NCBI RefSeq assembly: GCF_019967995.1
Contig: NZ_CP065377.1
Location: forward strand, 2,170,001-2,234,000
Direction: 5' to 3'
From: Faecalibacterium prausnitzii
GTDB taxonomy: Bacteria > Bacillota > Clostridia > Oscillospirales > Ruminococcaceae
DNA: 64,000 nucleotides
Shown: positions 1-64,000 of the stretch, one piece after another
How the letters are laid out: each line of letters begins with the position of its first letter
Numbering within the stretch: position 1 is the stretch's first letter
The notes under the pieces: generated by a model
Seen by the model: only the letters and a program-made list of their open reading frames with translations
What the model was told of the DNA's origin: nothing
The model's database searches: none
Translations under genes and position numbers: made by a program

Positions 1-2
1 GG

Positions 3-584
3 TTCTATGACGTCAACGGCGGCTCCATTACCGTCTCCGGCGACGACATCCGGAACGTGACCCGCGCTTCCCTGCGCGGCAGCTACGGCATGGTGCTGCA
101 GGACACCTGGCTGCGCGCCGGCACCGTCCGCGAGAACATCGCCTACGGCAAGCCCGATGCCACCGACGAAGAGATCGTTGCCGCGGCCAGAGCAGCCCAC
201 GCCGACAGCTTCATCCGCCGCCTGCCGGACGGTTACGATACCGTCATCGCGGAGGACGGCGGCAACATCAGCCAGGGCCAGAAGCAGCTGCTCTGCATCG
301 CCCGCGTCATGCTCTGCCTGCCGCCCATGCTGATCCTGGACGAGGCCACCTCCTCCATCGACACCCGCACCGAGGTGCGCATCCAGGCCGCGTTCGCCCG
401 GATGATGCAGGGCCGCACGAGCTTCATCGTGGCCCACCGCCTGTCCACCATCCGCGAGGCCGACGTCATCCTTGTGATGAAGGACGGCCACATCGTGGAG
501 CAGGGCAATCACGACGAACTGCTGGCCCAGGGCGGCTTCTACGCCAAGCTCTACAACAGCCAGTTCGAGGGCGTGGAGACCTGA
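3..584 (+). CDS. ABC exporter, ATP-binding C-terminal part (partial)
   Basis: The gene enters the window from the left, so only the last ~193 codons are seen, read in frame from base 3. The nucleotide-binding domain is clear: Q-loop region [25 protein letters not shown], signature [15 protein letters not shown], Walker [15 protein letters not shown] and the H-loop in [10 protein letters not shown]. The order and the spacing to the C-terminus ([20 protein letters not shown]) are those of half-size ABC exporters with an N-terminal transmembrane domain (MsbA/LmrA-like multidrug or lipid exporters). The Walker A motif and membrane domain lie outside the window, so the substrate cannot be inferred. 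A strong hairpin terminator follows 12 bases after the stop. Confidence 0.9.
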
Positions 585-595
585 CCGGCACAAAC

Positions 596-632
596 AAAAA
601 ATGGGATGCTCGTTTCGAGCATCCCATTTTTG
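596..632 (+). terminator. Rho-independent terminator after the ABC exporter
   Basis: A perfect 12-bp stem (601-612 with 616-627) with a 3-base loop is flanked by A-rich sequence on the left and T-rich sequence on the right. It can terminate the ABC gene and, read from the other strand, the converging trigger-factor-like gene. Confidence 0.85.
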
Positions 633-659
633 TTTGCCAGAATCCTGCCGCCCGTCGTT

Positions 660-1595
660 TCAGACCGTCTCGACCACCACCGGCTCCTCCGGCGGCGGGG
701 TCAGCGTGGAGTGCGCCCGCACAAAGGCAGCTGCGCGCTGGCTGGCAATGCCCTGCCGCAGCTTTCGCTTGTCGTTGGACGGGAAGGTCCGCTCCCCGTT
801 CCAGCTCTCCAGCGCAGCCTGCACCTCGGCCTCCGTGGGCCAGAGATGTTCCGCTTCGGCCACCAGCAGAAGCCCCAGACGCCCCCGCAGTTTCTGTTCC
901 GCCTGAGCGTGAAGCTCCGCCCGGAACTGTTCCACCGTCTGGCCCTGCACCTTCAGGTATTGGTCAAAGTTGATGTTGTTTGCCTGCATCCGCAGGTTGA
1001 ACTCCCGCTGCTCGGCAAAGTAGTTGCCCGCCACCAATTGCTTCGGCAGCGCGCCCTTCACCTCGCCGCCGAGCTGGTAGACCAGCTCCCGCTCGGCCAG
1101 CGTCTCGGCCTGGGCGCAGCGGGTCTTGTAGATCTCCCGCGCCACACGGTCCCGCAGAGCTTTTTTGCCCGCCTCGTCGGCGGCGCGGTCCTCGTCGCCG
1201 TGGTGGCGGTTGATCTCCAGTTCAAGGGTCAGTTTCCGGATAGGCCGGGGCCGGATGGGCTGCACAAAGCCGGTGTACCGCCCCAGCTCCAACGGCGGCA
1301 GGCAGAAAAACTCCGCTCCCGCCCGGAACCCTTCGGCCCGGTTGACGGCCAGCAGCTCAAAGTCCGGGTCGGTCACCGGGACGAGCCGGTGCTCTTCCAT
1401 CAGCTGCGCGAACAGCGGCGAAAAGCCTTCCAGAATGGCGCGGTTCACCGCTGCCGTCAGCAGGTCTTCTTCCTCTTTGGGCGCATCCGGTGCCGCCTGC
1501 TCGGCCTGCACCGCTGCTTCCAGCTCCTCGGCACTGGCCGAAAAGACCACCCGGCAGTCGCCCGGTTCCGGCATCCCAAAATGTTCCAATTTCAT
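660..1595 (-). CDS. Trigger-factor-like protein without FKBP domain
   Basis: 311 aa. The C-terminal half resembles the trigger factor substrate-binding domain: a helical stretch around residues 170-270 ends in FDQYLKVQGQTVEQFRAEL followed by AEQKLRGRLGLLLVAEAE, the usual YLK..GQT..........A...V...L.L..IA pattern. Around residues 105-135 it has LELGRYTGF and a following helix that match the start of the other trigger-factor-like protein in this window (20372-21352). The intervening peptidyl-prolyl isomerase (FKBP) domain is absent, and there is no GFR.GK.P ribosome-docking signature. A folding or holdase role is inferred only. The start has a very good ribosome binding site (GAGGAGG). It follows the DUF3592 gene by 12 bases and is probably cotranscribed with it. 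Confidence 0.7.
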   Translation of the reverse strand: MKLEHFGMPEPGDCRVVFSASAEELEAAVQAEQAAPDAPKEEEDLLTAAVNRAILEGFSPLFAQLMEEHRLVPVTDPDFELLAVNRAEGFRAGAEFFCLPPLELGRYTGFVQPIRPRPIRKLTLELEINRHHGDEDRAADEAGKKALRDRVAREIYKTRCAQAETLAERELVYQLGGEVKGALPKQLVAGNYFAEQREFNLRMQANNINFDQYLKVQGQTVEQFRAELHAQAEQKLRGRLGLLLVAEAEHLWPTEAEVQAALESWNGERTFPSNDKRKLRQGIASQRAAAFVRAHSTLTPPPEEPVVVETV

Positions 1596-1607
1596 AGCAT
1601 TTCCTCC

Positions 1608-1982
1608 TCACCGCACAAATCCGGCCATCAGCAGCACCAGCACCACCGCCAGCGCAAAGTACAGCACTTCGGCCCCCAGCACGGCGCGGTCGCCTTCCAC
1701 ATACATCTTCTCCGGATCTTCCGGGTCATAATATAAGGTAACGGTCTCCCCGGCCGCAAAGCCCTTGCCCTTGGCCGCTTTCGGGTAATGGAGGCGGTGG
1801 CTGCCGCCTGCCGTCTCAAATTCCAGCACATAGGCCTGACCGTCCCGGCCCTGCGCGGTGCCCGCAACGCGGGCGGTGACCTTTTCGCCTTTTGTCTGCA
1901 AACGCCGCCGCGCAAGCACACTGCGCACCCCCATGCCGAACATGAGCGCCGCCCCGATGATAAAGATCAGAAAGTTGAACAT
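1608..1982 (-). CDS. DUF3592-type small membrane protein
   Basis: 124 aa from the ATG at 1982, chosen because AGGGAA lies at the correct distance, while the upstream ATGs in the same frame have no ribosome binding site. One N-terminal membrane segment (FLIFIIGAALMFGMGV), a soluble beta-rich middle with VTLYYDPEDPEKMYVEGD, and a C-terminal membrane segment (LYFALAVVLVLLMAGFV) are the layout of DUF3592 proteins, whose function is unknown. It lies just upstream of the trigger-factor-like gene and probably shares its transcript. Confidence 0.75.
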   Translation of the reverse strand: MFNFLIFIIGAALMFGMGVRSVLARRRLQTKGEKVTARVAGTAQGRDGQAYVLEFETAGGSHRLHYPKAAKGKGFAAGETVTLYYDPEDPEKMYVEGDRAVLGAEVLYFALAVVLVLLMAGFVR

Positions 1983-2143
1983 GTGTGGTTCCCTCATTCC
2001 ATCGTATTTTGCCGCAGGGCCCCCGGCCCCGGACAGCTCAGGTCTTATTGTATCATATTTCACCGAAAATTTCGCCCCATCGTCCTCATTCCGGTGCCAA
2101 AATTTCATCCGGAATTTTTGTCAGAAAAATTCGAAAAAAGCGC

Positions 2144-2171
2144 TTGACATTTCCGGTTTCCATGGTATAAT
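2144..2171 (+). promoter_or_regulatory. Promoter of tRNA-Leu
   Basis: TTGACA at 2144-2149 and TATAAT at 2166-2171 are both consensus and separated by 16 bp, with a TG just before the -10. The tRNA begins 46 bp downstream. Confidence 0.9.
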
Positions 2172-2216
2172 TACTATCGTTCCGAGCGACACAGCTCACG
2201 AACGAAAACAAAATAT

Positions 2217-2300
2217 GCGGATATGGCGGAATTGGCAGACGCGTTAGATTCAGGTTCTAATCGGGGCAACTCGGTGGAGGTTCAAGTCCTCTTATCCGCA
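2217..2300 (+). tRNA. tRNA-Leu(CAG)
   Basis: An 84-nt class II tRNA. The acceptor stem GCGGATA (2217-2223) pairs with TATCCGC (2293-2299), with discriminator A. The anticodon stem TTAGA/TCTAA closes the loop TTCAGGT, anticodon CAG. A variable arm and T-arm GGAGG TTCAAGT CCTCT are present. CCA is not encoded. The 3' end is duplicated in inverted orientation 70 bp downstream (see the repeat at 2372). Confidence 0.95.
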
Positions 2301-2305
2301 CTCTC

Positions 2306-2342
2306 AAACGACAGCTTTCAAAAAGGCTGTCGTTTTTCTTTT
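2306..2342 (+). terminator. Terminator of tRNA-Leu
   Basis: AAACGACAGC (2306-2315) pairs with GCTGTCGTTT (2326-2335) and is followed by a T-rich run ending TTTCTTTT. Confidence 0.85.
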
Positions 2343-2371
2343 GCGTCCCTCCTTTTGGAAACGCTCTGCTA

Positions 2372-2392
2372 TGCGGACAAGAGGACTTGAAC
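2372..2392 (-). repeat. Inverted copy of the tRNA-Leu 3' end (possible att scar)
   Basis: On the minus strand these 21 bases match the last 21 bases of the tRNA-Leu gene (2280-2300) at 20 positions. The copy covers the T-loop 3' half and the acceptor 3' strand, and the rest of a tRNA is missing. Duplicated tRNA 3' ends are typical scars of integrase-mediated insertion, but those are normally direct. The inverted orientation would need a later inversion, or it may be the remnant of a second tRNA gene. Confidence 0.6.
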
Positions 2393-2416
2393 AGCACGGC
2401 CCTGCCGCAGGCGGGG

Positions 2417-2446
2417 CAACAAAAGCCCCAGTGGGGCTTTTGTTCG
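2417..2446. repeat. Palindromic hairpin with AAAGCCCCAGTGGGG core
   Basis: A near-perfect inverted repeat, ACAAAAGCCCC-AGT-GGGGCTTTTGT, which could act as a bidirectional terminator. The core AAAGCCCCAGTG recurs at 2587-2598 and 7946-7957, so this sequence is repeated in the island. Confidence 0.6.
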
Positions 2447-2448
2447 TG

Positions 2449-2498
2449 CGCGGTTCCTGGACCCGTAGGAATGTCTACCGGGAAGACTGCCGTTAAAA
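2449..2498 (+). repeat. ~50 bp island repeat, copy 1
   Basis: This stretch (starts CGCGGTTCCT, contains GGAATGTCTACCGGGA and ends GACTGCCGTTAAAA) recurs as a direct copy at 13296-13345 with three mismatches. Both copies are immediately followed by a hairpin terminator of unrelated sequence. The two copies bracket the potassium and two-component island. It does not encode a protein. Confidence 0.75.
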
Positions 2499-2501
2499 TA
2501 G

Positions 2502-2550
2502 AAAATCCGAACCTTTTCTCGATAGGAGAGGGGTTCGGATTTTTTGTTTT
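2502..2550 (+). terminator. Hairpin terminator attached to repeat copy 1
   Basis: AAAATCCGAACC (2502-2513) pairs with GGTTCGGATTTT (2532-2543), followed by further T residues. No gene directly precedes it on the plus strand, so it is an orphan terminator belonging to the repeat unit. Confidence 0.75.
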
Positions 2551-2575
2551 CTTCGGAAAGCAGAATGCCGCGGTT

Positions 2576-2598
2576 GCGCAGCAATGAAAGCCCCAGTG
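2576..2598 (+). repeat. 23-bp exact repeat, copy 1
   Basis: These 23 bases (start GCGCAGCAATG, end GCCCCAGTG) occur identically at 7935-7957. Both copies lie in intergenic DNA of the island. Confidence 0.7.
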
Positions 2599-2612
2599 CA
2601 CTGGATGTGACC

Positions 2613-2795
2613 ATGGCGCAGAGGTTAGAACTGAATTATCTCATCTATAATGACCCGCTGGGCTATGCGGATTTGATTTTGAACGGTGACCCAGAGGAAT
2701 ATTTGAAGAATGTGGCCGGGAGCCATGGACTAGAAATCCGAATGAATGCTGGACATTACCGCTTTTTTGCGCTGGTGATGTCAGGCATTTTTTAG
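2613..2795 (+). pseudogene. Short unrecognised ORF, probable gene remnant
   Basis: 60 codons from ATG 2613. The middle (LELNYLIYNDPLGYADLIL, then NGDPEEYLKNVAGSHGLEIR) has normal protein-like composition, but there is no good ribosome binding site and it begins directly after a repeated sequence. I do not recognise the family. It may be the fragment of a longer gene lost when the repeats moved in, or a small real gene. Confidence 0.35.
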
Positions 2796-2822
2796 TGTTA
2801 GCCGATCAATTTTAATGGAATC

Positions 2823-2848
2823 TTTATACTTCTACAATTTTCTTTACG
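2823..2848 (+). promoter_or_regulatory. Possible KdpE-type operator and promoter upstream of ktrB
   Basis: TTTATACTTCTACA (2823-2836) followed by TTTTCTTTACG resembles the T-rich TTTATACTT...TTTACA site bound by Escherichia coli KdpE. A TACAAT hexamer (2833-2838) lies inside it with no good -35 element, as expected for an activator-dependent promoter. Because kdpDE are encoded in the same gene cluster, control of the operon by KdpE is plausible but inferred. Confidence 0.35.
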
Positions 2849-2905
2849 GCTCTTTTATCTATTCCGTGCTAATCTTTATGCACACGGATAGGTAAAGGAG
2901 CTTTT

Positions 2906-4243
2906 ATGATTCAATATCCTCATTATAGGCAGCACCGTTTTTCTTCTTTTCAGGTCATTATTGCAGGGTTTGCGGCAGTTGGTCTGGTGGGCGCATTGCT
3001 TCTGATGCTCCCGATTGCTACACAACAGCGGTGCGTCACACCGTTCCATGAGGCACTGTTTACCTCCACCTCTGCCCTTTGCGTGACCGGCCTTGTGGTA
3101 CAGGATACCGGCAGCTACTGGTCGGCATTCGGGCAGAGTGTGATTCTTCTTCTGATCCAGATCGGAGGACTGGGCGTCATTACAGTGGGCGCTGCCTTTG
3201 CGCTGCTTTCCGGGCGAAAGATCTCCCTCAAGCAGCGCAGCACGATGCAGGAAGCCACCGCTGCCCCACAGATGGGCGGCATCGTGCGGCTGACAGGCTT
3301 TATTCTGCGGATCACCGCTCTGTTTGAACTGGCCGGTGCTGCACTGTTGCTGCCGACATTTTGCGCCGATTATGGCTTGCGCGGGATCTGGTATGCACTG
3401 TTTCATTCCATTTCGGCGTTCTGCAATGCCGGTTTTGATCTGCTGGGAACAGAGGGTGCAAAATTTGTTTCGCTGACACGGTATGCAGGTGACCCATTGC
3501 TTACCACAGTGATCGCGGCCCTGATCGTCTTTGGCGGCCTTGGCTTTCTGACATGGGAGGACATTTGTACATACCGCCTTGACTTTCACCGCTATCGGAT
3601 GCAGAGCAAGGTGATCCTTGTCACAACGGCGTTTCTTCTGGTACTGCCGACGCTGTACTTTTATTGCTTCGAGTTCACGGCAGGCTCTGCCCGACAGCGC
3701 ATTTTATTGTCGATGTTCCAATCCGTTACCCCTCGTACTGCCGGTTTTAACACCGCCGATCTTGCTGCGATGGGCAGCACTTCACAGGCATTGATGGTGG
3801 TTCTGATGCTGTTGGGCGGTTCGCCTGGCTCCACGGCAGGCGGCATGAAAACCACAACATTTGCTGTTCTGCTGGCCAATATGTGGGCGACCTTTCGCCG
3901 CAGAGAAGATGCGGAATTTTTCGGGCGGCGCATAGATAGTTCTGCGGTCAAGAATGCTGCTACGATCGCAGGGATGTATTTGACGCTGTTCTTCCTCGGA
4001 GCCTTTGTCATTGCTGCGGCAGAGCAATTGCCGATGGCAGTTTGTTTGTATGAGACTGCTTCGGCTGTGGCAACGGTAGGTCTGACATTGGGCATCACGC
4101 CGCAGCTGGGGGTCCTTTCGCAGGGGGTGCTGATCGCACTGATGTTTTTGGGGCGTGTTGGCGGATTGACGTTGATCTATGCGGCATTTGGCAGCAGCCC
4201 TGCCCACTCTCGTCTGCCGCAGGAGAAAATCGCAATCGGATAA
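2906..4243 (+). CDS. ktrB: KtrB/TrkH-family potassium channel subunit
   Basis: 445 aa, polytopic membrane protein of the superfamily of K+ transporters. It carries the four pore-loop repeats with their filter glycines: TSTSALCVTGLVV (~res 53-65), SAFCNAGFD (~170), TPRTAGFNT (~275) and ASAVATVGLTLG (~380). The conserved GGSPGSTAGGMKTTT follows pore 3. Length fits KtrB (about 440-460 aa) rather than the longer TrkH. It should mediate K+ uptake, probably Na+-linked, gated by the ktrA product encoded 11 bp downstream. The start is supported by AAAGGAG. This is the first gene of a ktrB-ktrA-peptide-kdpD-kdpE cluster. Confidence 0.93.
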   Translation: MIQYPHYRQHRFSSFQVIIAGFAAVGLVGALLLMLPIATQQRCVTPFHEALFTSTSALCVTGLVVQDTGSYWSAFGQSVILLLIQIGGLGVITVGAAFALLSGRKISLKQRSTMQEATAAPQMGGIVRLTGFILRITALFELAGAALLLPTFCADYGLRGIWYALFHSISAFCNAGFDLLGTEGAKFVSLTRYAGDPLLTTVIAALIVFGGLGFLTWEDICTYRLDFHRYRMQSKVILVTTAFLLVLPTLYFYCFEFTAGSARQRILLSMFQSVTPRTAGFNTADLAAMGSTSQALMVVLMLLGGSPGSTAGGMKTTTFAVLLANMWATFRRREDAEFFGRRIDSSAVKNAATIAGMYLTLFFLGAFVIAAAEQLPMAVCLYETASAVATVGLTLGITPQLGVLSQGVLIALMFLGRVGGLTLIYAAFGSSPAHSRLPQEKIAIG

Positions 4244-4254
4244 AGGAGACAAGT

Positions 4255-4902
4255 ATGAAATCGATTCTTTTGATCGGGCTTGGCCGTTTTGGCCGCCATA
4301 TTGCGCAGGAACTGAATGAGCTGGGTCATCAGGTCATGGCGATTGACAGCAACGAAGACCGTGTGAACGCCGTGCTTTCCTATGTGACGAATGCACAGAT
4401 CGGTGACAGCACCAGCGAATACTTTCTGCGTTCCCTTGGTGTCGGCAATTTTGATGTGTGTATCGTAACCATCGGCGGCAATTTTCAGAGTTCGTTGGAA
4501 ACAACATCGCTGCTCAAAGAATTGGGAGCAAAGCTTGTGGTCTCGCGTGCAGAGCGGGATGTACAAGCCAAGTTTCTGCTGCGCAACGGTGCGGATGAAG
4601 TGGTCTACCCGGAAAAGCAGCTGGCAAAGTGGGCAGCGATCCGATACAGCTCCGAACACATTCTGGATTATATCGAGCTGCAGGACGACCACGCCATCAT
4701 GGAAGTGACCATTCCGCCGGAATGGATGGATCGCACGATCGGCGAGATCAATATCCGAAAAAAGTATAACATCAATATTCTTGCGCTGAAAAAAGACGGA
4801 AAGCTCGATATGAACATCACGCCGGATACGCAGCTGTGCCGGGATGAAAGCATGCTGGTTTTGGGGAAATACGCATCGATCCAAAAGTGTTTCCGGCTCT
4901 GA
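4255..4902 (+). CDS. ktrA: KtrA/TrkA-type RCK regulatory subunit
   Basis: 215 aa, cytoplasmic RCK protein. The N-terminal Rossmann fold shows GLGRFGRHIAQEL (~res 8-20) with the acidic strand-end residue in VMAIDSNEDRV, as in NAD(H)/ATP-binding RCK_N domains. The RCK_C domain spans ~res 135-215 and in this family can bind c-di-AMP. It forms a ring under KtrB and gates it. AAAGGAGAC precedes the start. The next start codon (small peptide, 4921) lies 18 bp after this stop. Confidence 0.93.
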   Translation: MKSILLIGLGRFGRHIAQELNELGHQVMAIDSNEDRVNAVLSYVTNAQIGDSTSEYFLRSLGVGNFDVCIVTIGGNFQSSLETTSLLKELGAKLVVSRAERDVQAKFLLRNGADEVVYPEKQLAKWAAIRYSSEHILDYIELQDDHAIMEVTIPPEWMDRTIGEINIRKKYNINILALKKDGKLDMNITPDTQLCRDESMLVLGKYASIQKCFRL

Positions 4903-4920
4903 AAAGATAGGACGGATCAT

Positions 4921-5049
4921 ATGGATGTCGTTTTGTTGTTGATGGTTCTTGGAGTCATGTTGAGTGGATTTTGGGCAGCAGATGCGCTGGATCACATACG
5001 AAAGGAAATCATTCGACAAGAAGGAAAAAGACGCGGCTGGTGGTCGTGA
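4921..5049 (+). CDS. 42-aa single-span membrane peptide in the potassium cluster
   Basis: ATG 4921 to TGA 5049 gives 42 residues: a hydrophobic segment at residues 3-20 (VVLLLMVLGVMLSGFWAA), then a charged, basic tail (DHIRKEIIRQ, GKRRGWWS). AGGA at 4909-4912 is correctly spaced. It lies tightly between ktrA and kdpD on the same strand. Size, topology and position recall KdpF, the ~30-aa peptide that stabilises the KdpABC pump, but there is no kdpA, kdpB or kdpC here and the sequence is not recognisably KdpF. A role as a KtrB- or KdpD-associated peptide is inference. Confidence 0.6.
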   Translation: MDVVLLLMVLGVMLSGFWAADALDHIRKEIIRQEGKRRGWWS

Positions 5050-5091
5050 CCATCAAATTGTGCTATACTGTGGGCAAGGCAGGTGATCTTT

Positions 5092-7065
5092 ATGAATCAG
5101 AACGACCCACCCACTGAACATATTCTGGCGTGTCTGTCGTCCTCTCCCTCCAATGCAAAGATCGTGCGGACGGCAGCAACGATGGCAAAAGCGTTCGGCG
5201 GGACCTTTACAGCTCTGTATGTCCGGACTCCGGATTCGGATCAGATGGGAAAAGAAGACTGTCGGCGCTTGCAGCAGCACATTCGTATGGCAGAGCAGGC
5301 AGGTGCCGACATTTCTACGATCTACGGGGATGACATTCCACAGCAGATCGCAGAGTTTGCCCGCATCTCCGGCATTACAAAAATCGTGCTGGGGCGCTCC
5401 AGCGTACATCGCCGCCATTTCTGGAGTGGACCGTCACTGACTGAAAAATTGACGATGACTGCGCCTAATCTGGATATTTACATCATCCCGGATGCTTCTG
5501 CAGAGAACGGCTACGATTCAGGACGGAGGCTGTTCATCCGTCCGTTTCTGCCGTCTGTCCGTGATCTGCTGATCACCGCAGGCATTTTGAGCTGCATCAC
5601 GCTCATCGGCTTTCTTTTTTTACAATTGGACTTTGCGCGCTATAACATTATTACGTTCTATATGCTGGGGGTGCTGTTCACCGCATTGTGTACCAGCGGT
5701 TACACCTGCGGTGTGCTGGGCTCTATTGCCAGTGTTGCGCTATACAATTTTTTCTTGACGGAACCGCGCCTGACATTCCATGCGTATGATCCCGGTTATC
5801 AGGTTACATTTGCCCTGATGCTGACCTCTGCAATCATTACCTGCACCCTGACAACGCGGCTGAAGGATCATGCAAAAATGTCTGCGCAGGCAGCGTTCCG
5901 TACAAAAATACTGTTTGATACAAATCAGCTTTTACAGAGAGCAAAAAGCGAGGAAGAAATCCTCTCTCAGACAGCGTCCCAGTTGATGAAGCTGCTGAAC
6001 CGGAGTTTGATCGTTTACCCGGAACAAAACGGAGATCTTGGGTCAGAACAGGTTTTTGAGATTGATGGGGAAGTGCCGTGTAACATCTTTTCTGCACCGG
6101 AAGAACGGGATGCAGCAAACTGGACGTTTGCCAACAAAAAGCGTTCCGGCGCAGGCACGGATAGCTACCCGGATGCAAAGGGGCTTTATCTTGCGCTTCG
6201 GACCGGAGGCGGCGTGTTTGGGGTGATCGGGATCGATCTGTCCGAAAAACCGCTGGATGCCTTTGAAAACAGTGTGCTGCTTTCCATTCTGGGCGAAGGT
6301 GCGCTGGCCATCGAAAACCGCAGAAACGCGCTGGAAAAAGAGCAAGCTGCATTGCAGGCAAGGAATGAAGAGCTGCGGGCAAATCTGCTGCGCACGATCT
6401 CCCATGACCTGCGCACCCCGCTGACCTCCATTTCCGGCAATGCCAGCAATCTGCTTTCCAACGGAGAAACGCTGGATACAGAGACCCGGAACAAGATCTG
6501 CACCGATATTTTTGACGATGCGCAATGGCTGATCGGTCTGGTGGAAAATCTGCTTTCCATCACCCGCATTGAAGATGGGCGGATGAATCTGCAGATCTCG
6601 CCGCAGCTGATGGACGAAATGATCGAAGAAGCACTGCATCATGTCAACCGGAAAAGCTGCGAACACACCATCACAACACAGTATGGGGACGAGATCCTCT
6701 TGGTCAATGTGGATGCACGGCTGATCATGCAGGTCGTTGTCAATCTGGTGGATAATGCCATCAAATACACCCCCGTGGGCTCGGTCATTCAGATTTCGGC
6801 TTACCGGAAAGACCATCAGGTCGTAGTGGACGTTGCAGATAACGGTTCCGGCATTCCGGATCGCGCAAAAGCACAGGTGTTCGAGATGTTTTATACCGGG
6901 CAGAGCCGCATCGCAGACAGCCACCGCAGCCTTGGACTGGGCTTGCCCCTCTGCCGTGCGATCCTGACGGCTCACGGCGGAACATTGACCCTGCGTGACA
7001 ACATTCCCAATGGCAGTGTCTTTTCCTTTGCACTGCCGCAAAGTGAGGTGAATATTCATGAATAA
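5092..7065 (+). CDS. kdpD: KdpD-like sensor histidine kinase, short form
   Basis: 657 aa from ATG 5092, chosen because GGCAGGTGATC lies just before it; a GTG 9 bases upstream overlaps that site. Residues ~8-130 form a universal-stress-protein domain. The N-terminal P-loop KdpD domain of the long form is missing. SSS at residues 16-18, exactly 20 residues, then FTALY (39-43) fits the SxS-x20-FTAxY c-di-AMP-binding motif described for Staphylococcus aureus KdpD. A four-helix DUF4118 membrane region lies at ~160-265. A GAF-like region follows, then HisKA with phospho-accepting His438 (ISHDLRTPLTS), and HATPase_c boxes NLVDNAIKYT, DNGSGIP, GLGLPL. It senses low K+ and phosphorylates KdpE, whose gene overlaps by 8 bp. 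Confidence 0.92.
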   Translation: MNQNDPPTEHILACLSSSPSNAKIVRTAATMAKAFGGTFTALYVRTPDSDQMGKEDCRRLQQHIRMAEQAGADISTIYGDDIPQQIAEFARISGITKIVLGRSSVHRRHFWSGPSLTEKLTMTAPNLDIYIIPDASAENGYDSGRRLFIRPFLPSVRDLLITAGILSCITLIGFLFLQLDFARYNIITFYMLGVLFTALCTSGYTCGVLGSIASVALYNFFLTEPRLTFHAYDPGYQVTFALMLTSAIITCTLTTRLKDHAKMSAQAAFRTKILFDTNQLLQRAKSEEEILSQTASQLMKLLNRSLIVYPEQNGDLGSEQVFEIDGEVPCNIFSAPEERDAANWTFANKKRSGAGTDSYPDAKGLYLALRTGGGVFGVIGIDLSEKPLDAFENSVLLSILGEGALAIENRRNALEKEQAALQARNEELRANLLRTISHDLRTPLTSISGNASNLLSNGETLDTETRNKICTDIFDDAQWLIGLVENLLSITRIEDGRMNLQISPQLMDEMIEEALHHVNRKSCEHTITTQYGDEILLVNVDARLIMQVVVNLVDNAIKYTPVGSVIQISAYRKDHQVVVDVADNGSGIPDRAKAQVFEMFYTGQSRIADSHRSLGLGLPLCRAILTAHGGTLTLRDNIPNGSVFSFALPQSEVNIHE

Positions 7066-7768
7066 GCCGTCCATTCTGGTTGTAGAGGATGATGTTCCTG
7101 TACGGTGTCTGATCACAACGACCCTGAAAACCCACGGCTATAAATATCTGACTGCTTCCAATGGGGAAACGGCGATCATGATGACTACCAGCCACAATCC
7201 GGACATCATGCTGCTGGATCTTGGGCTGCCCGATATAGACGGCATCGAGGTCATCCGCAGCGTCCGCACATGGTCGAACCTGCCCATCATCGTCCTGAGT
7301 GCCCGGAGCGAAGATTCTGATAAGATCGAGGCACTGGACAACGGCGCAGACGATTATCTGACAAAGCCGTTTTCCGTGGATGAGCTGCTGGCAAGACTGC
7401 GTGTAACGCAGCGCCGATTGAATCTGCTGGCTTCTGACGGCATAAACAGTCCGGTTTTTGTCAATGGTCCTTTGAAGATTGACTTCTCGGCAGGCTGCGT
7501 CTGGCTGAGCGAGAATGAATTGCATTTGACCCCCATCGAGTACAAGCTGCTGTGTGTGCTGGCGCATAATGTGGGCAAAGTGCTGACGCATACCTCCCTC
7601 ACGCAGAAAGTATGGGGCAGTACGCAGGAAAATGACATTGCCTCCTTGCGAGTTTACATGGCATCCCTGCGCAAAAAATTGGAACGATACCCGGATGCGC
7701 CGCATCTGATTCAGACCCATGTCGGTGTCGGATACCGGATGCTGCGCGCAGAAAATGATGAAGCATAG
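7058..7768 (+). CDS. kdpE: KdpE-like response regulator
   Basis: 236 aa, OmpR/PhoB family. The receiver domain has the acidic pocket EDD (res 10-12), phospho-acceptor Asp54 (IMLLDLGLPD), and the conserved Lys in LTKPF. The C-terminal winged-helix DNA-binding domain (~res 140-232) ends in IQTHVGVGYRM. The start overlaps the end of kdpD by 8 bp, with GAGGTGA inside kdpD, indicating translational coupling. The kdpFABC pump usually controlled by KdpE is not nearby, so the local ktrBA genes are the natural candidate target. A terminator follows at 7836. Confidence 0.93.
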   Translation: MNKPSILVVEDDVPVRCLITTTLKTHGYKYLTASNGETAIMMTTSHNPDIMLLDLGLPDIDGIEVIRSVRTWSNLPIIVLSARSEDSDKIEALDNGADDYLTKPFSVDELLARLRVTQRRLNLLASDGINSPVFVNGPLKIDFSAGCVWLSENELHLTPIEYKLLCVLAHNVGKVLTHTSLTQKVWGSTQENDIASLRVYMASLRKKLERYPDAPHLIQTHVGVGYRMLRAENDEA

Positions 7769-7835
7769 TAAAAAAACAGGGCGCGTCCACCCGGACGCAC
7801 CCTGCCAAAAGCCACGGACGATAGCGATATGTACA

Positions 7836-7873
7836 ACAGGGCGTTCCCCGTCGGGAACGCTCTGTTTCTCTTT
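7836..7873 (+). terminator. Terminator of the potassium operon
   Basis: A 13-bp stem (ACAGGGCGTTCCC paired with GGGAACGCTCTGT, one G-U pair) is followed by TTTCTCTTT. A second stem without a T-run lies just upstream at about 7781-7809 (CAGGGCGCGTCC with GGACGCACCCTG). Confidence 0.85.
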
Positions 7874-8152
7874 GTTGGCGGTGTGATGAGTCCTGTTCCG
7901 CCTGCCATAGGCAAGCTCGCGTTTGCGCAGCGCAGCGCAGCAATGAAAGCCCCAGTGGGGCTTTTAAGCGGCAGCGCGGTCTGCGACAGCAGATGAAGGG
8001 GCGTTGCCCCGACAAGCTCGGTGGGATTTGCGATAGAGAGTATCATGGATTGCAGAGCACGTCAAGATGATTTTGCAAATTTTATTGCAGTAAAGCGGCG
8101 ATAGTAGGACTTATATTTAACACGCGGCAAGAAACAATTTCCGTTTCGCACA
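7874..8152. other. Intergenic DNA with island repeats, no gene seen
   Basis: About 280 bases between the kdpE terminator and the next promoter hold the second exact copy of a 23-bp repeat (7935-7957) and the AAAGCCCCAGTGGGGCTTTT palindrome. Open frames on the minus strand are built from these repeats and have no ribosome binding site, so I do not call them genes. Confidence 0.6.
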
Positions 8153-8181
8153 TTGTAATGTTCGCAGAAAAAACTTATAAT
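8153..8181 (+). promoter_or_regulatory. Promoter of the two-component/ABC exporter cluster
   Basis: TTGTAA (8153-8158) and a consensus TATAAT (8176-8181) are 17 bp apart, 48 bp upstream of the response regulator start. A TGTAGG element at 8193-8198 just downstream is like the repeats found before the ABC genes. Confidence 0.7.
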
Positions 8182-8228
8182 GCTTTTGAACCTGTAGGAT
8201 ACACAAAACGCAGAAAAGAGAGGGAATC

Positions 8229-8909
8229 ATGAGAAAACTGTTCCTTTTGGAAGATGATCTGAGCCTGATCAGTGGGCTGACCTTTGCATTCAAGAAACAG
8301 GGCTTTGCACTGGATACAGCCCGGACGCTGGCAGAAGCCGAGGTGCTGTGGTCGGACAGAAAATATGACCTGCTGGTGCTGGATGTTTCCCTGCCGGATG
8401 GCTCTGGCTTCGATTTCTGCCAGAAGGTGCGGCGCACATCCAACGTGCCGATTCTGTTCCTGACTGCTTCGGATGAGGAAATGAATATCATCATGGGACT
8501 GGAACTGGGCGGGGATGATTACCTGACCAAGCCGTTCAAGCTGGGTGTCCTGTTGTCGCGGGTCAATGCACTGCTTCGCCGTGCAAATGCGTCCAGCGCA
8601 GGAGAACCCGTACTGGAATCGGGCGGCATCACCGTCCGGCTGCTGCAGGGGCAGGCATACAAAAACGGAATCTTGCTGGAACTGACCGGCGCAGAGTACA
8701 AGCTGCTCTGCTTCTTTCTGCAGCATCCGAATGCCGTGCTATCCAAGGAACAAATTCTGGATGCACTGTGGGACTGCGATGGGGATTACATTGACAGCAG
8801 TGCCTTAACAGTGTACATCCGGCGGCTGCGGATGAAGATTGAGGACGACCCCGGAAAACCGCAGATGCTGCTGACTGTCCGCGGCATGGGCTATAAATGG
8901 AATGGGTAA
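8229..8909 (+). CDS. OmpR-family response regulator of an ABC-exporter-linked system
   Basis: 226 aa. Receiver domain with acidic pocket EDD (res 8-10), phospho-acceptor Asp52 in LLVLDVSLPDG, switch Thr in FLTAS, and conserved Lys in LTKPFK. The winged-helix output domain (~res 130-224) ends TVRGMGYKW. The gene is followed by a histidine kinase, an ABC ATPase and an FtsX-type permease. This is the order of BceRS/VraRS-type modules that detect and export cell-envelope-active peptides in Firmicutes. AGAGGGA precedes the start. It probably activates the ABC genes through the repeat site near 9942. Confidence 0.9.
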   Translation: MRKLFLLEDDLSLISGLTFAFKKQGFALDTARTLAEAEVLWSDRKYDLLVLDVSLPDGSGFDFCQKVRRTSNVPILFLTASDEEMNIIMGLELGGDDYLTKPFKLGVLLSRVNALLRRANASSAGEPVLESGGITVRLLQGQAYKNGILLELTGAEYKLLCFFLQHPNAVLSKEQILDALWDCDGDYIDSSALTVYIRRLRMKIEDDPGKPQMLLTVRGMGYKWNG

Positions 8910-8918
8910 AGGTGCCGT

Positions 8919-9956
8919 ATGAAAGTATTCGCAAACCGGGAGATCCGAAATTTGTTCCGGACAGTGCTGGCGGTCTGGGCGGTGGCATTGGCTCTCACGC
9001 AGGGTATCGTATGGCATACGACGCATGTATTTTCTTTCGGGTTACTATTGGTTTTTCTGCTTCTGGGCGGCTGTCTCTGGGGCGTGCTTTTTCGCTATTT
9101 CCAAAGGCAGAGCGCGCTTCTGGAACAGGCAGTCCAGCAAATCCAAAGCTGTCTGGATGGCAACCCGGATGCACGACTGGACTGCGACCGGGAGGGAGAA
9201 CTTTACCGTCTGTTTCACTCCGTTAATGCATTGGCAACAGTTCTGAGCGCACACGCAGACAACGAGCAGCGGGAGAAGCGTTTTTTGAAAAATACCATTG
9301 CAGATATTTCGCACCAGCTCAAAACACCGCTGGCGGCGTTGAATATCTACAACGGTCTGCTTCAGGACGAAGCTGTTTCGCCGTCGGAGGTCAAAGAGTT
9401 TGCAGACCTGTCCGAACAGGAGTTGGACCGCATCGAAACGCTGGTGCAGAATCTGCTCAAAATCACCCGGCTGGATGCCGGCTCGGTCATCTTGGAGAAG
9501 AAAAACGAAAATGTTGCTGAAATGGTGCAGGACATCGCGCGGCAGTATCACTATCGTGCAGAGCAGGAACAGAAAAAGCTTGTTCTGTCCGGCTCAGAGG
9601 CGGTTACACTTTGGTGCGACCGTGACTGGATGCAGGAAGCTGTGGACAATCTTGTAAAGAATGCCCTTGACCACACAAAGAGCGGAGATACGATTCAAGT
9701 AGAGTGGAATGCACTGCCGTCCATGGTTCAGATCAAAGTGCGCGACAACGGCAGCGGCATCCACCCGGAGGATCTATACCATATCTTCAAGCGGTTTTAT
9801 CGCAGCCGCTTCTCACAGGATACACAGGGCATCGGGCTGGGTCTGCCGCTGGCAAAAGCCGTTGTGGAAGCCCATCACGGCACCATTGAAGTAGACAGCG
9901 AGCTGGGAAAGGGCACGACCTTTACTCTGAATTTTCCGATTCCTACAAAATTGTAG
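8919..9956 (+). CDS. Sensor histidine kinase of the ABC-exporter-linked system
   Basis: 345 aa. Two transmembrane segments near the N-terminus (~res 12-30 and 36-58, LLLVFLLLGGCLWGVLF) enclose only a very short outside loop, so the kinase probably senses through its partner transporter or within the membrane (intramembrane-sensing type). A HAMP-like linker, HisKA with His132 (DISHQLKTPLAALN) and HATPase_c boxes (NLVKNALDHT, DNGSGI, GLGLPLAK) follow. The gene lies 9 bp after the response regulator. The stop codon overlaps the inverted repeat at 9942-9957. Confidence 0.9.
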   Translation: MKVFANREIRNLFRTVLAVWAVALALTQGIVWHTTHVFSFGLLLVFLLLGGCLWGVLFRYFQRQSALLEQAVQQIQSCLDGNPDARLDCDREGELYRLFHSVNALATVLSAHADNEQREKRFLKNTIADISHQLKTPLAALNIYNGLLQDEAVSPSEVKEFADLSEQELDRIETLVQNLLKITRLDAGSVILEKKNENVAEMVQDIARQYHYRAEQEQKKLVLSGSEAVTLWCDRDWMQEAVDNLVKNALDHTKSGDTIQVEWNALPSMVQIKVRDNGSGIHPEDLYHIFKRFYRSRFSQDTQGIGLGLPLAKAVVEAHHGTIEVDSELGKGTTFTLNFPIPTKL

Positions 9957-9970
9957 GCTGGGTGTAGGCT
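9942..9970 (+). promoter_or_regulatory. Inverted and direct TGTAGG repeats before the ABC genes
   Basis: CCTACAA-AA-TTGTAGG (9942-9957) is a perfect 7-bp inverted repeat overlapping the kinase stop codon. TGTAGGCT occurs at 9952-9959 and again at 9963-9970, an 11-bp step, about one helical turn. TTGACG (9981-9986) follows without a good -10 element. This layout suits a dimeric OmpR-family regulator that activates the downstream ABC genes. Confidence 0.45.
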
Positions 9971-10057
9971 TGCAGTAAGGTTGACGCGTTATCCTTTTCT
10001 ACACAGACAGAGATAATCCGTCTGAATCGAAGGAACCTGCAAAGTGAGGGATACACT

Positions 10058-10741
10058 ATGGAACTATTAGAAGTCAACCACCTCTGTAAGACCTACGGCA
10101 GCGGAGAAACCGCTGTCCATGCGCTGAAAGATGTCAGCTTTTCCGTGCCGAAAGGCGAATATGTGGCGGTCGTTGGCGAATCCGGCTCCGGAAAAAGCAC
10201 CCTGCTCAATCTGATCGGCGGACTGGATACGCCGACTTCCGGCAAGGTGCTGATTGATGGCAAGGATGTTTTTGCCATGAAAGACCGGGAGCTGACGGTT
10301 TTCCGCCGCCGCAATATCGGCTTTATCTTTCAGGCATTCAACCTCATCCCGGAGCTGACCGTGGAGCAGAACATCCTGTTCCCGGTGCTGCTGGACTACC
10401 AAAAGCCGGACAGGGCATATCTGGAAGAACTGCTGACCGTGCTGAATCTGAAAGACCGTCGGAAGCATCTGCCAAGTCAGCTTTCCGGTGGGCAGCAGCA
10501 ACGGGTAGCCATTGGCCGCGCCCTGATGACCCGCCCTTCCCTGATTTTGGCGGATGAGCCGACCGGCAATCTGGACACCCAGAACACCAGCGAGGTCATT
10601 GCCCTGTTGAAAGAAACGTCCCGGAAATACGAGCAGACCATCCTGATGATCACCCACAACCGCAGCATTGCGCAGACGGCAGACCGGGTGTTGCAGGTAT
10701 CGGACGGCTGCCTGACCGATTTTGGGAGGTGCCGGGAATGA
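10058..10741 (+). CDS. ABC exporter ATPase (MacB/LolD/BceA type)
   Basis: 227 aa. Walker A GESGSGKSTLLNLIGG (~res 40), Q-loop IGFIFQAFNLIP, signature LSGGQQQRVAIGRAL, Walker B LILADEPTGNLD and H-loop MITHN define the family of ATPases that drive FtsX-domain permeases. It works with the permease gene whose ATG overlaps its stop (ATGA), so the two products are translationally coupled. Its likely job is energising export, or mechanically releasing an antimicrobial compound from the membrane. Confidence 0.93.
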   Translation: MELLEVNHLCKTYGSGETAVHALKDVSFSVPKGEYVAVVGESGSGKSTLLNLIGGLDTPTSGKVLIDGKDVFAMKDRELTVFRRRNIGFIFQAFNLIPELTVEQNILFPVLLDYQKPDRAYLEELLTVLNLKDRRKHLPSQLSGGQQQRVAIGRALMTRPSLILADEPTGNLDTQNTSEVIALLKETSRKYEQTILMITHNRSIAQTADRVLQVSDGCLTDFGRCRE

Positions 10742-13092
10742 GCAGCACAGAAATGAAAAGCTATCTGAGCCTGATCCCGATTTCTGCCAAGGTACGCAGA
10801 CGGCAGAACCGCATGACGATTTTGTGCATCGTCCTTGCGGTGTTTCTGGTCACGGCGGTGTTCAGTATGGCAGATATGGCGATTCGGATGGAAACCTCAA
10901 ACCAGCTGAACAAAAACGGAAACTGGCATATCATGGTAAAGGACATCTCCCCTGAAACAGCCGCAGAGCTTGCCACACAGGAGAATGTTGCTGCATTTTC
11001 GGCGTATAGCGACATCAACGCTTCCCTTACGGAAAACTACTTTGCCGGAGATAAACGTGCCGCACTGGTAGGAGCAGATGATGCGATCCTTCAAATCTTT
11101 CCGGGAATGCAGTGTAGCACTGCCCCGGCGGATGGCGAAGTGCTCGTGACAGCAAACATCCGGGATTGGCTGGATGTTACGGTCGGTACAGCGATTCCGC
11201 TGACGCTCCCGGATGGAAAGACCATTTCGCTTACTGTCGCAGGTTTCAATGAGGATACCTCCGATGCGAACCAGTATGATGCTGTTGTGCTGGTGATGAA
11301 CCGCAGTACATTTTCTCAGATTGCCGCACAGGTAGAAGAATCCTTTGAAACACAGTATTACATCCAGTTCAAGCCACGCACCAATTTGCGGCAGTCCATT
11401 GAAAATGTCGAAAAAGAGTACGGCATTTCAGAAGAAAAAATCTCCGAAAATACTTACCTGATGGCGTTGAACGCAAGCAGCAACAACGATTATATTGTAG
11501 GCTTATATACGGTAGCGGCTGTGTTGGCTGGCATGGTCGTCCTTGCCGGAATTTTTATGATCACAGGCAGCATCAACAGCAATGTAGCTCAGCGTACCAG
11601 CTATTATGGAATGCTGCGTTGTCTTGGGGCGGGAAAAAATCAGGTTCGGATGCTTGTCCGGTTGGAAGCTCTTTTCTGGTGTAAAACTGCTATTCCAGCA
11701 GGGTGTGTGCTGGGAATCGTTTCCACATGGGGATTGTGTTCCTTTCTGCGTGGATTTGTCGGCGATGAGTTCAGCTCTTTGCCGGCGTTCGGAATAAGCC
11801 CGGTCGGCATTGTTTGCGGAATGGTATTGGGACTAGTCACGGTTTGGTTCGCGGCATCTTCTCCGGCACGGCGGGCGGCAAAAGCTTCTCCAATCACAGC
11901 AGCAACCGGGAATGCGGTGGAAAATGCAGCGGCTTCTCCGTGTCATGCTCGGTTGTTTGGAAGTTGTGCAGAGCTTTCTTTGGGCGTGAGCCATGCAACC
12001 TCGTCCAAAAAGAATCTGCTTTTGATGACAGGTTCCTTTGCGTTGAGCATTCTCCTGTTTTTGAGCTTTTCGGTTTTGCTTCGATGGGTTGGATTTGCGC
12101 TGAATCCGTTGCAGCCCTACGCACCGGACTTATCGGTGGCTGAAACATCCGGGCAAAATGTCCTTGACCCGGTGCTGGTGGAGCAGCTGGAAGCTCTGCC
12201 GGAAGTCAAACACGCATTCGGGCGGATGTATTGCCCGCTCCCGGCGGAATATCAGGGAAAACAGAGGGCCATCGACCTGATTTCATACGATACGATACAG
12301 TTTGGCTGGGCGAAAAAAGACCTGATTGGCGGAACCCTTCCGCAGGAGCCGGAGGATGGCACATACCCTGTGCTGACGGTATTCGACAAAAGCAACTCCC
12401 TGACCGTGGGTGATACCATTCAGCTGGAGGATGCAAAGCTCACAGTCGTGGGTGTATTGAACGACAGCCCGTTCAGTAGTACCGATTCCCCGATTGTTAT
12501 CTGCACCGAAGAAACCTTCCATCAGCTGACCGGGCAAAACCGCTATGCGGTGATCGATATTCAACTAAAAGATACCACAGCAGACGCAGCCATTGCACAA
12601 ATACACACCCTGCTGAGCGACACGTTAAACAAGCAGGTTGTTTTTTCCAACCGAATCGAAGGAAATCGGATGATACAAAGCACCTACTGGGCGTTCCATC
12701 TGGTGGTCTATGCGTTTCTCATCGTGATTGCAGGAATCACCATTCTGAACATCGTCAACAGCATTTCCATGAGCGTGTCGGCACGAATGAAGCAGTATGG
12801 CATCCTGCGTGCCATCGGGATGGATGATGCACAGCTGAAACGCATGATCTCTGCCGAAGCTGGCACCTATGCGGTGTCCGGTCTTGTGGTGGGCATTGCG
12901 CTGGGTCTTGTGCTGAATCGGAAGCTGTATATCCTGCTCATCACCCATTATTTCGGTGCAGCGTGGCAGGTGCCGTGGGGCTGTCTTGCCGTGATTGTCA
13001 TAGTCGTGCTGGCGGCTGTGGTGCTGGCAGTATATAACCCGGTCAGGCGAATCCTCATGCAGCCCATTACTGCAACCATCAGTGAATTATAA
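10738..13092 (+). CDS. FtsX-family ABC permease
   Basis: 784 aa from ATG 10738 (GGGAGGT, 7-base spacing; overlaps the ATPase stop). Architecture: membrane helix ~res 24-44, an extracellular MacB-PCD-like domain (~45-245), three helices in an FtsX domain (~250-375), a short loop, another helix (~425-450), a second extracellular domain (~455-635), and a second FtsX domain with three helices (~640-780). This duplicated 8-helix layout differs from the 10-helix BceB type, so the substrate need not be a bacitracin-like peptide. GC content is lower than in the flanking housekeeping genes, in line with island origin. Confidence 0.88.
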   Translation: MSSTEMKSYLSLIPISAKVRRRQNRMTILCIVLAVFLVTAVFSMADMAIRMETSNQLNKNGNWHIMVKDISPETAAELATQENVAAFSAYSDINASLTENYFAGDKRAALVGADDAILQIFPGMQCSTAPADGEVLVTANIRDWLDVTVGTAIPLTLPDGKTISLTVAGFNEDTSDANQYDAVVLVMNRSTFSQIAAQVEESFETQYYIQFKPRTNLRQSIENVEKEYGISEEKISENTYLMALNASSNNDYIVGLYTVAAVLAGMVVLAGIFMITGSINSNVAQRTSYYGMLRCLGAGKNQVRMLVRLEALFWCKTAIPAGCVLGIVSTWGLCSFLRGFVGDEFSSLPAFGISPVGIVCGMVLGLVTVWFAASSPARRAAKASPITAATGNAVENAAASPCHARLFGSCAELSLGVSHATSSKKNLLLMTGSFALSILLFLSFSVLLRWVGFALNPLQPYAPDLSVAETSGQNVLDPVLVEQLEALPEVKHAFGRMYCPLPAEYQGKQRAIDLISYDTIQFGWAKKDLIGGTLPQEPEDGTYPVLTVFDKSNSLTVGDTIQLEDAKLTVVGVLNDSPFSSTDSPIVICTEETFHQLTGQNRYAVIDIQLKDTTADAAIAQIHTLLSDTLNKQVVFSNRIEGNRMIQSTYWAFHLVVYAFLIVIAGITILNIVNSISMSVSARMKQYGILRAIGMDDAQLKRMISAEAGTYAVSGLVVGIALGLVLNRKLYILLITHYFGAAWQVPWGCLAVIVIVVLAAVVLAVYNPVRRILMQPITATISEL

Positions 13093-13105
13093 GCCAGAAC
13101 AACAG

Positions 13106-13147
13106 ATGCCCACCAGCTTATGGCGAAAACCATAGGTCGGTGGGCAT
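13106..13147. terminator. Long hairpin downstream of the ABC permease
   Basis: ATGCCCACC (13106-13114) pairs with GGTGGGCAT (13139-13147), and inner bases TTATGG/CCATAG extend the stem. It is not followed by a clear T-run, so termination is only possible. It sits at the junction with the recombinase remnant and could be a scar or element end. Confidence 0.4.
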
Positions 13148-13307
13148 CATTCTGGAATCGGTGCTGGAAGGTTATGCTGAGTATTATTCCGCTGACCTTG
13201 CAGAAAAGGTCATTCGTGGCCTGACCGAAAACGCACGGAAGGGAAAGTTCACTGGCGGTGCCATTCCCTTTGGCTACATCATCAACGCAGACCACCGCGG
13301 TTCCTAG
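13143..13307 (+). pseudogene. Serine recombinase remnant
   Basis: The frame ending at the TAG at 13305-13307 reads ILESVLEGYAEYYSADLAEK, then VIRGLTENARKGKFTGGAIP, then FGYIINADH. This is the typical end of the resolvase catalytic domain and linker of large serine recombinases (ESV.EG.AEYYS..L..KV.RG...NA..G...GG..P.GY). Both the N-terminal catalytic serine region and the C-terminal DNA-binding part are missing, and the frame is cut exactly where the ~50 bp island repeat begins. It marks a past mobile element at the right edge of the island. Confidence 0.75.
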
Positions 13308-13345
13308 ACCCATAGGAATGTCTACCGGGAGGACTGCCGTTAAAA
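13296..13345 (+). repeat. ~50 bp island repeat, copy 2
   Basis: Direct copy of 2449-2498 with three substitutions. It interrupts the recombinase frame and is followed directly by a hairpin terminator of different sequence. A precise boundary at the CGCGG end is suggested by the loss of recombinase coding sense there. Confidence 0.75.
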
Positions 13346-13348
13346 AGC

Positions 13349-13400
13349 AAAAGACCAGAGTTGTAAAGCCTTTTGGCTGAATCACTCTGGTCTTTTTGTT
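13349..13400. terminator. Terminator attached to repeat copy 2
   Basis: AAAAGACCAGAG (13349-13360) pairs with CTCTGGTCTTTT (13385-13396), with an inner AGCC-TTTT-GGCT hairpin and T- or A-runs on both sides. It can terminate the island on the plus strand and the TetR gene on the minus strand. Confidence 0.75.
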
Positions 13401-13453
13401 GGGACTTGTGCAACAGCCCCTACATATCAGATGCCGGAAGCTCTTTTTTGTGT

Positions 13454-13990
13454 TCACATCTTGATTTTCTGCGCCGCTCTGGCGATCTCTGCCAGAAGGT
13501 CCACGAGGTGTTTCTCGTCCATCCGGCTGCTGTTGTTGGTAAAGGCATAGAAACAGCCCTGCACACAGAACGACAGCAGGATGCCGCGCTTGGGGTCGTT
13601 GGCGAAGGTGGGGTCCTGCGCGGTCAGGCTCTCCCGCAGGCCCTTTTCGATGCGGTTGGCAAAGATGCCCTGACGGGAATCGGCAAAGAGGATGTTCACC
13701 GCCGTTTTGTTCTGGACAAAGGCCCGGAACAGCTCACGGGTCAGCACCTCCGTCCGGACCGGGTGCAGCTCCACCGCCGAAACGCTGGCCAGAATGTCGG
13801 CAATGAGCTTGTCCTCCAATCGGCTGGACAGTGCATAGATATCCTCATAATGGGCATAGAACGTCGATTTGTTCACGCAGGCCAGTGCGCACAGGTCTTT
13901 GATCTTGATCTTTTCCAGCGGCATTTTGCTGCGCAGTTCCAGAAACGCTTTTTCGATGGCGCGGTCGGTCTTTTCGATGCGGATGTCCAA
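13454..13990 (-). CDS. TetR-family transcriptional regulator
   Basis: 178 aa from a TTG at 13990, chosen because AGAGGTGG lies 7 bases upstream; an ATG 39 bases further up has no ribosome binding site. The helix-turn-helix is at ~res 20-50 (KIKIKDLCALACVNKSTFYAHY), typical of TetR/AcrR regulators whose recognition helix ends in STFY.HF. The C-terminal ligand domain is of the TetR_C_8-like kind and gives no ligand. Two near-identical direct repeats upstream (TTTCGG-ATTTTGT at 14005 and 14034) could be its operator. No obvious target gene is adjacent. Confidence 0.85.
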   Translation of the reverse strand: MDIRIEKTDRAIEKAFLELRSKMPLEKIKIKDLCALACVNKSTFYAHYEDIYALSSRLEDKLIADILASVSAVELHPVRTEVLTRELFRAFVQNKTAVNILFADSRQGIFANRIEKGLRESLTAQDPTFANDPKRGILLSFCVQGCFYAFTNNSSRMDEKHLVDLLAEIARAAQKIKM

Positions 13991-14071
13991 AAATAATCCA
14001 CCTCTTTCGGTATTTTGTCGGATACCCAACCCTTTTCGGATTTTGTTGATAGACAGAATCTGCGGGTTTTG

Positions 14072-14590
14072 TTACTCTTTTTTATACAGGACACCCGCGT
14101 TTTCCAACGCTGCCTCAATGCGGTGGAACGTTTTCTCGTCCGGGCAGCAGAGGGTGTGCAGATGCACCCCGCCGGTCATCCGGCTGAGCAGGCATTCGGG
14201 GGTATCCGCCGCCTGCTGGATGAAGTTGTCCACGTCATACCGGCTGGACAGGTTCAGGTTGCCGCGCAGCTCGCCGTACAGCGGGTTCTCCACAGCCACG
14301 TCCACCACGGTGCCGCCCTGGTCCACCACCGCATACAGTTCGGTGCGCATCTCCTCCGCCGTGCGGTGGACGCAGGCCAGGATGCCGGTGTAGCCGCCGG
14401 GGGCCGGGTGGAACTGATATCCCCGCGGCGTGGCTTCGATGGCCGCACCGCCGGCCCGCAGCAGGGCTACATCGCCCACCACGATCTGGCGGGAGACGCC
14501 CAGCTCCGCCGCCATCACACTGGCACTGACCGGTGCGTCGGCGTTGCTCAGCCGCTCCAATATCACTTCTCTGCGCTGTACAGCATTCAT
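14072..14590 (-). CDS. niaR: NiaR-type transcriptional repressor of niacin metabolism
   Basis: 172 aa. N-terminal HTH_11 domain (~res 5-60: RREVILERLSNADAPVSAS and MAAELGVSRQIVVGDVALLR), then a 3H domain named for three conserved histidines, here visible in ACVHRTAEEM, GGVHLHTL and a further His near the C-terminus. The family represses NAD precursor uptake and synthesis genes when niacin is present. No nad or niaX/niaP gene is adjacent, so its targets must be elsewhere. It has its own promoter overlapping the end of the amylase gene. Confidence 0.88.
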   Translation of the reverse strand: MNAVQRREVILERLSNADAPVSASVMAAELGVSRQIVVGDVALLRAGGAAIEATPRGYQFHPAPGGYTGILACVHRTAEEMRTELYAVVDQGGTVVDVAVENPLYGELRGNLNLSSRYDVDNFIQQAADTPECLLSRMTGGVHLHTLCCPDEKTFHRIEAALENAGVLYKKE

Positions 14591-14622
14591 CCGAATGCCC
14601 CCCTGTTTTCTGATTTTACCTT

Positions 14623-14651
14623 ATAATAACAGACCCCGCAGGAATGTGCAA
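14623..14651 (-). promoter_or_regulatory. Promoter of niaR
   Basis: Reading the minus strand, TTGCAC (14651-14646) and TATTAT (14628-14623) are 17 bp apart and about 33 bp upstream of the niaR start codon. Confidence 0.65.
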
Positions 14652-14653
14652 GT

Positions 14654-16012
14654 TTATTTCAGGCGGAGGAGCGTAGCGTAATTGGAAGGCAGCTGCACCT
14701 TCATCCGGCCCCACTCGATCTCCGTCAGGATCGGCTGGCTGCCCACGCAGTCGGCCAGCAGGTCTTCGGCACCGGTGGCCTCCACCGGCAGCTGGAACTC
14801 CAGCTGCGCGGGGCTGTCGCCGTTGTTGAAGACAGCCACGACGGCCTTGCCGTCCAGCACACGGGCAAACGCATAGCACTGGGTGGTCAGCTGCAACTCT
14901 TTCACCTCGCCCCAGGTCAGCTCCGGGCACGCGGCCTTCAGCCGGCCCAGCGCTGCGTATACGCTGGTGACCGGGTTGGTGGTCAGCGCATCCTGGAAGT
15001 CCTCCAATTCCAGGCAGGGGCGGAGCGGCCAGTCGCTCCCCCACTCTTTTTTGCCCTCAATTGCAAATTCCGAGCCATAATAGATGGACGGAATGCCCCA
15101 AAGCGTATATACTAGAAGAGCAATGTGGCGGATGTGGGCCCGGTTGCGCAGCTTGTTGGGCAGGCGCTCCACATCGTGGTTGTCCGAGAAGAGATAGAGC
15201 CGGGTGTCGTGGCACAGGCCCTGCAGACGGCGCATGGTGTGCGCGATCTCGAAATAATTGTGGTCGTTGTGGCCACTCCACAGGCCCTTGTGCAGCTCGT
15301 AGTTGGTCACCGAGTGGAGCATTTCGGGGTTGGCCCACCGGCTGTAATCGCCGTGGATGACCTCGCCCATCAGCCAGAACTCCGGCTTGACCTCGTTGGC
15401 CAGGCGGCGCAGGCCCTTCATGAACTCGAAGTCCAGCACGTCGGCTGCATCCAGACGGATGCCGTCGATGTCGAACTCACGGACCCAGAAGCGGATCGTA
15501 TCGTAGTGGTAATTCTGGACCTCCGGGTTGCGCTGGTTCAGCTTGACCAGCAGGTTGAAGCCGCCCCAGTTGCCGTAGGAGAAGCCGTCGTTGTACTCGT
15601 TGTTGCCCCAGAAATTCACATCGCAGAACCAGTCCTTATACCGGGCGTTCTCGCGGTCCGTTTTCAGGTTCTGGAAGGCGAAGAAGTCGCGGCCCACATG
15701 GTTGAACACGCCGTCCACGATGACTTTCTGGCCGCGGGCGTGGCAGTTGGCCACAAACTCCCGGAACTCTTCATTCGTGCCCAGGCGGCGGTCCACCTGA
15801 CGGTAGTCGATGGTATCGTAGCCGTGGGAGCCGCTCTCAAACAGCGGGCCGATATAAATGGCCGTGCAGCCAAGGTCCTCATAAGCGTGTTCGGCCCAGG
15901 CGTTCAGTTTTGCAAAGGCACCGGGTGTGGGCTGGCCGTCGTTCTCATGTGCGCAGCCGCACAGCCCCAGCGGATAGATGTGATAAAATACAGCGTTGTC
16001 ATACCAAGCCAT
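14654..16012 (-). CDS. GH13 alpha-amylase family glycoside hydrolase
   Basis: 452 aa from ATG 16012, where the protein starts MAWYDNAVFYHIYPLGLCG as is usual for small cytoplasmic GH13 enzymes; GGGAG lies upstream. (beta/alpha)8 regions are visible in order: IYIGPLFES, VIVDGVFNHVG (region I), GIRLDAADVL (nucleophile Asp, region II), FWLMGEVIHG (acid/base Glu, region III) and LFSDNHDVERL (third Asp, region IV). There is no signal peptide, so it probably cleaves imported maltodextrins or glycogen. The diverging neighbour is glycogen branching enzyme, which supports a role in alpha-glucan turnover. Confidence 0.9.
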   Translation of the reverse strand: MAWYDNAVFYHIYPLGLCGCAHENDGQPTPGAFAKLNAWAEHAYEDLGCTAIYIGPLFESGSHGYDTIDYRQVDRRLGTNEEFREFVANCHARGQKVIVDGVFNHVGRDFFAFQNLKTDRENARYKDWFCDVNFWGNNEYNDGFSYGNWGGFNLLVKLNQRNPEVQNYHYDTIRFWVREFDIDGIRLDAADVLDFEFMKGLRRLANEVKPEFWLMGEVIHGDYSRWANPEMLHSVTNYELHKGLWSGHNDHNYFEIAHTMRRLQGLCHDTRLYLFSDNHDVERLPNKLRNRAHIRHIALLVYTLWGIPSIYYGSEFAIEGKKEWGSDWPLRPCLELEDFQDALTTNPVTSVYAALGRLKAACPELTWGEVKELQLTTQCYAFARVLDGKAVVAVFNNGDSPAQLEFQLPVEATGAEDLLADCVGSQPILTEIEWGRMKVQLPSNYATLLRLK

Positions 16013-16075
16013 CGTTACAGTTTCTCCCATTCTAGCAGTTTTTCCTGCGCCCGCCGCATACGGGCGACAGAGATA

Positions 16076-16108
16076 GTATAGCATAGTTCCGGACCAAAGT
16101 GTGGAACT
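16076..16108 (-). promoter_or_regulatory. Extended -10 promoter and inverted repeat upstream of the amylase
   Basis: On the minus strand TGCTATACT (16084-16076) is an extended -10 element. Just upstream lies AGTTCC-N12-GGAACT (16085-16108), an inverted repeat covering the region where the -35 would be. It could be an operator for a sugar-responsive regulator. Confidence 0.45.
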
Positions 16109-16204
16109 TTGCTAATTTTCATACAAAGTCTCCTGCAAAATCAGCAGGTTTGACGATTTCGATTTGGTTTTCTTAGTAACAATGACAAAAAGGAAAGGTG
16201 CCTC

Positions 16205-18250
<2,046 letters not shown>

Positions 18251-18260
18251 ATTTTCATTC

Positions 18261-18305
18261 AAAATATCCCGTCTGCTGAAAATGCAGCGGGATATTTTCC
18301 GTTTT
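18261..18305 (+). terminator. Terminator of glgB
   Basis: AAAATATCCCG (18261-18271) pairs with CGGGATATTTT (18288-18298), with an inner CTGC/GCAG stem, followed by CCGTTTT. Confidence 0.8.
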
Positions 18306-18388
18306 GCCGCCGCTGCGGCCTTGCCAGCGCCGGGCAGAACCGTTATACTGTAACATGAACTATCAGGTTTTGTGAGAGGTTTTGTGTT

Positions 18389-20314
18389 ATGGAACAAACA
18401 CGTTCGGCCCTGCTGAAACGCGGCCTCACCCCCTGGGGCAAAGCGGGGGCCGCGCTCGGCATCGGGGTACTGGTCCTGGCAGCCATCGGGCTGCTCTTCC
18501 CCACCGGGGCGGCATTCTTCCCGCTGGTGAGCCTGTGGTGCAGCTGTGCGCTGTTCTACGGGGCGCTGTGGGTGCTGCGGGTGTCCGGCGTTACGCTGGA
18601 CTTCTTCCACCGGGCCGTCCTTGTGGGCTGCTGGGCGGCGGCGGTGCTCTATTTCTACTGGGCGCTGGGGCGGCGCGATTTCGTCTACGCCTGGGACTAC
18701 GCCAACTACCTCGTCAAGCAATACAGCGCCGAGGCGGCCTTTGCTGCAGGCCCGGCGGCGGGCTTCGCGTACATCTTCGGCTCCTTCGCAGAGGACTACA
18801 CCAATTTCATCACCCTGTTCACCGAGTTCCCCTTCTGCCTGACGGCCCGCACCGGCGACAGCTATGCGTTCAGTCAGGTGTTCTGCGTCCTGCCCAGCCT
18901 GATGGTGCTGCTGGCGGGCGTGGTCATCAAGGTGGGGCAGATGCTCCGGGTGAAGAACCGGTTCTATTACTTCCTCATCGGCTTTTCGTGGCTGCTCACC
19001 TTCCCGTTTCTGCGGATGAGCGCGATGCTGGCCCAGCCGGACTGGTTCGGCCTCATCTTCGCCTTCGCCATTCTGGTGCTGACGCTGGACTACCGCTTTG
19101 AACAGCTGGAGCCGGGCCGGTTCGCCCTCCTCTTTCTGGCCACAGCAGCGGTCATTCTGACCCGCCGGTGGTATCTCTACTTCGTGGTCGGCTACTACTT
19201 TTCCTACGCACTGCTGCTTCTGGTCAGCAGCGCAAAGCTCGCCAGGACCGACAAGGCGCTGGCCGTCCGCCGGGTGCGCAACCTCATCGCCTTCGGCCTT
19301 TGCGCCATGATTGCAATGGTCGCCCTGCTCTGGCCCATGGTCCGCAAGATCCTGGCCTTTGACTACTCCGACCGCTATTCTTACTACAACGTCGGCGGCA
19401 TGGCCACCGAGCTTTATTACCACGCCCTCCGCATCGGCCTGCTGAACTTCATCCTCATCGGGCTGGGCGTCGCAGATGCCTTCCGCCGCAGGCGGTTCGC
19501 CCTGCCCGCGCTGGGTGCCTGTGAGCTGGCGGTCAGCCTCGTGCTCTTCACGCGGGTGCAGAACACCGGCTCCCACCAGATGCTCCTCTTCCTCCCCGCC
19601 TACTTCCTGCTCTTTCTGGCAGGCGCTGCGGCGCTGGCGGAGGGCATCGAGCACCGCAAGGCCCTCAAGCTGGGCTACTGGGCGTTCACGCTGGTGTTTG
19701 CCGTATCGGTGCGCTGCTCGCCGCTGACGGTGGTGGCCCTGCCCGATCTTCTCATCGACCACTTCCCGCTCAAGAGCACCGCTGAATTTGTCCGGCTCGA
19801 CGGCCTGACCTGCGACCGCAGGGACCTGAGCCAGCTGCAGGCTGTGACCGAATGGCTCAGCGTCCACCTCGGCGACGGCGAGACCGCGTACATGATCACC
19901 GACGACATGCTCTACAACCCCGGCCATCTGCGCAACTGCCTGCTGCCGGAGCAGCCGCTGGACGGCAAGCTGCCGGACAGCTTCTCGGTGCCGGGCACCC
20001 ACAACTTCCCCATGAGCTTCTTTGAGGCAAAGTATGTCGTCACCGTTGACCCCTACCCCCTCTCCTACGCATCGGACACGGAGCTGGGCCACAAGCTGAA
20101 CGCCAAATTCGCCGAGCTGCGGGACGGCACCCACACCCTTGCCGCCACATTCGATATGGGCAACGGCTACACCTTCACCATCTGGGAGCGGGTCGCCGCC
20201 CCCACCCGTGCGGAAGTGGAGACCTACCTCCACGTCTTCGACGCCGAAAATGCCCAATACCCCGAAATGTTCTCGCAGGTCGCCGAGAGCTGGCTTGCCG
20301 CCCACGGGTTATAA
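18389..20314 (+). CDS. Large polytopic membrane protein, possibly a GT-C-fold glycosyltransferase
   Basis: 641 aa. About a dozen hydrophobic segments fill residues 20-455 (for example GAALGIGVLVLAAIGLLFP and FALLFLATAAVILT). The last ~180 residues are mainly soluble. An aromatic and acidic loop after the second or third helix (ALGRRDFVYAWDYANYLVKQ) has the kind of acidic residue seen in the first loop of polyprenyl-phosphate-dependent GT-C enzymes, but I cannot assign a family with certainty. The start has GAGAGGTT. The next gene (trigger-factor-like) follows 57 bp later on the same strand without a terminator between. Confidence 0.6.
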   Translation: MEQTRSALLKRGLTPWGKAGAALGIGVLVLAAIGLLFPTGAAFFPLVSLWCSCALFYGALWVLRVSGVTLDFFHRAVLVGCWAAAVLYFYWALGRRDFVYAWDYANYLVKQYSAEAAFAAGPAAGFAYIFGSFAEDYTNFITLFTEFPFCLTARTGDSYAFSQVFCVLPSLMVLLAGVVIKVGQMLRVKNRFYYFLIGFSWLLTFPFLRMSAMLAQPDWFGLIFAFAILVLTLDYRFEQLEPGRFALLFLATAAVILTRRWYLYFVVGYYFSYALLLLVSSAKLARTDKALAVRRVRNLIAFGLCAMIAMVALLWPMVRKILAFDYSDRYSYYNVGGMATELYYHALRIGLLNFILIGLGVADAFRRRRFALPALGACELAVSLVLFTRVQNTGSHQMLLFLPAYFLLFLAGAAALAEGIEHRKALKLGYWAFTLVFAVSVRCSPLTVVALPDLLIDHFPLKSTAEFVRLDGLTCDRRDLSQLQAVTEWLSVHLGDGETAYMITDDMLYNPGHLRNCLLPEQPLDGKLPDSFSVPGTHNFPMSFFEAKYVVTVDPYPLSYASDTELGHKLNAKFAELRDGTHTLAATFDMGNGYTFTIWERVAAPTRAEVETYLHVFDAENAQYPEMFSQVAESWLAAHGL

Positions 20315-20371
20315 CACCGCACCCTCCCATTTTTTGAATCAACGTTCTATCGTCAGAAGGAGTATTGCAAA

Positions 20372-21352
20372 ATGGAAAATCAGCAGAATAATTTCCCCGA
20401 AGTAAAGCTCGGACAGTATAAAGGGCTGGCCGTCATCCGCCATGTGCGCGGCATTTCCGAGAAGACGCTGGACATCGAGATGGTCCACCAGACCCGGATG
20501 CGCGCCACCTACCACAACTCCACCGAGGCCGCGAAGCGCGGCAGCCGGGTGCTGCTGGATTTCGCCGGTTTCATGGACGGCAAGGAGATCCCCGACAGCC
20601 GGATGGAGAAGGTCATGGTCGTGCTGGGCGACGGCAAGCTGATGCCTGCCGCCGAGCAGGCCATCTATGGCCACAAGGCCGGTGAGACCTTCCGGTTCGA
20701 CTTCACCTATCCGGCCGCGTTCCGTGTACCGGAGCTTTCCGGCAAGACGGCGCAGTTCGAGATCACGCTCCACTCTGTGGCCGAGAAGACCACCCCGGAG
20801 CTGACCGAGGAGTTCGCACAGTCTGCCGGTTATGCGTCCCTCGCCGCCATGCGGGAGGCCGTCCGCGCCAAAAAGCAGAAGATCCACGAAGACGGTGCCG
20901 ACCGCGCCGCCGGGCAGAAGCTGCTGGAGATGGCCGGTGCCAACCTGACCGTCACCGTGCCGGAGGCCGTGCTCGACCGCACCGCCGACAACGAGATGAA
21001 GCTGCTGAGCCAGCGCCTGAGCCGCAGCGGCATCAGCATGGAGCAGCACTGCAAGAACAGCCGCACCACCGCCGAGGCTCTGCGGGCAGGCTACCGCGCC
21101 GATGCTGAGCGGAAGATCCGCACCATGTATGCAGCCCGCGCCATCGCAGAGGCCGAGAACATCACCGTCCAGCCCGAAGAGGTCAACGCCGAATACCGCC
21201 GCCTCTCCGTGCAGCAGGACACCCCCGAAGCCGACATCCGCCGTGTGCTGGCCCCGGAGACCGTGGCCGCTGCTCTGGCTGCCCAGAAGGTCCAGCGCTT
21301 TTTGCTGGACAACGCCGTCGTGACTTCGGTCATGGACCCGGATAAGGAGTGA
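20372..21352 (+). CDS. Trigger-factor-like peptidyl-prolyl isomerase lacking the ribosome-binding domain
   Basis: 326 aa (AAGGAG before the start). Residues ~10-45 (VKLGQYKGLAV...SEKTLDIEM) correspond to the linker normally between the ribosome-binding and isomerase domains. ~50-135 is an FKBP fold (GSRVLLDFAGFMDGKEIPDS, then the GDGKLMPAAEQAIYGHKAGE and PELSGKTAQFEITLHSV strands). ~145-320 is the helical trigger factor C-terminal domain. The first ~140 residues of canonical trigger factor, including the ribosome-docking GFRxGKxP loop, are missing. It probably acts as a free chaperone or isomerase. The [4Fe-4S] protein gene starts 5 bp after its stop with an AAGGAG inside the end of this gene, so the two are coupled. 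Confidence 0.82.
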   Translation: MENQQNNFPEVKLGQYKGLAVIRHVRGISEKTLDIEMVHQTRMRATYHNSTEAAKRGSRVLLDFAGFMDGKEIPDSRMEKVMVVLGDGKLMPAAEQAIYGHKAGETFRFDFTYPAAFRVPELSGKTAQFEITLHSVAEKTTPELTEEFAQSAGYASLAAMREAVRAKKQKIHEDGADRAAGQKLLEMAGANLTVTVPEAVLDRTADNEMKLLSQRLSRSGISMEQHCKNSRTTAEALRAGYRADAERKIRTMYAARAIAEAENITVQPEEVNAEYRRLSVQQDTPEADIRRVLAPETVAAALAAQKVQRFLLDNAVVTSVMDPDKE

Positions 21353-21356
21353 TTCG

Positions 21357-22610
21357 ATGAGTTTCTTTACGCGCTACGCCATGGATGCGCTGATGAAGAC
21401 CACCCACCCGGAGATCAACCGCAGACAGTGCTGGAACCTGCACCCGCACCGCACCCCCTGCACGGCCTGCAAGGACATCTGCCCCTTTGGGGATGCGATC
21501 TTCACCCGCCCGAATCTCGTCAAGGACTGGGACCCCTGCACCGACTGCGGCCTCTGCGTTTCTGCCTGCCGCAGCGGCTGCATCGCCCCCTCGCCGGAGC
21601 AGGTCCAGCGGGATACGGCCCCCGCCGACAGCGACAACGACACCGTCTGGATCGGCTGCGAGAAAAGCACCCGCAAGAACACCCTCGTCCGGGCCTGCGT
21701 ATCGGCCCTCTCGTGGGAGGCGCTGGCCTACCTGGCCCTGAACAAAAAGGTCGTGCTGGACCTGACCCCCTGCGGCGAGTGCGAGAACGACGTCTGCGCC
21801 GAACATCTGCGCAACGAGCTTACCCGTCTGGTGGAATTTTTCGGCCAGCCCCTCTTCGAGGCCCGGTTCACCCTGGCCTACGAGCAGGATGCGGCCCCCT
21901 TCCACAGCAAGGAATACTCCCGCCGCGAGATGATGGAGCAGGTGACGGCCGGCTCCAAGGCGGGCACGAAGCAGCTGCTCCGGATGCTGCCCGGCCTGCG
22001 GGACGATGACCAGAGCGCGGTGGACTTCCGCCTGTTGCTGCACCAGCGCACCAAGCAGCTGAAAGCCGCCAGCGAAACGCCCCTCAAATACGGCTACCAC
22101 CTGCCCAATTTCACCCAGAAGTGCTTTGCCTGCGGCCGGTGCGAAAAGGCCTGCCGCGCCGGGGCCATCCGCTTCGAGGATCTGCCCGACGGCCAGACCC
22201 GCGCGGTCATCACGCCGTGGAAGTGCAGTGAATGCGGCGTCTGCGTTGCCACCTGCTCCAACGGCGGTCTGGACGGGCTGAAGCTCCGCCAGCTGACCAC
22301 GCTGGGCCCGGTGAGCGTTTACAAATGCACCAAGAGCCTCTGCAAGGAGTGCGGCAAGCCCATCGCCCCCACCTGCAAGGACGGCATCTGCTCGGTCTGC
22401 CGCATCAAGATCCGCACCAAAAAGCGGCAGGAAGAAGCCGTGGCCAAGGCCAAGGAGCGCCAGGCCGAGCGCGAGGCCAAGCGCGCCGCCGAGGAAGCCG
22501 CCAAGGCACTGGCGGCGGAAGTCCAGGCCGAGTCGGCTGCTGCAGCTGCAGAAACGGCCCCCGCCGCCGCTGTGCCGGAAGCGCCCGCTGCCGAAACCGA
22601 AATGAATTAA
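21357..22610 (+). CDS. Multi-[4Fe-4S] ferredoxin-like protein
   Basis: 417 aa. Cysteine clusters in order: CTACKDICPFG with CTDCGLCVSACRSGC (~res 28-76), a middle section with IGCEKST and LDLTPCGECEND (~100-140), CFACGRCEKACRAGA and CSECGVCVATCSNG (two C-x2-C-x2-C-x3-C sets, ~255-300), then CTKSLCKECG...CKDGICSVC (~320-345), a zinc- or cluster-binding candidate. At least four [4Fe-4S] clusters are possible. The tail (~350-417) is Ala/Glu/Lys-rich and low-complexity. No catalytic domain is seen, so it is probably an electron-transfer protein. Coupling to the upstream trigger-factor-like gene suggests a chaperone for an iron-sulfur protein, which is speculative. Confidence 0.75.
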   Translation: MSFFTRYAMDALMKTTHPEINRRQCWNLHPHRTPCTACKDICPFGDAIFTRPNLVKDWDPCTDCGLCVSACRSGCIAPSPEQVQRDTAPADSDNDTVWIGCEKSTRKNTLVRACVSALSWEALAYLALNKKVVLDLTPCGECENDVCAEHLRNELTRLVEFFGQPLFEARFTLAYEQDAAPFHSKEYSRREMMEQVTAGSKAGTKQLLRMLPGLRDDDQSAVDFRLLLHQRTKQLKAASETPLKYGYHLPNFTQKCFACGRCEKACRAGAIRFEDLPDGQTRAVITPWKCSECGVCVATCSNGGLDGLKLRQLTTLGPVSVYKCTKSLCKECGKPIAPTCKDGICSVCRIKIRTKKRQEEAVAKAKERQAEREAKRAAEEAAKALAAEVQAESAAAAAETAPAAAVPEAPAAETEMN

Positions 22611-22614
22611 AGAA

Positions 22615-22643
22615 TTGACGTCCGCCCGAAAGGATGCTATACT
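22615..22643 (+). promoter_or_regulatory. Promoter of the oligopeptide-binding protein leader
   Basis: TTGACG (22615-22620) and TATACT (22638-22643) are separated by 17 bp and lie immediately after the stop of the iron-sulfur gene. Transcription should start near 22650. Confidence 0.8.
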
Positions 22644-22649
22644 TTCTGT

Positions 22650-22720
22650 AACCACACGGCTGTGGTCGGGAGGGACTGTTACAAAGGCGTAACGGAAGGA
22701 TTCCGTTGCGCCTTTTTTGC
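22650..22720 (+). promoter_or_regulatory. Attenuator-like leader with alternative hairpins
   Basis: The ~70-nt leader has a perfect hairpin ACCACA-CGGC-TGTGGT (22651-22666), then GTTAC (22678-22682) which can pair with GTAAC (22689-22693). The second partner is also part of the 5' arm of the terminator, so the two structures exclude each other. This is the arrangement of a transcription attenuator or riboswitch; the ligand or sensor is unknown. Confidence 0.5.
22684..22718 (+). terminator. Intrinsic terminator inside the leader
   Basis: AAGGCG-T-AACGGAA pairs with TTCCGTT-G-CGCCTT around a GGA loop and is followed by six Ts. It lies 85 bp before the substrate-binding protein start, after a good promoter, so it must be read through or regulated for the gene to be expressed. 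Confidence 0.8.
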
Positions 22721-22802
22721 AATTCCCCGCTGATGGGAAACAGCGCACCCCAGCCGCTGGCGCACACAAAAACACGAAATACGAAGAAAGAGGGATTTTA
22801 TC

Positions 22803-24842
22803 ATGGATCATTCGATTTCTCGCCGCCAGTTCCTCAAAGCCAGCGGTCTGGCAGCCGCAGGCGCATGTGCAGCCGGTCTGCTGACCAGCTGCGGCGGCAG
22901 CTCCTCTGCCGGCAGCACCGGCAGCGCGGCTTCCGGTACGGTGGACACCTCCAAGTACACCATCCTGTACTCCAGCCAGCCCGCCACCCTGAACTACCTG
23001 ACCACCGCCACCGATCTGGAAATGGTCGTGGGTGCCAACTGCGTGGATACGCTGGTCGAGTACGACAACAAGGGCGTCATGCGCGAAGGTCTGGCCACCA
23101 GCTGGGACTGGGATGCGGACACCCTGACCTGGACCTTCCATCTGCGGGAGGAGAACTGGGTGGACAACAACGGCGAAGTCGTGGCCCCCGTCACCGCGCA
23201 GGACTTTGTGGACGCCCTGAAGTATGTTCTGACCCCGGACTACGCCTCCTCCAACGTCGGTCTGGTCACCGCCTACATCGCCGGTGCCGATGACTACTAC
23301 AACTACTACGTCTACCTGAACAACGCCAACACCGGCGTTGTGGACGACGACGGTACCACCTACACCGCCGACGCCAGCGGTCTGGTCACCGTGACCGCTC
23401 CGGACGGCACCGCCAGCACCTATGAGCCGCTGGACTTCGACACCGTGGGCGTCACGGCCGTGGATGACCACACCCTGACCTACACCCTGACCTACGACTT
23501 CCCCGGCTTCCTGAGCCTGCTGTGCTACCTGCCCTATGAGCCTGCCTACGGCCCCCTGCTGGATGAGATGGGCGACCAGTACGCCACCTCTGCCGAGACC
23601 ATGTACAGCTGCGGTGCGTTCTATCTGGCGGATTACGAGTCTCTGGAGACCTGGATCATGAAGAAGAACCCGGAGAACTACGACGCCGACAACGTCTTCA
23701 TCGAGACCATCAGCCGCATCTACAATGCCGAAGCCGCCGTCAACGGCCCGGAGATGATCAAGCGCGGCGAGATCGACGAAGCCACCATCGGTTCCGATAT
23801 TCTGGACAGCTGGCTGAGCGACGACACCACCAAGAGCATGGTCTCCATGGACCGCCCCAACACCAACTACACCTACTTCTACATGTTCAACTTCATGCCC
23901 TACGCCCACGAGTTCTCCAACTGGAGCGTCGAGGGCGTGGACGCCGAGTATGAGCCGGACAACTGGGCCAAGGCCATCAACAACACCAACTTCCGCAAGG
24001 CCTTCCTGTACGGCATCAACAACGCCGTCACGCTGGCTGTTTCTGCCCCGGAAGGCTATGACGGCTACAAGCTGAACACCATCACGCCCCCGAACTTCTG
24101 CGCCACCACTGCCGGTGTGGACTATACCCAGTGCGGCGACCTGGCCAACATCACCGAGTTCTTCGATGAGGCCAAGGCCAAGGAATTCCGCGATGCTGCC
24201 ATCGAGGAGCTGACCGCTGCCGGTGCCACCTTCCCCATCAAGGTGCAGCTGCCCTACAACCCCTCTTCCACCGACTGGGACAAGCAGTGCCAGGTCTTCA
24301 AGCAGCAGCTGGAGGGTGTGCTGAACGACGGCTTCGACTTTATTGATGTCATCATCACCGAAGGCCCTGCGGACAGCTTCCTGTCCGCCGTCCGCCGCAA
24401 CGGCAAGTTCGAGTTCCTGCTCTGCAACTGGGGCGCCGACTACTCCGACCCGGAGACCGAGACCGACCCGTTCTATCAGGCCGAGGATTCCCGCGGGATG
24501 CGCTATGCATATCTGCGCACCGGCGTGGAAGACGGCTTCATCACCGGCGACACTGCGGACGCCATCATGCAGTACATGACCGCCATCGAGGCTGCCAAGC
24601 AGATCACCGATGACATCGACGCCCGCTACAAGGCCTTCGCCGATGCCGAGGCCCTGCTCATCAACAACGCGCTGGTCATCCCGCGCGGCATGAGCGTGCC
24701 CGCCTATCTGGCCACCCGCCTGAACTACTGGGAGGGCCAGTACGCTTCCACCGGCTTCTCCAACAAGCGCCTGAAGGGCATCCATGTGCTGGACCACTAC
24801 ATCTCCATGGAGGAGTACGAGGCCAATCGCGACGCCCGCTGA
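22803..24842 (+). CDS. Family 5 (oligopeptide-type) ABC substrate-binding lipoprotein
   Basis: 679 aa. The N-terminus carries a twin-arginine motif (SRRQFLKASG) followed by a hydrophobic stretch and the lipobox LLTSC near residue 30, then a Ser/Gly-rich linker, so it should be exported (possibly folded, by Tat) and lipid-anchored. The mature part has the SBP_bac_5 pattern: an N-terminal YTILYSSQPATLNYL strand, LATSWDWDADTLTWTFHLRE, and a C-terminal NWGADYSDPETETDPFY region. It binds peptides or similar compounds for an ABC importer. No permease or ATPase gene is adjacent. It ends at a strong terminator, so it is a monocistronic orphan. Confidence 0.9.
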   Translation: MDHSISRRQFLKASGLAAAGACAAGLLTSCGGSSSAGSTGSAASGTVDTSKYTILYSSQPATLNYLTTATDLEMVVGANCVDTLVEYDNKGVMREGLATSWDWDADTLTWTFHLREENWVDNNGEVVAPVTAQDFVDALKYVLTPDYASSNVGLVTAYIAGADDYYNYYVYLNNANTGVVDDDGTTYTADASGLVTVTAPDGTASTYEPLDFDTVGVTAVDDHTLTYTLTYDFPGFLSLLCYLPYEPAYGPLLDEMGDQYATSAETMYSCGAFYLADYESLETWIMKKNPENYDADNVFIETISRIYNAEAAVNGPEMIKRGEIDEATIGSDILDSWLSDDTTKSMVSMDRPNTNYTYFYMFNFMPYAHEFSNWSVEGVDAEYEPDNWAKAINNTNFRKAFLYGINNAVTLAVSAPEGYDGYKLNTITPPNFCATTAGVDYTQCGDLANITEFFDEAKAKEFRDAAIEELTAAGATFPIKVQLPYNPSSTDWDKQCQVFKQQLEGVLNDGFDFIDVIITEGPADSFLSAVRRNGKFEFLLCNWGADYSDPETETDPFYQAEDSRGMRYAYLRTGVEDGFITGDTADAIMQYMTAIEAAKQITDDIDARYKAFADAEALLINNALVIPRGMSVPAYLATRLNYWEGQYASTGFSNKRLKGIHVLDHYISMEEYEANRDAR

Positions 24843-24857
24843 TCTTTAACACCTGAC

Positions 24858-24896
24858 AAAAAATGGCTTCCGGCAACTGCCGGAAGCCATTTTTCT
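24858..24896. terminator. Bidirectional terminator
   Basis: AAAAATGGCTTCCGGCA (24859-24875) pairs perfectly with its complement at 24878-24894. A-run and T-run on the two sides let it end both the substrate-binding protein gene and the converging ABC permease gene. Confidence 0.9.
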
Positions 24897-24914
24897 GTTG
24901 TTCAGCTTCTTTTC

Positions 24915-25784
24915 TTATTCGAGATTCAGTTTATGCTTCATCAGCCAGCGGGTCAGGCAGAAGTAGGCCGCCGCGAAGGCCGAGGTCACAACAAAGCAGA
25001 ACAGGTAGCCGGAGACGGCCCCGAACGCTGTGGTCATGGTCTGCATCGGGGTCATTCCATAGGTCACACCGGTCACGTTCACATCGGCCACCCGATAGGT
25101 AATGTCCATGAACAGGTTCACGTGGTTCGTGCCCAGCAGCTTGTCGATCTGGTTCTCCACAACGTTCAGGCCGATAAAGGCGAGGATGCCGGAGACCATC
25201 CCATACTTCCGGAATGGATGGGCGATCATGCAGGCGGCGTAAACGCAGAGGATGAGGTCGGCCAGCCGGGCCAGATTGATGAGGATGGTCCAGAACGTCA
25301 CCAGCCAGAACCTCGCGCCCAGTTCCCCATACAGCATCCCCCACAGCTGCTTCCAGCTGTCCCAGTTCACCGTGCCGAGGACTTCCGCGTCCAGCACACC
25401 GATGCTGACCATCCCTGTGATGCAGACGATGCCCACCAGACCGCTGCACAGCACCCAGACCATGCTGGTGATGAGCTTGGAGAGGATGAGCTGGGTCTCG
25501 GTCACGGGCAGGGTGTGCATCAGGTAGCCTTCACGTCCCAGCAGATTTTTATAAAAGCGCTGGACCGTGCTGACAAAACAGAGCACCGCAATGGCGAAGA
25601 TGACAGAGAGATAGAGGACCATCAGAATGACTTCGAGCCGCCCGAAATTCGTATGGTCGGCCCCTGCATTTTCCTGCCGGAACGAAACGCCCAGCACCAC
25701 GCTCAGCAGCGCCAGCGCCAGATACAGCCCGAAGTACAGGCTTTTGGTGGCCTTGAACTCATATTTCAACAATTGCTTCAGCAT
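24915..25784 (-). CDS. ABC transporter permease of a GntR-controlled module
   Basis: 289 aa with six hydrophobic segments (first at ~16-35, FGLYLALALLSVVLGVSF). The N-terminus MLKQLLKYEFKATKSLY is typical of ABC-2-like permeases of the YtrC/D-like modules. It should pair with the ATPase encoded upstream, whose end overlaps this start by 7 bp. CGGGAGGT precedes the start. Substrate unknown; related modules respond to cell-wall antibiotics. Confidence 0.8.
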   Translation of the reverse strand: MLKQLLKYEFKATKSLYFGLYLALALLSVVLGVSFRQENAGADHTNFGRLEVILMVLYLSVIFAIAVLCFVSTVQRFYKNLLGREGYLMHTLPVTETQLILSKLITSMVWVLCSGLVGIVCITGMVSIGVLDAEVLGTVNWDSWKQLWGMLYGELGARFWLVTFWTILINLARLADLILCVYAACMIAHPFRKYGMVSGILAFIGLNVVENQIDKLLGTNHVNLFMDITYRVADVNVTGVTYGMTPMQTMTTAFGAVSGYLFCFVVTSAFAAAYFCLTRWLMKHKLNLE

Positions 25785-26506
25785 TTGAATACCTCCCGGA
25801 AATACGCATCGACACTCTTGCCCTCAGTCTCGCGGATGTCGTCCACAGCGCGGTGGGCGAAGATTTTGCCGTCCTTCAGGAACACGGCCTCGTCCAGCAC
25901 CGGCTCGATGTCCTCAATGAGATGGGTGGAGATGACGACCGTTGCGTCCTTGCTGTAGTTGGAAATGATCGTGTTCAGGATATAGTCCCGCGCGGCGGGG
26001 TCCACACCGCCGATGGGCTCATCCAGCAGGTAGAGCTTGGCGGCGCGGCTCATAGCCAGCACCAGCTGAACTTTTTCCTTGGTGCCCTTGGAAAGCGTCT
26101 TGAGCCGGGCCTTGGGGTCGATGTTCAGCCGGGCCAGCATCTCGTTGGCTTTGGCGGCATCGAACCCGATGTACGCTTTGGCTTCGCAGGGCGTCCCGTA
26201 GAAATCCCGGAACATGTTCACCAGCTCTTCCACCCGCATCCAGTCGGGGAGCCAATCGGCATCCGGCAGGTAGGAGACGATCTCCTTCGTCTCCGGGCCG
26301 GGGATCATGCCCGCGATCTTCACCACGCCCTCGGTGGGCTGCAGCAGACCGTTTGCCAGTTTGAGCAGCGTGGTCTTGCCGCTGCCGTTCGGGCCCAGCA
26401 GGCCGACGATGCGGCCAAAATCAAGGTTCAGGTCGATGCCGTTCAGGGCGGTCTTCTCTTTCCCATAGGCCTTGGTCAGATGTTCACAGGTCAGGATCTT
26501 ACTCAT
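25778..26506 (-). CDS. ABC transporter ATPase of a GntR-controlled module (YtrB-like)
   Basis: 242 aa. Walker A LLGPNGSGKTTLLKLANGLL (~res 36-55), Q-loop region VSYLPDADWLPDWM, signature LSKGTKEKVQLVLAMSR, Walker B LYLLDEPIGGVDPAARD and His switch VISTHLIED. The signature LSKGTKEK rather than LSGGQ is common in this ABC-2 subfamily. It overlaps the regulator gene upstream by 8 bp and the permease gene downstream by 7 bp, so the three genes form a tightly coupled operon. Confidence 0.9.
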   Translation of the reverse strand: MSKILTCEHLTKAYGKEKTALNGIDLNLDFGRIVGLLGPNGSGKTTLLKLANGLLQPTEGVVKIAGMIPGPETKEIVSYLPDADWLPDWMRVEELVNMFRDFYGTPCEAKAYIGFDAAKANEMLARLNIDPKARLKTLSKGTKEKVQLVLAMSRAAKLYLLDEPIGGVDPAARDYILNTIISNYSKDATVVISTHLIEDIEPVLDEAVFLKDGKIFAHRAVDDIRETEGKSVDAYFREVFKC

Positions 26507-26879
26507 GCTGTTTTCCCTCCGTTTCGTTCCAGCTGCGCAGCAGCTCTGCCGCCTGCTGGGGCGTATAGCCGATGCTGCGCATTTTTTCCAGAAAATCTGC
26601 TGCGATGTTCCGGGCCGCAGACGCCCGCAGTTGTTCGATCAAATCGGTATCCTCCGTTACAAACCGGCCGCTCGTCCGCTCGGTGCGGACCAGGCCCTCG
26701 GCTTCCAGCTGGGCCAGCGCCCGCTGCATCGTGTTGGGGTTGACCCCTGCCGCTGCGGCAAGGTCCCGCACCGAGTCGAGGTGCCCGCCGGGCTGGTAGG
26801 TGCCCGCCAGAATCCTGGCTTTGAGCCGTTCCACCAGCTGGGCATAGATTGGCCGGCTGGAATCAAACTGTTCGCTCAT
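26499..26879 (-). CDS. GntR-family (YtrA subfamily) repressor
   Basis: 126 aa. N-terminal winged helix (~res 10-75) with PIYAQLVERLKARILAGTYQ, SVRDLAAAAGVNPNTMQRAL and LEAEGLVRTERTSGRFVTED, followed by a short ~45-aa helical tail. This is the length of the YtrA subfamily, which lacks a large effector domain and autorepresses its ABC operon. AAGGAG precedes the start. The palindrome at the promoter (26901-26920) is the obvious operator. Confidence 0.92.
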   Translation of the reverse strand: MSEQFDSSRPIYAQLVERLKARILAGTYQPGGHLDSVRDLAAAAGVNPNTMQRALAQLEAEGLVRTERTSGRFVTEDTDLIEQLRASAARNIAADFLEKMRSIGYTPQQAAELLRSWNETEGKQHE

Positions 26880-26900
26880 GGTCTTCTCTCCTTGTGTTAC

Positions 26901-26920
26901 TGTGTTAAGCGCTTAATACA
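26901..26920. promoter_or_regulatory. GntR-type operator palindrome
   Basis: TGTGTTAAGCGCTTAATACA is a 20-bp palindrome with a single mismatched pair. It overlaps the predicted transcription start directly behind the -10 box, so bound repressor would block initiation. Confidence 0.75.
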
Positions 26921-26948
26921 ATAATATACGATTTTGGTTTTTTGTCAA
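26921..26948 (-). promoter_or_regulatory. Promoter of the GntR-ABC operon
   Basis: On the minus strand a consensus TTGACA (26948-26943) and TATTAT (26926-26921) are 16 bp apart. Confidence 0.8.
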
Positions 26949-26980
26949 GGGGGTTTCTGCATTTTCTTCATTCAAAACGC

Positions 26981-27036
26981 AAAAAAACCCCCGAAGAGGC
27001 CGAACGCTTTTGCGTTCGATTCCCTTCGGGGGCTTT
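26981..27036 (-). terminator. Terminator of pnp
   Basis: On the minus strand CCCCCGAAG (27032-27024) pairs with CTTCGGGGG (26996-26988), with an inner CGAACGC-AAAA-GCGTTCG hairpin, followed by seven Ts. Confidence 0.85.
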
Positions 27037-27059
27037 GATTCTTTACGATTCAGCGCGAA

Positions 27060-29204
27060 TCAGCCCTGCTCCTGTGCGGCGCGCTTGGCTTCCAGAGCCA
27101 GGATGGCGTCGCGGCGGCTCAGGTTGATGCGGCCCTGCTGGTCGATGTCCGTGACCTTGACCACGATGGCGTCGCCCACGGCCACCACATCTTCCACCCG
27201 CTCGACACGCTTGGTGTCCAGCTTGGAGATGTGGACGAGGCCCTCTTTGCCCGGTGCGATCTCGACGAAGGCACCGAAGTTCATCAGGCGGGTGACCTTG
27301 CCCTTGTAGATGGCACCGATCTCCGGGTCCTCCACGATGGTCTTGATGGTGAAGATGGCGCGCTTTGCATCCTCCTGATCGACCGCAGAGACGAAGACGT
27401 GGCCGTCCTCCTGCACATCGATCTTGCAGTTGCAGGTCGCGCAGATGTCCTGAATGACCTTGCCGCCCTTGCCGATGACGTCCTTGATCTTATCGGTGGG
27501 GATCATCATGCTGAACATCTTGGGGGCCCAGCGGCTCAGCTCGTGGCGCGGCTCAGCGATGACAGGCTTGATGATCTCGTCCAGGATGTACAGACGGCCC
27601 TTGCGGCACTTCTCAAAGGCCTCGGCGATGATGTCGTAGGTCAGGCCGTCGATCTTGATGTCCATCTGGATGGCGGTGATGCCCTTGCGGGTGCCGCCGA
27701 CCTTGAAGTCCATGTCGCCGTGGAAGTCCTCGACGCCCTGAATGTCCAGCATGGTCATCCAGCGGTCGCCCTCGGTGATGAGGCCGCAGGAGATGCCGGC
27801 GACCGGAGCCTTGATGGGCACACCGGCGTCCATCAGCGCCAGCGTGGAACCGCAGATGGAAGCCTGCGAGGTGGAGCCGTTGGAGCTCAGGACTTCGGAC
27901 ACGCAGCGGATGGTGTAGGGGAACTCCTCCAGAGAGGGCAGCACCGGCACAAGGGCGCGCTCGGCCAGTGCGCCGTGGCCGATCTCGCGGCGGCCGGGGC
28001 TGCGGGGTGCGCGGGCCTCGCCGACCGAGTACGGCGGGAAGTTGTAGTGGTGGATGTAGCGCTTGGTCTGCTCATCGGTCAGGTCATCCATGAGCTGGTT
28101 GTCCTTGGTGCCGCCCAGGGTGCAGGTGGTCAGCACCTGGGTCTGGCCGCGGGTGAACATGCCGGAGCCATGGACGCGGGGCAGGATGCCCACTTCTGCG
28201 GCCAGCGGGCGGATCTCGTTGATGCCGCGGCCATCCACGCGCTTGCCCTCATCGAGCAGCCAGCGGCGGACGACGTACTTCTGCATCTTGTAGCTGACGA
28301 GGTCGAGGTCTGCATCGCTCAGGTCGGGGTACTCTGCGGCGATCTTGTCCAGGATGGGCAGCAGCGCGGCATCGCGGACGTTCTTGTCGTCGGTGTCCAT
28401 CGCAGCCTTGAAGTCGTCCAGATACTTCTCCTTGATGGCATGGAAGACGTCCATATCCAGGCCCACGACCTGGAAGTCGATCTTCGGCTTGCCGCGCTCG
28501 GCCACGATCTCGTTGATGAACGCGATGGTCTTCTTGATCTCCACATGCGCCGCCTTGATGGCGTTCAGCATGGTGTCCTCATCGACCTCGTTGGCACCGG
28601 CTTCGATCATGACGATCTTGTCCATGGTGGCAGCCACGGTCAGGGCCAGGTCGCTCTTTTTGCGCTGCTCCTGGGTCGGGTTCAGGACGATCTCACCGTC
28701 CACCAGGCCGACCTGAACGCCGCCGATGGGGCCGTTCCAGGGGATCTCCGACACAGCGGTGACGAGGGATGCGCCGATCATACCGGCGATCTCCGGGCTG
28801 CAGTCCGGGTCCAGGCTCATGACGGTCATGGTGATGCAGACATCGTTGCGCATCTCCTTGGGGAACAGCGGGCGCATGGGGCGGTCCACAACACGGCTGG
28901 TGAGGATGGCGCGCTCACCGGGGCGGCCCTCGCGGCGCATGAAGCTGCCGGGGATGCGGCCTGCGGCGTAGAGCTTCTCCTCATACTCGACATTCAGGGG
29001 GAAGAAATCCACACCTTCGCGAGGCTTGGGGCTCATGACCACGTTGCACATCACGCAGGTCTCGCCGTAGCGGATGAGGGCGCTTGCGTTGGACAGGCCG
29101 CACATCTTGCCCATCTCGACCTTGAAGGGCCGGCCAGCCAGCGTCGTCTCGTAGACCTTGAAGTTCTCAAAGGTCTCTTTGCGGGAACCAAATTCAATTG
29201 CCAT
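27060..29204 (-). CDS. pnp: Polyribonucleotide nucleotidyltransferase (PNPase)
   Basis: 714 aa from ATG 29204, supported by AAAGGAGG; the open frame extends upstream but without a ribosome binding site. Two RNase PH core domains (~res 10-220 and 310-540, FFPLNVEYEEKLYAAGRIPGS, then LPRVHGSGMFTRGQTQVL) are separated by the helical linker. They are followed by a KH domain (IGKGGKVIQDICATCNCKID, ~res 565) and an S1 domain (YKGKVTRLMNFGAFVEI, ~630). It degrades RNA 3' to 5' phosphorolytically and joins RNA turnover complexes. As in many bacteria it lies just downstream of rpsO, with an intrinsic terminator between that may act as an attenuator. Confidence 0.97.
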   Translation of the reverse strand: MAIEFGSRKETFENFKVYETTLAGRPFKVEMGKMCGLSNASALIRYGETCVMCNVVMSPKPREGVDFFPLNVEYEEKLYAAGRIPGSFMRREGRPGERAILTSRVVDRPMRPLFPKEMRNDVCITMTVMSLDPDCSPEIAGMIGASLVTAVSEIPWNGPIGGVQVGLVDGEIVLNPTQEQRKKSDLALTVAATMDKIVMIEAGANEVDEDTMLNAIKAAHVEIKKTIAFINEIVAERGKPKIDFQVVGLDMDVFHAIKEKYLDDFKAAMDTDDKNVRDAALLPILDKIAAEYPDLSDADLDLVSYKMQKYVVRRWLLDEGKRVDGRGINEIRPLAAEVGILPRVHGSGMFTRGQTQVLTTCTLGGTKDNQLMDDLTDEQTKRYIHHYNFPPYSVGEARAPRSPGRREIGHGALAERALVPVLPSLEEFPYTIRCVSEVLSSNGSTSQASICGSTLALMDAGVPIKAPVAGISCGLITEGDRWMTMLDIQGVEDFHGDMDFKVGGTRKGITAIQMDIKIDGLTYDIIAEAFEKCRKGRLYILDEIIKPVIAEPRHELSRWAPKMFSMMIPTDKIKDVIGKGGKVIQDICATCNCKIDVQEDGHVFVSAVDQEDAKRAIFTIKTIVEDPEIGAIYKGKVTRLMNFGAFVEIAPGKEGLVHISKLDTKRVERVEDVVAVGDAIVVKVTDIDQQGRINLSRRDAILALEAKRAAQEQG

Positions 29205-29364
29205 TTGGTTTGCCTCCTTTGTCCTTTTAGCGGTTTTTATCTTCCAAAAGGCTGCCCGCCGCGCATCATAGCAATAAATCCAGCGCCCGTGCAGACCGCC
29301 CCAACGGGCGGGCACAGGCGTTCGATTTACTGCTGCAACACGCAGCAGCGGCCGTTTGTTCCAC

Positions 29365-29408
29365 AAAAAAGCAAAGGGCAGGCACCACAGCTGCGGTACC
29401 TGCCCTCT
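29365..29408 (-). terminator. Terminator between rpsO and pnp
   Basis: On the minus strand AGGGCAGGTACC pairs with GGTGCCTGCCCT and is followed by TTGCTTTTTT. Read-through would supply pnp. Confidence 0.8.
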
Positions 29409-29416
29409 GTTTTCTA

Positions 29417-29671
29417 TTACTTACGCAGACCCAGGGTTGCGATCAGAGCACGGTAACGCTCGATGTCCTTCTTCTGGAGGTAGGCCAGCAGATTGCGGCG
29501 GCGGCCAACCATCTTCATCAGACCACGGCGGCTGTGGTGATCGTTCGGGTTCTTCTTCAGATGCTCGTTCAGCTCATTGATGTGAGCGGTCAGCAGAGCG
29601 ACCTGAACTTCGGGGGAGCCAGTGTCCTTCTCGGTCAGAGCGACTTTGGCCATAACTTCCTGCTTGTTCAT
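29417..29671 (-). CDS. rpsO: 30S ribosomal protein S15
   Basis: 84 aa. The family core [20 protein letters not shown] (~res 17-36), [20 protein letters not shown] and [20 protein letters not shown] is complete. It binds the central domain of 16S rRNA and bridges to 23S rRNA. AGAGGT precedes ATG 29671; an ATG six codons in could also be used. It is separately transcribed from a good promoter at 29783. Confidence 0.97.
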
Positions 29672-29782
29672 AGTAACAGTACCTCTTTATAAAATTTTAT
29701 TTGCCGTCAGCACAGAATGCGGGAAAAACGGTACTCCCAAAAAATGGGCATACTCCCAGCCCCGTGCTGCGGTAACAAAGCT

Positions 29783-29811
29783 AGTATAACAGAAACCAAC
29801 GTAAAAAGCAA
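29783..29811 (-). promoter_or_regulatory. Promoter of rpsO
   Basis: On the minus strand TTGCTT (29811-29806) and TATACT (29788-29783) are 17 bp apart, with TG one base before the -10. Confidence 0.8.
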
Positions 29812-29852
29812 GAAAAAATTCTCCATTCTGTGCTTTCTTCTCCGGCTCACGC

Positions 29853-30776
29853 TCAGGCCTCTGCCCGGAAATACGCCTGCGCCCGCTCGGCTGCATGGTT
29901 GATGCAGGCTTTCAGCTCGTCCAGCGTATCGAATTTTTTGCTGGGGCTGAGGTACGCGTGGAACTCCACCACCGGGTCGGTGCCGTAAAGGTCGCCGGAA
30001 AAGCCGGGGATGAAGGTCTCGCAGGTCACCTTGGAGGGGTCATCGTTGACGGTAGGCCGGGTGCCAAGCCCGGTGGCCGAGGGATACCAGACATCACCGA
30101 TCTTCGTGCGGGTGATGTAGATGCCGAAGCGCGGCAGCTGGAAACCCTGCGGGTAGAGCTGGTTGATGGTGGGCACCCCCAGCGTATGGCCGAGGCCCGC
30201 CCCATGCTGCACCGCAAAGCGGATGGCGTAGGGCATCCCCAGCATGGCGTTGGCCGCCGGGATGTCGCCGCCCTCCAGCGCCGTGCGGATGCGGGTGGAG
30301 GACACCGGCTTTTCCTCAAACTGGGCCATCGGCACCACCACGACCTCCACGCCCAGCGGGGCGCAGAGCCTGCGCAGCAGATCCGGGTCGCCCGCTGCCT
30401 TTGCCCCGAAGGTAAAGTTCTCGCCGCAGAACAGTGCCCTTGCATGGCAGTCCTGCACGATGCCGTACACGAACTGTTCCGGCGTCATCGCGCGGATCTC
30501 TTCAAAGTCCGGGCAGAGGTAATATTCCACCCCAAGGCTTTCGATCAGGGCGTGCTTGTCCTCGGTGGAGAGCAGGCGCTTGCCCTTCATCTTATTGTCG
30601 GCCGGCAGCCGGAAGGTGAACACCGCCGGGGCCGCACCGTGTTCTCTGGCCCACTGGACGGCCCCGTTGATCACGGCACGGTGGCCGATGTGGATGCCGT
30701 CAAAAAAGCCCATGGCGACGGCAGTGCCGCCCTCGTGTTCCAGCGCCAGCGGCGAAAGAGAGGATAAGATCTGCAT
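29853..30776 (-). CDS. ribF: Bifunctional riboflavin kinase / FAD synthetase
   Basis: 307 aa from ATG 30776 (AAGGAA upstream; a TTG one codon earlier is possible). The N-terminal FAD synthetase nucleotidyltransferase domain shows MGFFDGIHIGHRAVI (HxGH-like motif, ~res 22-36) and the ...SSTRIRTALEGGDI motif near 160. The C-terminal riboflavin kinase domain (~185-300) shows GHTLGVPTINQLYPQGFQLP and TFIPGFSGDLYG. It converts riboflavin to FMN and FAD. It lies 21 bp downstream of truB in the translation operon. Confidence 0.95.
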   Translation of the reverse strand: MQILSSLSPLALEHEGGTAVAMGFFDGIHIGHRAVINGAVQWAREHGAAPAVFTFRLPADNKMKGKRLLSTEDKHALIESLGVEYYLCPDFEEIRAMTPEQFVYGIVQDCHARALFCGENFTFGAKAAGDPDLLRRLCAPLGVEVVVVPMAQFEEKPVSSTRIRTALEGGDIPAANAMLGMPYAIRFAVQHGAGLGHTLGVPTINQLYPQGFQLPRFGIYITRTKIGDVWYPSATGLGTRPTVNDDPSKVTCETFIPGFSGDLYGTDPVVEFHAYLSPSKKFDTLDELKACINHAAERAQAYFRAEA

Positions 30777-30797
30777 CAAATTTTGTTCCTTTTTGTG

Positions 30798-31682
30798 TTA
30801 GTTTCGCTCCACAAAGAGCTTTTCGACTCGGAGCACTCCGCCCACGATGTTGGCAAGGCCCAGAAACTGCCCGGCCTCGTTCCGGACGCGGTAGCGCCCG
30901 TCGGCGGCGGGGTAGCGGCTGGTGGGGCAGCCGTTGTAGAGGTGCTGTTCCACCTTAGGGGCCACCGTCAGCAGCGGCAGCGAGGCAAAGACGCTCTCCA
31001 CCGGCAGCATCAGCGCTTCCAGCGCCGCAGGGCCTGCGTCCTTTGCCGCCTGGATCTCCTCCAGCGTGTGGGCGTCGGCCTCGGTGTAAACACCGGCGGC
31101 CACCCGGCGCAGGGCGCTCATGGTGCCCTTCTGGCCCATGGCGGCGGCGATGTCCTCCAGCAGAACGCGGATATACGTGCCCTTGGAGCAGCGCACCGTC
31201 AGGGTGTATTCGTTCTCTGCCGGGCTGCCCTCGTACTCGATGTGCAGGATCTCGATGGGGCGGGCCTTCCGCTCCACCTCGATGCCCTGCCGCGCCATTT
31301 TATAGAGCGGCTGGCCGTTGATCTTGACGGCCGAGTACATGGGCGGCGTCTGCATCTGGGGGCCGATGAACTGCGGGAGCACATCCAGCAGCTCCTTCTC
31401 CCCTGCCGTGACCGGGGCCGTTTCCAGCACCGTACCGGTGCTGTCGCCAGTATCGGTGCGGGCCCCCAGCCGCAGCACGGCGCGGTAGGCCTTGGTGTGG
31501 TCCAGCTGCAGGTCTACGGCCTTGCTGGCCCCGCCGCAGAACACCGGCAGCACCCCGGTGGCCATGGGGTCCAGCGTACCGCTGTGGCCCAGCTTCCGGG
31601 TGCCCAGGATGCCCCGCAGCTTTGCGATGACGTCAAAGCTGGTCCAGTCGGTGGGCTTGTCAACGATGAGGATGCCCTGCAT
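30798..31682 (-). CDS. truB: tRNA pseudouridine(55) synthase
   Basis: 294 aa. Catalytic Asp38 in GHSGTLDPMATGVLPV, KAYRAVLRLGARTDTGDSTG and the PPMYSAVKINGQPLYKMAR motif identify TruB, which modifies U55 of the T-loop. AGGAGG lies before the start, and its ATG directly adjoins the stop of the DHH phosphoesterase gene. Confidence 0.96.
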   Translation of the reverse strand: MQGILIVDKPTDWTSFDVIAKLRGILGTRKLGHSGTLDPMATGVLPVFCGGASKAVDLQLDHTKAYRAVLRLGARTDTGDSTGTVLETAPVTAGEKELLDVLPQFIGPQMQTPPMYSAVKINGQPLYKMARQGIEVERKARPIEILHIEYEGSPAENEYTLTVRCSKGTYIRVLLEDIAAAMGQKGTMSALRRVAAGVYTEADAHTLEEIQAAKDAGPAALEALMLPVESVFASLPLLTVAPKVEQHLYNGCPTSRYPAADGRYRVRNEAGQFLGLANIVGGVLRVEKLFVERN

Positions 31683-32669
31683 TTATTCGCCCTCCTGCGG
31701 CTGTTTTTCTGCGTCCAGCACGGCTTCCACCTCAGCCAGGATCGCGCTCTTGGCGTTGTCCAGGTTGCCCAGCAGCTCACAGCCCGCAGCGCGGGTGTGG
31801 CCGCCGCCGCCCAGACGCCGCGCGATGGCGCAGGCGTCCACACCCCTGGCGGTGCGCACACTGATGCGGTAGCTGCCGCCGGGCTGCTGACGCAGGGTCA
31901 GGCCGACCTTGACGCCCTCGATGCTGATGGGCAGGCTGGTCAGCTCTTCGAGGTCGGCGGGGTCTACGCCGCTCTGCTCGATCTCATCGCGTGTGAGGTA
32001 GATGAGGGCGCAGCGACCGTCCAGATGATATTCCAGATGGTTGCGCGCGATCCGCTCCGCCTCCATCCGCTCGCGGGGCTTGGTGTCGAAGAGCAGCGTG
32101 TTCAGCTCTTCCACCCGCGCCCCTGCTTCCATCAGTTTGGCCGCCACGATGTGGGTGCGGGCCGTGGTGGAAGAGAACCGGAAGCAGCCGGTGTCCGTGG
32201 ACAGACCGGTATAAAGGCAGTTGGCGATGTGCGGGGTCAGGTCCACGCCCATGGCGCAGAGCACCTCGTACAGCAGCTCTGCCGCTGCCGCTGCCGTGCC
32301 GTCCAGCAGGGTGAACTCGGCATAGCCGCTGTTGCCCGCATGGTGGTCGATGCAGAGATCGACGTGGCGGCTGAACTGCGGCATCCCGTTGTTCTCGCCG
32401 AAGAGCTGGAGGCTTGCCACGTCCACGGCCACGACGATCTGAGGTTCGAACTCGCCTTTGTACAGACGCGGGTTGGTAAACGCATACCGGCTGGGAATGG
32501 GGTCGGAGCAGAGCACCGCCGCTGTTTTGTCCAGCGCACTGAGCGCGTAGTACAGGGCGCTGCCGCAGCCAACGGTATCCCCATCCGGGTTTTTGTGGCA
32601 CAGAATCAAAATGTCGTCCGCAGTCAGGAGCTTTTCGGCCATCTGCTGCACATTCAACTGTTCTGTCAT
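31683..32669 (-). CDS. nrnA: DHH/DHHA1 phosphoesterase (NrnA-like)
   Basis: 328 aa from ATG 32669, which has AAAGGATGG at suitable distance; an ATG 12 bases upstream lies too close to it. Metal motifs of the DHH family are visible: CHKNPDGDTVG (motif I, ~res 28), DVASLQLF (II), and DLCIDHHAGN (DHH, ~113). The C-terminal DHHA1 motif is GGGHTRAAGCEL. NrnA hydrolyses nano-RNA and pAp, and related enzymes cleave pApA from c-di-AMP. Position between rbfA and truB is the usual one in Firmicutes. Confidence 0.92.
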   Translation of the reverse strand: MTEQLNVQQMAEKLLTADDILILCHKNPDGDTVGCGSALYYALSALDKTAAVLCSDPIPSRYAFTNPRLYKGEFEPQIVVAVDVASLQLFGENNGMPQFSRHVDLCIDHHAGNSGYAEFTLLDGTAAAAAELLYEVLCAMGVDLTPHIANCLYTGLSTDTGCFRFSSTTARTHIVAAKLMEAGARVEELNTLLFDTKPRERMEAERIARNHLEYHLDGRCALIYLTRDEIEQSGVDPADLEELTSLPISIEGVKVGLTLRQQPGGSYRISVRTARGVDACAIARRLGGGGHTRAAGCELLGNLDNAKSAILAEVEAVLDAEKQPQEGE

Positions 32670-32697
32670 CCCATGATCCATCCTTTCCGCAGGCTGT

Positions 32698-33078
32698 TTA
32701 TTCCTCGGTCTGCGACGGCTGTTCGCTGTCGCCGTTGACGTTCAGCTCACGGAGCAGCTCATTGATGTGGGCTGCATAGGCTGCGCCGTCATCCTCCACG
32801 AAGATGAAGCGCGGAGCTTTGCGGATGTGCATCTTCTTGCTCACTTCGGTGCGCACATGGCCGGAAGCGCGGTTCAGCGCCTCGATGGCGGGCTTGGGGC
32901 CGTCGGCACGGCCCATCACGCTCACATAGACCTTGGCGACATCCAGGTCGGGCGTCACATCCAGACGGGTGACGGTCAGCAGACCGCCCTCCAGGCGCGG
33001 GTCCTTCAGCCGCCCGATGATGGCGATGAGCTCACGCTTCATATCCTGGGCAAGACGCCCCATATTTTTCTGAGACAT
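32698..33078 (-). CDS. rbfA: 30S ribosome-binding factor A
   Basis: 126 aa with the compact KH-like fold of RbfA: RLAQDMKRELIAIIGRLKDP at the N-terminus, then VTRLDVTPDLDVAKVYVSVM and RTEVSKKMHIRKAPRFIFVE. It assists late 16S rRNA 5' end maturation. It starts 15 bp after infB ends; the C-terminal 20 residues are acidic and unstructured. Confidence 0.95.
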   Translation of the reverse strand: MSQKNMGRLAQDMKRELIAIIGRLKDPRLEGGLLTVTRLDVTPDLDVAKVYVSVMGRADGPKPAIEALNRASGHVRTEVSKKMHIRKAPRFIFVEDDGAAYAAHINELLRELNVNGDSEQPSQTEE

Positions 33079-33093
33079 TCGGTTTCTCCTTAT

Positions 33094-35544
33094 TTAGTCG
33101 CGGTACTCTTCCATCTTGAAGGCCTCGTACACGTCGCCTTCCTTGACGTCCGCAAACTTTGCCAGCGTGACGCCGCACTCGTAGCCCTCGGCCACTTCCT
33201 TGGCGTCATCCTTGAAGCGCTTCAGGGATGCGATCTCGTCCTCGGTGATGACGATGCCGTCACGGACGACACGCACCTTGCTGTCGCGGGTGATCTTGCC
33301 GCTGGTGACGCGGCAGCCTGCAACGGTGCCGACATTGCTGATCTTGTAGACCTGACGGACCTGCAGCTCGCCCAGCGAGACTTCGCGGAACTTAGGTGCC
33401 AGCATACCCTTCATAGCGTCGGTGACATCGTTGATGGCATCGTAGATGACGCGGTACATCCGCATCTCGACCTTGGTGGCAGCGGCTTCTTCCTTGGCCA
33501 CGTTGTCGGGGCGGACGTTGAAGCCGATGATGATGGCGTTGGACGCATCGGCCAGGTCCACGTCGGACTTGCTGATGGCACCGACACCGGCGTGGATGAC
33601 ACGGACGCGGACCTCGTCGTTGGAGATCTTTTCGAGGCTCTGCTTGACGGCCTCGGCGGAACCCTGTACATCGGCCTTGACGACGATGGCCAGCTCCTTC
33701 ATATCGTTCTGGGCCATCTGGCTGAACAGATTATCCAGCGTGACCTTCTGGAAGGCAGAGAACTGCTTCTCCTTGGCGGCAGCGATGCGCTGCTCGGCCA
33801 GCTCACGGGCCAGGCGCTCGTCGGCAACGGCCTCGAACAGGTCGCCTGCTTCGGGCACGGCGGTCAGGCCGGTGATCTCGACCGGGGTCGAGGGGCCGGC
33901 ATCGTTCAGCAGCTTGCCCTTGTCGCTGCGCATGGTGCGCACACGGCCCACGGCGGTACCGGCGATGATGACGTCACCGGCATGCAGGGTGCCGTTCTGG
34001 ACCAGAATGGTGGCGATGGGGCCCTGGCCCTTATCCAGGCGGGCTTCAACGACAGCACCCTTGGCGCGGCGGTTGGGGTTGGCCTTCAGTTCCATGACCT
34101 CGGCTTCCAGCGCGATGCGCTCCAGCAGGTCGTTGATGCCCATGCCGGTCAGCGCAGAAACGGGGATGCAGGCGACGTCGCCGCCCCAGTCTTCGGTGAT
34201 GATGCCGTACTTGGTCAGGCCTTCCATCACGCGCTCCGGGTTTGCGGTGGGCTTATCCATCTTGTTCATGGCCACGATCAGCTTGACGTTGGCGGCCTTG
34301 GCGTGGTTGATGGACTCCACGGTCTGGGGCATGATGCCGTCATCGGCTGCAACGACCAGGACCGCGATATCGGTCATGTTGGCACCGCGGGCACGCATGG
34401 AGGTGAACGCCTCGTGGCCCGGCGTATCCAGGAAGGTGATGACGCTGTCATTGACCTTGACCTGATAAGCACCGATGGCCTGGGTGATGCCGCCCGCCTC
34501 ACCGGCGGTGACGTTGGTCTTGCGGATGGCGTCCAGGATACTGGTCTTGCCGTGGTCAACGTGGCCCATGACGCAGACGACCGGCGGACGCTCGACGAGG
34601 TCTTCCTGTGCATCCTCTTCCTGCGTGAACAGGCGCTCCTCGATGGTCACATGCACCTCGTGCTCGACCTTGGCGTGGAACTCCTCGGCCAGCAGGGAGG
34701 CGGTATCGAAGTCGATGACATCGTTGATGGCGTGCATCTCGCCCATCTGCATGAACTTGGCGATGACCTTGCCGGCCTGCTGCTTGAGGCGGGCAGCCAG
34801 CTCACCGACGGTGATCTCGTCGGGGATGGAGACCTTCAGCTGTGCGTTGCGGGCCTTCTCCAGCTGGATGCGCTGCAGCCGCTCGAACTCGGTCTCGCGC
34901 TTGCCCTTCTGGAACTGCTGGCGCTGGCGCTGGCCGCGCTGGGTGAACTTCTGCTTGTTGCCCTGCGGGGTCGGCTTGCGGCGGTTCTCGGTGTTCTTGG
35001 TGGAGGCCAGATCGTCGTAACGGGCATCAAAGCGGTCCACGTTCACATCCACCGTGCGGGTATCGACGGTGACCTGGCTGTCCTCACGGCGGACAGAGAC
35101 CGACTGTGCCGGGGCGGTGGCCGCCTTGGCACCGGTCTCACGGGCCAGTTCGCTCAGAGAAACGGTCTTCTCTTCGCGCTTCTTGTGCTGCTCGTTCTTC
35201 TTGTTCTTCTGGTTCTGGTTGTTCTGGGGCTCTGCCTTCTTTGCAGGCTGAGCGGGCTGGGCTGCGGGCTTTTCAGCCTTGGGCTCTGCCTTCTTTTCGG
35301 CCTTTCTGGGCTGCTCGGCCTTCTTCTCCGGGGCCGGCTGCCGGGCGCTGTTCAGGTAGGCAGACAGGTCTGCCTCGCTGTTGTCCTTGCTGAATTTCTC
35401 CAGCAGGTAGTTCAGCTCGTTCTCCTCCAGAGTGGAGCTGTTCTTCTTGCCGGTGCTGCCCATCGCGGCCAGCTCATCCAGGACCTTCTTTGCGGAAATG
35501 TTCAGGTCCTTTGCAAAATCGCTCACTTTATATTTTACGGTCAT
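33094..35544 (-). CDS. infB: Translation initiation factor IF-2
   Basis: 816 aa. N-terminal IF2_N domain (res 1-50), then a Lys/Ala/Glu/Gln-rich linker (~70-240) including a second IF2_N-like piece. The G domain has G1 GHVDHGKT (327-334), G3 DTPGHEAF and G4 NKMD. The IF-2 C-terminal beta-barrel domains follow. It delivers fMet-tRNA to the 30S subunit. The start codon overlaps the stop of ylxQ (ATGA), so the two are coupled. The highly charged linker is typical but low-complexity. Confidence 0.97.
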   Translation of the reverse strand: MTVKYKVSDFAKDLNISAKKVLDELAAMGSTGKKNSSTLEENELNYLLEKFSKDNSEADLSAYLNSARQPAPEKKAEQPRKAEKKAEPKAEKPAAQPAQPAKKAEPQNNQNQKNKKNEQHKKREEKTVSLSELARETGAKAATAPAQSVSVRREDSQVTVDTRTVDVNVDRFDARYDDLASTKNTENRRKPTPQGNKQKFTQRGQRQRQQFQKGKRETEFERLQRIQLEKARNAQLKVSIPDEITVGELAARLKQQAGKVIAKFMQMGEMHAINDVIDFDTASLLAEEFHAKVEHEVHVTIEERLFTQEEDAQEDLVERPPVVCVMGHVDHGKTSILDAIRKTNVTAGEAGGITQAIGAYQVKVNDSVITFLDTPGHEAFTSMRARGANMTDIAVLVVAADDGIMPQTVESINHAKAANVKLIVAMNKMDKPTANPERVMEGLTKYGIITEDWGGDVACIPVSALTGMGINDLLERIALEAEVMELKANPNRRAKGAVVEARLDKGQGPIATILVQNGTLHAGDVIIAGTAVGRVRTMRSDKGKLLNDAGPSTPVEITGLTAVPEAGDLFEAVADERLARELAEQRIAAAKEKQFSAFQKVTLDNLFSQMAQNDMKELAIVVKADVQGSAEAVKQSLEKISNDEVRVRVIHAGVGAISKSDVDLADASNAIIIGFNVRPDNVAKEEAAATKVEMRMYRVIYDAINDVTDAMKGMLAPKFREVSLGELQVRQVYKISNVGTVAGCRVTSGKITRDSKVRVVRDGIVITEDEIASLKRFKDDAKEVAEGYECGVTLAKFADVKEGDVYEAFKMEEYRD

Positions 35545-35918
35545 TCGCTCATATCCTCCTCATTTTTGATTGCCCCGCAGTCCGACAGACGGTCAAAGCA
35601 GAGCTTTGCGAGGTTGCGGTCGGTCACGGCATACACCGCCACCGGTTTGCGGCTGATATCGGCCAGCCGGTCCTGTGTCAGCGGCATGGTGATCACATCC
35701 ACGAGGTCACCCACCGCATAATTCAAACGCTGCACGGTTTTGGCGCTGGCGTCGGATGCGGTCATCACGAGCCAGGCCTTGCCCTTGACGCAGGCGTCTT
35801 CCACGGCGTCAAAGCCCATGGTCAGCGCGCCCGCCTTGCGGCAGAGGCTGATGGCCTGATACAGGGCTTCCTGCGGGGGCAGGGTGGGCTTTTCGGTCTT
35901 TTTAGTCTGCTTTGCCAT
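35541..35918 (-). CDS. ylxQ: L7Ae-family ribosomal protein-like YlxQ
   Basis: 125 aa from ATG 35918 (AAAGGAGG upstream). Core of the L7Ae/L30e/S12e/Gadd45 kink-turn-binding fold: ALYQAISLCRKAGALTMGFD, KGKAWLVMTASDASAKTVQR, and ISRKPVAVYAVTDRNLAKLC. It is always found between rnpM (ylxR) and infB in Firmicutes and probably binds RNA. Its start lies within the 3' end of rnpM. Confidence 0.9.
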   Translation of the reverse strand: MAKQTKKTEKPTLPPQEALYQAISLCRKAGALTMGFDAVEDACVKGKAWLVMTASDASAKTVQRLNYAVGDLVDVITMPLTQDRLADISRKPVAVYAVTDRNLAKLCFDRLSDCGAIKNEEDMSE

Positions 35919-36201
35919 TCTGCTCCGCCTCCTTTGCGGCACCGGCCAGCTGTTCGGCCAGTGCATCGTACACTTCGGCGGGAACCGGCTGCTCAAAGCA
36001 GCGCTCCAGCGCCTTTTTCTTCTTTGCCTTTGCCAGGCAGGCCGGGTCCGGGCAGAGGTATGCGCCGCGGCCGGGCTTTTTGCCCACGAGGTCGATGCTG
36101 ATCTCGCCGCTGGGCGCGCGCACCACCCGCACCAGCTCCTTTTTGGGGCGGCTGGTCATGCAGCCGATGCACTGGCGGGCAGGGATCTTCTTCTGTGCCA
36201 T
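35902..36201 (-). CDS. rnpM: RNase P modulator RnpM (YlxR)
   Basis: 99 aa from ATG 36201 (AAGGAGGG, 7-base spacing). YlxR/DUF448 hallmarks: PARQCIGCMTSRPKKELVRV near the N-terminus, and KKPGRGAYLCPDPACLAKA. Known family members bind the RNase P RNA and modulate its activity. The gene overlaps ylxQ by 17 bp. Confidence 0.93.
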   Translation of the reverse strand: MAQKKIPARQCIGCMTSRPKKELVRVVRAPSGEISIDLVGKKPGRGAYLCPDPACLAKAKKKKALERCFEQPVPAEVYDALAEQLAGAAKEAEQNGKAD

Positions 36202-36233
36202 CCGATTTCCCTCCTTCGGCATGGGGCGGCTGC

Positions 36234-37349
36234 TTATTCTGCAGTCTCCTCGGTCTTGGTCTCTTCGGCCTTGGGCTCTTCCTCACCATAATAACCGCTT
36301 TCAGGGCGGATATCAATGTTGTAACCGGTCAGGCGGGCGCACAGGCGGGCGTTCTGGCCCTTGTTGCCGATGGCCAGGCTCAGCTGCTGGTCAGGCACGG
36401 TCACGCGGCAGGAGCGGGTCTCGCCGGGCAGCAGCTCGACCTTGAGCACCTTGGCGGGGCTGAGGGCTGCGGAGATGAACTCGGAGACATCCTCGCTCCA
36501 CTTCACGATGTCGATCTTCTCGCCGCCCAGCTTCTCGACGACAGCGGCCACACGGTCGCCGTGGGGGCCGATGCAGGCAGAAACGGGGTTGACGTTGGGG
36601 TCCTTGGACCAGACGGCCATCTTGGTGCGGGCACCGGCCTCGCGGCTGATGGCCTTGACCTCGACGGTGCCGTCGTAGATCTCCGGCACTTCCAGCTCGA
36701 ACAGACGCTTGACCAGGCCCGGATGGGTGCGGCTGATCATAACGCGGGCACCGCGCTCACCGCTGACGACGTCCACAACGTAGACCTGCAGGGTCTCGCC
36801 CTCGGTGTAGGTCTCGCCGGGCACCTGCTCGTTGCGGGGCAGGATGGCCTCGCCGCCCTTGCCCAGGTCCAGGGCCACGATGCCCTTCTCGTTGTCCACA
36901 CGGGTCACGGTGGCCTGGATGATGTCATGGGCGCGGCTCTGGATCTCGCTCAGCTGCTGGCTGCGCTCGGCCTCGCGGATGCCCTGACGGATGACGTGCT
37001 TTGCGGTCTGGGCTGCGATGCGGCCGAAGTCCCTGGTCTTGAGCGGGGTGACGACACGGTCGCCGATCTCGTAGCTCTTGCGCAGCTTCTGGGCCTCGGT
37101 CAGGCCGATCTCAGCGTGCTCATCGTACCAATCCTCATCGGCGACGACGTTCTGCAGCAGGGCCACATTGAACTTGCCGGTGGCGGGGTCGATCTCGACC
37201 ATGACGTTGTCGTCCTCGACCTCGTAGTTCTTCTTGACAGCGATCACGATGGCTGCCTTGATCTTCTCGATCAGGTACTCCGCGGTGATGCCGCGCTCGT
37301 GCTCCAGCATGGAGAGAGCTTCAAAAAATTCATTATTAGCAGCTGCCAT
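36234..37349 (-). CDS. nusA: Transcription termination/antitermination factor NusA
   Basis: 371 aa from ATG 37349 (TAGGAGG upstream). N-terminal RNA polymerase-binding domain (~1-125), S1 domain (~130-200), then two KH domains (~205-345) with ACIGPHGDRVAAVVEKLGGE and LAIGNKGQNARLCARLTGYN. The tail is acidic (EEEPKAEETKTEETAE) and the acidic repeats of the E. coli form are absent, as is usual in Firmicutes. Confidence 0.97.
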   Translation of the reverse strand: MAAANNEFFEALSMLEHERGITAEYLIEKIKAAIVIAVKKNYEVEDDNVMVEIDPATGKFNVALLQNVVADEDWYDEHAEIGLTEAQKLRKSYEIGDRVVTPLKTRDFGRIAAQTAKHVIRQGIREAERSQQLSEIQSRAHDIIQATVTRVDNEKGIVALDLGKGGEAILPRNEQVPGETYTEGETLQVYVVDVVSGERGARVMISRTHPGLVKRLFELEVPEIYDGTVEVKAISREAGARTKMAVWSKDPNVNPVSACIGPHGDRVAAVVEKLGGEKIDIVKWSEDVSEFISAALSPAKVLKVELLPGETRSCRVTVPDQQLSLAIGNKGQNARLCARLTGYNIDIRPESGYYGEEEPKAEETKTEETAE

Positions 37350-37380
37350 TTTTCGGGTTCCTCCTAATTCTTTCTCTTTT

Positions 37381-37872
37381 TCAGTCAAACAGATCCTCGT
37401 CGTCGCACAGACGCACGGTGCTGGCGGCCGACGCTTCAAAGTTCACGGTGCCATTCTCCGTCTCGACCGTGATGGTGCTGCCCTCGCGGCCGGTCAGGAT
37501 GCCGGAAAACTCCTTGGTGCCGTTCTCGTTGGCGCGGAACAGCTTGACGCTGACCTTCTGCCCCTTGACGGCCTCGTAATGTTCCGGGCGGGTCAGCTTG
37601 CGGCCCAGGCCGGGGCTGCCCACTTCCAGATAATAGCTCTGCTCAATGGGGTCTGCCTCATCCAGGATGGGGTCCAGCGCATGGGAGACATCGGCACAGG
37701 TGTCGGTGTCCATGGTGGTGCCGTCCGTCTTGTCGATGAGGACGCGAAGATACCAGTCCGGCCCTTCCTTTTCAAACACAACGTCCCACAGGCGCAGCCC
37801 CATGCCCTCCACGGTGGGGCGGACAAGCGCTTCGACTCTCTGGGCGGTATTGCCGCCAGACTGCTTCGCCAT
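37381..37872 (-). CDS. rimP: Ribosome maturation factor RimP
   Basis: 163 aa from ATG 37872 (GGAGGT, 6 bases). N-terminal domain with LRPTVE-like opening and LWDVVFEKEGPDWYLRVLID, then DVSHALDPILDEADPI and YYLEVGSPGLGRKLTRPEHY, followed by the C-terminal SH3-like domain. It promotes 30S assembly. It is the first gene of the long translation operon and has a good promoter. Confidence 0.95.
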   Translation of the reverse strand: MAKQSGGNTAQRVEALVRPTVEGMGLRLWDVVFEKEGPDWYLRVLIDKTDGTTMDTDTCADVSHALDPILDEADPIEQSYYLEVGSPGLGRKLTRPEHYEAVKGQKVSVKLFRANENGTKEFSGILTGREGSTITVETENGTVNFEASAASTVRLCDDEDLFD

Positions 37873-37945
37873 AAAAAACCTCCAAACAAACAAGAAACGC
37901 GGACCTTGCGGCCCACGTTCCATAAAAGTTATATCGTACAAATAG

Positions 37946-37974
37946 AATATACCATACTCCGGCAAAATATGCAA
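37946..37974 (-). promoter_or_regulatory. Promoter of the rimP-nusA-infB operon
   Basis: On the minus strand TTGCAT (37974-37969) and TATATT (37951-37946) are 17 bp apart, with an extended -10 TG. It partly overlaps a stem (AAGAGATT/AATCTCTT, 37973-38000) that may end the upstream aminopeptidase transcript. Confidence 0.75.
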
Positions 37975-37995
37975 GAGATTTCGTTGAAAAATCTC

Positions 37996-39237
37996 TTACA
38001 GCGCCCAGACACCGTTTTGGAAGAGGGTCACGGTGCGGCCGTCGCGGCATTTGCCGGTGATCTCGCTGTCCTCCGCACCGATCATGACGTCCTCGTGGAT
38101 GGCCGACTGGTTCATGCCGCGCTCCAACAGTTCCTCCTTGGAAAGGCGGGTGCCGTCGGCCGTGGTGCCGGGATAGCTGGCGCCGAAGGCGATGTGGCAG
38201 GCGGCGTTCTCATCGAACAGGGTGCTGTAGAACAGGGCACCGCTGCTGTTGATGGGGCTGGAAGCGGGCACGAGCGCCACTTCGCCGATGCTGCGGGCAC
38301 CCTCATCGGTGTCCAGCAGCTGACCCAGCAGGTCAGCGCCCTCCTCAGCGCCATGCTCCACGACCTTGCCGTCTTTGAAAGTAACATGGAAGCCCTTGAT
38401 GAGCTGGCCGTTGAAGACGTAGGGCTTGGTGCCGTAGACAACGCCGTTCACCTTGTCCTTGTGGGGCGCGGTGAAGACCTCTTCGGTGGGGATGTTGGGC
38501 AGGAACTCCACGCCCTTCTCGTTCCTGCTGCCGGCGCTCTCCCAGCTGGCCTTGTCGGCCAGACCGACGGTCAGATCGGTGCCGTTGCTGCTCTTGAAGT
38601 GGACGCTTTCGAGGTCGAAGGCGTTCATCTTGTCGCGCAGGGTCATCAGGCGGTCGAGGTGTGCTCTCCACTCGCCCACCGGGTCGCCGCCGGTCACACG
38701 GCAGACATCGAAGATGAGCTGCCACAGCTTCTCGATGGCCGCATCGGTGTCGAGGTCGGGGAACATCTTCTTCGCCCACGGCGCGCTCGGCATGGCAGCG
38801 ATGGACCACTGGACCCGGTCGTTCATGGTATACTCCCGCCACGGGGCCATGAATTTCCGGTTGGCGGCGTTCACCCGGCTGATCTTGGCGCTGTCCAGCC
38901 CGGCGTAGACCTCCGGATCATCGGCGATGAGGTGCAACACACAGACGCTGCCTTCGCTTTCGGCGTAATCCAGATAGCGGCGCAGCTGGTAAGGCTTGAA
39001 GTCCGTCAGGGCCTCCTCGCTGCCCAGTTCCATGCGGCTGCGGGAAACGGCATTGTCGTTCCAGTCCACCTGCACATCCCGCGCCCCGGCCTCAAAGGCG
39101 CTGCGGACGCACAGCCGGGCCAGCGGAGCCGCCTCCAGCGAGCAGCGGATGATCAGAGTCTGGCCCGGCTGGGGGTTCACTCCCACCCGGACAACAAAGT
39201 CGGCATATTTTTTCAGCAGTTCGTTGAAGTTTTCCAC
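37996..39237 (-). CDS. M29-family metalloaminopeptidase
   Basis: 413 aa from a GTG at 39237, chosen because AAAGGAA lies just upstream and the protein then starts VENFNELLKKYADFVVRVG, as AmpS/PepS proteins do; upstream in-frame codons have no ribosome binding site. Family landmarks: SNGTDLTVGLADKASW, PNIPTEEVFTAPHKDKVNG, VALVPASSPINSS and FDENAACHIAFGASYPG, which contain the Glu, His and Asp ligands of the two metal ions. Cytoplasmic; removes N-terminal residues from peptides. It has its own promoter and stands alone. Confidence 0.93.
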   Translation of the reverse strand: MENFNELLKKYADFVVRVGVNPQPGQTLIIRCSLEAAPLARLCVRSAFEAGARDVQVDWNDNAVSRSRMELGSEEALTDFKPYQLRRYLDYAESEGSVCVLHLIADDPEVYAGLDSAKISRVNAANRKFMAPWREYTMNDRVQWSIAAMPSAPWAKKMFPDLDTDAAIEKLWQLIFDVCRVTGGDPVGEWRAHLDRLMTLRDKMNAFDLESVHFKSSNGTDLTVGLADKASWESAGSRNEKGVEFLPNIPTEEVFTAPHKDKVNGVVYGTKPYVFNGQLIKGFHVTFKDGKVVEHGAEEGADLLGQLLDTDEGARSIGEVALVPASSPINSSGALFYSTLFDENAACHIAFGASYPGTTADGTRLSKEELLERGMNQSAIHEDVMIGAEDSEITGKCRDGRTVTLFQNGVWAL

Positions 39238-39287
39238 AAAAGTTCCTTTCCGCCGTGTAAAAACGGCACACAGTTGATCTTGTGTCC

Positions 39288-39316
39288 AGTATACCCTTTT
39301 TCCGAGGGGATGTCCA
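39288..39316 (-). promoter_or_regulatory. Promoter of the aminopeptidase
   Basis: On the minus strand TGGACA (39316-39311) and TATACT (39293-39288) are 17 bp apart. Confidence 0.7.
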
Positions 39317-39325
39317 CAGCCGAAA

Positions 39326-39427
39326 CAGAAAAAGTGACCGCCCAGCTCCCAACTCGTGCGGTCACTTTTTATAGTTGACATGCCGGAAAGGTGCTGACCG
39401 TTTGCCGGGCAGCATTCTCTTCGTCTA
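39326..39427 (-). ncRNA. Candidate small RNA between glyS and the aminopeptidase gene
   Basis: A promoter (39433-39461) is followed ~60 nt later by a strong terminator (39329-39370) and then by a separate promoter for the aminopeptidase. The resulting transcript would be about 100 nt with no ORF. It contains TGCTG...CAGCA and a CCGGCA repeat that can form a 5' hairpin. I do not recognise a family. It could also be leader RNA of an earlier-evolved attenuator. Confidence 0.4.
39329..39370 (-). terminator. Terminator of the candidate small RNA
   Basis: AAAAAGTGACCGC pairs with GCGGTCACTTTTT, 13 bp in all, so it works in either direction. Confidence 0.85.
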
Positions 39428-39432
39428 TTTAT

Positions 39433-39461
39433 ACTATACCACAGCCCCGCCGAAATTGCAA
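39433..39461 (-). promoter_or_regulatory. Promoter of the candidate small RNA
   Basis: On the minus strand TTGCAA (39461-39456) and TATAGT (39438-39433) are 17 bp apart. The -35 lies in the loop of the glyS stem-loop. Confidence 0.6.
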
Positions 39462-39475
39462 CGGCGGGGCTGATT
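39443..39475. terminator. Stem-loop downstream of glyS
   Basis: AGCCCCGCCG and CGGCGGGGCT form a 10-bp GC-rich stem with a 9-base loop. The T-run is weak on the glyS strand (GTGG follows), so termination there may be incomplete. Confidence 0.5.
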
Positions 39476-39499
39476 TTATCGCTCTGAAATCAAAAAAAC

Positions 39500-40921
39500 T
39501 CAGAACTCGATCTTGCTCTCGATGTAGCTCTTCAGCTCAGAGATGGGCATACGGACCTGCTCCATGGTGTCGCGGTCGCGGACGGTGACGCAGTTATCTG
39601 CTGCGATGCCCTTGGCCTCGTCGCCGACGGTGTCAAAGTCCACGGTGATGCAGTACGGGGTGCCGATCTCATCCTCACGGCGGTAACGCTTGCCGATGGA
39701 ACCGGTATCGTCGTAATCGACCATAAAGTACTTGCTCAGCTCGTTGCGGATCTCCATTGCCTTGTCGCCCAGCTTCTTGCTCAGGGGCAGGACAGCGCAC
39801 TTGTAGGGAGCCAGCGCCGGATGCAGGTGCAGGACGGTGCGGACGTCCTCCTTGCCCTTGGCATCCACGAGGTGCTCTTCGTCGTAGGCCTCGCACAGGA
39901 AGGCCAGCGCCACACGGTCACAGCCCAGAGACGGCTCGATGACGTAGGGGATGTAGTGCTCGTTGGTCTCGCTGTCGAAGTACTCCAGGCTCTTGCCGGA
40001 AGCCTCCTGATGGCGGCTCAGGTCGTAGTTGGTGCGGTCGGCAATGCCCCACAGCTCGCCCCAGTCGGTGAACGGGAAGGCATATTCGATATCGGTGGTG
40101 GCACGGCTGTAGAAAGCCAGCTCTGCGGGCTCGTGGTCACGCAGGCGCAGGTGCTCCTTCTGGATGCCCAGGCTCAGCAGCCAGTTCTCGCAGTAATCCT
40201 TCCAGTAAGCGAACCACTCCAGGTCGGTGCCCGGCTTGCAGAAGAACTCGCACTCCATCTGCTCGAACTCACGGGTGCGGAAGGTGAAGTTGCCCGGCGT
40301 GATCTCGTTGCGGAAAGCCTTGCCGACCTGGCAGACGCCGAAGGGCAGCTTGCGGCGGGTGGTGCGCTGGATGTTGGCAAAGTTGACGAAGATGCCCTGT
40401 GCGGTCTCCGGGCGGAGGTAGCAGGTCGAAGAGCTGTCCTCGGTGACGCCGATGGCCGTCTTGAACATCAGGTTGAACTTGCGGATGGGGGTGAAGTCAT
40501 GCTTGCCGCAGACGGGGCAGACGATATCCTCGTGCTCGGCGATGAACTGGTCCATCTCGTCAAAGCTCATGGCATCGACGTTCACTTCGGGGTGCTCGTC
40601 GCCGATGAGCTTGTCGGCGCGGTGGCGCGCCTTGCAGGCGCGGCAGTCCAGCAGCGGGTCCGAGAAACCCGCCACGTGACCGGTGGTGATCCAGGTCTGC
40701 GGATTCATGATGATGGCTGCATCCAGGCCCACGTTGTAGGGGCTCTCCTGCACGAACTTCTTCAGCCATGCTTTCTTGACGTTGTTCTTGAACTCGACGC
40801 CCAGCGGGCCGTAATCCCAGCTGTTGGCAAGACCGCCATAGATCTCCGAACCGGGGAACACGTAACCACGGTTCTTGCAGAGGTTGACGATCATATCAAG
40901 GGTCTTTTCGCTCTGTTCCAT
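39500..40921 (-). CDS. glyS: Glycyl-tRNA synthetase, single-chain type
   Basis: 473 aa from ATG 40921 (AAAGGATG upstream). Homodimeric alpha2 type of class II: N-terminal [31 protein letters not shown], a Cys-rich insertion (CRACKARH and CPVCGKHDF, possible zinc site), motif 2 [20 protein letters not shown], motif 3 [14 protein letters not shown], and a C-terminal anticodon-binding domain (~res 365-473) with [15 protein letters not shown]. It charges tRNA-Gly; two tRNA-Gly(GCC) genes lie at 46297 and 46513. Confidence 0.96.
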
Positions 40922-41005
40922 TGTAATAACATCCTTTCCGTCCGCGGCTGGCTTGCCGTGTCGTGTGTTGTATTGCGGCAGCCTTCCCAACTGCCGTATA
41001 TCTTT

Positions 41006-41034
41006 ATGCTACCATGTTTTGCCCGCTCCGTCAA
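41006..41034 (-). promoter_or_regulatory. Promoter of glyS
   Basis: On the minus strand TTGACG (41034-41029) and TAGCAT (41011-41006) are 17 bp apart. The stretch upstream holds a CCCCC/GGGGG stem (about 41043-41058) that may terminate rlmH. Confidence 0.65.
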
Positions 41035-41076
41035 TGCTTTGCGCCCCCAAACATGGGGGCCGGGCGCTGCGGGCCG

Positions 41077-41562
41077 TTACTTGTGGTATTTCATGCCCGC
41101 ATTGATGGTGCAGGCGCGGTAGAGCTGTTCCGTCAGCACCAGACGGGCCAGCTGGTGGGGCATCGTGATGCGGCCCATACTGAATTTGAGCGCCGCCGCC
41201 CGCTTGACCTCCTCGGCCAGCCCGTGGGACGAGCCGATGACGAAGGCCACATCCCCTGCCCCGCTGCCTGCGCGGTCGGCCAGAAAGCGGGCCAGCTCCT
41301 CCGAGGAGATCTGTCTGCCCTCAATGCACAGGGCCACGATGGCTGCGCCTTTGCGGACGTTCGAGAGGATGGCTTTTCCTTCCTTTTCCAGCGCCTTTTT
41401 CACCACCGCATCGGAGGCGTTCTTCTCCTCGATCTTTTCTTCCGGCAGCTCGATGATCCGGAAAGACGCAAAGGCCGCCAGACGCTTCTGGTACTCGGCC
41501 ACGCCCTCTGCAAAGTATTTTGCATTGAGCTTGCCCACACAGATCAGGTCGATATTTTGCAT
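41077..41562 (-). CDS. rlmH: 23S rRNA (pseudouridine(1915)-N3)-methyltransferase
   Basis: 161 aa, the usual size. SPOUT-fold knot motifs ALCIEGRQISSEELA, FVIGSSHGLAEEV and MPHQLARLVLTEQLYRA are present, as is the C-terminal G-x-K-Y-H-K ending. It methylates pseudouridine 1915 in helix 69. It lies 14 bp after parC and is probably cotranscribed. Confidence 0.95.
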   Translation of the reverse strand: MQNIDLICVGKLNAKYFAEGVAEYQKRLAAFASFRIIELPEEKIEEKNASDAVVKKALEKEGKAILSNVRKGAAIVALCIEGRQISSEELARFLADRAGSGAGDVAFVIGSSHGLAEEVKRAAALKFSMGRITMPHQLARLVLTEQLYRACTINAGMKYHK

Positions 41563-41575
41563 AGCGTCGTCTCCT

Positions 41576-43825
41576 TTACAGAAGCGTCAGCTGCTCGCCT
41601 TCGTCCTCGGCGCGGATGAGGGCACCGGTGGCGGGCAGGCTGCGGACGCGGTAGCGGTGGGGGTTGGCCAGTTCCAGCGTCTCCGCCGGGACGACCGACG
41701 CGATGTGCTGGTTCTTCTTCAGGGTGACGACCGCCACGCCCTGACTGTCGCGGGTGGCCTTGGCGCTGATCTGCGCTGTGCCCACCAGCAGCATCCGGCC
41801 CGCGCTGGTGCGGATGGCAAGTTCCGTCTCTTCGGGCAGGAAGACCATCTTCGCCAGCGTTTCCTTGTCGCAGTAGGCCTTGAGCAGCTTGCGGCGGTTC
41901 AGCTTGGTGGCGTAGGAATTCAGCGGGATCTTGGCGCACTTGCCGCTCGCAAAGAAGAAGAGCATGAAGCCGGAATAATCGCTCGTGATGACCATGGCCA
42001 GAACGTTCTCGCCCTCGTCCATGCCCAGACGGCCCGGAATAAAAATGCCCATCTGCGCCACTTTTCCGTCTTCCAGCTCGTTCAGACGCACCTTGTACAC
42101 CTGCTGCCGGTCGGTGAAGAAGAGCGCTTCCACGTTGTTGCGGGTCTCCACCTGCTGGATGATCTCGTCGCCCTCCTTGAGCTTGTGGGCACCGGCGGTG
42201 CGCAGGCTCTGGGGCGGGATCTTTTTCAGATAGCCCTCGCGGGTGAAGAAGACCGTGACCGGATAATCCGGGATGACCTCTTCCTCGGTGCCGCTCTCCT
42301 CCTCCGGCAGGTCGTACAAAATCTCGCTGCGGCGGGGCTGGGCGTACTTTTTGGCAACATCCGTCAGCTCTTTGATGATGATCTTCCGGATGCGGGCGGG
42401 CTTTGCCAGAATGTCGTTCAGGTCGGCGATGTCCTTCTCCAGCTGCTCGATCTCCCCGGTGCGCTTGAGGATGTACTCCCGGTTCAGGTGGCGCAGCTTG
42501 ATCTCGGCCACATAGTCGGCCTGCACCTCGTCGATGCCGAAGCCGATCATCAGGTTGGGCACGACCTCGGTCTCCTCCTCGGTGGTGCGGATGATGTGGA
42601 TGGCCTTGTCGATGTCCAGCAGGATGGCGGCCAGACCCTGAAGCAGGTGCAGGCGCTTTTCCTTGCCGTGAAGGTCGAAGAAGGTACGGCGGCGGACGCA
42701 TTCCATCCGGAACGCCGTCCACTCGTTCAAGATTTCCCGCACACCCATGACCTTCGGCTGGCCGGAGACCAGAACGTTGAAGTTGGCGCTGAAGCTGTCT
42801 TCCAGCGGGGTGGTCTTGAACAGCTTGGCCATCAGCTTCTCGGCGTCCACGCCGCGCTTGAGGTCGAGGGTCAGCTTGAGGCCGTTCAGGTCGGTCTCAT
42901 CGCGCATGTCGCTGATCTCTTTGATCTTTCCGGCCTTGACCAGCTCGGCGATCTTGTCCATGATAGCTTCCACCGTCGTGGTGGGCGGGATCTGGGTGAT
43001 CTCCAGCATGTTCTCGCCGGGCACCACATTATAACGGGCACGGACCCGGACGCTGCCGCGGCCGTTCTCGTAGATCTCCCGCATCTGGGCTTCGTCGTAC
43101 AGGATCTGGCCGCCGCCCACGAAATCCGGGGCCGGCATCGTGGTGGAGATGTCATGCCGGGGGTCCTTCATCAGGGCGATGGTGGTGTTGCACAGCTCCG
43201 CCAGATTGAACGAGCAGATATTGCAGGCCATGCCGACGGCGATGCCCAGTGTGTTGTTGGCCAGGATGGTGGGGAACGTGACCGGCAGAAGGGTCGGCTC
43301 GGTGGTGGTGCCGTCGTAGTTGGGGACGAAATCGACCGTCTCCCGGTCGATGTCCCGGAACAGCTCCTCGCAGACGCCTTCGAGCTTGGCCTCGGTGTAA
43401 CGGGCCGCTGCACAGGACATATCCCGGCTGTAGGCCTTGCCGAAGTTGCCCTTGCTGTCCACATAGGGCACCAGCAGGCTCTCGTTGCCCCGGCCCATGC
43501 GGACCATGGTGTCGTAGATGGCAGCATCGCCGTGGGGGTTCAGGTGCATGGTGCTGCCCACGATGTTGGCGGATTTGGTGCGGGCCCCCTTGAGCAGGCC
43601 CATGCCGTACATCGTGTACAGCAGTTTGCGGTGGGCGGGTTTGAAGCCGTCGATCTCCGGCAGAGCGCGGGAGACGATGACGCTCATCGCATAGGGCATA
43701 TAGTTGGTCTCCAGCGTGCGGGTGATGGGGTCTTCCAGCACACTGCCCGCATTCAGGATCTCAACGCCGTCGCCCAGCTGCGGGCGGACCGGCTTGAGTG
43801 CTTTCTTTGTTGTTCGTTTTGCCAT
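41576..43825 (-). CDS. parC: Type IIA topoisomerase subunit A, ParC-like
   Basis: 749 aa. The N-terminal winged-helix/tower domains show HRKLLYTMYGMGL, the quinolone-region HLNPHGDAAIYDTMVRM (~res 95-110), and active-site Tyr143 in CAAARYTEAKLEG (canonical AAMRYTE). The coiled-coil gate (~370-450) and C-terminal beta-pinwheel follow. It carries no clear GyrA-box (QRRGGKG), which favours topoisomerase IV over gyrase. It works with the subunit B gene immediately upstream. A repeat element (43847-43920) fills most of the gap between them. Confidence 0.9.
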   Translation of the reverse strand: MAKRTTKKALKPVRPQLGDGVEILNAGSVLEDPITRTLETNYMPYAMSVIVSRALPEIDGFKPAHRKLLYTMYGMGLLKGARTKSANIVGSTMHLNPHGDAAIYDTMVRMGRGNESLLVPYVDSKGNFGKAYSRDMSCAAARYTEAKLEGVCEELFRDIDRETVDFVPNYDGTTTEPTLLPVTFPTILANNTLGIAVGMACNICSFNLAELCNTTIALMKDPRHDISTTMPAPDFVGGGQILYDEAQMREIYENGRGSVRVRARYNVVPGENMLEITQIPPTTTVEAIMDKIAELVKAGKIKEISDMRDETDLNGLKLTLDLKRGVDAEKLMAKLFKTTPLEDSFSANFNVLVSGQPKVMGVREILNEWTAFRMECVRRRTFFDLHGKEKRLHLLQGLAAILLDIDKAIHIIRTTEEETEVVPNLMIGFGIDEVQADYVAEIKLRHLNREYILKRTGEIEQLEKDIADLNDILAKPARIRKIIIKELTDVAKKYAQPRRSEILYDLPEEESGTEEEVIPDYPVTVFFTREGYLKKIPPQSLRTAGAHKLKEGDEIIQQVETRNNVEALFFTDRQQVYKVRLNELEDGKVAQMGIFIPGRLGMDEGENVLAMVITSDYSGFMLFFFASGKCAKIPLNSYATKLNRRKLLKAYCDKETLAKMVFLPEETELAIRTSAGRMLLVGTAQISAKATRDSQGVAVVTLKKNQHIASVVPAETLELANPHRYRVRSLPATGALIRAEDEGEQLTLL

Positions 43826-43846
43826 TCTTCTTTTATCCTCTAAATA

Positions 43847-43920
43847 AACCTCTCAGCCTCGCTCACGCTCGACAGCTCTCCTGTCAGGAGCAGCGGCACT
43901 GCGCAGCATGGACGGAGCGG
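43847..43920. repeat. Palindromic REP/MITE-like element, copy B
   Basis: Starts AACCTCTCAGCCTCGCTC and ends GACGGAG, like copies at 56461 and 59984, with CTCCTGTCAGGAG as an inner hairpin. It occupies the parE-parC intergenic space. Confidence 0.6.
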
Positions 43921-45912
43921 TCAAGACACATCCAGATCGTCCAGATACTCTGCGCCGTGCTCTGCGATATGCTCCTTGCGTCCGGCGAGGTTGTCGCCCA
44001 GCAGCAGGTCGAACACGCGGGCGGTCTCCTCCACATCGGTGGGCAGCACCTTGATGAGGCGGCGGCTCTCCGGGTTCATGGTGGTCAGCCACATCATCTC
44101 CGGGTCGTTCTCACCCAGACCTTTCGAACGCTGGATGGTATATTTCTTCTCGCCGATCTCCTTCAGGAACGCCGCCTTCTCCGGCTCGGTGTAGGCGAAA
44201 TAGGTGCGGTCTTTGGTGGTGATCTCGTACAGCGGCGACTCCGCGATGTAGACATAGCCCTCGTTGATGAGGGTGGGCGTCAGGCGGTAGAGCATGGTCA
44301 GCACCAGGGTGCGGATCTGGTAGCCGTCCACATCGGCATCGGTACAGATGACGATCTTGTTGTACCGCAGGTTGTCCAGATTGAAGGTCGCCAGCTCCTT
44401 GTTGTGCTTGCCGCCCAGCTCGACGCCGCAGCCCATCACCTTGATGAGGTCCACGATGATGTCCGACTTGAAGATGCGGGCATAGTCGGCCTTAAGGCAG
44501 TTCAGGATCTTGCCGCGGATGGGCATGATGGCCTGATACTCGCTGTCGCGGCTCTGCTTGACGGCACCCATAGCCGAATCGCCCTCGACGATATACAGCT
44601 CGCGGCGGGAAGCATCCTTAGTGCGGCAGTCCACGAACTTCTGCACCCGGTTGGCGAGGTCGATCTGGGTGGAGAGCGTCTTTTTGATGCTCTGGCGCGT
44701 CTTTTCGGCATGTTCCCGGCTCTGCTTGTTGACCAGGACCTGCTGGCAGATCTTCTGGGCTTCCTCCGGCTTTTCGAGGAAGTAGACTTCCAGATAGTGC
44801 TTCAGGAAATCCGTCATCGCCTGCGAGACGAATTTGTTGGTGATGGCCTTCTTGGTCTGGTTCTCGTAGCTGGTGCGGGTGGAGAAGCTGGACGAGACAT
44901 AGACCAGGCAGTCCTGCACATCCTGAAAGCTGATGGCGCTCTCGCCCTTCTTATAAAGATTCTTGTCCTTCAGGTACTTGTTGATCTGGTAGACGAAGGC
45001 CGTGCGCACCGCGTGTTCGGGGCTGCCGCCGTGCTCCAGCCAGGAGGAGTTGTGGTAGTATTCCAGCAGCTGCACCTTATTGGAGAAGCAGAAGGCCGCG
45101 CTCATCTTTACCTTATATTCCGGCTGGTCCTCGCGGTCGCGGCCGGTGGCCTCGCTCTCGCAGCTGAACACCGGGGTCAGGGTGTCCTCGCCCGCCGTCT
45201 CGGCCACGTAGTCGGCGATGCCGTGCTCGTAGCACCAGCTCTCCTTCCAGGCCTTGCCGGTGGCGGGGTCCTTCTCCTTTTCGTCGGTGAAGTTCAGGGT
45301 CAACCCCGCGTTGACGACGGCCTGACGGCGCAGCACATCCTTGTAATAGCTGCCGGGCACGTCGATGTCGGTGAAGACCTCGTCGTCCGGCTTCCAGTGG
45401 ATGATGCTTCCGGTGCGGCGGCCCTTATAAGGTTCTTTTTGCAGGCCGCCGACGTTCTCGCCCTTTTTGAAGTCCAGATGATAATGATAGCCGTCGCGGT
45501 AGATGTCGGCTGTCATCCAGGCAGACGAATACTGGGTGGCGCACAGGCCCAGACCGTTCAGGCCCAGGCTGAACTCGTAGTTGTCCTCGCCCTCGCCGTA
45601 TTTGCCGCCTGCATACATCTCGCAGAACAGCAGCTCCCAGTTGTAGCGGCCCTCGCCGTTGTTCCAGTCCACGGGCATGCCGCGGCCAAAGTCCTCGACG
45701 ATGACGCTGCCGTCCTTGCAGCGGGTCACGTTGATGGTGTCGCCGTGGCCGTCGCGGGCCTCGTCGATGGAGTTGGAGACGATCTCAAAGATCGAATGGG
45801 CGCAGCCCTCCACACCGTCCGAGCCAAAGATGACCGCCGGGCGCTTGCGGACGCGGTCCGCACCCTTTAATGAAGTAATGCTCTCGTTACCGTATTCCTG
45901 TTTTCTTGCCAT
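43921..45912 (-). CDS. parE: Type IIA topoisomerase subunit B, ParE-like
   Basis: 663 aa from ATG 45912 (GGGAGGGTGA upstream). GHKL ATPase domain: FEIVSNSIDEARDG (Asn/Asp ATP site), VEDFGRGMPVD and GLNGLGLCATQ. Transducer domain follows, then Toprim with VEGDSAMGAVKQSRD (canonical EGDSAGG is EGDSAMG here) and CTDADVDG. The C-terminus has the IQRSKGLGENDPEMMWLTTM segment of GyrB/ParE. The variant Toprim and many substitutions set it apart from ordinary GyrB, so a second topoisomerase (topo IV-like) is likely. Divergent from the tRNA cluster. Confidence 0.88.
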   Translation of the reverse strand: MARKQEYGNESITSLKGADRVRKRPAVIFGSDGVEGCAHSIFEIVSNSIDEARDGHGDTINVTRCKDGSVIVEDFGRGMPVDWNNGEGRYNWELLFCEMYAGGKYGEGEDNYEFSLGLNGLGLCATQYSSAWMTADIYRDGYHYHLDFKKGENVGGLQKEPYKGRRTGSIIHWKPDDEVFTDIDVPGSYYKDVLRRQAVVNAGLTLNFTDEKEKDPATGKAWKESWCYEHGIADYVAETAGEDTLTPVFSCESEATGRDREDQPEYKVKMSAAFCFSNKVQLLEYYHNSSWLEHGGSPEHAVRTAFVYQINKYLKDKNLYKKGESAISFQDVQDCLVYVSSSFSTRTSYENQTKKAITNKFVSQAMTDFLKHYLEVYFLEKPEEAQKICQQVLVNKQSREHAEKTRQSIKKTLSTQIDLANRVQKFVDCRTKDASRRELYIVEGDSAMGAVKQSRDSEYQAIMPIRGKILNCLKADYARIFKSDIIVDLIKVMGCGVELGGKHNKELATFNLDNLRYNKIVICTDADVDGYQIRTLVLTMLYRLTPTLINEGYVYIAESPLYEITTKDRTYFAYTEPEKAAFLKEIGEKKYTIQRSKGLGENDPEMMWLTTMNPESRRLIKVLPTDVEETARVFDLLLGDNLAGRKEHIAEHGAEYLDDLDVS

Positions 45913-45980
45913 GTTCACCCTCCCGGTCTGCACGGATACGCCCCGTACCCTTTGCCGGCCGAATCGTTTTCTAGTTTTCT

Positions 45981-46009
45981 ATTAAACCATAGGTTGTTGT
46001 CAATGTCAA
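45981..46009 (-). promoter_or_regulatory. Promoter of parE
   Basis: On the minus strand TTGACA (46009-46004) and TTTAAT (45986-45981) are 17 bp apart; a second TTGACA directly follows the first. Confidence 0.7.
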
Positions 46010-46140
46010 TTTTGCGTTTCATCCCCCGCCGTCGGCCCGGCCCGGCCGGAGAGCATCAAAAATCCACTTCTATTATTTATCGTCCGGACGCATTTTTCAA
46101 GAAAAGTCTGATTTTTTTCGAAAAAATTTGCATTTTCCTC

Positions 46141-46168
46141 TTTACAAATCCAGAATTTCGGGTATAAT
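46141..46168 (+). promoter_or_regulatory. Promoter of the tRNA cluster
   Basis: TTTACA (46141-46146) and consensus TATAAT (46163-46168) are 16 bp apart, 16 bp upstream of tRNA-Phe. Confidence 0.8.
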
Positions 46169-46184
46169 AATCATCGTCCGGTGC

Positions 46185-46260
46185 GCCTCTGTAGCTCAGT
46201 CGGTAGAGCAGGGGACTGAAAATCCCCGTGTCATTGGTTCGATTCCGATCGGAGGCACCA
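46185..46260 (+). tRNA. tRNA-Phe(GAA)
   Basis: 76 nt with encoded CCA. Acceptor GCCTCTG pairs with CGGAGGC (one G-U). The anticodon loop CTGAAAA is closed by GGGGA/TCCCC. Confidence 0.96.
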
Positions 46261-46296
46261 CCTTTCAGAAGAACAGAGATCTGTTCTTCCGAATAT

Positions 46297-46372
46297 GCGG
46301 CCGTAGCTCATCTGGTAGAGCGCCACCTTGCCAAGGTGGAGGTAGCGAGTTCGAGCCTCGTCGGCCGCTCCA
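46297..46372 (+). tRNA. tRNA-Gly(GCC), copy 1
   Basis: 76 nt with encoded CCA. Acceptor GCGGCCG/CGGCCGC. The loop TTGCCAA is closed by CCACC/GGTGG. Identical to the copy at 46513. The spacer before it has a perfect AGAACAG/CTGTTCT hairpin. Confidence 0.96.
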
Positions 46373-46401
46373 TAACGGAGTGGAAATATCCGCTCCAATA
46401 T

Positions 46402-46475
46402 GGCCCGGTAGCTCAGTTGGTTAGAGCACCAGCCTGTCACGCTGGGGGTCGTCGGTTCGAGCCCGATCCGGGTCG
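46402..46475 (+). tRNA. tRNA-Asp(GTC)
   Basis: 74 nt; CCA is not encoded (CTC follows the discriminator G). Acceptor GGCCCGG/CCGGGTC (one G-U). Loop CTGTCAC is closed by CCAGC/GCTGG. Confidence 0.95.
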
Positions 46476-46512
46476 CTCATCCTAATGGTGCAGGGACAAA
46501 TGCACCGAATAT

Positions 46513-46588
46513 GCGGCCGTAGCTCATCTGGTAGAGCGCCACCTTGCCAAGGTGGAGGTAGCGAGTTCGAGCCTCGTCGGCCGCTCCA
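46513..46588 (+). tRNA. tRNA-Gly(GCC), copy 2
   Basis: Base-for-base the same as 46297-46372, with encoded CCA. Flanking bases (ATAT before; GGAGTGGAAATAT after) are also shared, pointing to a recent tandem duplication. Confidence 0.96.
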
Positions 46589-46616
46589 AATGGAGTGGAA
46601 ATATTCACTCCAATAT

Positions 46617-46691
46617 GGTGACGTGGCCAAGTGGTAAGGCAAGGGTCTGCAAAACCCTCATCCACCAGTTCAAATCTGGTCGTCACCTCCA
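46617..46691 (+). tRNA. tRNA-Cys(GCA)
   Basis: 75 nt with encoded CCA. Acceptor GGTGACG/CGTCACC. Loop CTGCAAA closed by AGGGT/ACCCT. Confidence 0.96.
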
Positions 46692-46695
46692 AAAG

Positions 46696-46732
46696 ATTCC
46701 CGAACGTGAAAGCGTTCGGGATTTTTTTGTTT
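46696..46732 (+). terminator. Terminator of the tRNA cluster
   Basis: CCCGAACG (46699-46706) pairs with CGTTCGGG (46713-46720), followed by a run of seven Ts. Confidence 0.88.
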
Positions 46733-46734
46733 TG

Positions 46735-46763
46735 TTGCATCCTCCCCTTCCCCGTGTTACAAT
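46735..46763 (+). promoter_or_regulatory. Promoter of recG
   Basis: TTGCAT (46735-46740) and TACAAT (46758-46763) are 17 bp apart, 33 bp before the recG start. Confidence 0.75.
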
Positions 46764-46795
46764 AGCGGTATCCTGTGCAGAAAGGAGCGTATGCC

Positions 46796-48865
46796 ATGCC
46801 CGCTCAAACCACCGAGACCCACACCACCCTGACCCCCGATACGCCGGTGCGGTATCTGAAAGGCGTCGGCCCCAAGACCGCCGAGCGGTTCGAGAAGCTG
46901 GGCATCGTGACGCTGGCGGACCTGCTCTGCCACTATCCGCGCAGATATATGGATTTTTCAAAGCCCTACTCCATTGCCGAGGCACCTTGCGACACCGAGT
47001 GCGTCGTGAAGGCCGAGGTGTTCGCCAAGCCCGGCGGACGCATCCTGCCCGGCGGGCGGCGGATGGAGCGGATCACGGCGGGGGACGATGTTTCCAGCCT
47101 GGAGATCACCTGGTTCAACAACCCCTACGCCGCCCAGAAGCTGGAACTGGGGCAGGCATATTATTTTCAGGGCATCGTGACCGGCGGGATGCTCCGCCGC
47201 CAGATGGTCAACCCGCAGGTGCGCACCGAGGCGCAGATCACCGCCGCCCCCTTCGAGGCCGTCTACCCCCAGACCGATGGGCTTTCGAGCAGCGTCATCG
47301 CCCGGTGTGTCCGCCAGCTGCTCCCCCATGCCGAGCTTCTGCCCGACCCGCTGCCGCCGGAGATGCGCCAGAAATACCGCCTGCTCTCCAAGGCAGAGGC
47401 CGTGCGGGCCATCCACTGCCCGGAGAGCGAGGAGGCCGCCTTTGCGGCCCGGCGGCGGCTCATCTACGAAGAACTGCTCATTTTGCAGCTGGGCATCGGC
47501 CGGATGAAGAACCGGGACAGCGCCGCCACCGGGGCACCGATGCAGCTTCTCGACCCGCAGCCGTTCTGGGACGCGCTGCCCTTCGCCCCCACCGGGGCCC
47601 AGCGGCGGGCTGTGACGGAGATCCTGACCGACATGGCGGGCGGGCAGTCCATGAACCGCCTGCTGCAGGGCGATGTGGGCAGCGGCAAAACGCTGGTGGC
47701 GGCAGCCGCCATCTGGGCCTGCATCCGCAGCGGCTATCAGGCAGCACTGCTGGCCCCCACTGAGATTCTGGCTTCCCAGCATGCCGAGAACCTGAACCGG
47801 ATGCTGGCCCCGTTCGGGATGCGGGTCGCTCTGCTGACCGGCGGCATGAAAGCCGCCGCCCGCCGCACCACGCTGGCCGCCATCCGGAACGACGAAGCCG
47901 ACCTCGTGGTGGGCACCCACGCCATCCTCAGCGAGGGAGTCGCCTTTGCCCGGCTGGGTCTGGCCGTGGTGGACGAACAGCACCGCTTCGGGGTGCGGCA
48001 GCGGGGCCTGCTGGCCGAAAAAGCCGAGAACCCCCACCTGCTGGTCATGAGCGCCACGCCCATCCCCCGCACGCTGGGGCTGCTCCTCTACGGCGACCTC
48101 GACATCTCGATCCTCGACGAACTGCCGCCGGGCCGCAAGCCGGTCAAGACCCGGTGCATCACCGGGAAGAAACGGCGGGACCTCTACGGCTTTCTGGACC
48201 GGGAGATCAACGCCGGGCGGCAGGTGTATATCGTCTGCCCCGCCATTGAGGACACCCCCGACGGCGGGCTGAACGCCGTGAAGACCTACTACGAAGACAT
48301 CGCCAAGGCGCTGCTGCCCGACCGCCGGGTCGGCCTGATGCACGGCAAGCTCAAGCCAAAAGAAAAAGCCGCCGTCATGGAGGACTTCAAGGCCGGGCAG
48401 TTGGACGCGCTGGTCTCCACCACCGTCATCGAAGTCGGTGTGGACGTGCCGAACGCAACGGTCATGGTCATCGAGAACGCCGAGCGCTACGGCCTGAGCG
48501 CTTTGCACCAGCTGCGCGGCCGGGTGGGCCGCGGTGCGGCGGAGAGCTGGTGCTTCCTCGTCAGCGACAACACGAGCGAGCCAGTCCAGAAGCGGCTCAA
48601 ATTCCTCTGCTCCACGGCAGACGGCTTCGCCGTGGCGCAGTACGATCTGGAAACGCGCGGCCCCGGCGACTTTTTCGGGAGCCGCCAGCACGGCCTGCCC
48701 ACCCTCCAGATCGCCGACCTGATGAACGACACCCGCACCCTCCACGCCGCGCAGAGCGAAGCCGCCACCCTGCTGGCCGAAGACCCGCTCCTCACCGCAC
48801 CAGACCACGCACTTCTGGCCGCGCAGGTCGAGCAGATGTTCGAAAAAGCCGGTGCGATGAACTGA
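46796..48865 (+). CDS. recG: ATP-dependent DNA helicase RecG
   Basis: 689 aa from ATG 46796 (AAAGGAG 8 bases upstream). N-terminal helix-hairpin start VRYLKGVGPKTAERFEKLGI, an OB-fold wedge domain (~60-160), then helicase motifs: I LLQGDVGSGKTLVAAAA, II VVDEQHRFGVRQR, III VMSATPIPRTLG, V VSTTVIEVGVDVPNATVMVI, VI HQLRGRVGRGAAESWC. The C-terminal TRG motif region DLETRGPGDFFGSRQHGLP is also present. It remodels stalled forks and Holliday junctions. Confidence 0.97.
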   Translation: MPAQTTETHTTLTPDTPVRYLKGVGPKTAERFEKLGIVTLADLLCHYPRRYMDFSKPYSIAEAPCDTECVVKAEVFAKPGGRILPGGRRMERITAGDDVSSLEITWFNNPYAAQKLELGQAYYFQGIVTGGMLRRQMVNPQVRTEAQITAAPFEAVYPQTDGLSSSVIARCVRQLLPHAELLPDPLPPEMRQKYRLLSKAEAVRAIHCPESEEAAFAARRRLIYEELLILQLGIGRMKNRDSAATGAPMQLLDPQPFWDALPFAPTGAQRRAVTEILTDMAGGQSMNRLLQGDVGSGKTLVAAAAIWACIRSGYQAALLAPTEILASQHAENLNRMLAPFGMRVALLTGGMKAAARRTTLAAIRNDEADLVVGTHAILSEGVAFARLGLAVVDEQHRFGVRQRGLLAEKAENPHLLVMSATPIPRTLGLLLYGDLDISILDELPPGRKPVKTRCITGKKRRDLYGFLDREINAGRQVYIVCPAIEDTPDGGLNAVKTYYEDIAKALLPDRRVGLMHGKLKPKEKAAVMEDFKAGQLDALVSTTVIEVGVDVPNATVMVIENAERYGLSALHQLRGRVGRGAAESWCFLVSDNTSEPVQKRLKFLCSTADGFAVAQYDLETRGPGDFFGSRQHGLPTLQIADLMNDTRTLHAAQSEAATLLAEDPLLTAPDHALLAAQVEQMFEKAGAMN

Positions 48866-48872
48866 ATCAGCA

Positions 48873-48910
48873 GCGAGGGGCAGGCCAAAAGCGGCCTGCC
48901 CCTCGTTTTC
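48873..48910 (+). terminator. Terminator of recG
   Basis: CGAGGGGCAGGCC pairs with GGCCTGCCCCTCG around a 6-base loop, followed by TTTTC. Confidence 0.85.
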
Positions 48911-48919
48911 TATATTCTA

Positions 48920-49585
48920 TTATTTCATGGGAATGATCTCGCAGAAAACGCACCGGCTCTTGGTGGAAAGGGCCACATCCTTGTGGTAGCAGCCAAAGAA
49001 CCATTTTTCGTAGTGCAGCTTCAGCAGGATCTTATCGAGGAAGAGGTGCAGCCGGTTCGACTCGCCCAGCGCCAGCGCAGTAAAATCCAGGAACCTGCTT
49101 GGGGCGTCGTGGGTCAGCACATAATCTACCTGCCAGCCGTTTTCTTCCAGCGTCTTTTCGCAGCGGGCATATTCCTCATCCGAGGGCATCTCCTGCGGCC
49201 ACCAGTTGACCCCAGGCTCCCGTTCCTCTTTGTCCTGACTTTCGGCCCCGCCGAAGCAGAGATATTTTTTGTCCTCCAGCGTCAGCACACTGCCCCGGCA
49301 GACATGATAGACATTGCCGCCCAGCGCCTGGACCGTTCCACCGAACCGCTCCTCGGTCGGGTACTGGGCCAGCAGGTCGTAGTTCTCATGGCAGCCATCC
49401 AGAAACAGCAGCGTGTAGGGGCGTTTGCGCAGCCAATCCAGCTTTTTCTGTTCCTCCTTGCTGCCGTCCCACACGAACCCGAAATCGCCCAGCACCACCA
49501 CGGTATCCCGCCTGCTCAGCCAGCGGAGCCTGCCGTGCCTGAACCGGTCGATGTCGCCGTGGGTGTCTCCCGTCAGATATACCAT
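48920..49585 (-). CDS. Calcineurin-like metallophosphoesterase
   Basis: 221 aa. Metal-binding signatures MVYLTGDTHGDIDRF (D-x-H, res 7-9), VVLGDFGFVWDG (GD), LDGCHENYD (G-N/C-H-E variant), VDYVLTHDAPS (H) and FFGCYHKD (G-x-x-H). This is a small cytoplasmic enzyme acting on phosphomonoesters, diesters or phosphoproteins; the substrate is unknown. GGGAGGAAA precedes the start. It converges on recG. Confidence 0.87.
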   Translation of the reverse strand: MVYLTGDTHGDIDRFRHGRLRWLSRRDTVVVLGDFGFVWDGSKEEQKKLDWLRKRPYTLLFLDGCHENYDLLAQYPTEERFGGTVQALGGNVYHVCRGSVLTLEDKKYLCFGGAESQDKEEREPGVNWWPQEMPSDEEYARCEKTLEENGWQVDYVLTHDAPSRFLDFTALALGESNRLHLFLDKILLKLHYEKWFFGCYHKDVALSTKSRCVFCEIIPMK

Positions 49586-49623
49586 TCGTTTCCTCCCGCC
49601 CTGTGTGAAAGCTGTAAAAGCCC

Positions 49624-49652
49624 TTGTCTCCGCAGGGCAAACCTGTTATTAT
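49624..49652 (+). promoter_or_regulatory. Promoter of the carboxypeptidase-like gene
   Basis: TTGTCT (49624-49629) and TATTAT (49647-49652) are 17 bp apart; TATAAA overlaps the -10 by three bases. Confidence 0.5.
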
Positions 49653-49748
49653 AAAAGAATGAAGCTCCGGCTTCTTCCTGTTGTCCTATCCGGCCGCATC
49701 CTGCGCTCCGGTCTCTCTATTTTATCGCTTTTTGAAGGAATTGTCCAC

Positions 49749-51089
49749 ATGAAACGTATTTTTGCCCTCTTTTTGTCTCTGGCGGTCCTGTTCAGCTGTT
49801 TGGCTGTGACGGCAGGCGCCATGTTCGACCCCAGCCCCGTCTACGAGGTGCAGGCCAGGAGCGCCTACATCGTGAACACCGACACCAACATCATCGTCTA
49901 CGACAAGGACAGCCAGAAGCAGGTGCCGGCCGGCGGCCTGACGAAATACATGACCATCGCTCTGGTGATGACCAACTACGCCGACCAGCTCGACAACACC
50001 TTTACCATGCCGTTCGCCATCTCGGATTACGTCCACAACTCCGACAACGCAGACATGCGCTCCGGCGAGACCTTCACCTACCGGGAAGCGCTCTACGCCA
50101 TGGTGACACGGAACGCCAACGAGGCCGCGATGGGCCTGGCGTACGAGCTTTCCGGCGGAGACCTGACCGGGTGGGTGAGCCAGATGAACACCCTGTCCCA
50201 GCGCATCGGCACGACGGGCAGCACCTGGACCGATGCCTGCGGCCTGGACAGCGGCAATACCACCACCGCCGTGGACATGTACCTCATCCTGCGCTACCTG
50301 ATGAGCTTTGATGCCTTCCGGGAGATCTCCAGCGCCCCGACCTTCACGATGCCCGCCAAGGAAAAACACGCCAAGAGCTTCGTTCTGGTCAGCCAGAACG
50401 TGGCCCTGAACAAAACGAGCGGCGGCAAGTTCTACCGCAGCGCGATGCAGGGCGGCATCTGCGACGTGATGGCCTACAAGAACGACAACGGCGACCAGAG
50501 CTATGTCTCCTGGGCCAACAAGAACGGCGCGACCTATATCTTCTGCATCATGCAGAGCCCCGACACCTGCGACGATTACGGCTACGCGAACCGCCGCCCG
50601 GCCCTGTGTGAGACGACCAAGCTCATCGACTGGGTGTTCGACAGCTTCTCCATCCAGGCCGCGCTGGACACCGACCAGGCTCTGGCCGAGATCCCGGTGA
50701 AGTATTCATCCGACACTGACACGCTGCAGCTTTACCCCGACGACAACATGATGACCCTGCTGCCCTCTTCCGGCGACGGCACCGTCACCCAGAAATACTT
50801 CCATCTGCCCGATTACGCCGCCGCCCCCATCCATCAGGGCGACGTCATCGGCACGGTGGAGCTCAAGCTGGCCGGTGAGACCATCGGTGTGGTCAACCTC
50901 ATCGCCGGGCAGGATGTCCGCCAGAACGCCCTGCTCTTCACCGTCTCGAAGGTGCAGGACTTTTTCCACAGCCTCTACCTGAAGGTCGTGATCGTCATGA
51001 GCCTGCTCGCCCTCGCCATCTATGGCCTGTGGTGGCTGCTCAATGTCTGGCATGGCCGCAGACCGACCAAAAAGATCCACCGCCGCTGA
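49749..51089 (+). CDS. D-alanyl-D-alanine carboxypeptidase-like protein with degenerate active site
   Basis: 446 aa from ATG 49749, chosen because the protein then opens with a signal peptide (MKRIFALFLSLAVLFSCLAV, res 1-24). The fold is that of DacA/DacF S11 peptidases: catalytic domain ~30-310, PBP5_C-like beta domain (~335-400, HLPDYAAAPIHQGDVIGTVE), and a C-terminal membrane anchor (~412-432). The three catalytic motifs are all altered: SxxK reads GLTK (res 63-66), SxN reads NAN (122-124), and no KTG is present where the enzyme has G-x-KTG (GGICDVMAY stands there). It is therefore likely a non-catalytic cell-wall protein or regulator. It ends at a strong terminator. Confidence 0.85.
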   Translation: MKRIFALFLSLAVLFSCLAVTAGAMFDPSPVYEVQARSAYIVNTDTNIIVYDKDSQKQVPAGGLTKYMTIALVMTNYADQLDNTFTMPFAISDYVHNSDNADMRSGETFTYREALYAMVTRNANEAAMGLAYELSGGDLTGWVSQMNTLSQRIGTTGSTWTDACGLDSGNTTTAVDMYLILRYLMSFDAFREISSAPTFTMPAKEKHAKSFVLVSQNVALNKTSGGKFYRSAMQGGICDVMAYKNDNGDQSYVSWANKNGATYIFCIMQSPDTCDDYGYANRRPALCETTKLIDWVFDSFSIQAALDTDQALAEIPVKYSSDTDTLQLYPDDNMMTLLPSSGDGTVTQKYFHLPDYAAAPIHQGDVIGTVELKLAGETIGVVNLIAGQDVRQNALLFTVSKVQDFFHSLYLKVVIVMSLLALAIYGLWWLLNVWHGRRPTKKIHRR

Positions 51090-51092
51090 CAG

Positions 51093-51133
51093 ACGAGGGC
51101 AGGAACCAGACCGGTTCCTGCCCTCGTTTTCGT
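51093..51133. terminator. Bidirectional terminator
   Basis: ACGAGGGCAGGAACC pairs with GGTTCCTGCCCTCGT, followed by TTTTCG. It lies between the converging carboxypeptidase-like and M15 peptidase genes. Confidence 0.85.
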
Positions 51134-51826
51134 TCAGTCGATCGTCGTTTTGGTCCGGCCCACGCCGATGACGGCTGTGGTGATCTTTTTCCAGGTATTG
51201 CAGCCGCAGACGCCGTCCACCGCGAGGCTGGTGCGGCGCTGATAGCCCCGGAGCGCCTCTTCCGTCCGGGTGCCGAACAGGCCGTCGATGCGGTTCCCGG
51301 TCTGGTAGCCCAGCGTCGAGAGGGCGTCCTGCAGGATCATCACATAGCAGCCCCGGCTCCCCCGCCGCAGGGTGGGGAAGCCCGCTGTGGTACCGCGGCA
51401 CGCGGGAGTGCCGTAGCGGCGGTCGAAGTGGACCCAGGTGGGCGTCTGGCTCAGCGGCTCCACGTAGCCCCACGCCCCGGTCGCGCGGGCGGCCCTGTAG
51501 ATGGCCGTGCGCTGGGTCCGGCTGAGGCTCTGGCCCACATCAAAGGCCACCCCCGCATAGTGCTGGCTGCGGGTGCCGTGGCCGCCCTCCCAGATGCGGC
51601 GGAACGCATACCCCACCGGGATGCCGCGGCCGTACGTGCGGCGGGTCAGGTTCCAGGCCTCCATCGCCGCGATGGTGGTCCAGAGCACCGGGCTGTTCGA
51701 TCTGCCCCGGAACTCCCGCAGGGTCAGGGTCCGGCCGGTGCTGTAGGGCATGGGGTCGTTCTCGCTCAGGCTGTTATAGGTGTAGACCTTGTTTTCGTAG
51801 GCATCGTAAATAAGCAGCCGTGCCAT
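51134..51826 (-). CDS. M15-family peptidase with C-terminal peptidoglycan-binding domain
   Basis: 230 aa from ATG 51826 (GGAGGGATGA upstream). The peptidase domain (~res 40-150) has the zinc ligands SQHYAGVAFDVG (His and Asp) and WVHFD (His) of M15A/M15C D-Ala-D-Ala or L-Ala-D-Glu peptidases. The C-terminal ~65 residues form one PG_binding_1 domain (RRGSRGCYVMILQDALSTLG, IDGLFGTRTEEALRGYQRR). No signal peptide is seen, which is odd for a wall enzyme; it may be phage-derived or released by another route. It starts 4 bp after the end of the repeat protein gene and must be cotranscribed. Confidence 0.85.
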   Translation of the reverse strand: MARLLIYDAYENKVYTYNSLSENDPMPYSTGRTLTLREFRGRSNSPVLWTTIAAMEAWNLTRRTYGRGIPVGYAFRRIWEGGHGTRSQHYAGVAFDVGQSLSRTQRTAIYRAARATGAWGYVEPLSQTPTWVHFDRRYGTPACRGTTAGFPTLRRGSRGCYVMILQDALSTLGYQTGNRIDGLFGTRTEEALRGYQRRTSLAVDGVCGCNTWKKITTAVIGVGRTKTTID

Positions 51827-51830
51827 GGGG

Positions 51831-54434
51831 TCATCCCTCCTCCAAATCACATGCGCAGCTCTGCGCCCGCAGTGCCGCCCAGGTCTCGCGGCCAACGGTG
51901 CCGGTCTGCTGCAGGCCCGCCCGCGCCTGCGCGGCCTTCACAGCCACCGTCTCCGCCGGGCCGAAGGACGCATTATCCCGCACGAAGCCCTCCCCGCAGC
52001 AGAGGTTCGCCCGGCCGTTGATCCACTGTTCGATTTGCATCACATCCGGGCCGACGCTCCCTTCCTTCATGGCACGGCCCGGATATGCCATCTCCCGTGC
52101 CGCATCCCGGTCGGGGTTGGGCATCCCGGTCGCTAATTGCAGGCTCAGCGCCTCCACCGCCGTCCAGGTCTCAGCGTCCGCGATGCCGGTCTCCGGCAGG
52201 CCGAGCAGCGCCTGGGCACTGCGGGTCGCAGCGGCAGTCTCCCCGGTGTAGCCGGTGGCCAGCGGCGGTGCCTCCACGCTCTCGAAGTAATAGGCGATCC
52301 GCCGCAGCAGGATGGTGTAATACAGCACGTCGCTGCCCTCGCTGCCCACCGTCAGCGGCTTACCGGGGTAGGGCAGCCGTTTCAGCGTGACCACCGGGCC
52401 GCTGCTGCGCAGAGCCGATGCCTTGCCGTAGAGCGACTCCCAGGTCGCCCGCCCCACGATGCCGTCCACCGTCAGCCCTGCAAACCGCTGGTAGGCCCGC
52501 ACAGCGTTCTCGGTGGCTGCACCAAAACTGCCGTCGATGCCCACCGCCGGGATGCTGGATTCATAGGCGCTCAGGAGGTAGAGGTAGAATTGCAGTTCCC
52601 GCACCGCCGTGCCGCTGCTGCCCCGCCGGAGGATGCCCGGATACTCGCCGGGCCGCAGGCTGGACGACAGCAGTTTGTTGGCGATGTCGTTGTAGACCTC
52701 GTACAGCTTGTTCCAGGTGGTGCGGCCCACCACGCCGTCACTGGTCAATCCGAAGTAGGTCTGGAACCGCTTTACCGCCGCCGTGGTCGCCGCACCGAAC
52801 TTTCCATCCACGGTGAGGTCGTTCAGTCTGGAATAGACGGTGTGGGCGATCTTGAGCCAGAACTGCACGAGCCGCACGTTCTGGCCGCTGGCCCCCTCCC
52901 GCAGAGCCGTGCCGGGGTAGGCGTTGGGGGTGCCGTTGTCCGACTGGATGCTCCGGAACTCGTTGTAGATGGCATTCCAGGTCTCGCGGCCCACCACACC
53001 GTCCACGGTCAGGCCGTACCGCCGCTGGAAGGCCCGCACCGCGCTGGCCGTGGACGCGCCGTAGCGGCCGTCCACCGCAAGGGACGGGATAGCAGATTCG
53101 TACTGCGCCAGCGTATTCAGCCAGAACTGCACCTGCTCCACCGCGCTGCCGGTGGAACCGGTGCGCAGGGCCGTGCCGCCCCAGCTGCCGTCCGACAGGG
53201 TGCCGCTGGAGGTCTCGCCCTCGCTGGTCAGTTCGGCAAGGTCCTTGACCGACACGTAGATATAGCTGATCTTATACCAGGTCTGCCGCCCCACCACGCC
53301 GTCGGCGGTCAGGTTGAACTGCCGCTGGAACGTCTTGACTGTGGACGCCATGCGGGGGCCGAAGACACCGTCCACGGTCAGCTTGCCGAAGAAGGGGTAA
53401 TCCTTCGCGATGCGGTTCAGCTGCCGCTGCAGCGTGAACACCGCCGTGCCGGAATCGCCCTGCCGCAGCGGCGAGCCGGGGTAGCTCTGCGGGATGGCCT
53501 GGATGTTGTTGGTCCGGACGATCTCGATGTCGCTGCCGTAGTAGTATTTCAGGATCTGAAGCGGTGTTTTGCCCTGTTTTGCCAGCGTGACCGTGCCCCA
53601 CTGCTTCAGGCCCGGACAGGTGACGGACTTGCCGTCGCAGTATTCGGAGTAGTAGGGATTGACCGTTCCGGTCTTCCGGAGATAGGTATTGAAGATGTCG
53701 TCCGTCAGCCGGACCATGACATCGAACACGGTCCGCCCGTGGACGTAATACTGGTCGTAGCTGGTGGAGTTGGTGATGTTGAAGCTGTAGCCCCGGCTGG
53801 GGTACCACTCGGTATAGATGCGGTTCAGCGCCAGCGAGATCTGGCAGTGGATGTTCGCCCGCAAGGCGCTCTCCGGCCAGGTCGGGTAGACTTCGCTGGA
53901 CGCCACGTTGGCGATATACCTGCGGAACGAGACGGTCACGTTCCGGGCCGAAGCCGCCGGTTTGCCCAGATGGACCGTGATGTTCTTCGGGATGATGACC
54001 CGGTCCAGCACACGGGGCGCACACGGATCGGTGGGTGCTCTGCCGCTGCCCCCGCCGCCCGCAAACAGCGGGTGGGGCGGGATGACGATGGGCGGGTTCT
54101 CCACGTCCCGGTCCTCCTCCGTTTCGGGGATCATCTCCGGCTGGGCCAGCGTCACCTGCCCCGCAAAGACCTGGATGCCCTGGATGCGGACGGTGCGGTA
54201 CCCCGCCTTCGAAGCCGTCAGGCTGCACACCGCATAGGGCAGACGGGTGGTATTGTCCTCCTCCAGTGAGAGGGCACAGTCCGGGGCGGTCAGGGTCACG
54301 TCCGCGGCATTGCCCTCGGCGTCGGTCATCCGGGCCGCGGTGAAGCCGTCGCCGACGATGTTCACCGTGACCCCCTCCACCGGTGCCGACTGCCGGGCCG
54401 CAAATGCCTGAATGCGCAGAATTCCAGTCGCCAT
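51831..54434 (-). CDS. SpoIID-like protein with six peptidoglycan-binding repeats
   Basis: 867 aa from ATG 54434 (AAAGGAG upstream). A short N-terminal carboxypeptidase-regulatory-like beta domain (~res 1-95, LRIQAFAARQSAPVEGVTVN), an acidic/Pro-rich linker, then a SpoIID/LytB-like region (~130-320: VSFRRYIANVASSEVYPTWP, ESALRANIHCQISLALNRIY). Six tandem PG_binding_1 units follow (~335-860), each with a GxSGxxVxxLQ-type start, VDGxFG and DGVVGxxTW end. The fifth and sixth are divergent. No signal peptide is visible. The combination suggests a wall-bound scaffold or glycan-modifying protein working with the M15 peptidase. Confidence in the SpoIID link is moderate. Confidence 0.78.
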   Translation of the reverse strand: MATGILRIQAFAARQSAPVEGVTVNIVGDGFTAARMTDAEGNAADVTLTAPDCALSLEEDNTTRLPYAVCSLTASKAGYRTVRIQGIQVFAGQVTLAQPEMIPETEEDRDVENPPIVIPPHPLFAGGGGSGRAPTDPCAPRVLDRVIIPKNITVHLGKPAASARNVTVSFRRYIANVASSEVYPTWPESALRANIHCQISLALNRIYTEWYPSRGYSFNITNSTSYDQYYVHGRTVFDVMVRLTDDIFNTYLRKTGTVNPYYSEYCDGKSVTCPGLKQWGTVTLAKQGKTPLQILKYYYGSDIEIVRTNNIQAIPQSYPGSPLRQGDSGTAVFTLQRQLNRIAKDYPFFGKLTVDGVFGPRMASTVKTFQRQFNLTADGVVGRQTWYKISYIYVSVKDLAELTSEGETSSGTLSDGSWGGTALRTGSTGSAVEQVQFWLNTLAQYESAIPSLAVDGRYGASTASAVRAFQRRYGLTVDGVVGRETWNAIYNEFRSIQSDNGTPNAYPGTALREGASGQNVRLVQFWLKIAHTVYSRLNDLTVDGKFGAATTAAVKRFQTYFGLTSDGVVGRTTWNKLYEVYNDIANKLLSSSLRPGEYPGILRRGSSGTAVRELQFYLYLLSAYESSIPAVGIDGSFGAATENAVRAYQRFAGLTVDGIVGRATWESLYGKASALRSSGPVVTLKRLPYPGKPLTVGSEGSDVLYYTILLRRIAYYFESVEAPPLATGYTGETAAATRSAQALLGLPETGIADAETWTAVEALSLQLATGMPNPDRDAAREMAYPGRAMKEGSVGPDVMQIEQWINGRANLCCGEGFVRDNASFGPAETVAVKAAQARAGLQQTGTVGRETWAALRAQSCACDLEEG

Positions 54435-54507
54435 AAACAAAAACTCCTTTGCCGAAATGTTCGCTTGGTTCACTCACAGCGTATTCGGCAAGGAGTCGGA
54501 AGGTGCA

Positions 54508-54570
54508 TGAAACAAACGCCCCCTGCCCGTCCGGAGGCATAGGCTCCGGAACCGGGCAGGGGGCGTTCAT
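54508..54570 (-). terminator. Terminator of the atp operon
   Basis: On the minus strand AACGCCCCCTGCCCG (54567-54553) pairs with CGGGCAGGGGGCGTT (54529-54515), with an inner CCGGAGCC/GGCTCCGG-like stem, followed by TGTTTC. Confidence 0.8.
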
Positions 54571-54611
54571 TGTTTGTTGTATCTTGGAAGGGAAAAACGG
54601 AATGGCCTGAT

Positions 54612-55018
54612 TTACCGCTTGTACTTTGCGGCGGTCTGCAGGCGCTGCATGGCACGGTCAAGAGCGATCTTGCTCTGGTAATACTCGTGCATGCTCTGCT
54701 TGTGCTGTAAGCGCTCTTCGGCGCGGATGCGGGCGGCCTCGGCGCGGTTGCGGTCGATGTCCTCCGGACGCTCGGCGCTGTCCACCAGCAGCAGAACGAA
54801 GGTGGGGGTCACTTCGGCAATGCCGTCGCCCACCAGTACATCACGGGTCTCCCCGTTCACGGTGAATTGCAGCATCCCCATGTGCAGGGCCACCAGCACC
54901 GGGCTGTGGCCGGCCTGCACACCATACACACCGTCGCCGGTGGGCAGGGTCAGGCTCTCACAATCGCCCTGATAAAACTCGCCGCTGGAAGCGGTGATGT
55001 TCAGCATGAACTTCTGCA

Positions 55019-55019
<1 letters not shown>
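54612..55019 (-). CDS. atpC: F1Fo ATP synthase subunit epsilon
   Basis: 135 aa from ATG 55019, which overlaps the atpD stop (TGATG). N-terminal beta-sandwich (~1-85: FYQGDCESLTLPTGDGVYGV, QAGHSPVLVALHMGMLQF) and C-terminal helical hairpin (~90-135) rich in Arg, Glu and Gln. It is the rotor subunit that binds gamma and the c-ring and can inhibit ATP hydrolysis. Last gene of the operon. Confidence 0.95.
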
Positions 55020-56446
<1,427 letters not shown>

Positions 56447-56460
56447 TTACTGATTGTATA

Positions 56461-56586
56461 AACCCTCTCAGTCTCGCTTCGCTCGCCAGCTCCCCCAAAG
56501 GGGGAGCTTTTTCAAGTGATACGATTCTGCTCAAAACCTCGCCCTTCGGGAGAGGTGGCCGTGCGCCAGCACGGACGGAGAGGGTT
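56461..56586. repeat. Palindromic REP/MITE-like element, copy C
   Basis: 126 bp bounded by AACCCTCTC and GAGAGGGTT, with inner stems AGCTCCCCC/GGGGGAGCT and GCCGTGC/GCACGG. It sits between atpG and atpD within the operon and would be transcribed, possibly affecting processing or the ratio of subunits. Confidence 0.7.
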
Positions 56587-56591
56587 CCTGG

Positions 56592-57476
56592 TTATTCGTT
56601 ACTTTGCACCGCCGCAGCGCCGCCGATGATCTCGGTAATCTCCTGGGTGATGGAGCCCTGACGGGTGCGGTTGTATTCGAGCTGAAGCTCGTGGATCATA
56701 TCATTGGCGCTCTTGGTGGCCGAATCCATGGCGGTCATGCGGGCGCTCTGCTCCGCGCAGAAGCTCTCGGTCATGGCGCCAAAGATCATGCCGTGCATGT
56801 AGATGGGGGCCGTCTGCTCGAACACCGTTTTGGCGTCCGGGAACATCTCCACCTCGCCGCGGGGGTCACCCAGACCTTTCGGGGCGGGCTTCAGATGCTC
56901 GCGGTCCAGCGGAAGCAGACGCTCCATCACCGGCTCACTGGTCAGCGCGTTCTGGATCTTGGTGTAGATGAGGTAGATCTCATCCAGCTTGCCGGACTTG
57001 AAATCGTCGATGGCGTCCACCGTGATGTCGCGGGCGCGCTGCAGTGTGGGGGCCGTGGCACCATAGTGGAACTCTTCCACCAGGCGCGGGTCCTTGTGGA
57101 GCAGGGCGCGGTAGCCGGTCTGACCAATGACGTAGAAGCGGGCATTGGGGTCGCTGCCGCACTGCTCTTTCAGGAACTTGAGCAGGTTCTGGTTGTAGGC
57201 ACCCGCCATGCCCTTGTCGGCCGTCAGCACGACATAGGCACGGATGGGGTTTTCCTTTTCCCGCTCATGGAAGAACGGGTGGACCGGCTCGTCCGGCAGA
57301 TGCGGCACGACGCGGGAGATGGTGTCCCGCATCCGGGTGAAATACGGCAGAACGTTCTGGTAATTCTGCCGCGCCTTGCGGAGCTTGGAGGAGGAGATCA
57401 GGTACATGGCATTCGTGATCTTCATGGTATCCTGAATGCTCTCGATCCGCTCCTTGAGCAGCTTACTGGACGGCAT
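56592..57476 (-). CDS. atpG: F1Fo ATP synthase subunit gamma
   Basis: 294 aa from ATG 57476 (GGGAGGGGAG upstream). N-terminal helix SSKLLKERIESIQDTMKITN with AMYLISSSKLRKA, VLTADKGMAGAYNQNLLKF (Rossmann part), and C-terminal helix SARMTAMDSATKSANDMIHE, LQLEYNRTRQGSITQEITEI. It is the central rotor shaft. The start lies 14 bp inside the end of the alpha gene, so translation is coupled. Confidence 0.96.
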   Translation of the reverse strand: MPSSKLLKERIESIQDTMKITNAMYLISSSKLRKARQNYQNVLPYFTRMRDTISRVVPHLPDEPVHPFFHEREKENPIRAYVVLTADKGMAGAYNQNLLKFLKEQCGSDPNARFYVIGQTGYRALLHKDPRLVEEFHYGATAPTLQRARDITVDAIDDFKSGKLDEIYLIYTKIQNALTSEPVMERLLPLDREHLKPAPKGLGDPRGEVEMFPDAKTVFEQTAPIYMHGMIFGAMTESFCAEQSARMTAMDSATKSANDMIHELQLEYNRTRQGSITQEITEIIGGAAAVQSNE

Positions 57477-59217
57477 GGCTCTCCCCTCCCGCATAGGTCT
57501 TCCACGCGGTCAGGATGGCGTCCACCTGCTCCGGCGTGATCTTGCCGGTGGAAGCGATGGCATCCATCGCGCCGGAAACATCGGCGTGGAAGGACCGCAC
57601 AAAGGCGTTGACCTTTGCGCGCTGCTCAGCCAGCGGGAGCGTGTCCAGCATCCCGTGGGAGGCCAGCGTCAGGATGACGACCTGCTCGGCATCGGACTTG
57701 GGCTGATAGAGCGGCTGCTTGAGCATCTCGGTCAGGGCCTTGCCGTGTTCCAGCTGACGGCGGGTCTCGGCGTCCAGGTCTGAGCTGAACTGCGCGAAAG
57801 ACTCCATATCCTTGTACTGGGCCAGCTCGATGCGCAGGTTGGAGTTGGCCTTCTTCATGGCCTTGGTCTGGGCTGCGCCGCCGACACGGGACACCGACAG
57901 GCCGACGTTGACGGCCGGGCGGTTGCCTGCGTTGAACAGGGCGCTCTCCAGGAAGATCTGACCATCGGTGATGGAAATGACGTTGGTGGGGATGTAAGCG
58001 GAAACGTCGCCCGCCTGGGTCTCGACGATGGGCAGGGCGGTGATGGAGCCGCCGCCCAGGTCGTCGCGCATCCGGCAGGAGCGCTCCAACAGACGGGAGT
58101 GCAGATAGAAGACGTCGCCGGGGTATGCCTCACGGCCCGGAGAACGGCGCAGCAGCAGCGAGATGGCGCGGTACGCCACAGCGTGCTTGGACAGGTCGTC
58201 GTAGACGATCAGCACGCTCTTGCCTTTGTCCATGAAATACTCGGCCAGTGCGGTGCCCGCATAGGGCGCGATATACTGCAAAGGAGCGCTGTCGGATGCC
58301 GTTGCGGCCACGATGGTGGTGTAGCTCATGGCACCGTGCTTCTTCAGATCCTCGGCCACGCGGGCGATGGAGGAAGCCTTCTGGCCGATGGCGACATAGA
58401 TGCACAGCACCCCGGTGTCCTTCTGGTTCAGGATGGCATCGGTGGCGATGGAGGTCTTGCCGGTCTGGCGGTCGCCGATGATCAGCTCACGCTGACCGCG
58501 GCCGATGGGGAACATGGAGTCGATGGCGAGGATGCCGGTGTGAAGCGGGGTGTCCACGCTCTGGCGCTCCAGAATGCCGGGGGCCTGTTTCTCGATGGGG
58601 TTGTAGCCCTCTGCCTCGATGGGGCCCTTGCCGTCGATGGGCTCGCCCAGCGGGTCGATGACACGGCCCAGGAACTTTTCGCCCACCGGGATGCCCGCGC
58701 GCTTGCCGCTGCGGGTGACCAGGGTGCCGACGCCGACCGACTCAGCCCCGTCAAACAGCATGATGCCCAGACGGCCCGGTTCCACGCTCTCGACCATGCC
58801 CTTGGCACCGTTCTCGAAGGTGACGATCTCGCCGTAAACGGCGCGGTCCATCCCCTCGACCTGCACGATGCCGTCGGCGGAGGCGATGACCACGCCTCCC
58901 TCTTCCGAGGTCTGAGCGGGCTTATAATCCTCCACGCGGGTCTTCAGGGTAGCCAGAGAGGGCTTGCCGGCCATCATCTGGTCCAGCTGGTGGCGGCCGG
59001 AGTTGTCGAACATCCGGTCACCGACCTGCAGCACATAGCCGGAGAGCAGGCTCTCATCGACGGCCACGTTCAGGATGACCTCGGTGGCGTCGTAGAGCTT
59101 CTTTACCTCGTTCTTGATGCGGGCGATGTCCTCTTCGCGCAGCTGGTGGGCAGCGCGCAGGTCGGCCTTGACGATCCGGTTCTCCTCAAAGAACGCACGG
59201 CTGAATTCAGTTGCCAT
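57463..59217 (-). CDS. atpA: Fusion of ATP synthase delta C-terminal domain to subunit alpha
   Basis: 584 aa from ATG 59217, about 80 longer than normal alpha. Residues ~15-82 (IVKADLRAAHQLREEDIARI, EVILNVAVDESLLSGYVLQV, GDRMFDNSGRHQLDQMM) match the C-terminal domain of delta (A..L......I...L.......V....D.SL..G.....GD...D.S...RL). Then a normal alpha follows, including its N-terminal helix (SLATLKTRVEDYKPAQ), GGVVIASADGIVQVEG, Walker A GDRQTGKT (248-255) and the SVSRVGGAAQTKAM region. There is no stop or frameshift between the parts. Delta's N-terminal domain, which normally grips the alpha N-termini, is missing, and no atpH lies in the operon. The start overlaps atpF by 11 bp. Confidence 0.93.
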   Translation of the reverse strand: MATEFSRAFFEENRIVKADLRAAHQLREEDIARIKNEVKKLYDATEVILNVAVDESLLSGYVLQVGDRMFDNSGRHQLDQMMAGKPSLATLKTRVEDYKPAQTSEEGGVVIASADGIVQVEGMDRAVYGEIVTFENGAKGMVESVEPGRLGIMLFDGAESVGVGTLVTRSGKRAGIPVGEKFLGRVIDPLGEPIDGKGPIEAEGYNPIEKQAPGILERQSVDTPLHTGILAIDSMFPIGRGQRELIIGDRQTGKTSIATDAILNQKDTGVLCIYVAIGQKASSIARVAEDLKKHGAMSYTTIVAATASDSAPLQYIAPYAGTALAEYFMDKGKSVLIVYDDLSKHAVAYRAISLLLRRSPGREAYPGDVFYLHSRLLERSCRMRDDLGGGSITALPIVETQAGDVSAYIPTNVISITDGQIFLESALFNAGNRPAVNVGLSVSRVGGAAQTKAMKKANSNLRIELAQYKDMESFAQFSSDLDAETRRQLEHGKALTEMLKQPLYQPKSDAEQVVILTLASHGMLDTLPLAEQRAKVNAFVRSFHADVSGAMDAIASTGKITPEQVDAILTAWKTYAGGESHAVQ

Positions 59218-59698
59218 TGCCTGCACCTGCTTTCTCCAACAGATCGTCCAGCAGACGGGCGTCGTCCTGTGCGGTCAGGTGCCGTGCCAGCAGCTTTTCG
59301 CACATCGCACGGGCCAGAGCCGTGGTCTGGGCGTCGGCCTCGCGCAGCTTGTGCTGGCGCTCTGCCTCGGCTGCGGTCTTGCCCTCGGCAAGGATGGCGT
59401 CAGCCTGCTTCTGGGCGTCCAGCAGCAGCTGCTGCTTTTCCTTCTCCGCCTGCTGCTCGTAAGCCTTGCGGCGGGCAGCGGCCTCATCGTCCACATTGCG
59501 CAGCTTATCCTGCGCAGCATTCAGTGCCGCAGCGGCTTCGCTCTTGGAAGTCTCGGCAGCAGCAAGGGCGTCGTCCACCTGCTTCTGGCGCTCTGCGATG
59601 ATGTTCATGACAGGCCTGTACAGGAACTTGCGCAGCAGCAAAAACAGGACCAGAACGTTGACGACCGTCCACAAAAGGTTCAGATTCAGTGTCAGCAT
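59207..59698 (-). CDS. atpF: F1Fo ATP synthase subunit b
   Basis: 163 aa. One N-terminal membrane helix (LLWTVVNVLVLFLLLRKFLY, res 8-27) then a long charged, Ala-rich coiled coil with the RQKQVDDALAAAE repeat to the C-terminus. It is the peripheral stalk that normally binds the delta C-terminal domain, here supplied by the N-terminus of the alpha fusion. GGAGGC precedes the start. The end overlaps the alpha start by 11 bp. Confidence 0.95.
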   Translation of the reverse strand: MLTLNLNLLWTVVNVLVLFLLLRKFLYRPVMNIIAERQKQVDDALAAAETSKSEAAAALNAAQDKLRNVDDEAAARRKAYEQQAEKEKQQLLLDAQKQADAILAEGKTAAEAERQHKLREADAQTTALARAMCEKLLARHLTAQDDARLLDDLLEKAGAGNGN

Positions 59699-59715
59699 TC
59701 GTCATGCCTCCGTTA

Positions 59716-59940
59716 TCAACCCAGGAACAGGATGATCAGCAGTGCAACGACGAAGCCGAAAATTGCAGTACCTTCTGCCAGAGCAGCGCCCAGCAGCAGG
59801 TTGGTCTGGATCTTGCCGGATGCTTCGGGCTGGCGGCTGATGGCCTCCGTTGCCTTACCGGTCGCAATGCCGATGCCGATGCCGCCGCCAATACCAGTCA
59901 GCGCTGCGATGCCAGCGCCCAGAGCTACGAGTCCGTTCAT
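59716..59940 (-). CDS. atpE: F1Fo ATP synthase subunit c
   Basis: 74 aa from ATG 59940 (TAGGAG upstream). Two helices: [20 protein letters not shown] and [20 protein letters not shown], joined by the polar loop ARQPEA-like [10 protein letters not shown]. The essential Glu in helix 2 is in AEGT. The Na+-type ligands (Gln in helix 1; Ser/Thr after the Glu) are absent, so it should use protons. Confidence 0.95.
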
Positions 59941-59983
59941 AATAAAATCTCCTATCTTTTTATCGTTTTTCTTTTGTACGACT

Positions 59984-60040
59984 TCTCCGTCCCTGCTCCG
60001 CAATGCCAGGAGAGCTGTCTGCGCAGCAGACTGAGAGGTT
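59984..60040. repeat. Palindromic REP/MITE-like element, copy D (short)
   Basis: On the minus strand it starts AACCTCTCAGTCTGC and ends GGGACGGAGA, like copies B and C, with GAGCTGTC...GACAGCTC-type inner stems. It lies between atpB and atpE. Confidence 0.55.
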
Positions 60041-60722
60041 ACTCTTCGTCTCCCAGGCTCTCCTTCATAAAGAGGGAGGTCAGGAACACAAACACATACG
60101 TCTGGATCAGACCATCGAACAGGTCAAAATACAGGCTGAACACTGCGGGGACGAACACCGGCACCACGAGCTTGATCAGCTCCATGATGACGAACGCGCC
60201 CAGCACATTGCCGAACAGTCGCATACACAGGCTGGTGGGCCGGATGGCGATCTCCAGGATATTCATGGGCGTCATGATCGGCGTAGGAGCCGCCAGACTC
60301 TTGAGGAAGCCTTTCCCGCCGCGCGCGTGGATGCCGGAGTATTCGATGAGCACGATGCTCATCAGGGCCAGAGCTGCGGTGACGTTCAGATCCTTCGTGG
60401 GAGGCTTGATGCCGAACACACCAATGAGGTTGGAGCACGCGATATACAGCGCCACACTCATCAGATACGGCACATACCGTTTGCCGTTCTCACCCAGCAG
60501 CCCGACGAAGAAATCGTTGAGAAGAGTCACGACCGTTTCCAGGATGGCCTGGCGCCTGGTGATGTGATCGACCCGCAGATTCCGCGTCAGCAGGATCGAA
60601 CCGAGCACCAGAAACACCATGATGCCCCAGCTGACGACCACGGATTCCGGGATCTGCAGCCCGAACACCGAGACCATCTCCACGTTCAGCTCTTCTTTCA
60701 AAGCAGCAGTCAACGCATTCAT
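60039..60722 (-). CDS. atpB: F1Fo ATP synthase subunit a
   Basis: 227 aa polytopic protein. The key Arg of the proton path lies in [20 protein letters not shown] (~res 165-183), and the C-terminal helix ends [17 protein letters not shown]. It forms the two half-channels against the c-ring. First gene of the operon; no atpI precedes it. AAAGGAGATAG lies upstream at a slightly long distance (12 bases). Confidence 0.95.
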
Positions 60723-61186
60723 TCTTTTGCTCTATCTCCTTTCCTTGTTATCGTTTTTCCAAAAAAGTGCTGCAATGCGCGAAAAAAAGCAGGAGGCCGA
60801 GACGTCCTCGTCCCACATCCTCCTTCGCTCACGCCTTGCCCGGCGCTTTTTACGTGACGTATCATAGCACGATTGTGCCGAATTTTGTAGCCCCCGGCCT
60901 AACATTCTACGTTTTGTTATACTCCATTTCACAACGGCCGAAGAAGTGTTGTGTATTTTGTGCAAATTTCCGGTCTTGTCTTATGCCAATTGCACAATTT
61001 CCGAGTGGATTCTCTTCCTTTCGCTTCGTTTTCCGCGTCAAAAACGGGGCAAAATCGGCACATTATTCACTATTTGTATATCCGGTATATCAAATTTATA
61101 TAGGCAGACCGGCTGCGATGCAGCCCCCCCAAACGCGGCTGTGATACGGATCTTATATAATTGTAATACAGATTTAATATAGCCGT
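60723..61186. other. AT-rich region upstream of atpB, no gene seen
   Basis: About 460 bp upstream of atpB. It must hold the atp promoter, but I see only weak candidates (for example TATGAT on the minus strand at 60866-60861, no good -35). A GCAC-GATT-GTGC hairpin lies at 60867-60880. No plausible coding frame. Confidence 0.5.
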
Positions 61187-61318
61187 TCACTGCTTTTCGC
61201 CCCGGCGGAACAGCAGGCGGAAGATGGCACGGCTCAGCAGGCCGCAGTAGAACATCTGCCAGCACAGCGCCATGGGGAAGGCAGCGTTGGTCACGCCGCC
61301 CGTGTTCAGCGCCACATT
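61187..61318 (-). pseudogene. C-terminal remnant of a DUF2798-like membrane protein
   Basis: The 43 codons before the stop read NVALNTGGVTNAAFPMALCW, then QMFYCGLLSRAIFRLLFRRG, the pattern of the last helix of DUF2798 proteins (...N...A.P.....VGP..R....). The normal N-terminal ~100 residues are missing. Coding sense ends at ~61318 where low-GC DNA of a different kind starts, so the gene was probably cut by insertion of the adjacent locus. Confidence 0.5.
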
Positions 61319-61394
61319 TTGGTGCAGTTGATGTATCCCAGTTTTTTGGATTTTTGGTGCAAAAATACGCCTCATTTGTTGTACACTCTGCGAA

Positions 61395-61423
61395 TAGACA
61401 ACTCCGCCTTTGTCGTGTATAAT
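61395..61423 (+). promoter_or_regulatory. Promoter of the mini-ORF / large RNA locus
   Basis: TAGACA (61395-61400) and consensus TATAAT (61418-61423) are 17 bp apart. Transcription should start near 61430. Confidence 0.7.
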
Positions 61424-61429
61424 AAAGCC

Positions 61430-62068
61430 AGAAACCAGAGAAGTACAGCAGAAGCTCAAACGAGAGCTAACCCCGCTGACTTGAAGCAGAAAGGAGCGAG
61501 ACCGATGGTCGATATGGAACCCGCACAGTTCGGACAGACTGTCGGGATTCGCTGAGAGGCAAAACAGAGGCTCACCACAAATGGGATGTTTCCCCCGTAT
61601 AAAAACACAACAACGAGCCGGTCTTGAGCATCAATCACGCGAAAACAGAACAGTCTGTCGAGTATAAATCCCCTGGCGATTCAAATAGATCCGCATGAGG
61701 TGATCCCCATGATGAAAGCTTTTGCGCGGACGAGAATATTTGAATGACCAAAAAGGAGCAACTCCAATGTACTAAGCAATGGAATCCCCGGCAAATCTAA
61801 CTCGAAAGAATGTGGTAATATGAAATTCATCTTCATGATCTCACTACCGCAATCCAACAGTTAAGAGAAGGGTCAGTCCAATGTACACGAGTAACCAGGT
61901 CCCCTTGAACCAGATTCCCAGTTTCTGATCGTTTCTAAGGAGAGTCACCCTATGAAGCGTTTACTCCGAAAATGAGGAAATCCAAGGAGAAGAGGCTTAT
62001 GACTCCGAAGAAGTAAGTATCCAGCCGGACGAGGGCTTGCAACCGCCTCGTCCGGCTGGTTTTTTATT
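61430..62068 (+). ncRNA. ~640-nt transcript with tandem SD-preceded mini-ORFs; possible large structured RNA
   Basis: Between a good promoter and a strong terminator there is no ORF over 28 codons. Instead small frames follow ribosome binding sites: 61505-61555 (16 aa, AGGAG 8 bases upstream), 61581-61667 (28 aa, AGAGG), 61709-61747 (12 aa, GAGGTGAT), 61767-61775 (Met-Tyr-stop, AAGGAG 8 bases), 61820-61864 (14 aa, weak site), 61881-61928 (15 aa, AGAAGGG 8 bases), 61952-61975 (7 aa, AAGGAG 8 bases) and 61999-62016 (5 aa, AAGGAG 9 bases). There is also long-range complementarity: GACAGACTGT at 61534-61543 with ACAGTCTGTC at 61650-61659, and a GGGATTC/GAATCCC pair. GC is lower than in the neighbours. 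Either tiny peptides are made in series, or this is an ornate RNA (of the ROOL or GOLLD kind) in which the purine-rich motifs are structural. I cannot decide between them. Confidence 0.5.
62021..62068 (+). terminator. Terminator of the mini-ORF / large RNA locus
   Basis: CCAGCCGGACGAGG (62021-62034) pairs perfectly with CCTCGTCCGGCTGG (62046-62059), followed by TTTTTTATTT. Confidence 0.92.
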
Positions 62069-62123
62069 TGTTCCTTCGCACATTTTCCGGGCAGAATGTT
62101 CCGTTCCGGGTTGAATCCCGTCC

Positions 62124-62151
62124 TTGCTTTTTCACCCCCCTATGTTATACT
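62124..62151 (+). promoter_or_regulatory. Promoter of the small membrane protein gene
   Basis: TTGCTT (62124-62129) and TATACT (62146-62151) are 16 bp apart, with an extended -10 TG at 62143-62144. Confidence 0.7.
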
Positions 62152-62177
62152 TGTGGAAAAAGATGGAGGTGTATCGT

Positions 62178-62495
62178 ATGGATTCGTTCTTCTCGTCTTC
62201 CACCCTGTTCAACATTGTGCTGGCCGTGATCTGGTTCATCTCCGGCATCCGGGATTTTCAGGGCAAGGACCCGCTCATCAAACTCCCCTTCAACCAGTAC
62301 GTCCGCGACCCTGAGTACCGCGCGTTCTGGCAGAAAAAGAACGGCGTATTCTACATGCTCAATGCTCTCGCCTTTCTGATCCTGGCCTTCACACCTGTCA
62401 CATCGCTGGTCTACCGCATCCTCTTCGGTGTTGCCATCGGGGGCGATCTTCTTTATCTCGTTGCCTATGAGAGTTGGAACCATAGCGCCGATTGA
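62178..62495 (+). CDS. Small membrane protein of unknown function
   Basis: 105 aa from ATG 62178 (GGAGGTG, 7-base spacing). Three hydrophobic segments: ~9-24 (LFNIVLAVIWFISGIRD), ~58-75 (FYMLNALAFLILAFTPV) and ~80-97 (VYRILFGVAIGGDLLYLVAY), with a soluble stretch containing LPFNQYVRDPEYRAFWQKKN between the first two. I do not recognise the family. It has its own promoter and stands alone. Confidence 0.75.
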   Translation: MDSFFSSSTLFNIVLAVIWFISGIRDFQGKDPLIKLPFNQYVRDPEYRAFWQKKNGVFYMLNALAFLILAFTPVTSLVYRILFGVAIGGDLLYLVAYESWNHSAD

Positions 62496-62529
62496 ATCGT
62501 TCTGCTCTGGTTCCATTCCAAAATTTTTC

Positions 62530-62558
62530 TTGCTCCTTCTGCCGTTCTCTGCTACAAT
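62530..62558 (+). promoter_or_regulatory. Promoter of the Dabb-domain gene
   Basis: TTGCTC (62530-62535) and TACAAT (62553-62558) are 17 bp apart, 28 bp before the start codon. Confidence 0.65.
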
Positions 62559-62585
62559 GGAGAAAAACGCAGGAGGATTTTTCTT

Positions 62586-62888
62586 ATGGTCAAGCATGTG
62601 ATTCTGTGGCAGCTCAAGGATGAGCTTTCCGACACCGAAAAAGCCGCCGTCAAGGCAGGCATCAAAGAGGGACTGGAAGGGCTGGCCGGTCAGATCCCCG
62701 GTCTGGTGGACATCCGCGTCAACATCGACGCGCTCCCCTCTTCCAACGCCGATCTGATGCTGGACACCACCTTCGAGACCGCCGAGGCACTCAAGGGCTA
62801 CTCCACCCATCCGGCCCATGTCGCCGTGGCTAACAGCAAAGTGCGGCCTTATTACAAGAACCGAGTTTGCCTGGATTACGAGGTCTAA
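62586..62888 (+). CDS. Dabb (stress-responsive alpha-beta barrel) domain protein
   Basis: 100 aa, a single Dabb domain: MVKHVILWQLKDELSDTEKA at the start, then GLVDIRVNIDALPSSNADLM and YSTHPAHVAVANSKVRPYYK. Dimeric ferredoxin-like barrels of this family are mostly of unknown function; some act in stress response or as small cyclases. AGGAGG lies before the start. The transglutaminase-like gene starts 63 bp later and may be cotranscribed. Confidence 0.88.
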   Translation: MVKHVILWQLKDELSDTEKAAVKAGIKEGLEGLAGQIPGLVDIRVNIDALPSSNADLMLDTTFETAEALKGYSTHPAHVAVANSKVRPYYKNRVCLDYEV

Positions 62889-62950
62889 CATGCTTACACC
62901 AGCTGCATCCTCCCGGAGATGCGGCCATAGCACGAAATGAGGATGGCATT

Positions 62951-63913
62951 ATGAATAAAGCACTTCGGAATGTTACAGCTCTTTTCCTTGCAATGCTCCT
63001 TTGTCTTTGTCCGCTTTCGGTTCAGGCCGCTGGTGTCACCGGCGATACGGTCCTGGCCAGCTACCGGACACTGATCGACGCTTACAACAACTTCGCCGAC
63101 CTGCACGAGTCCTATCTGGTCATGCTGGGTACACAGAATGTTTCAGATTCTGTCCGCGCCTACTACGACGGTGTTGACCTTGTGTTGGATAACCTCTACG
63201 CCACCGGCTCCGCAAAGGGGAATCTTGCCACGCTGGATGCCGGCACGCTGACCGAGATCAACAACATCCTCACCGAGGACATCGCTTTTATGAATGCGGC
63301 CAGCGCCACGGTACAGGCCCAGATGGGCAATGGTTACCCTGCCGGGAACTATACACCGGGAACGGTCTACGGCCCCAAGCTGAACCAGACTGAACTTGAT
63401 CAGGTGGCCGGTGTCGTCAGCCGCTTTGCTTCCAGCCTGCCGCTTTCTTCCATGAGCGACATTGATAAGGTCATGGCTGCGCGGGACTACCTCATCCAGT
63501 TCTGCTCCTATGCCCCCGACTGGTCGAAGAACCGTGCCAACACGGCGTGGGGTGCGCTGGTCTACCGGCAGGCGCAGTGTTCCGGCTATGCCCGCGCCAT
63601 GAAAGCTCTCTGCGACTCCATCGGAGTGGAATGCTGCTACGTTCATGCGGACGCGGCGGCTTCCAATCCAAGCCACCAGTGGAACACCGTAAAGATCGAC
63701 GGCCAGTGGTACATTCTGGATGTGCAGGGCGATGACTCTTCCGGCTTCGAGGCATTCTTCCTGCTGTCGGATAACAGTTATGCCGCATCCACCGGCCTGT
63801 CATGGGATCGTTCCGCCGTTCCCGCCTGCCCCGCCGACTATACCGGCACGCATTACCACTACGTTTTCTTCCAGCGCATGGATCAAAGCCTGTTCGCCGC
63901 GCGGATGATTTGA
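62951..63913 (+). CDS. Secreted transglutaminase-like protein
   Basis: 320 aa from ATG 62951 (GAGGATGG upstream), where a signal peptide begins (MNKALRNVTALFLAMLLCLC, cleavage probably near VQAAG, res 27). The C-terminal half carries a transglutaminase-like cysteine protease fold with catalytic Cys in RQAQCSGYARAMKALCDS, His in NPSHQWNTVKIDGQWY and Asp in ILDVQGDD. The N-terminal ~140 residues are helical, unknown. Proteins like this are exported and may act on wall peptides or proteins. Confidence 0.85.
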   Translation: MNKALRNVTALFLAMLLCLCPLSVQAAGVTGDTVLASYRTLIDAYNNFADLHESYLVMLGTQNVSDSVRAYYDGVDLVLDNLYATGSAKGNLATLDAGTLTEINNILTEDIAFMNAASATVQAQMGNGYPAGNYTPGTVYGPKLNQTELDQVAGVVSRFASSLPLSSMSDIDKVMAARDYLIQFCSYAPDWSKNRANTAWGALVYRQAQCSGYARAMKALCDSIGVECCYVHADAAASNPSHQWNTVKIDGQWYILDVQGDDSSGFEAFFLLSDNSYAASTGLSWDRSAVPACPADYTGTHYHYVFFQRMDQSLFAARMI

Positions 63914-63923
63914 GCGTTTCTCA

Positions 63924-63952
63924 TTGACAAACCCGCCTTTTTTGCGTATTAT
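63924..63952 (+). promoter_or_regulatory. Promoter at the right window edge
   Basis: Consensus TTGACA (63924-63929) and TATTAT (63947-63952) are 17 bp apart. Directly after it, TCAAAGGGG (63957-63965) and CCCCTTTGA (63974-63982) form a perfect stem that overlaps the expected start, possibly an operator or 5' hairpin. The gene lies beyond the window. Confidence 0.65.
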
Positions 63953-64000
63953 AATGTCAAAGGGGATTTTATGCCCCTTTGACACACACAAACTGGCTTT

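Follow-up and report, generated by a model that had tools for sequence, protein, structure and literature searches.

Organization of the fused operon

The window, that is, the whole stretch of 64,000 nucleotides of Faecalibacterium prausnitzii DNA that we analyzed, carries on its minus strand a complete operon for an F-type ATP synthase, in the order a, c, b, delta-alpha fusion, gamma, beta and epsilon. Its features, with profile matches in brackets, are as follows.

60039..60722, minus strand, atpB, a subunit, 227 aa (PF00119, E 6.5e-40)
59716..60003, minus strand, atpE, c subunit, 95 aa from TTG (PF00137, E 5.6e-18)
59207..59698, minus strand, atpF, b subunit, 163 aa (PF00430, E 6.5e-18)
58975..59217, minus strand, delta (OSCP) C-terminal domain, fusion residues 1-81 from the ATG start
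58906..58974, minus strand, linker and alpha N-terminal segment, residues 82-104
57463..58905, minus strand, alpha core of the fusion, residues 105-584 and stop
56592..57494, minus strand, atpG, gamma subunit (PF00231, E 5e-87)
55019..56431, minus strand, atpD, beta subunit, 470 aa (TIGR01039, 782.7 bits vs 462.85)
54612..55106, minus strand, atpC, epsilon subunit (PF02823 and PF00401)

The operon encodes alpha, beta, gamma, epsilon, a, b and c, all canonical F1Fo subunits, and a free delta with N- and C-terminal domains was not found in it. The start of atpE is probably the ATG at 59940, as in the 74 aa ORF of locus L065. The gene order atpB-E-F-A-G-D-C given by the initial annotation was confirmed, as was the 11 bp overlap of atpF with the fusion gene (59207-59217).

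The fusion of a delta C-terminal domain to alpha is certain. Positions 57463-59217 form one uninterrupted frame of 584 aa from the ATG at 59217, with an in-frame GTG nine bases upstream, at 59226. The initial annotation had read this frame as a delta C-terminal domain followed by a complete alpha, and had proposed comparing its N-terminal part with the OSCP/delta family. That comparison was significant: from the GTG start, residues 2-84 matched Pfam OSCP positions 86-168 (E 6.8e-16; 59.3 bits, cut-off 22.3), and from the ATG start, residues 2-81 matched positions 89-168 of the 172 in PF00213 (OSCP) (E 2.2e-15). The alpha that follows is complete (705 bits to TIGR00962), in agreement with the reading. 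The match begins at profile position 86-89 and already at protein residue 2, indicating that the delta N-terminal domain is missing.

When the first 86 residues were searched against solved structures, the 22 matches with E no higher than 1, of which six were below 0.001 and the best was 2.9e-7, were all delta/OSCP chains or delta-containing fusions, best aligned in the C-terminal part; one of them, 8j0s_d ('Multifunctional fusion protein'), we take to be the mycobacterial b-delta. An AlphaFold2 model of the fusion (mean pLDDT 71.5) contained a delta domain with pLDDT 81-86 over residues 11-70, a disordered linker (pLDDT <50, residues 83-104) and an alpha. A structure search with this model listed alpha chains alone and thus tested only the alpha part, so the identity of the delta part rests on the sequence matches.

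For the three pairs formed by the window, L065 and L085 (F. hattorii), dN/dS was 0.18-0.26 in the delta part and 0.07-0.09 in the alpha core, values indicating that the fused domain is under purifying selection. Across 16 fused delta domains, the most conserved columns are also kept in the window's domain. In a protein search with fusion residues 1-100, all 7993 scored candidates fell at E <0.001 (a saturated search), and the 120 matches listed were proteins of 582-599 aa with OSCP and alpha domains. The single named relative from a scan of the fused region was Faecalibacterium hattorii, with 86% over residues 3-109.

A second ATP synthase with a free delta

The genome is assembled as a single 2.94 Mb contig, on which a second, complete canonical operon lies at about 2.6117-2.6181 Mb, 0.39 Mb from the fusion operon, with its own alpha and beta. 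This operon also encodes a free delta of 179 aa (OSCP 1-171, E 7.4e-41), the sole other delta in the genome. The absence of atpH in the initial annotation therefore holds for the fusion operon, where atpF overlaps the fusion gene by 11 bp, and fails for the genome, in which a separate full-length atpH is present, though inside its own canonical operon. Taken literally, such a gene is among the findings that the initial annotation had named as refuting its reading.

Spread of the fusion and absence of a free delta

A delta-alpha frame was found in at least 16 of the 148 genomes of a family sample; this figure is a lower bound because very diverged domains escape Pfam. No free delta was found in seven of these 16, and the other nine, including the window's genome, have one that could in principle join the fused F1, which counts against the explanation that we favor below. 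For larger samples we counted open frames of at least 560 aa with no stop across the match. By this rule, at least 49 genomes in an order sample of 295 have an alpha joined to delta sequence (the window's and nine with the b-delta-alpha chains described below included), so that such fusions do occur in related genomes, where the initial annotation had suggested looking for it; the three weakest matches, read directly, were delta-alpha frames. A phylum sample gave at least 10 of 398 genomes, two of which (G000 and G165) belong to the order; the matches in G552 and G597 were read directly. A candidate at G062:C1:212952 was not counted, as its locus (L044) is a distant beta-like frame alone.

We then hand-picked 50 fusion-bearing genomes from the sample lists, favoring those with a single match. 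No free delta was detected at E 10 in 42 of them, among them G407, whose own fused domain is too diverged for Pfam to detect. One a-subunit gene exceeded the cut-off in 41 of the 42, and none did in G397. The fusion is the only delta of G451, a single-contig genome. In G075, which has no free delta, beta and gamma of the fused operon (L033) are split over several frames, reflecting sequence errors or decay. Within the genus, two of four sampled genomes have the window's type, G429 has a different fused type, and G081 gave no fused match.

Evolution of the fusions

We built a tree from 60 alpha cores and named its groups after the tree was seen. Fused forms lie in three places. The window's set has 26 members (support 99/93), comprising 17 fusions of the delta C-terminal domain (CTD), 7 of full-length delta and 2 free-delta loci; the b-delta-alpha set has 10 members (support 100/100); and the third place is the pair L078 and L079 (support 93/77), of which L079 is a long branch. 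The full-length delta-alpha fusions are L025-L029, L077 and L081. A single clade of all fused forms was rejected (AU p 0.00017; 0.00028 without L078 and L079). The two nested free-delta members, possible reversals, may account for part of this rejection.

To account for the CTD-only label the tree needs five changes, of which starred branches force at least four, L078 and L079 included, and the CTD-only fusions of the window's set do not form one clade (AU p 6e-89). It thus seems that the delta N-terminal domain was lost repeatedly after fusion, a direction that we infer. Alternatively, deltas that were already shortened may have been fused separately; the same tree would be expected.

Chains of b, delta and alpha

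The second operon of G120 encodes a 749 aa chain that consists of a membrane-type helix, a b-like stalk, a delta C-terminal domain and alpha; in Pfam its OSCP and alpha domains were seen and the b family was not. A search with the first 250 residues returned 461 proteins at E <0.001 among 8000 scored. A strongly hydrophobic N-terminal segment was present in all 120 b-delta-alpha matches listed (421-752 aa, some partial), versus none of the 120 listed fusions of the window's type. In the aligned set, 23 of 23 matched OSCP and 18 of 23 matched PF00430, the b family. In a model of the chain, helices at residues 3-58 and 74-126 precede a delta domain at about 165-239 and the alpha N-terminal helix at 248-261.

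Each of the ten loci that were read encodes an a and a c subunit, a short separate b' (138-141 aa), the b-delta-alpha chain itself, and gamma, beta and epsilon subunits. In eight of these genomes (G166, G260, G204, G400, G420, G167, G233 and G308; completeness 91-100%, 62% for G308) no further delta exceeded the cut-off and a single a gene did; G420 gave one weak delta match (E 0.003, in a 498 aa frame). A canonical delta accompanies the chain in G120 and G235. By the delta and a tests, the b-delta-alpha enzyme is the only F-type ATP synthase in seven genomes that are 91-100% complete. Each F1 contains three alphas and would therefore have three b, each anchored in the membrane, unless the chain is cut.

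One of 391 genomes in a class sample gave a b-delta-alpha match (profile E 1e-12), which was rejected: it has a stop inside, and its locus, L093, has a separate b followed by a delta-CTD-alpha frame. This search contained no known positive. A published description of a b-delta-alpha fusion was not found among the papers listed in one open-licence library. New here, as judged from the gene sequences, would be the spread of the alpha-delta fusion in the order, the many relatives without another delta, what seems to be repeated loss of the N-terminal half, and the b-delta-alpha chains.

Probable coupling ion of the two enzymes

The window's c subunit has I at position 32, counted from the RQPE loop, and E-G-T-A-I-F from the carboxylate on. 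Position 32 is I or M in all 24 fused members of the window's set. Among the 21 canonical free-delta loci L004-L024, of which L016 gave no c, it is E or Q in 20 of 20, and S/T-T follows the carboxylate in 19 of the 20. If, as we assume, the Na+ motif of Ilyobacter is a valid guide, the canonical enzyme of the genome looks Na+-type and the fused one H+-type. On this c motif the fused-operon enzyme looks H+-type, and the canonical enzyme of the same cell is probably Na+-type.

The residue at position 32 was Q in L040 and L041, I in L042 and L043 (all four free-delta loci), Q in L078 and D in L079; the ten b-delta-alpha loci have Q there and A after the carboxylate (T in L071). We rejected the c-subunit pattern as a mark of fusion, since L042 and L043 have a free delta and lie in the fused clade with the same residues; the pattern tracks clade, not fusion.

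Comparison with known systems

The closest counterpart is engineered. According to the available text of Ueno et al. 2025 (PMC12229609), delta residues 2-104 of Bacillus PS3 FoF1 were removed and the remainder was fused to alpha. The resulting delta-deltaN-alpha enzyme had, on average, two stalks and two a subunits by SDS-PAGE and an H+/ATP ratio of 5.8 vs 3.0, and 15, 51, 26 and 8% of its cryo-EM particles had 0, 1, 2 and 3 stalks, respectively (PMC12229609). One or no stalk was thus present on 66% of these particles, which counts against the formation of many stalks. The same source attributes the restriction of the enzyme to one stalk to the delta N-terminal domain, which sits on the threefold axis. 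The earlier argument that a tether makes this domain unnecessary, giving three delta C-terminal domains per F1, matches the PS3 build (PMC12229609), and relatives in which the fused delta is the only one detected, together with CTD-only fusions that do not form one clade, also point to its being dispensable.

The engineered chain (PDB 9jc1_I) aligns with the window fusion over residues 19-544. Both lack the delta N-terminal domain, carry the delta C-terminal domain on the alpha N-terminus and have no separate delta in the construct or operon; in the PS3 construct the two parts are joined by a short linker. The PS3 enzyme is man-made and without the epsilon C-terminal domain, whereas the window's epsilon retains its helical domain (PF00401), and stalk number and H+/ATP were measured for the engineered enzyme, whereas the window's is known from its genes alone.

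Natural delta-alpha fusions, thought undescribed when the locus was first annotated, are in fact named in the available part of the PS3 study, namely that of Acidaminococcus fermentans and UniProt G4Q3K6 and A0A1I2C5T3, and the A. fermentans enzyme is there considered highly likely to be multi-stalk (PMC12229609). The window's fusion thus adds one more natural example to an architecture that had already been described. As far as its description goes, the A. fermentans fusion resembles the window's in being a natural fused gene without the delta N-terminal domain. A. fermentans belongs to another class.

The initial annotation cited mycobacterial b-delta fusions as a precedent for moving delta. 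In Mycobacterium and Gordonia delta is fused to b, and the accessible text of Niu et al. 2017 (PMC5709465) reports such b-delta fusions, along with a Clostridia order without delta; that text describes no delta-alpha fusion. Delta has moved onto another stator subunit there as in the window, but it sits on b with alpha free (PMC5709465), whereas the window's b is a separate 163 aa gene. The b-delta-alpha family is one step beyond the mycobacterial b-delta. If three stalks form, the window enzyme would work like a V-type ATPase with its three EG stalks; those stalks are built of other subunits, and according to the part of PMC6131620 available a collar formed by C, H and a holds them in place. 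N-type ATPases share with the window a second F-type operon beside the regular one and the lack of a delta gene. This assignment was rejected, as all six subunits scored fall below the NCBIfam 'alternate F1F0' cut-offs (bits against cut-off: alpha 571.5/750.5, beta 595.2/752, gamma 92.5/282.35, a 125.7/302.1, b 63.2/224.7, c 38.8/130.85); NCBIfam lists no such model for epsilon.

Proposed architecture and alternative explanations

A textbook F-type ATP synthase has one peripheral stalk and one a subunit. In the explanation that we favor by a modest degree, the window operon encodes a complete, working H+-type F1Fo in which delta is reduced to a C-terminal domain on every alpha, and which is possibly multi-stalk. 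Only the b-binding domain of delta would remain, attached to each alpha at its N-terminus. Every alpha would thereby offer a delta domain for the tip of a b dimer to bind, which would leave room for between one and three b2 stalks around a single F1, with one a subunit per stalk. Extra stalks would raise H+/ATP and allow ATP to be made at low proton motive force; in reverse, the enzyme would be a low-gear proton pump. The cell would also run a separate, canonical enzyme that is probably Na+-type. That the fused domain does delta's job is very probable from the genes. We put at even chances that a substantial fraction of the window's enzyme carries more than one stalk. We are evenly divided, too, on the broader proposal that multi-stalk F-type ATP synthases are natural and recurrent in the order, the window's included, with b-delta(CTD)-alpha as the committed form, in which each alpha would have its own membrane-anchored b arm and the fused b would pair with the separate b' to give three stalks per F1.

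The competing explanations are not mutually exclusive, and the likelihoods that we attach to them need not sum to one. A single-stalk enzyme, in which a lone b2 dimer is bound by one tethered delta domain while the remaining two domains stay unattached, is a serious possibility that we nevertheless consider somewhat less probable than its negation. In this version the fusion would save a gene and fix the stalk to F1, with ion stoichiometry unchanged. Fusion alone does not imply many stalks, because in some relatives the delta joined to alpha is still full-length; such enzymes must work with three N-terminal domains, and even the engineered PS3 enzyme had mostly one stalk in cryo-EM (51%; PMC12229609). 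On the other hand, the N-terminal domain, which restricts stalk number in the engineered enzyme, is absent from the window fusion, CTD-only fusions recur in several parts of the tree, and a b-delta-alpha enzyme with uncut chains could not keep two of its three b anchors off the membrane.

Internal initiation or cleavage would yield a mixture of plain alpha and delta-alpha with one tethered delta per F1, and we regard this as improbable. At the junction, codons 84-85 of the GTG frame are two in-frame ATGs, and GTG codon 112 is closely preceded by a GAGGGAGG run; this run leaves almost no spacing, however, and is not kept in L065, while codons 84-85 have no Shine-Dalgarno-like sequence in the window, which was read by eye. 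The latter is weak evidence, because the window's own ATG start lacks one too (present at 22 and absent at 14 of 36 fusion starts); as atpF overlaps the fusion start, coupled translation is plausible there. Among the 28 of 36 fusion genes that could be assessed because a motif located the alpha barrel, the window's not being one of them, a Shine-Dalgarno-preceded start codon occurs within the 60 codons before the barrel in nine, and in one of these it is an ATG. Internal starts in the fusion thus look unlikely from the gene sequences. Still less probable is an arrangement in which both enzymes use the free delta from the canonical operon and the fused domain is accessory or vestigial. A full-length free delta does exist in the window's genome, as in the other fusion-bearing family-sample genomes that keep one (9/16 in all), but the 7/16 and the 42/50 hand-picked genomes without any reject this as a general explanation, and the fused domain is under purifying selection with its most conserved columns kept. 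We give almost no weight to a silent or decaying second operon. The second ATP synthase of the same genome, the split beta and gamma frames of G075 and the genus member without a fused match (G081, one of four) are compatible with decay; the window's subunits, however, are intact and its fusion has low dN/dS, two of the four genus genomes have its type and a third (G429) another fused type, and by the delta and a tests the fused enzyme is the only F-type one in many relatives.

Implications

CTD-only delta-alpha fusions and b-delta-alpha chains are gene targets for settling natural stalk number; for the chains there is no obvious alternative to three b arms. The fused layout may be the natural many-stalked counterpart of the engineered enzyme, which can synthesize ATP on a weaker proton gradient. 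If so, the ion/ATP ratio would depend on the number of stalks in addition to the size of the c-ring, and such cells would work at a high ion/ATP ratio and make ATP when the ion motive force is low. The window's organism would have two ATP synthases that differ in coupling ion and perhaps also in gear ratio.

Fusion architectures of the stalk and alpha subunits

One family of ATP synthase loci in the sampled genomes encodes a b-like stalk, the delta C-terminal domain (CTD) and alpha as a single chain, b-delta(CTD)-alpha, each member being accompanied by a short separate b gene (b'):

L032:8900-11149, triple-fusion chain
L067-L074 and L084, further loci of the family

According to genome profile searches for other delta or a-subunit genes over the cut-off, this triple fusion is the sole F-ATPase of seven genomes (91-100% completeness). 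No published account of the family was found in the literature searched, a single open-licence collection. Another arrangement was present in genome G242:

L080:6041-8068, tandem pair of delta CTDs ahead of a single alpha

In the fused operon of G075 (L033), beta and gamma are broken across several reading frames, reflecting either sequence errors or decay.

Variation in the c and a subunits

In one subclade of delta-CTD-alpha operons (L030, L033-L035, L037-L039, L066, L076, L080, L082 and L083), the c subunits (119-159 aa as ORFs) are extended at the N-terminus by a segment resembling a signal peptide, and the a subunits are long and divergent. A c-c fusion was found within one protein:

L042:3284-3745, 153 aa, two fused c-subunit hairpins, each with its carboxylate

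Two separate c genes lie in tandem in L029. In the window's genome, the c residues are H+-type in the fused operon (window 59716-60003) and Na+-type in the canonical, free-delta operon (L004:7049-7330), as judged by the Na+ motif of the Ilyobacter enzyme.

Distribution and neighbourhood

The fused operon L066, from another species of the window's genus (G429), belongs to a different subclade than the window's. Like the window's genome, the phylum-level relative G552 has both a free-delta and a delta-CTD-alpha operon (L086 and L087). Adjoining the window's fused operon on its downstream side is the following gene:

window 51831-54473, (-) strand, protein of 880 aa in which visual inspection shows repeated stretches of peptidoglycan-binding-like sequence
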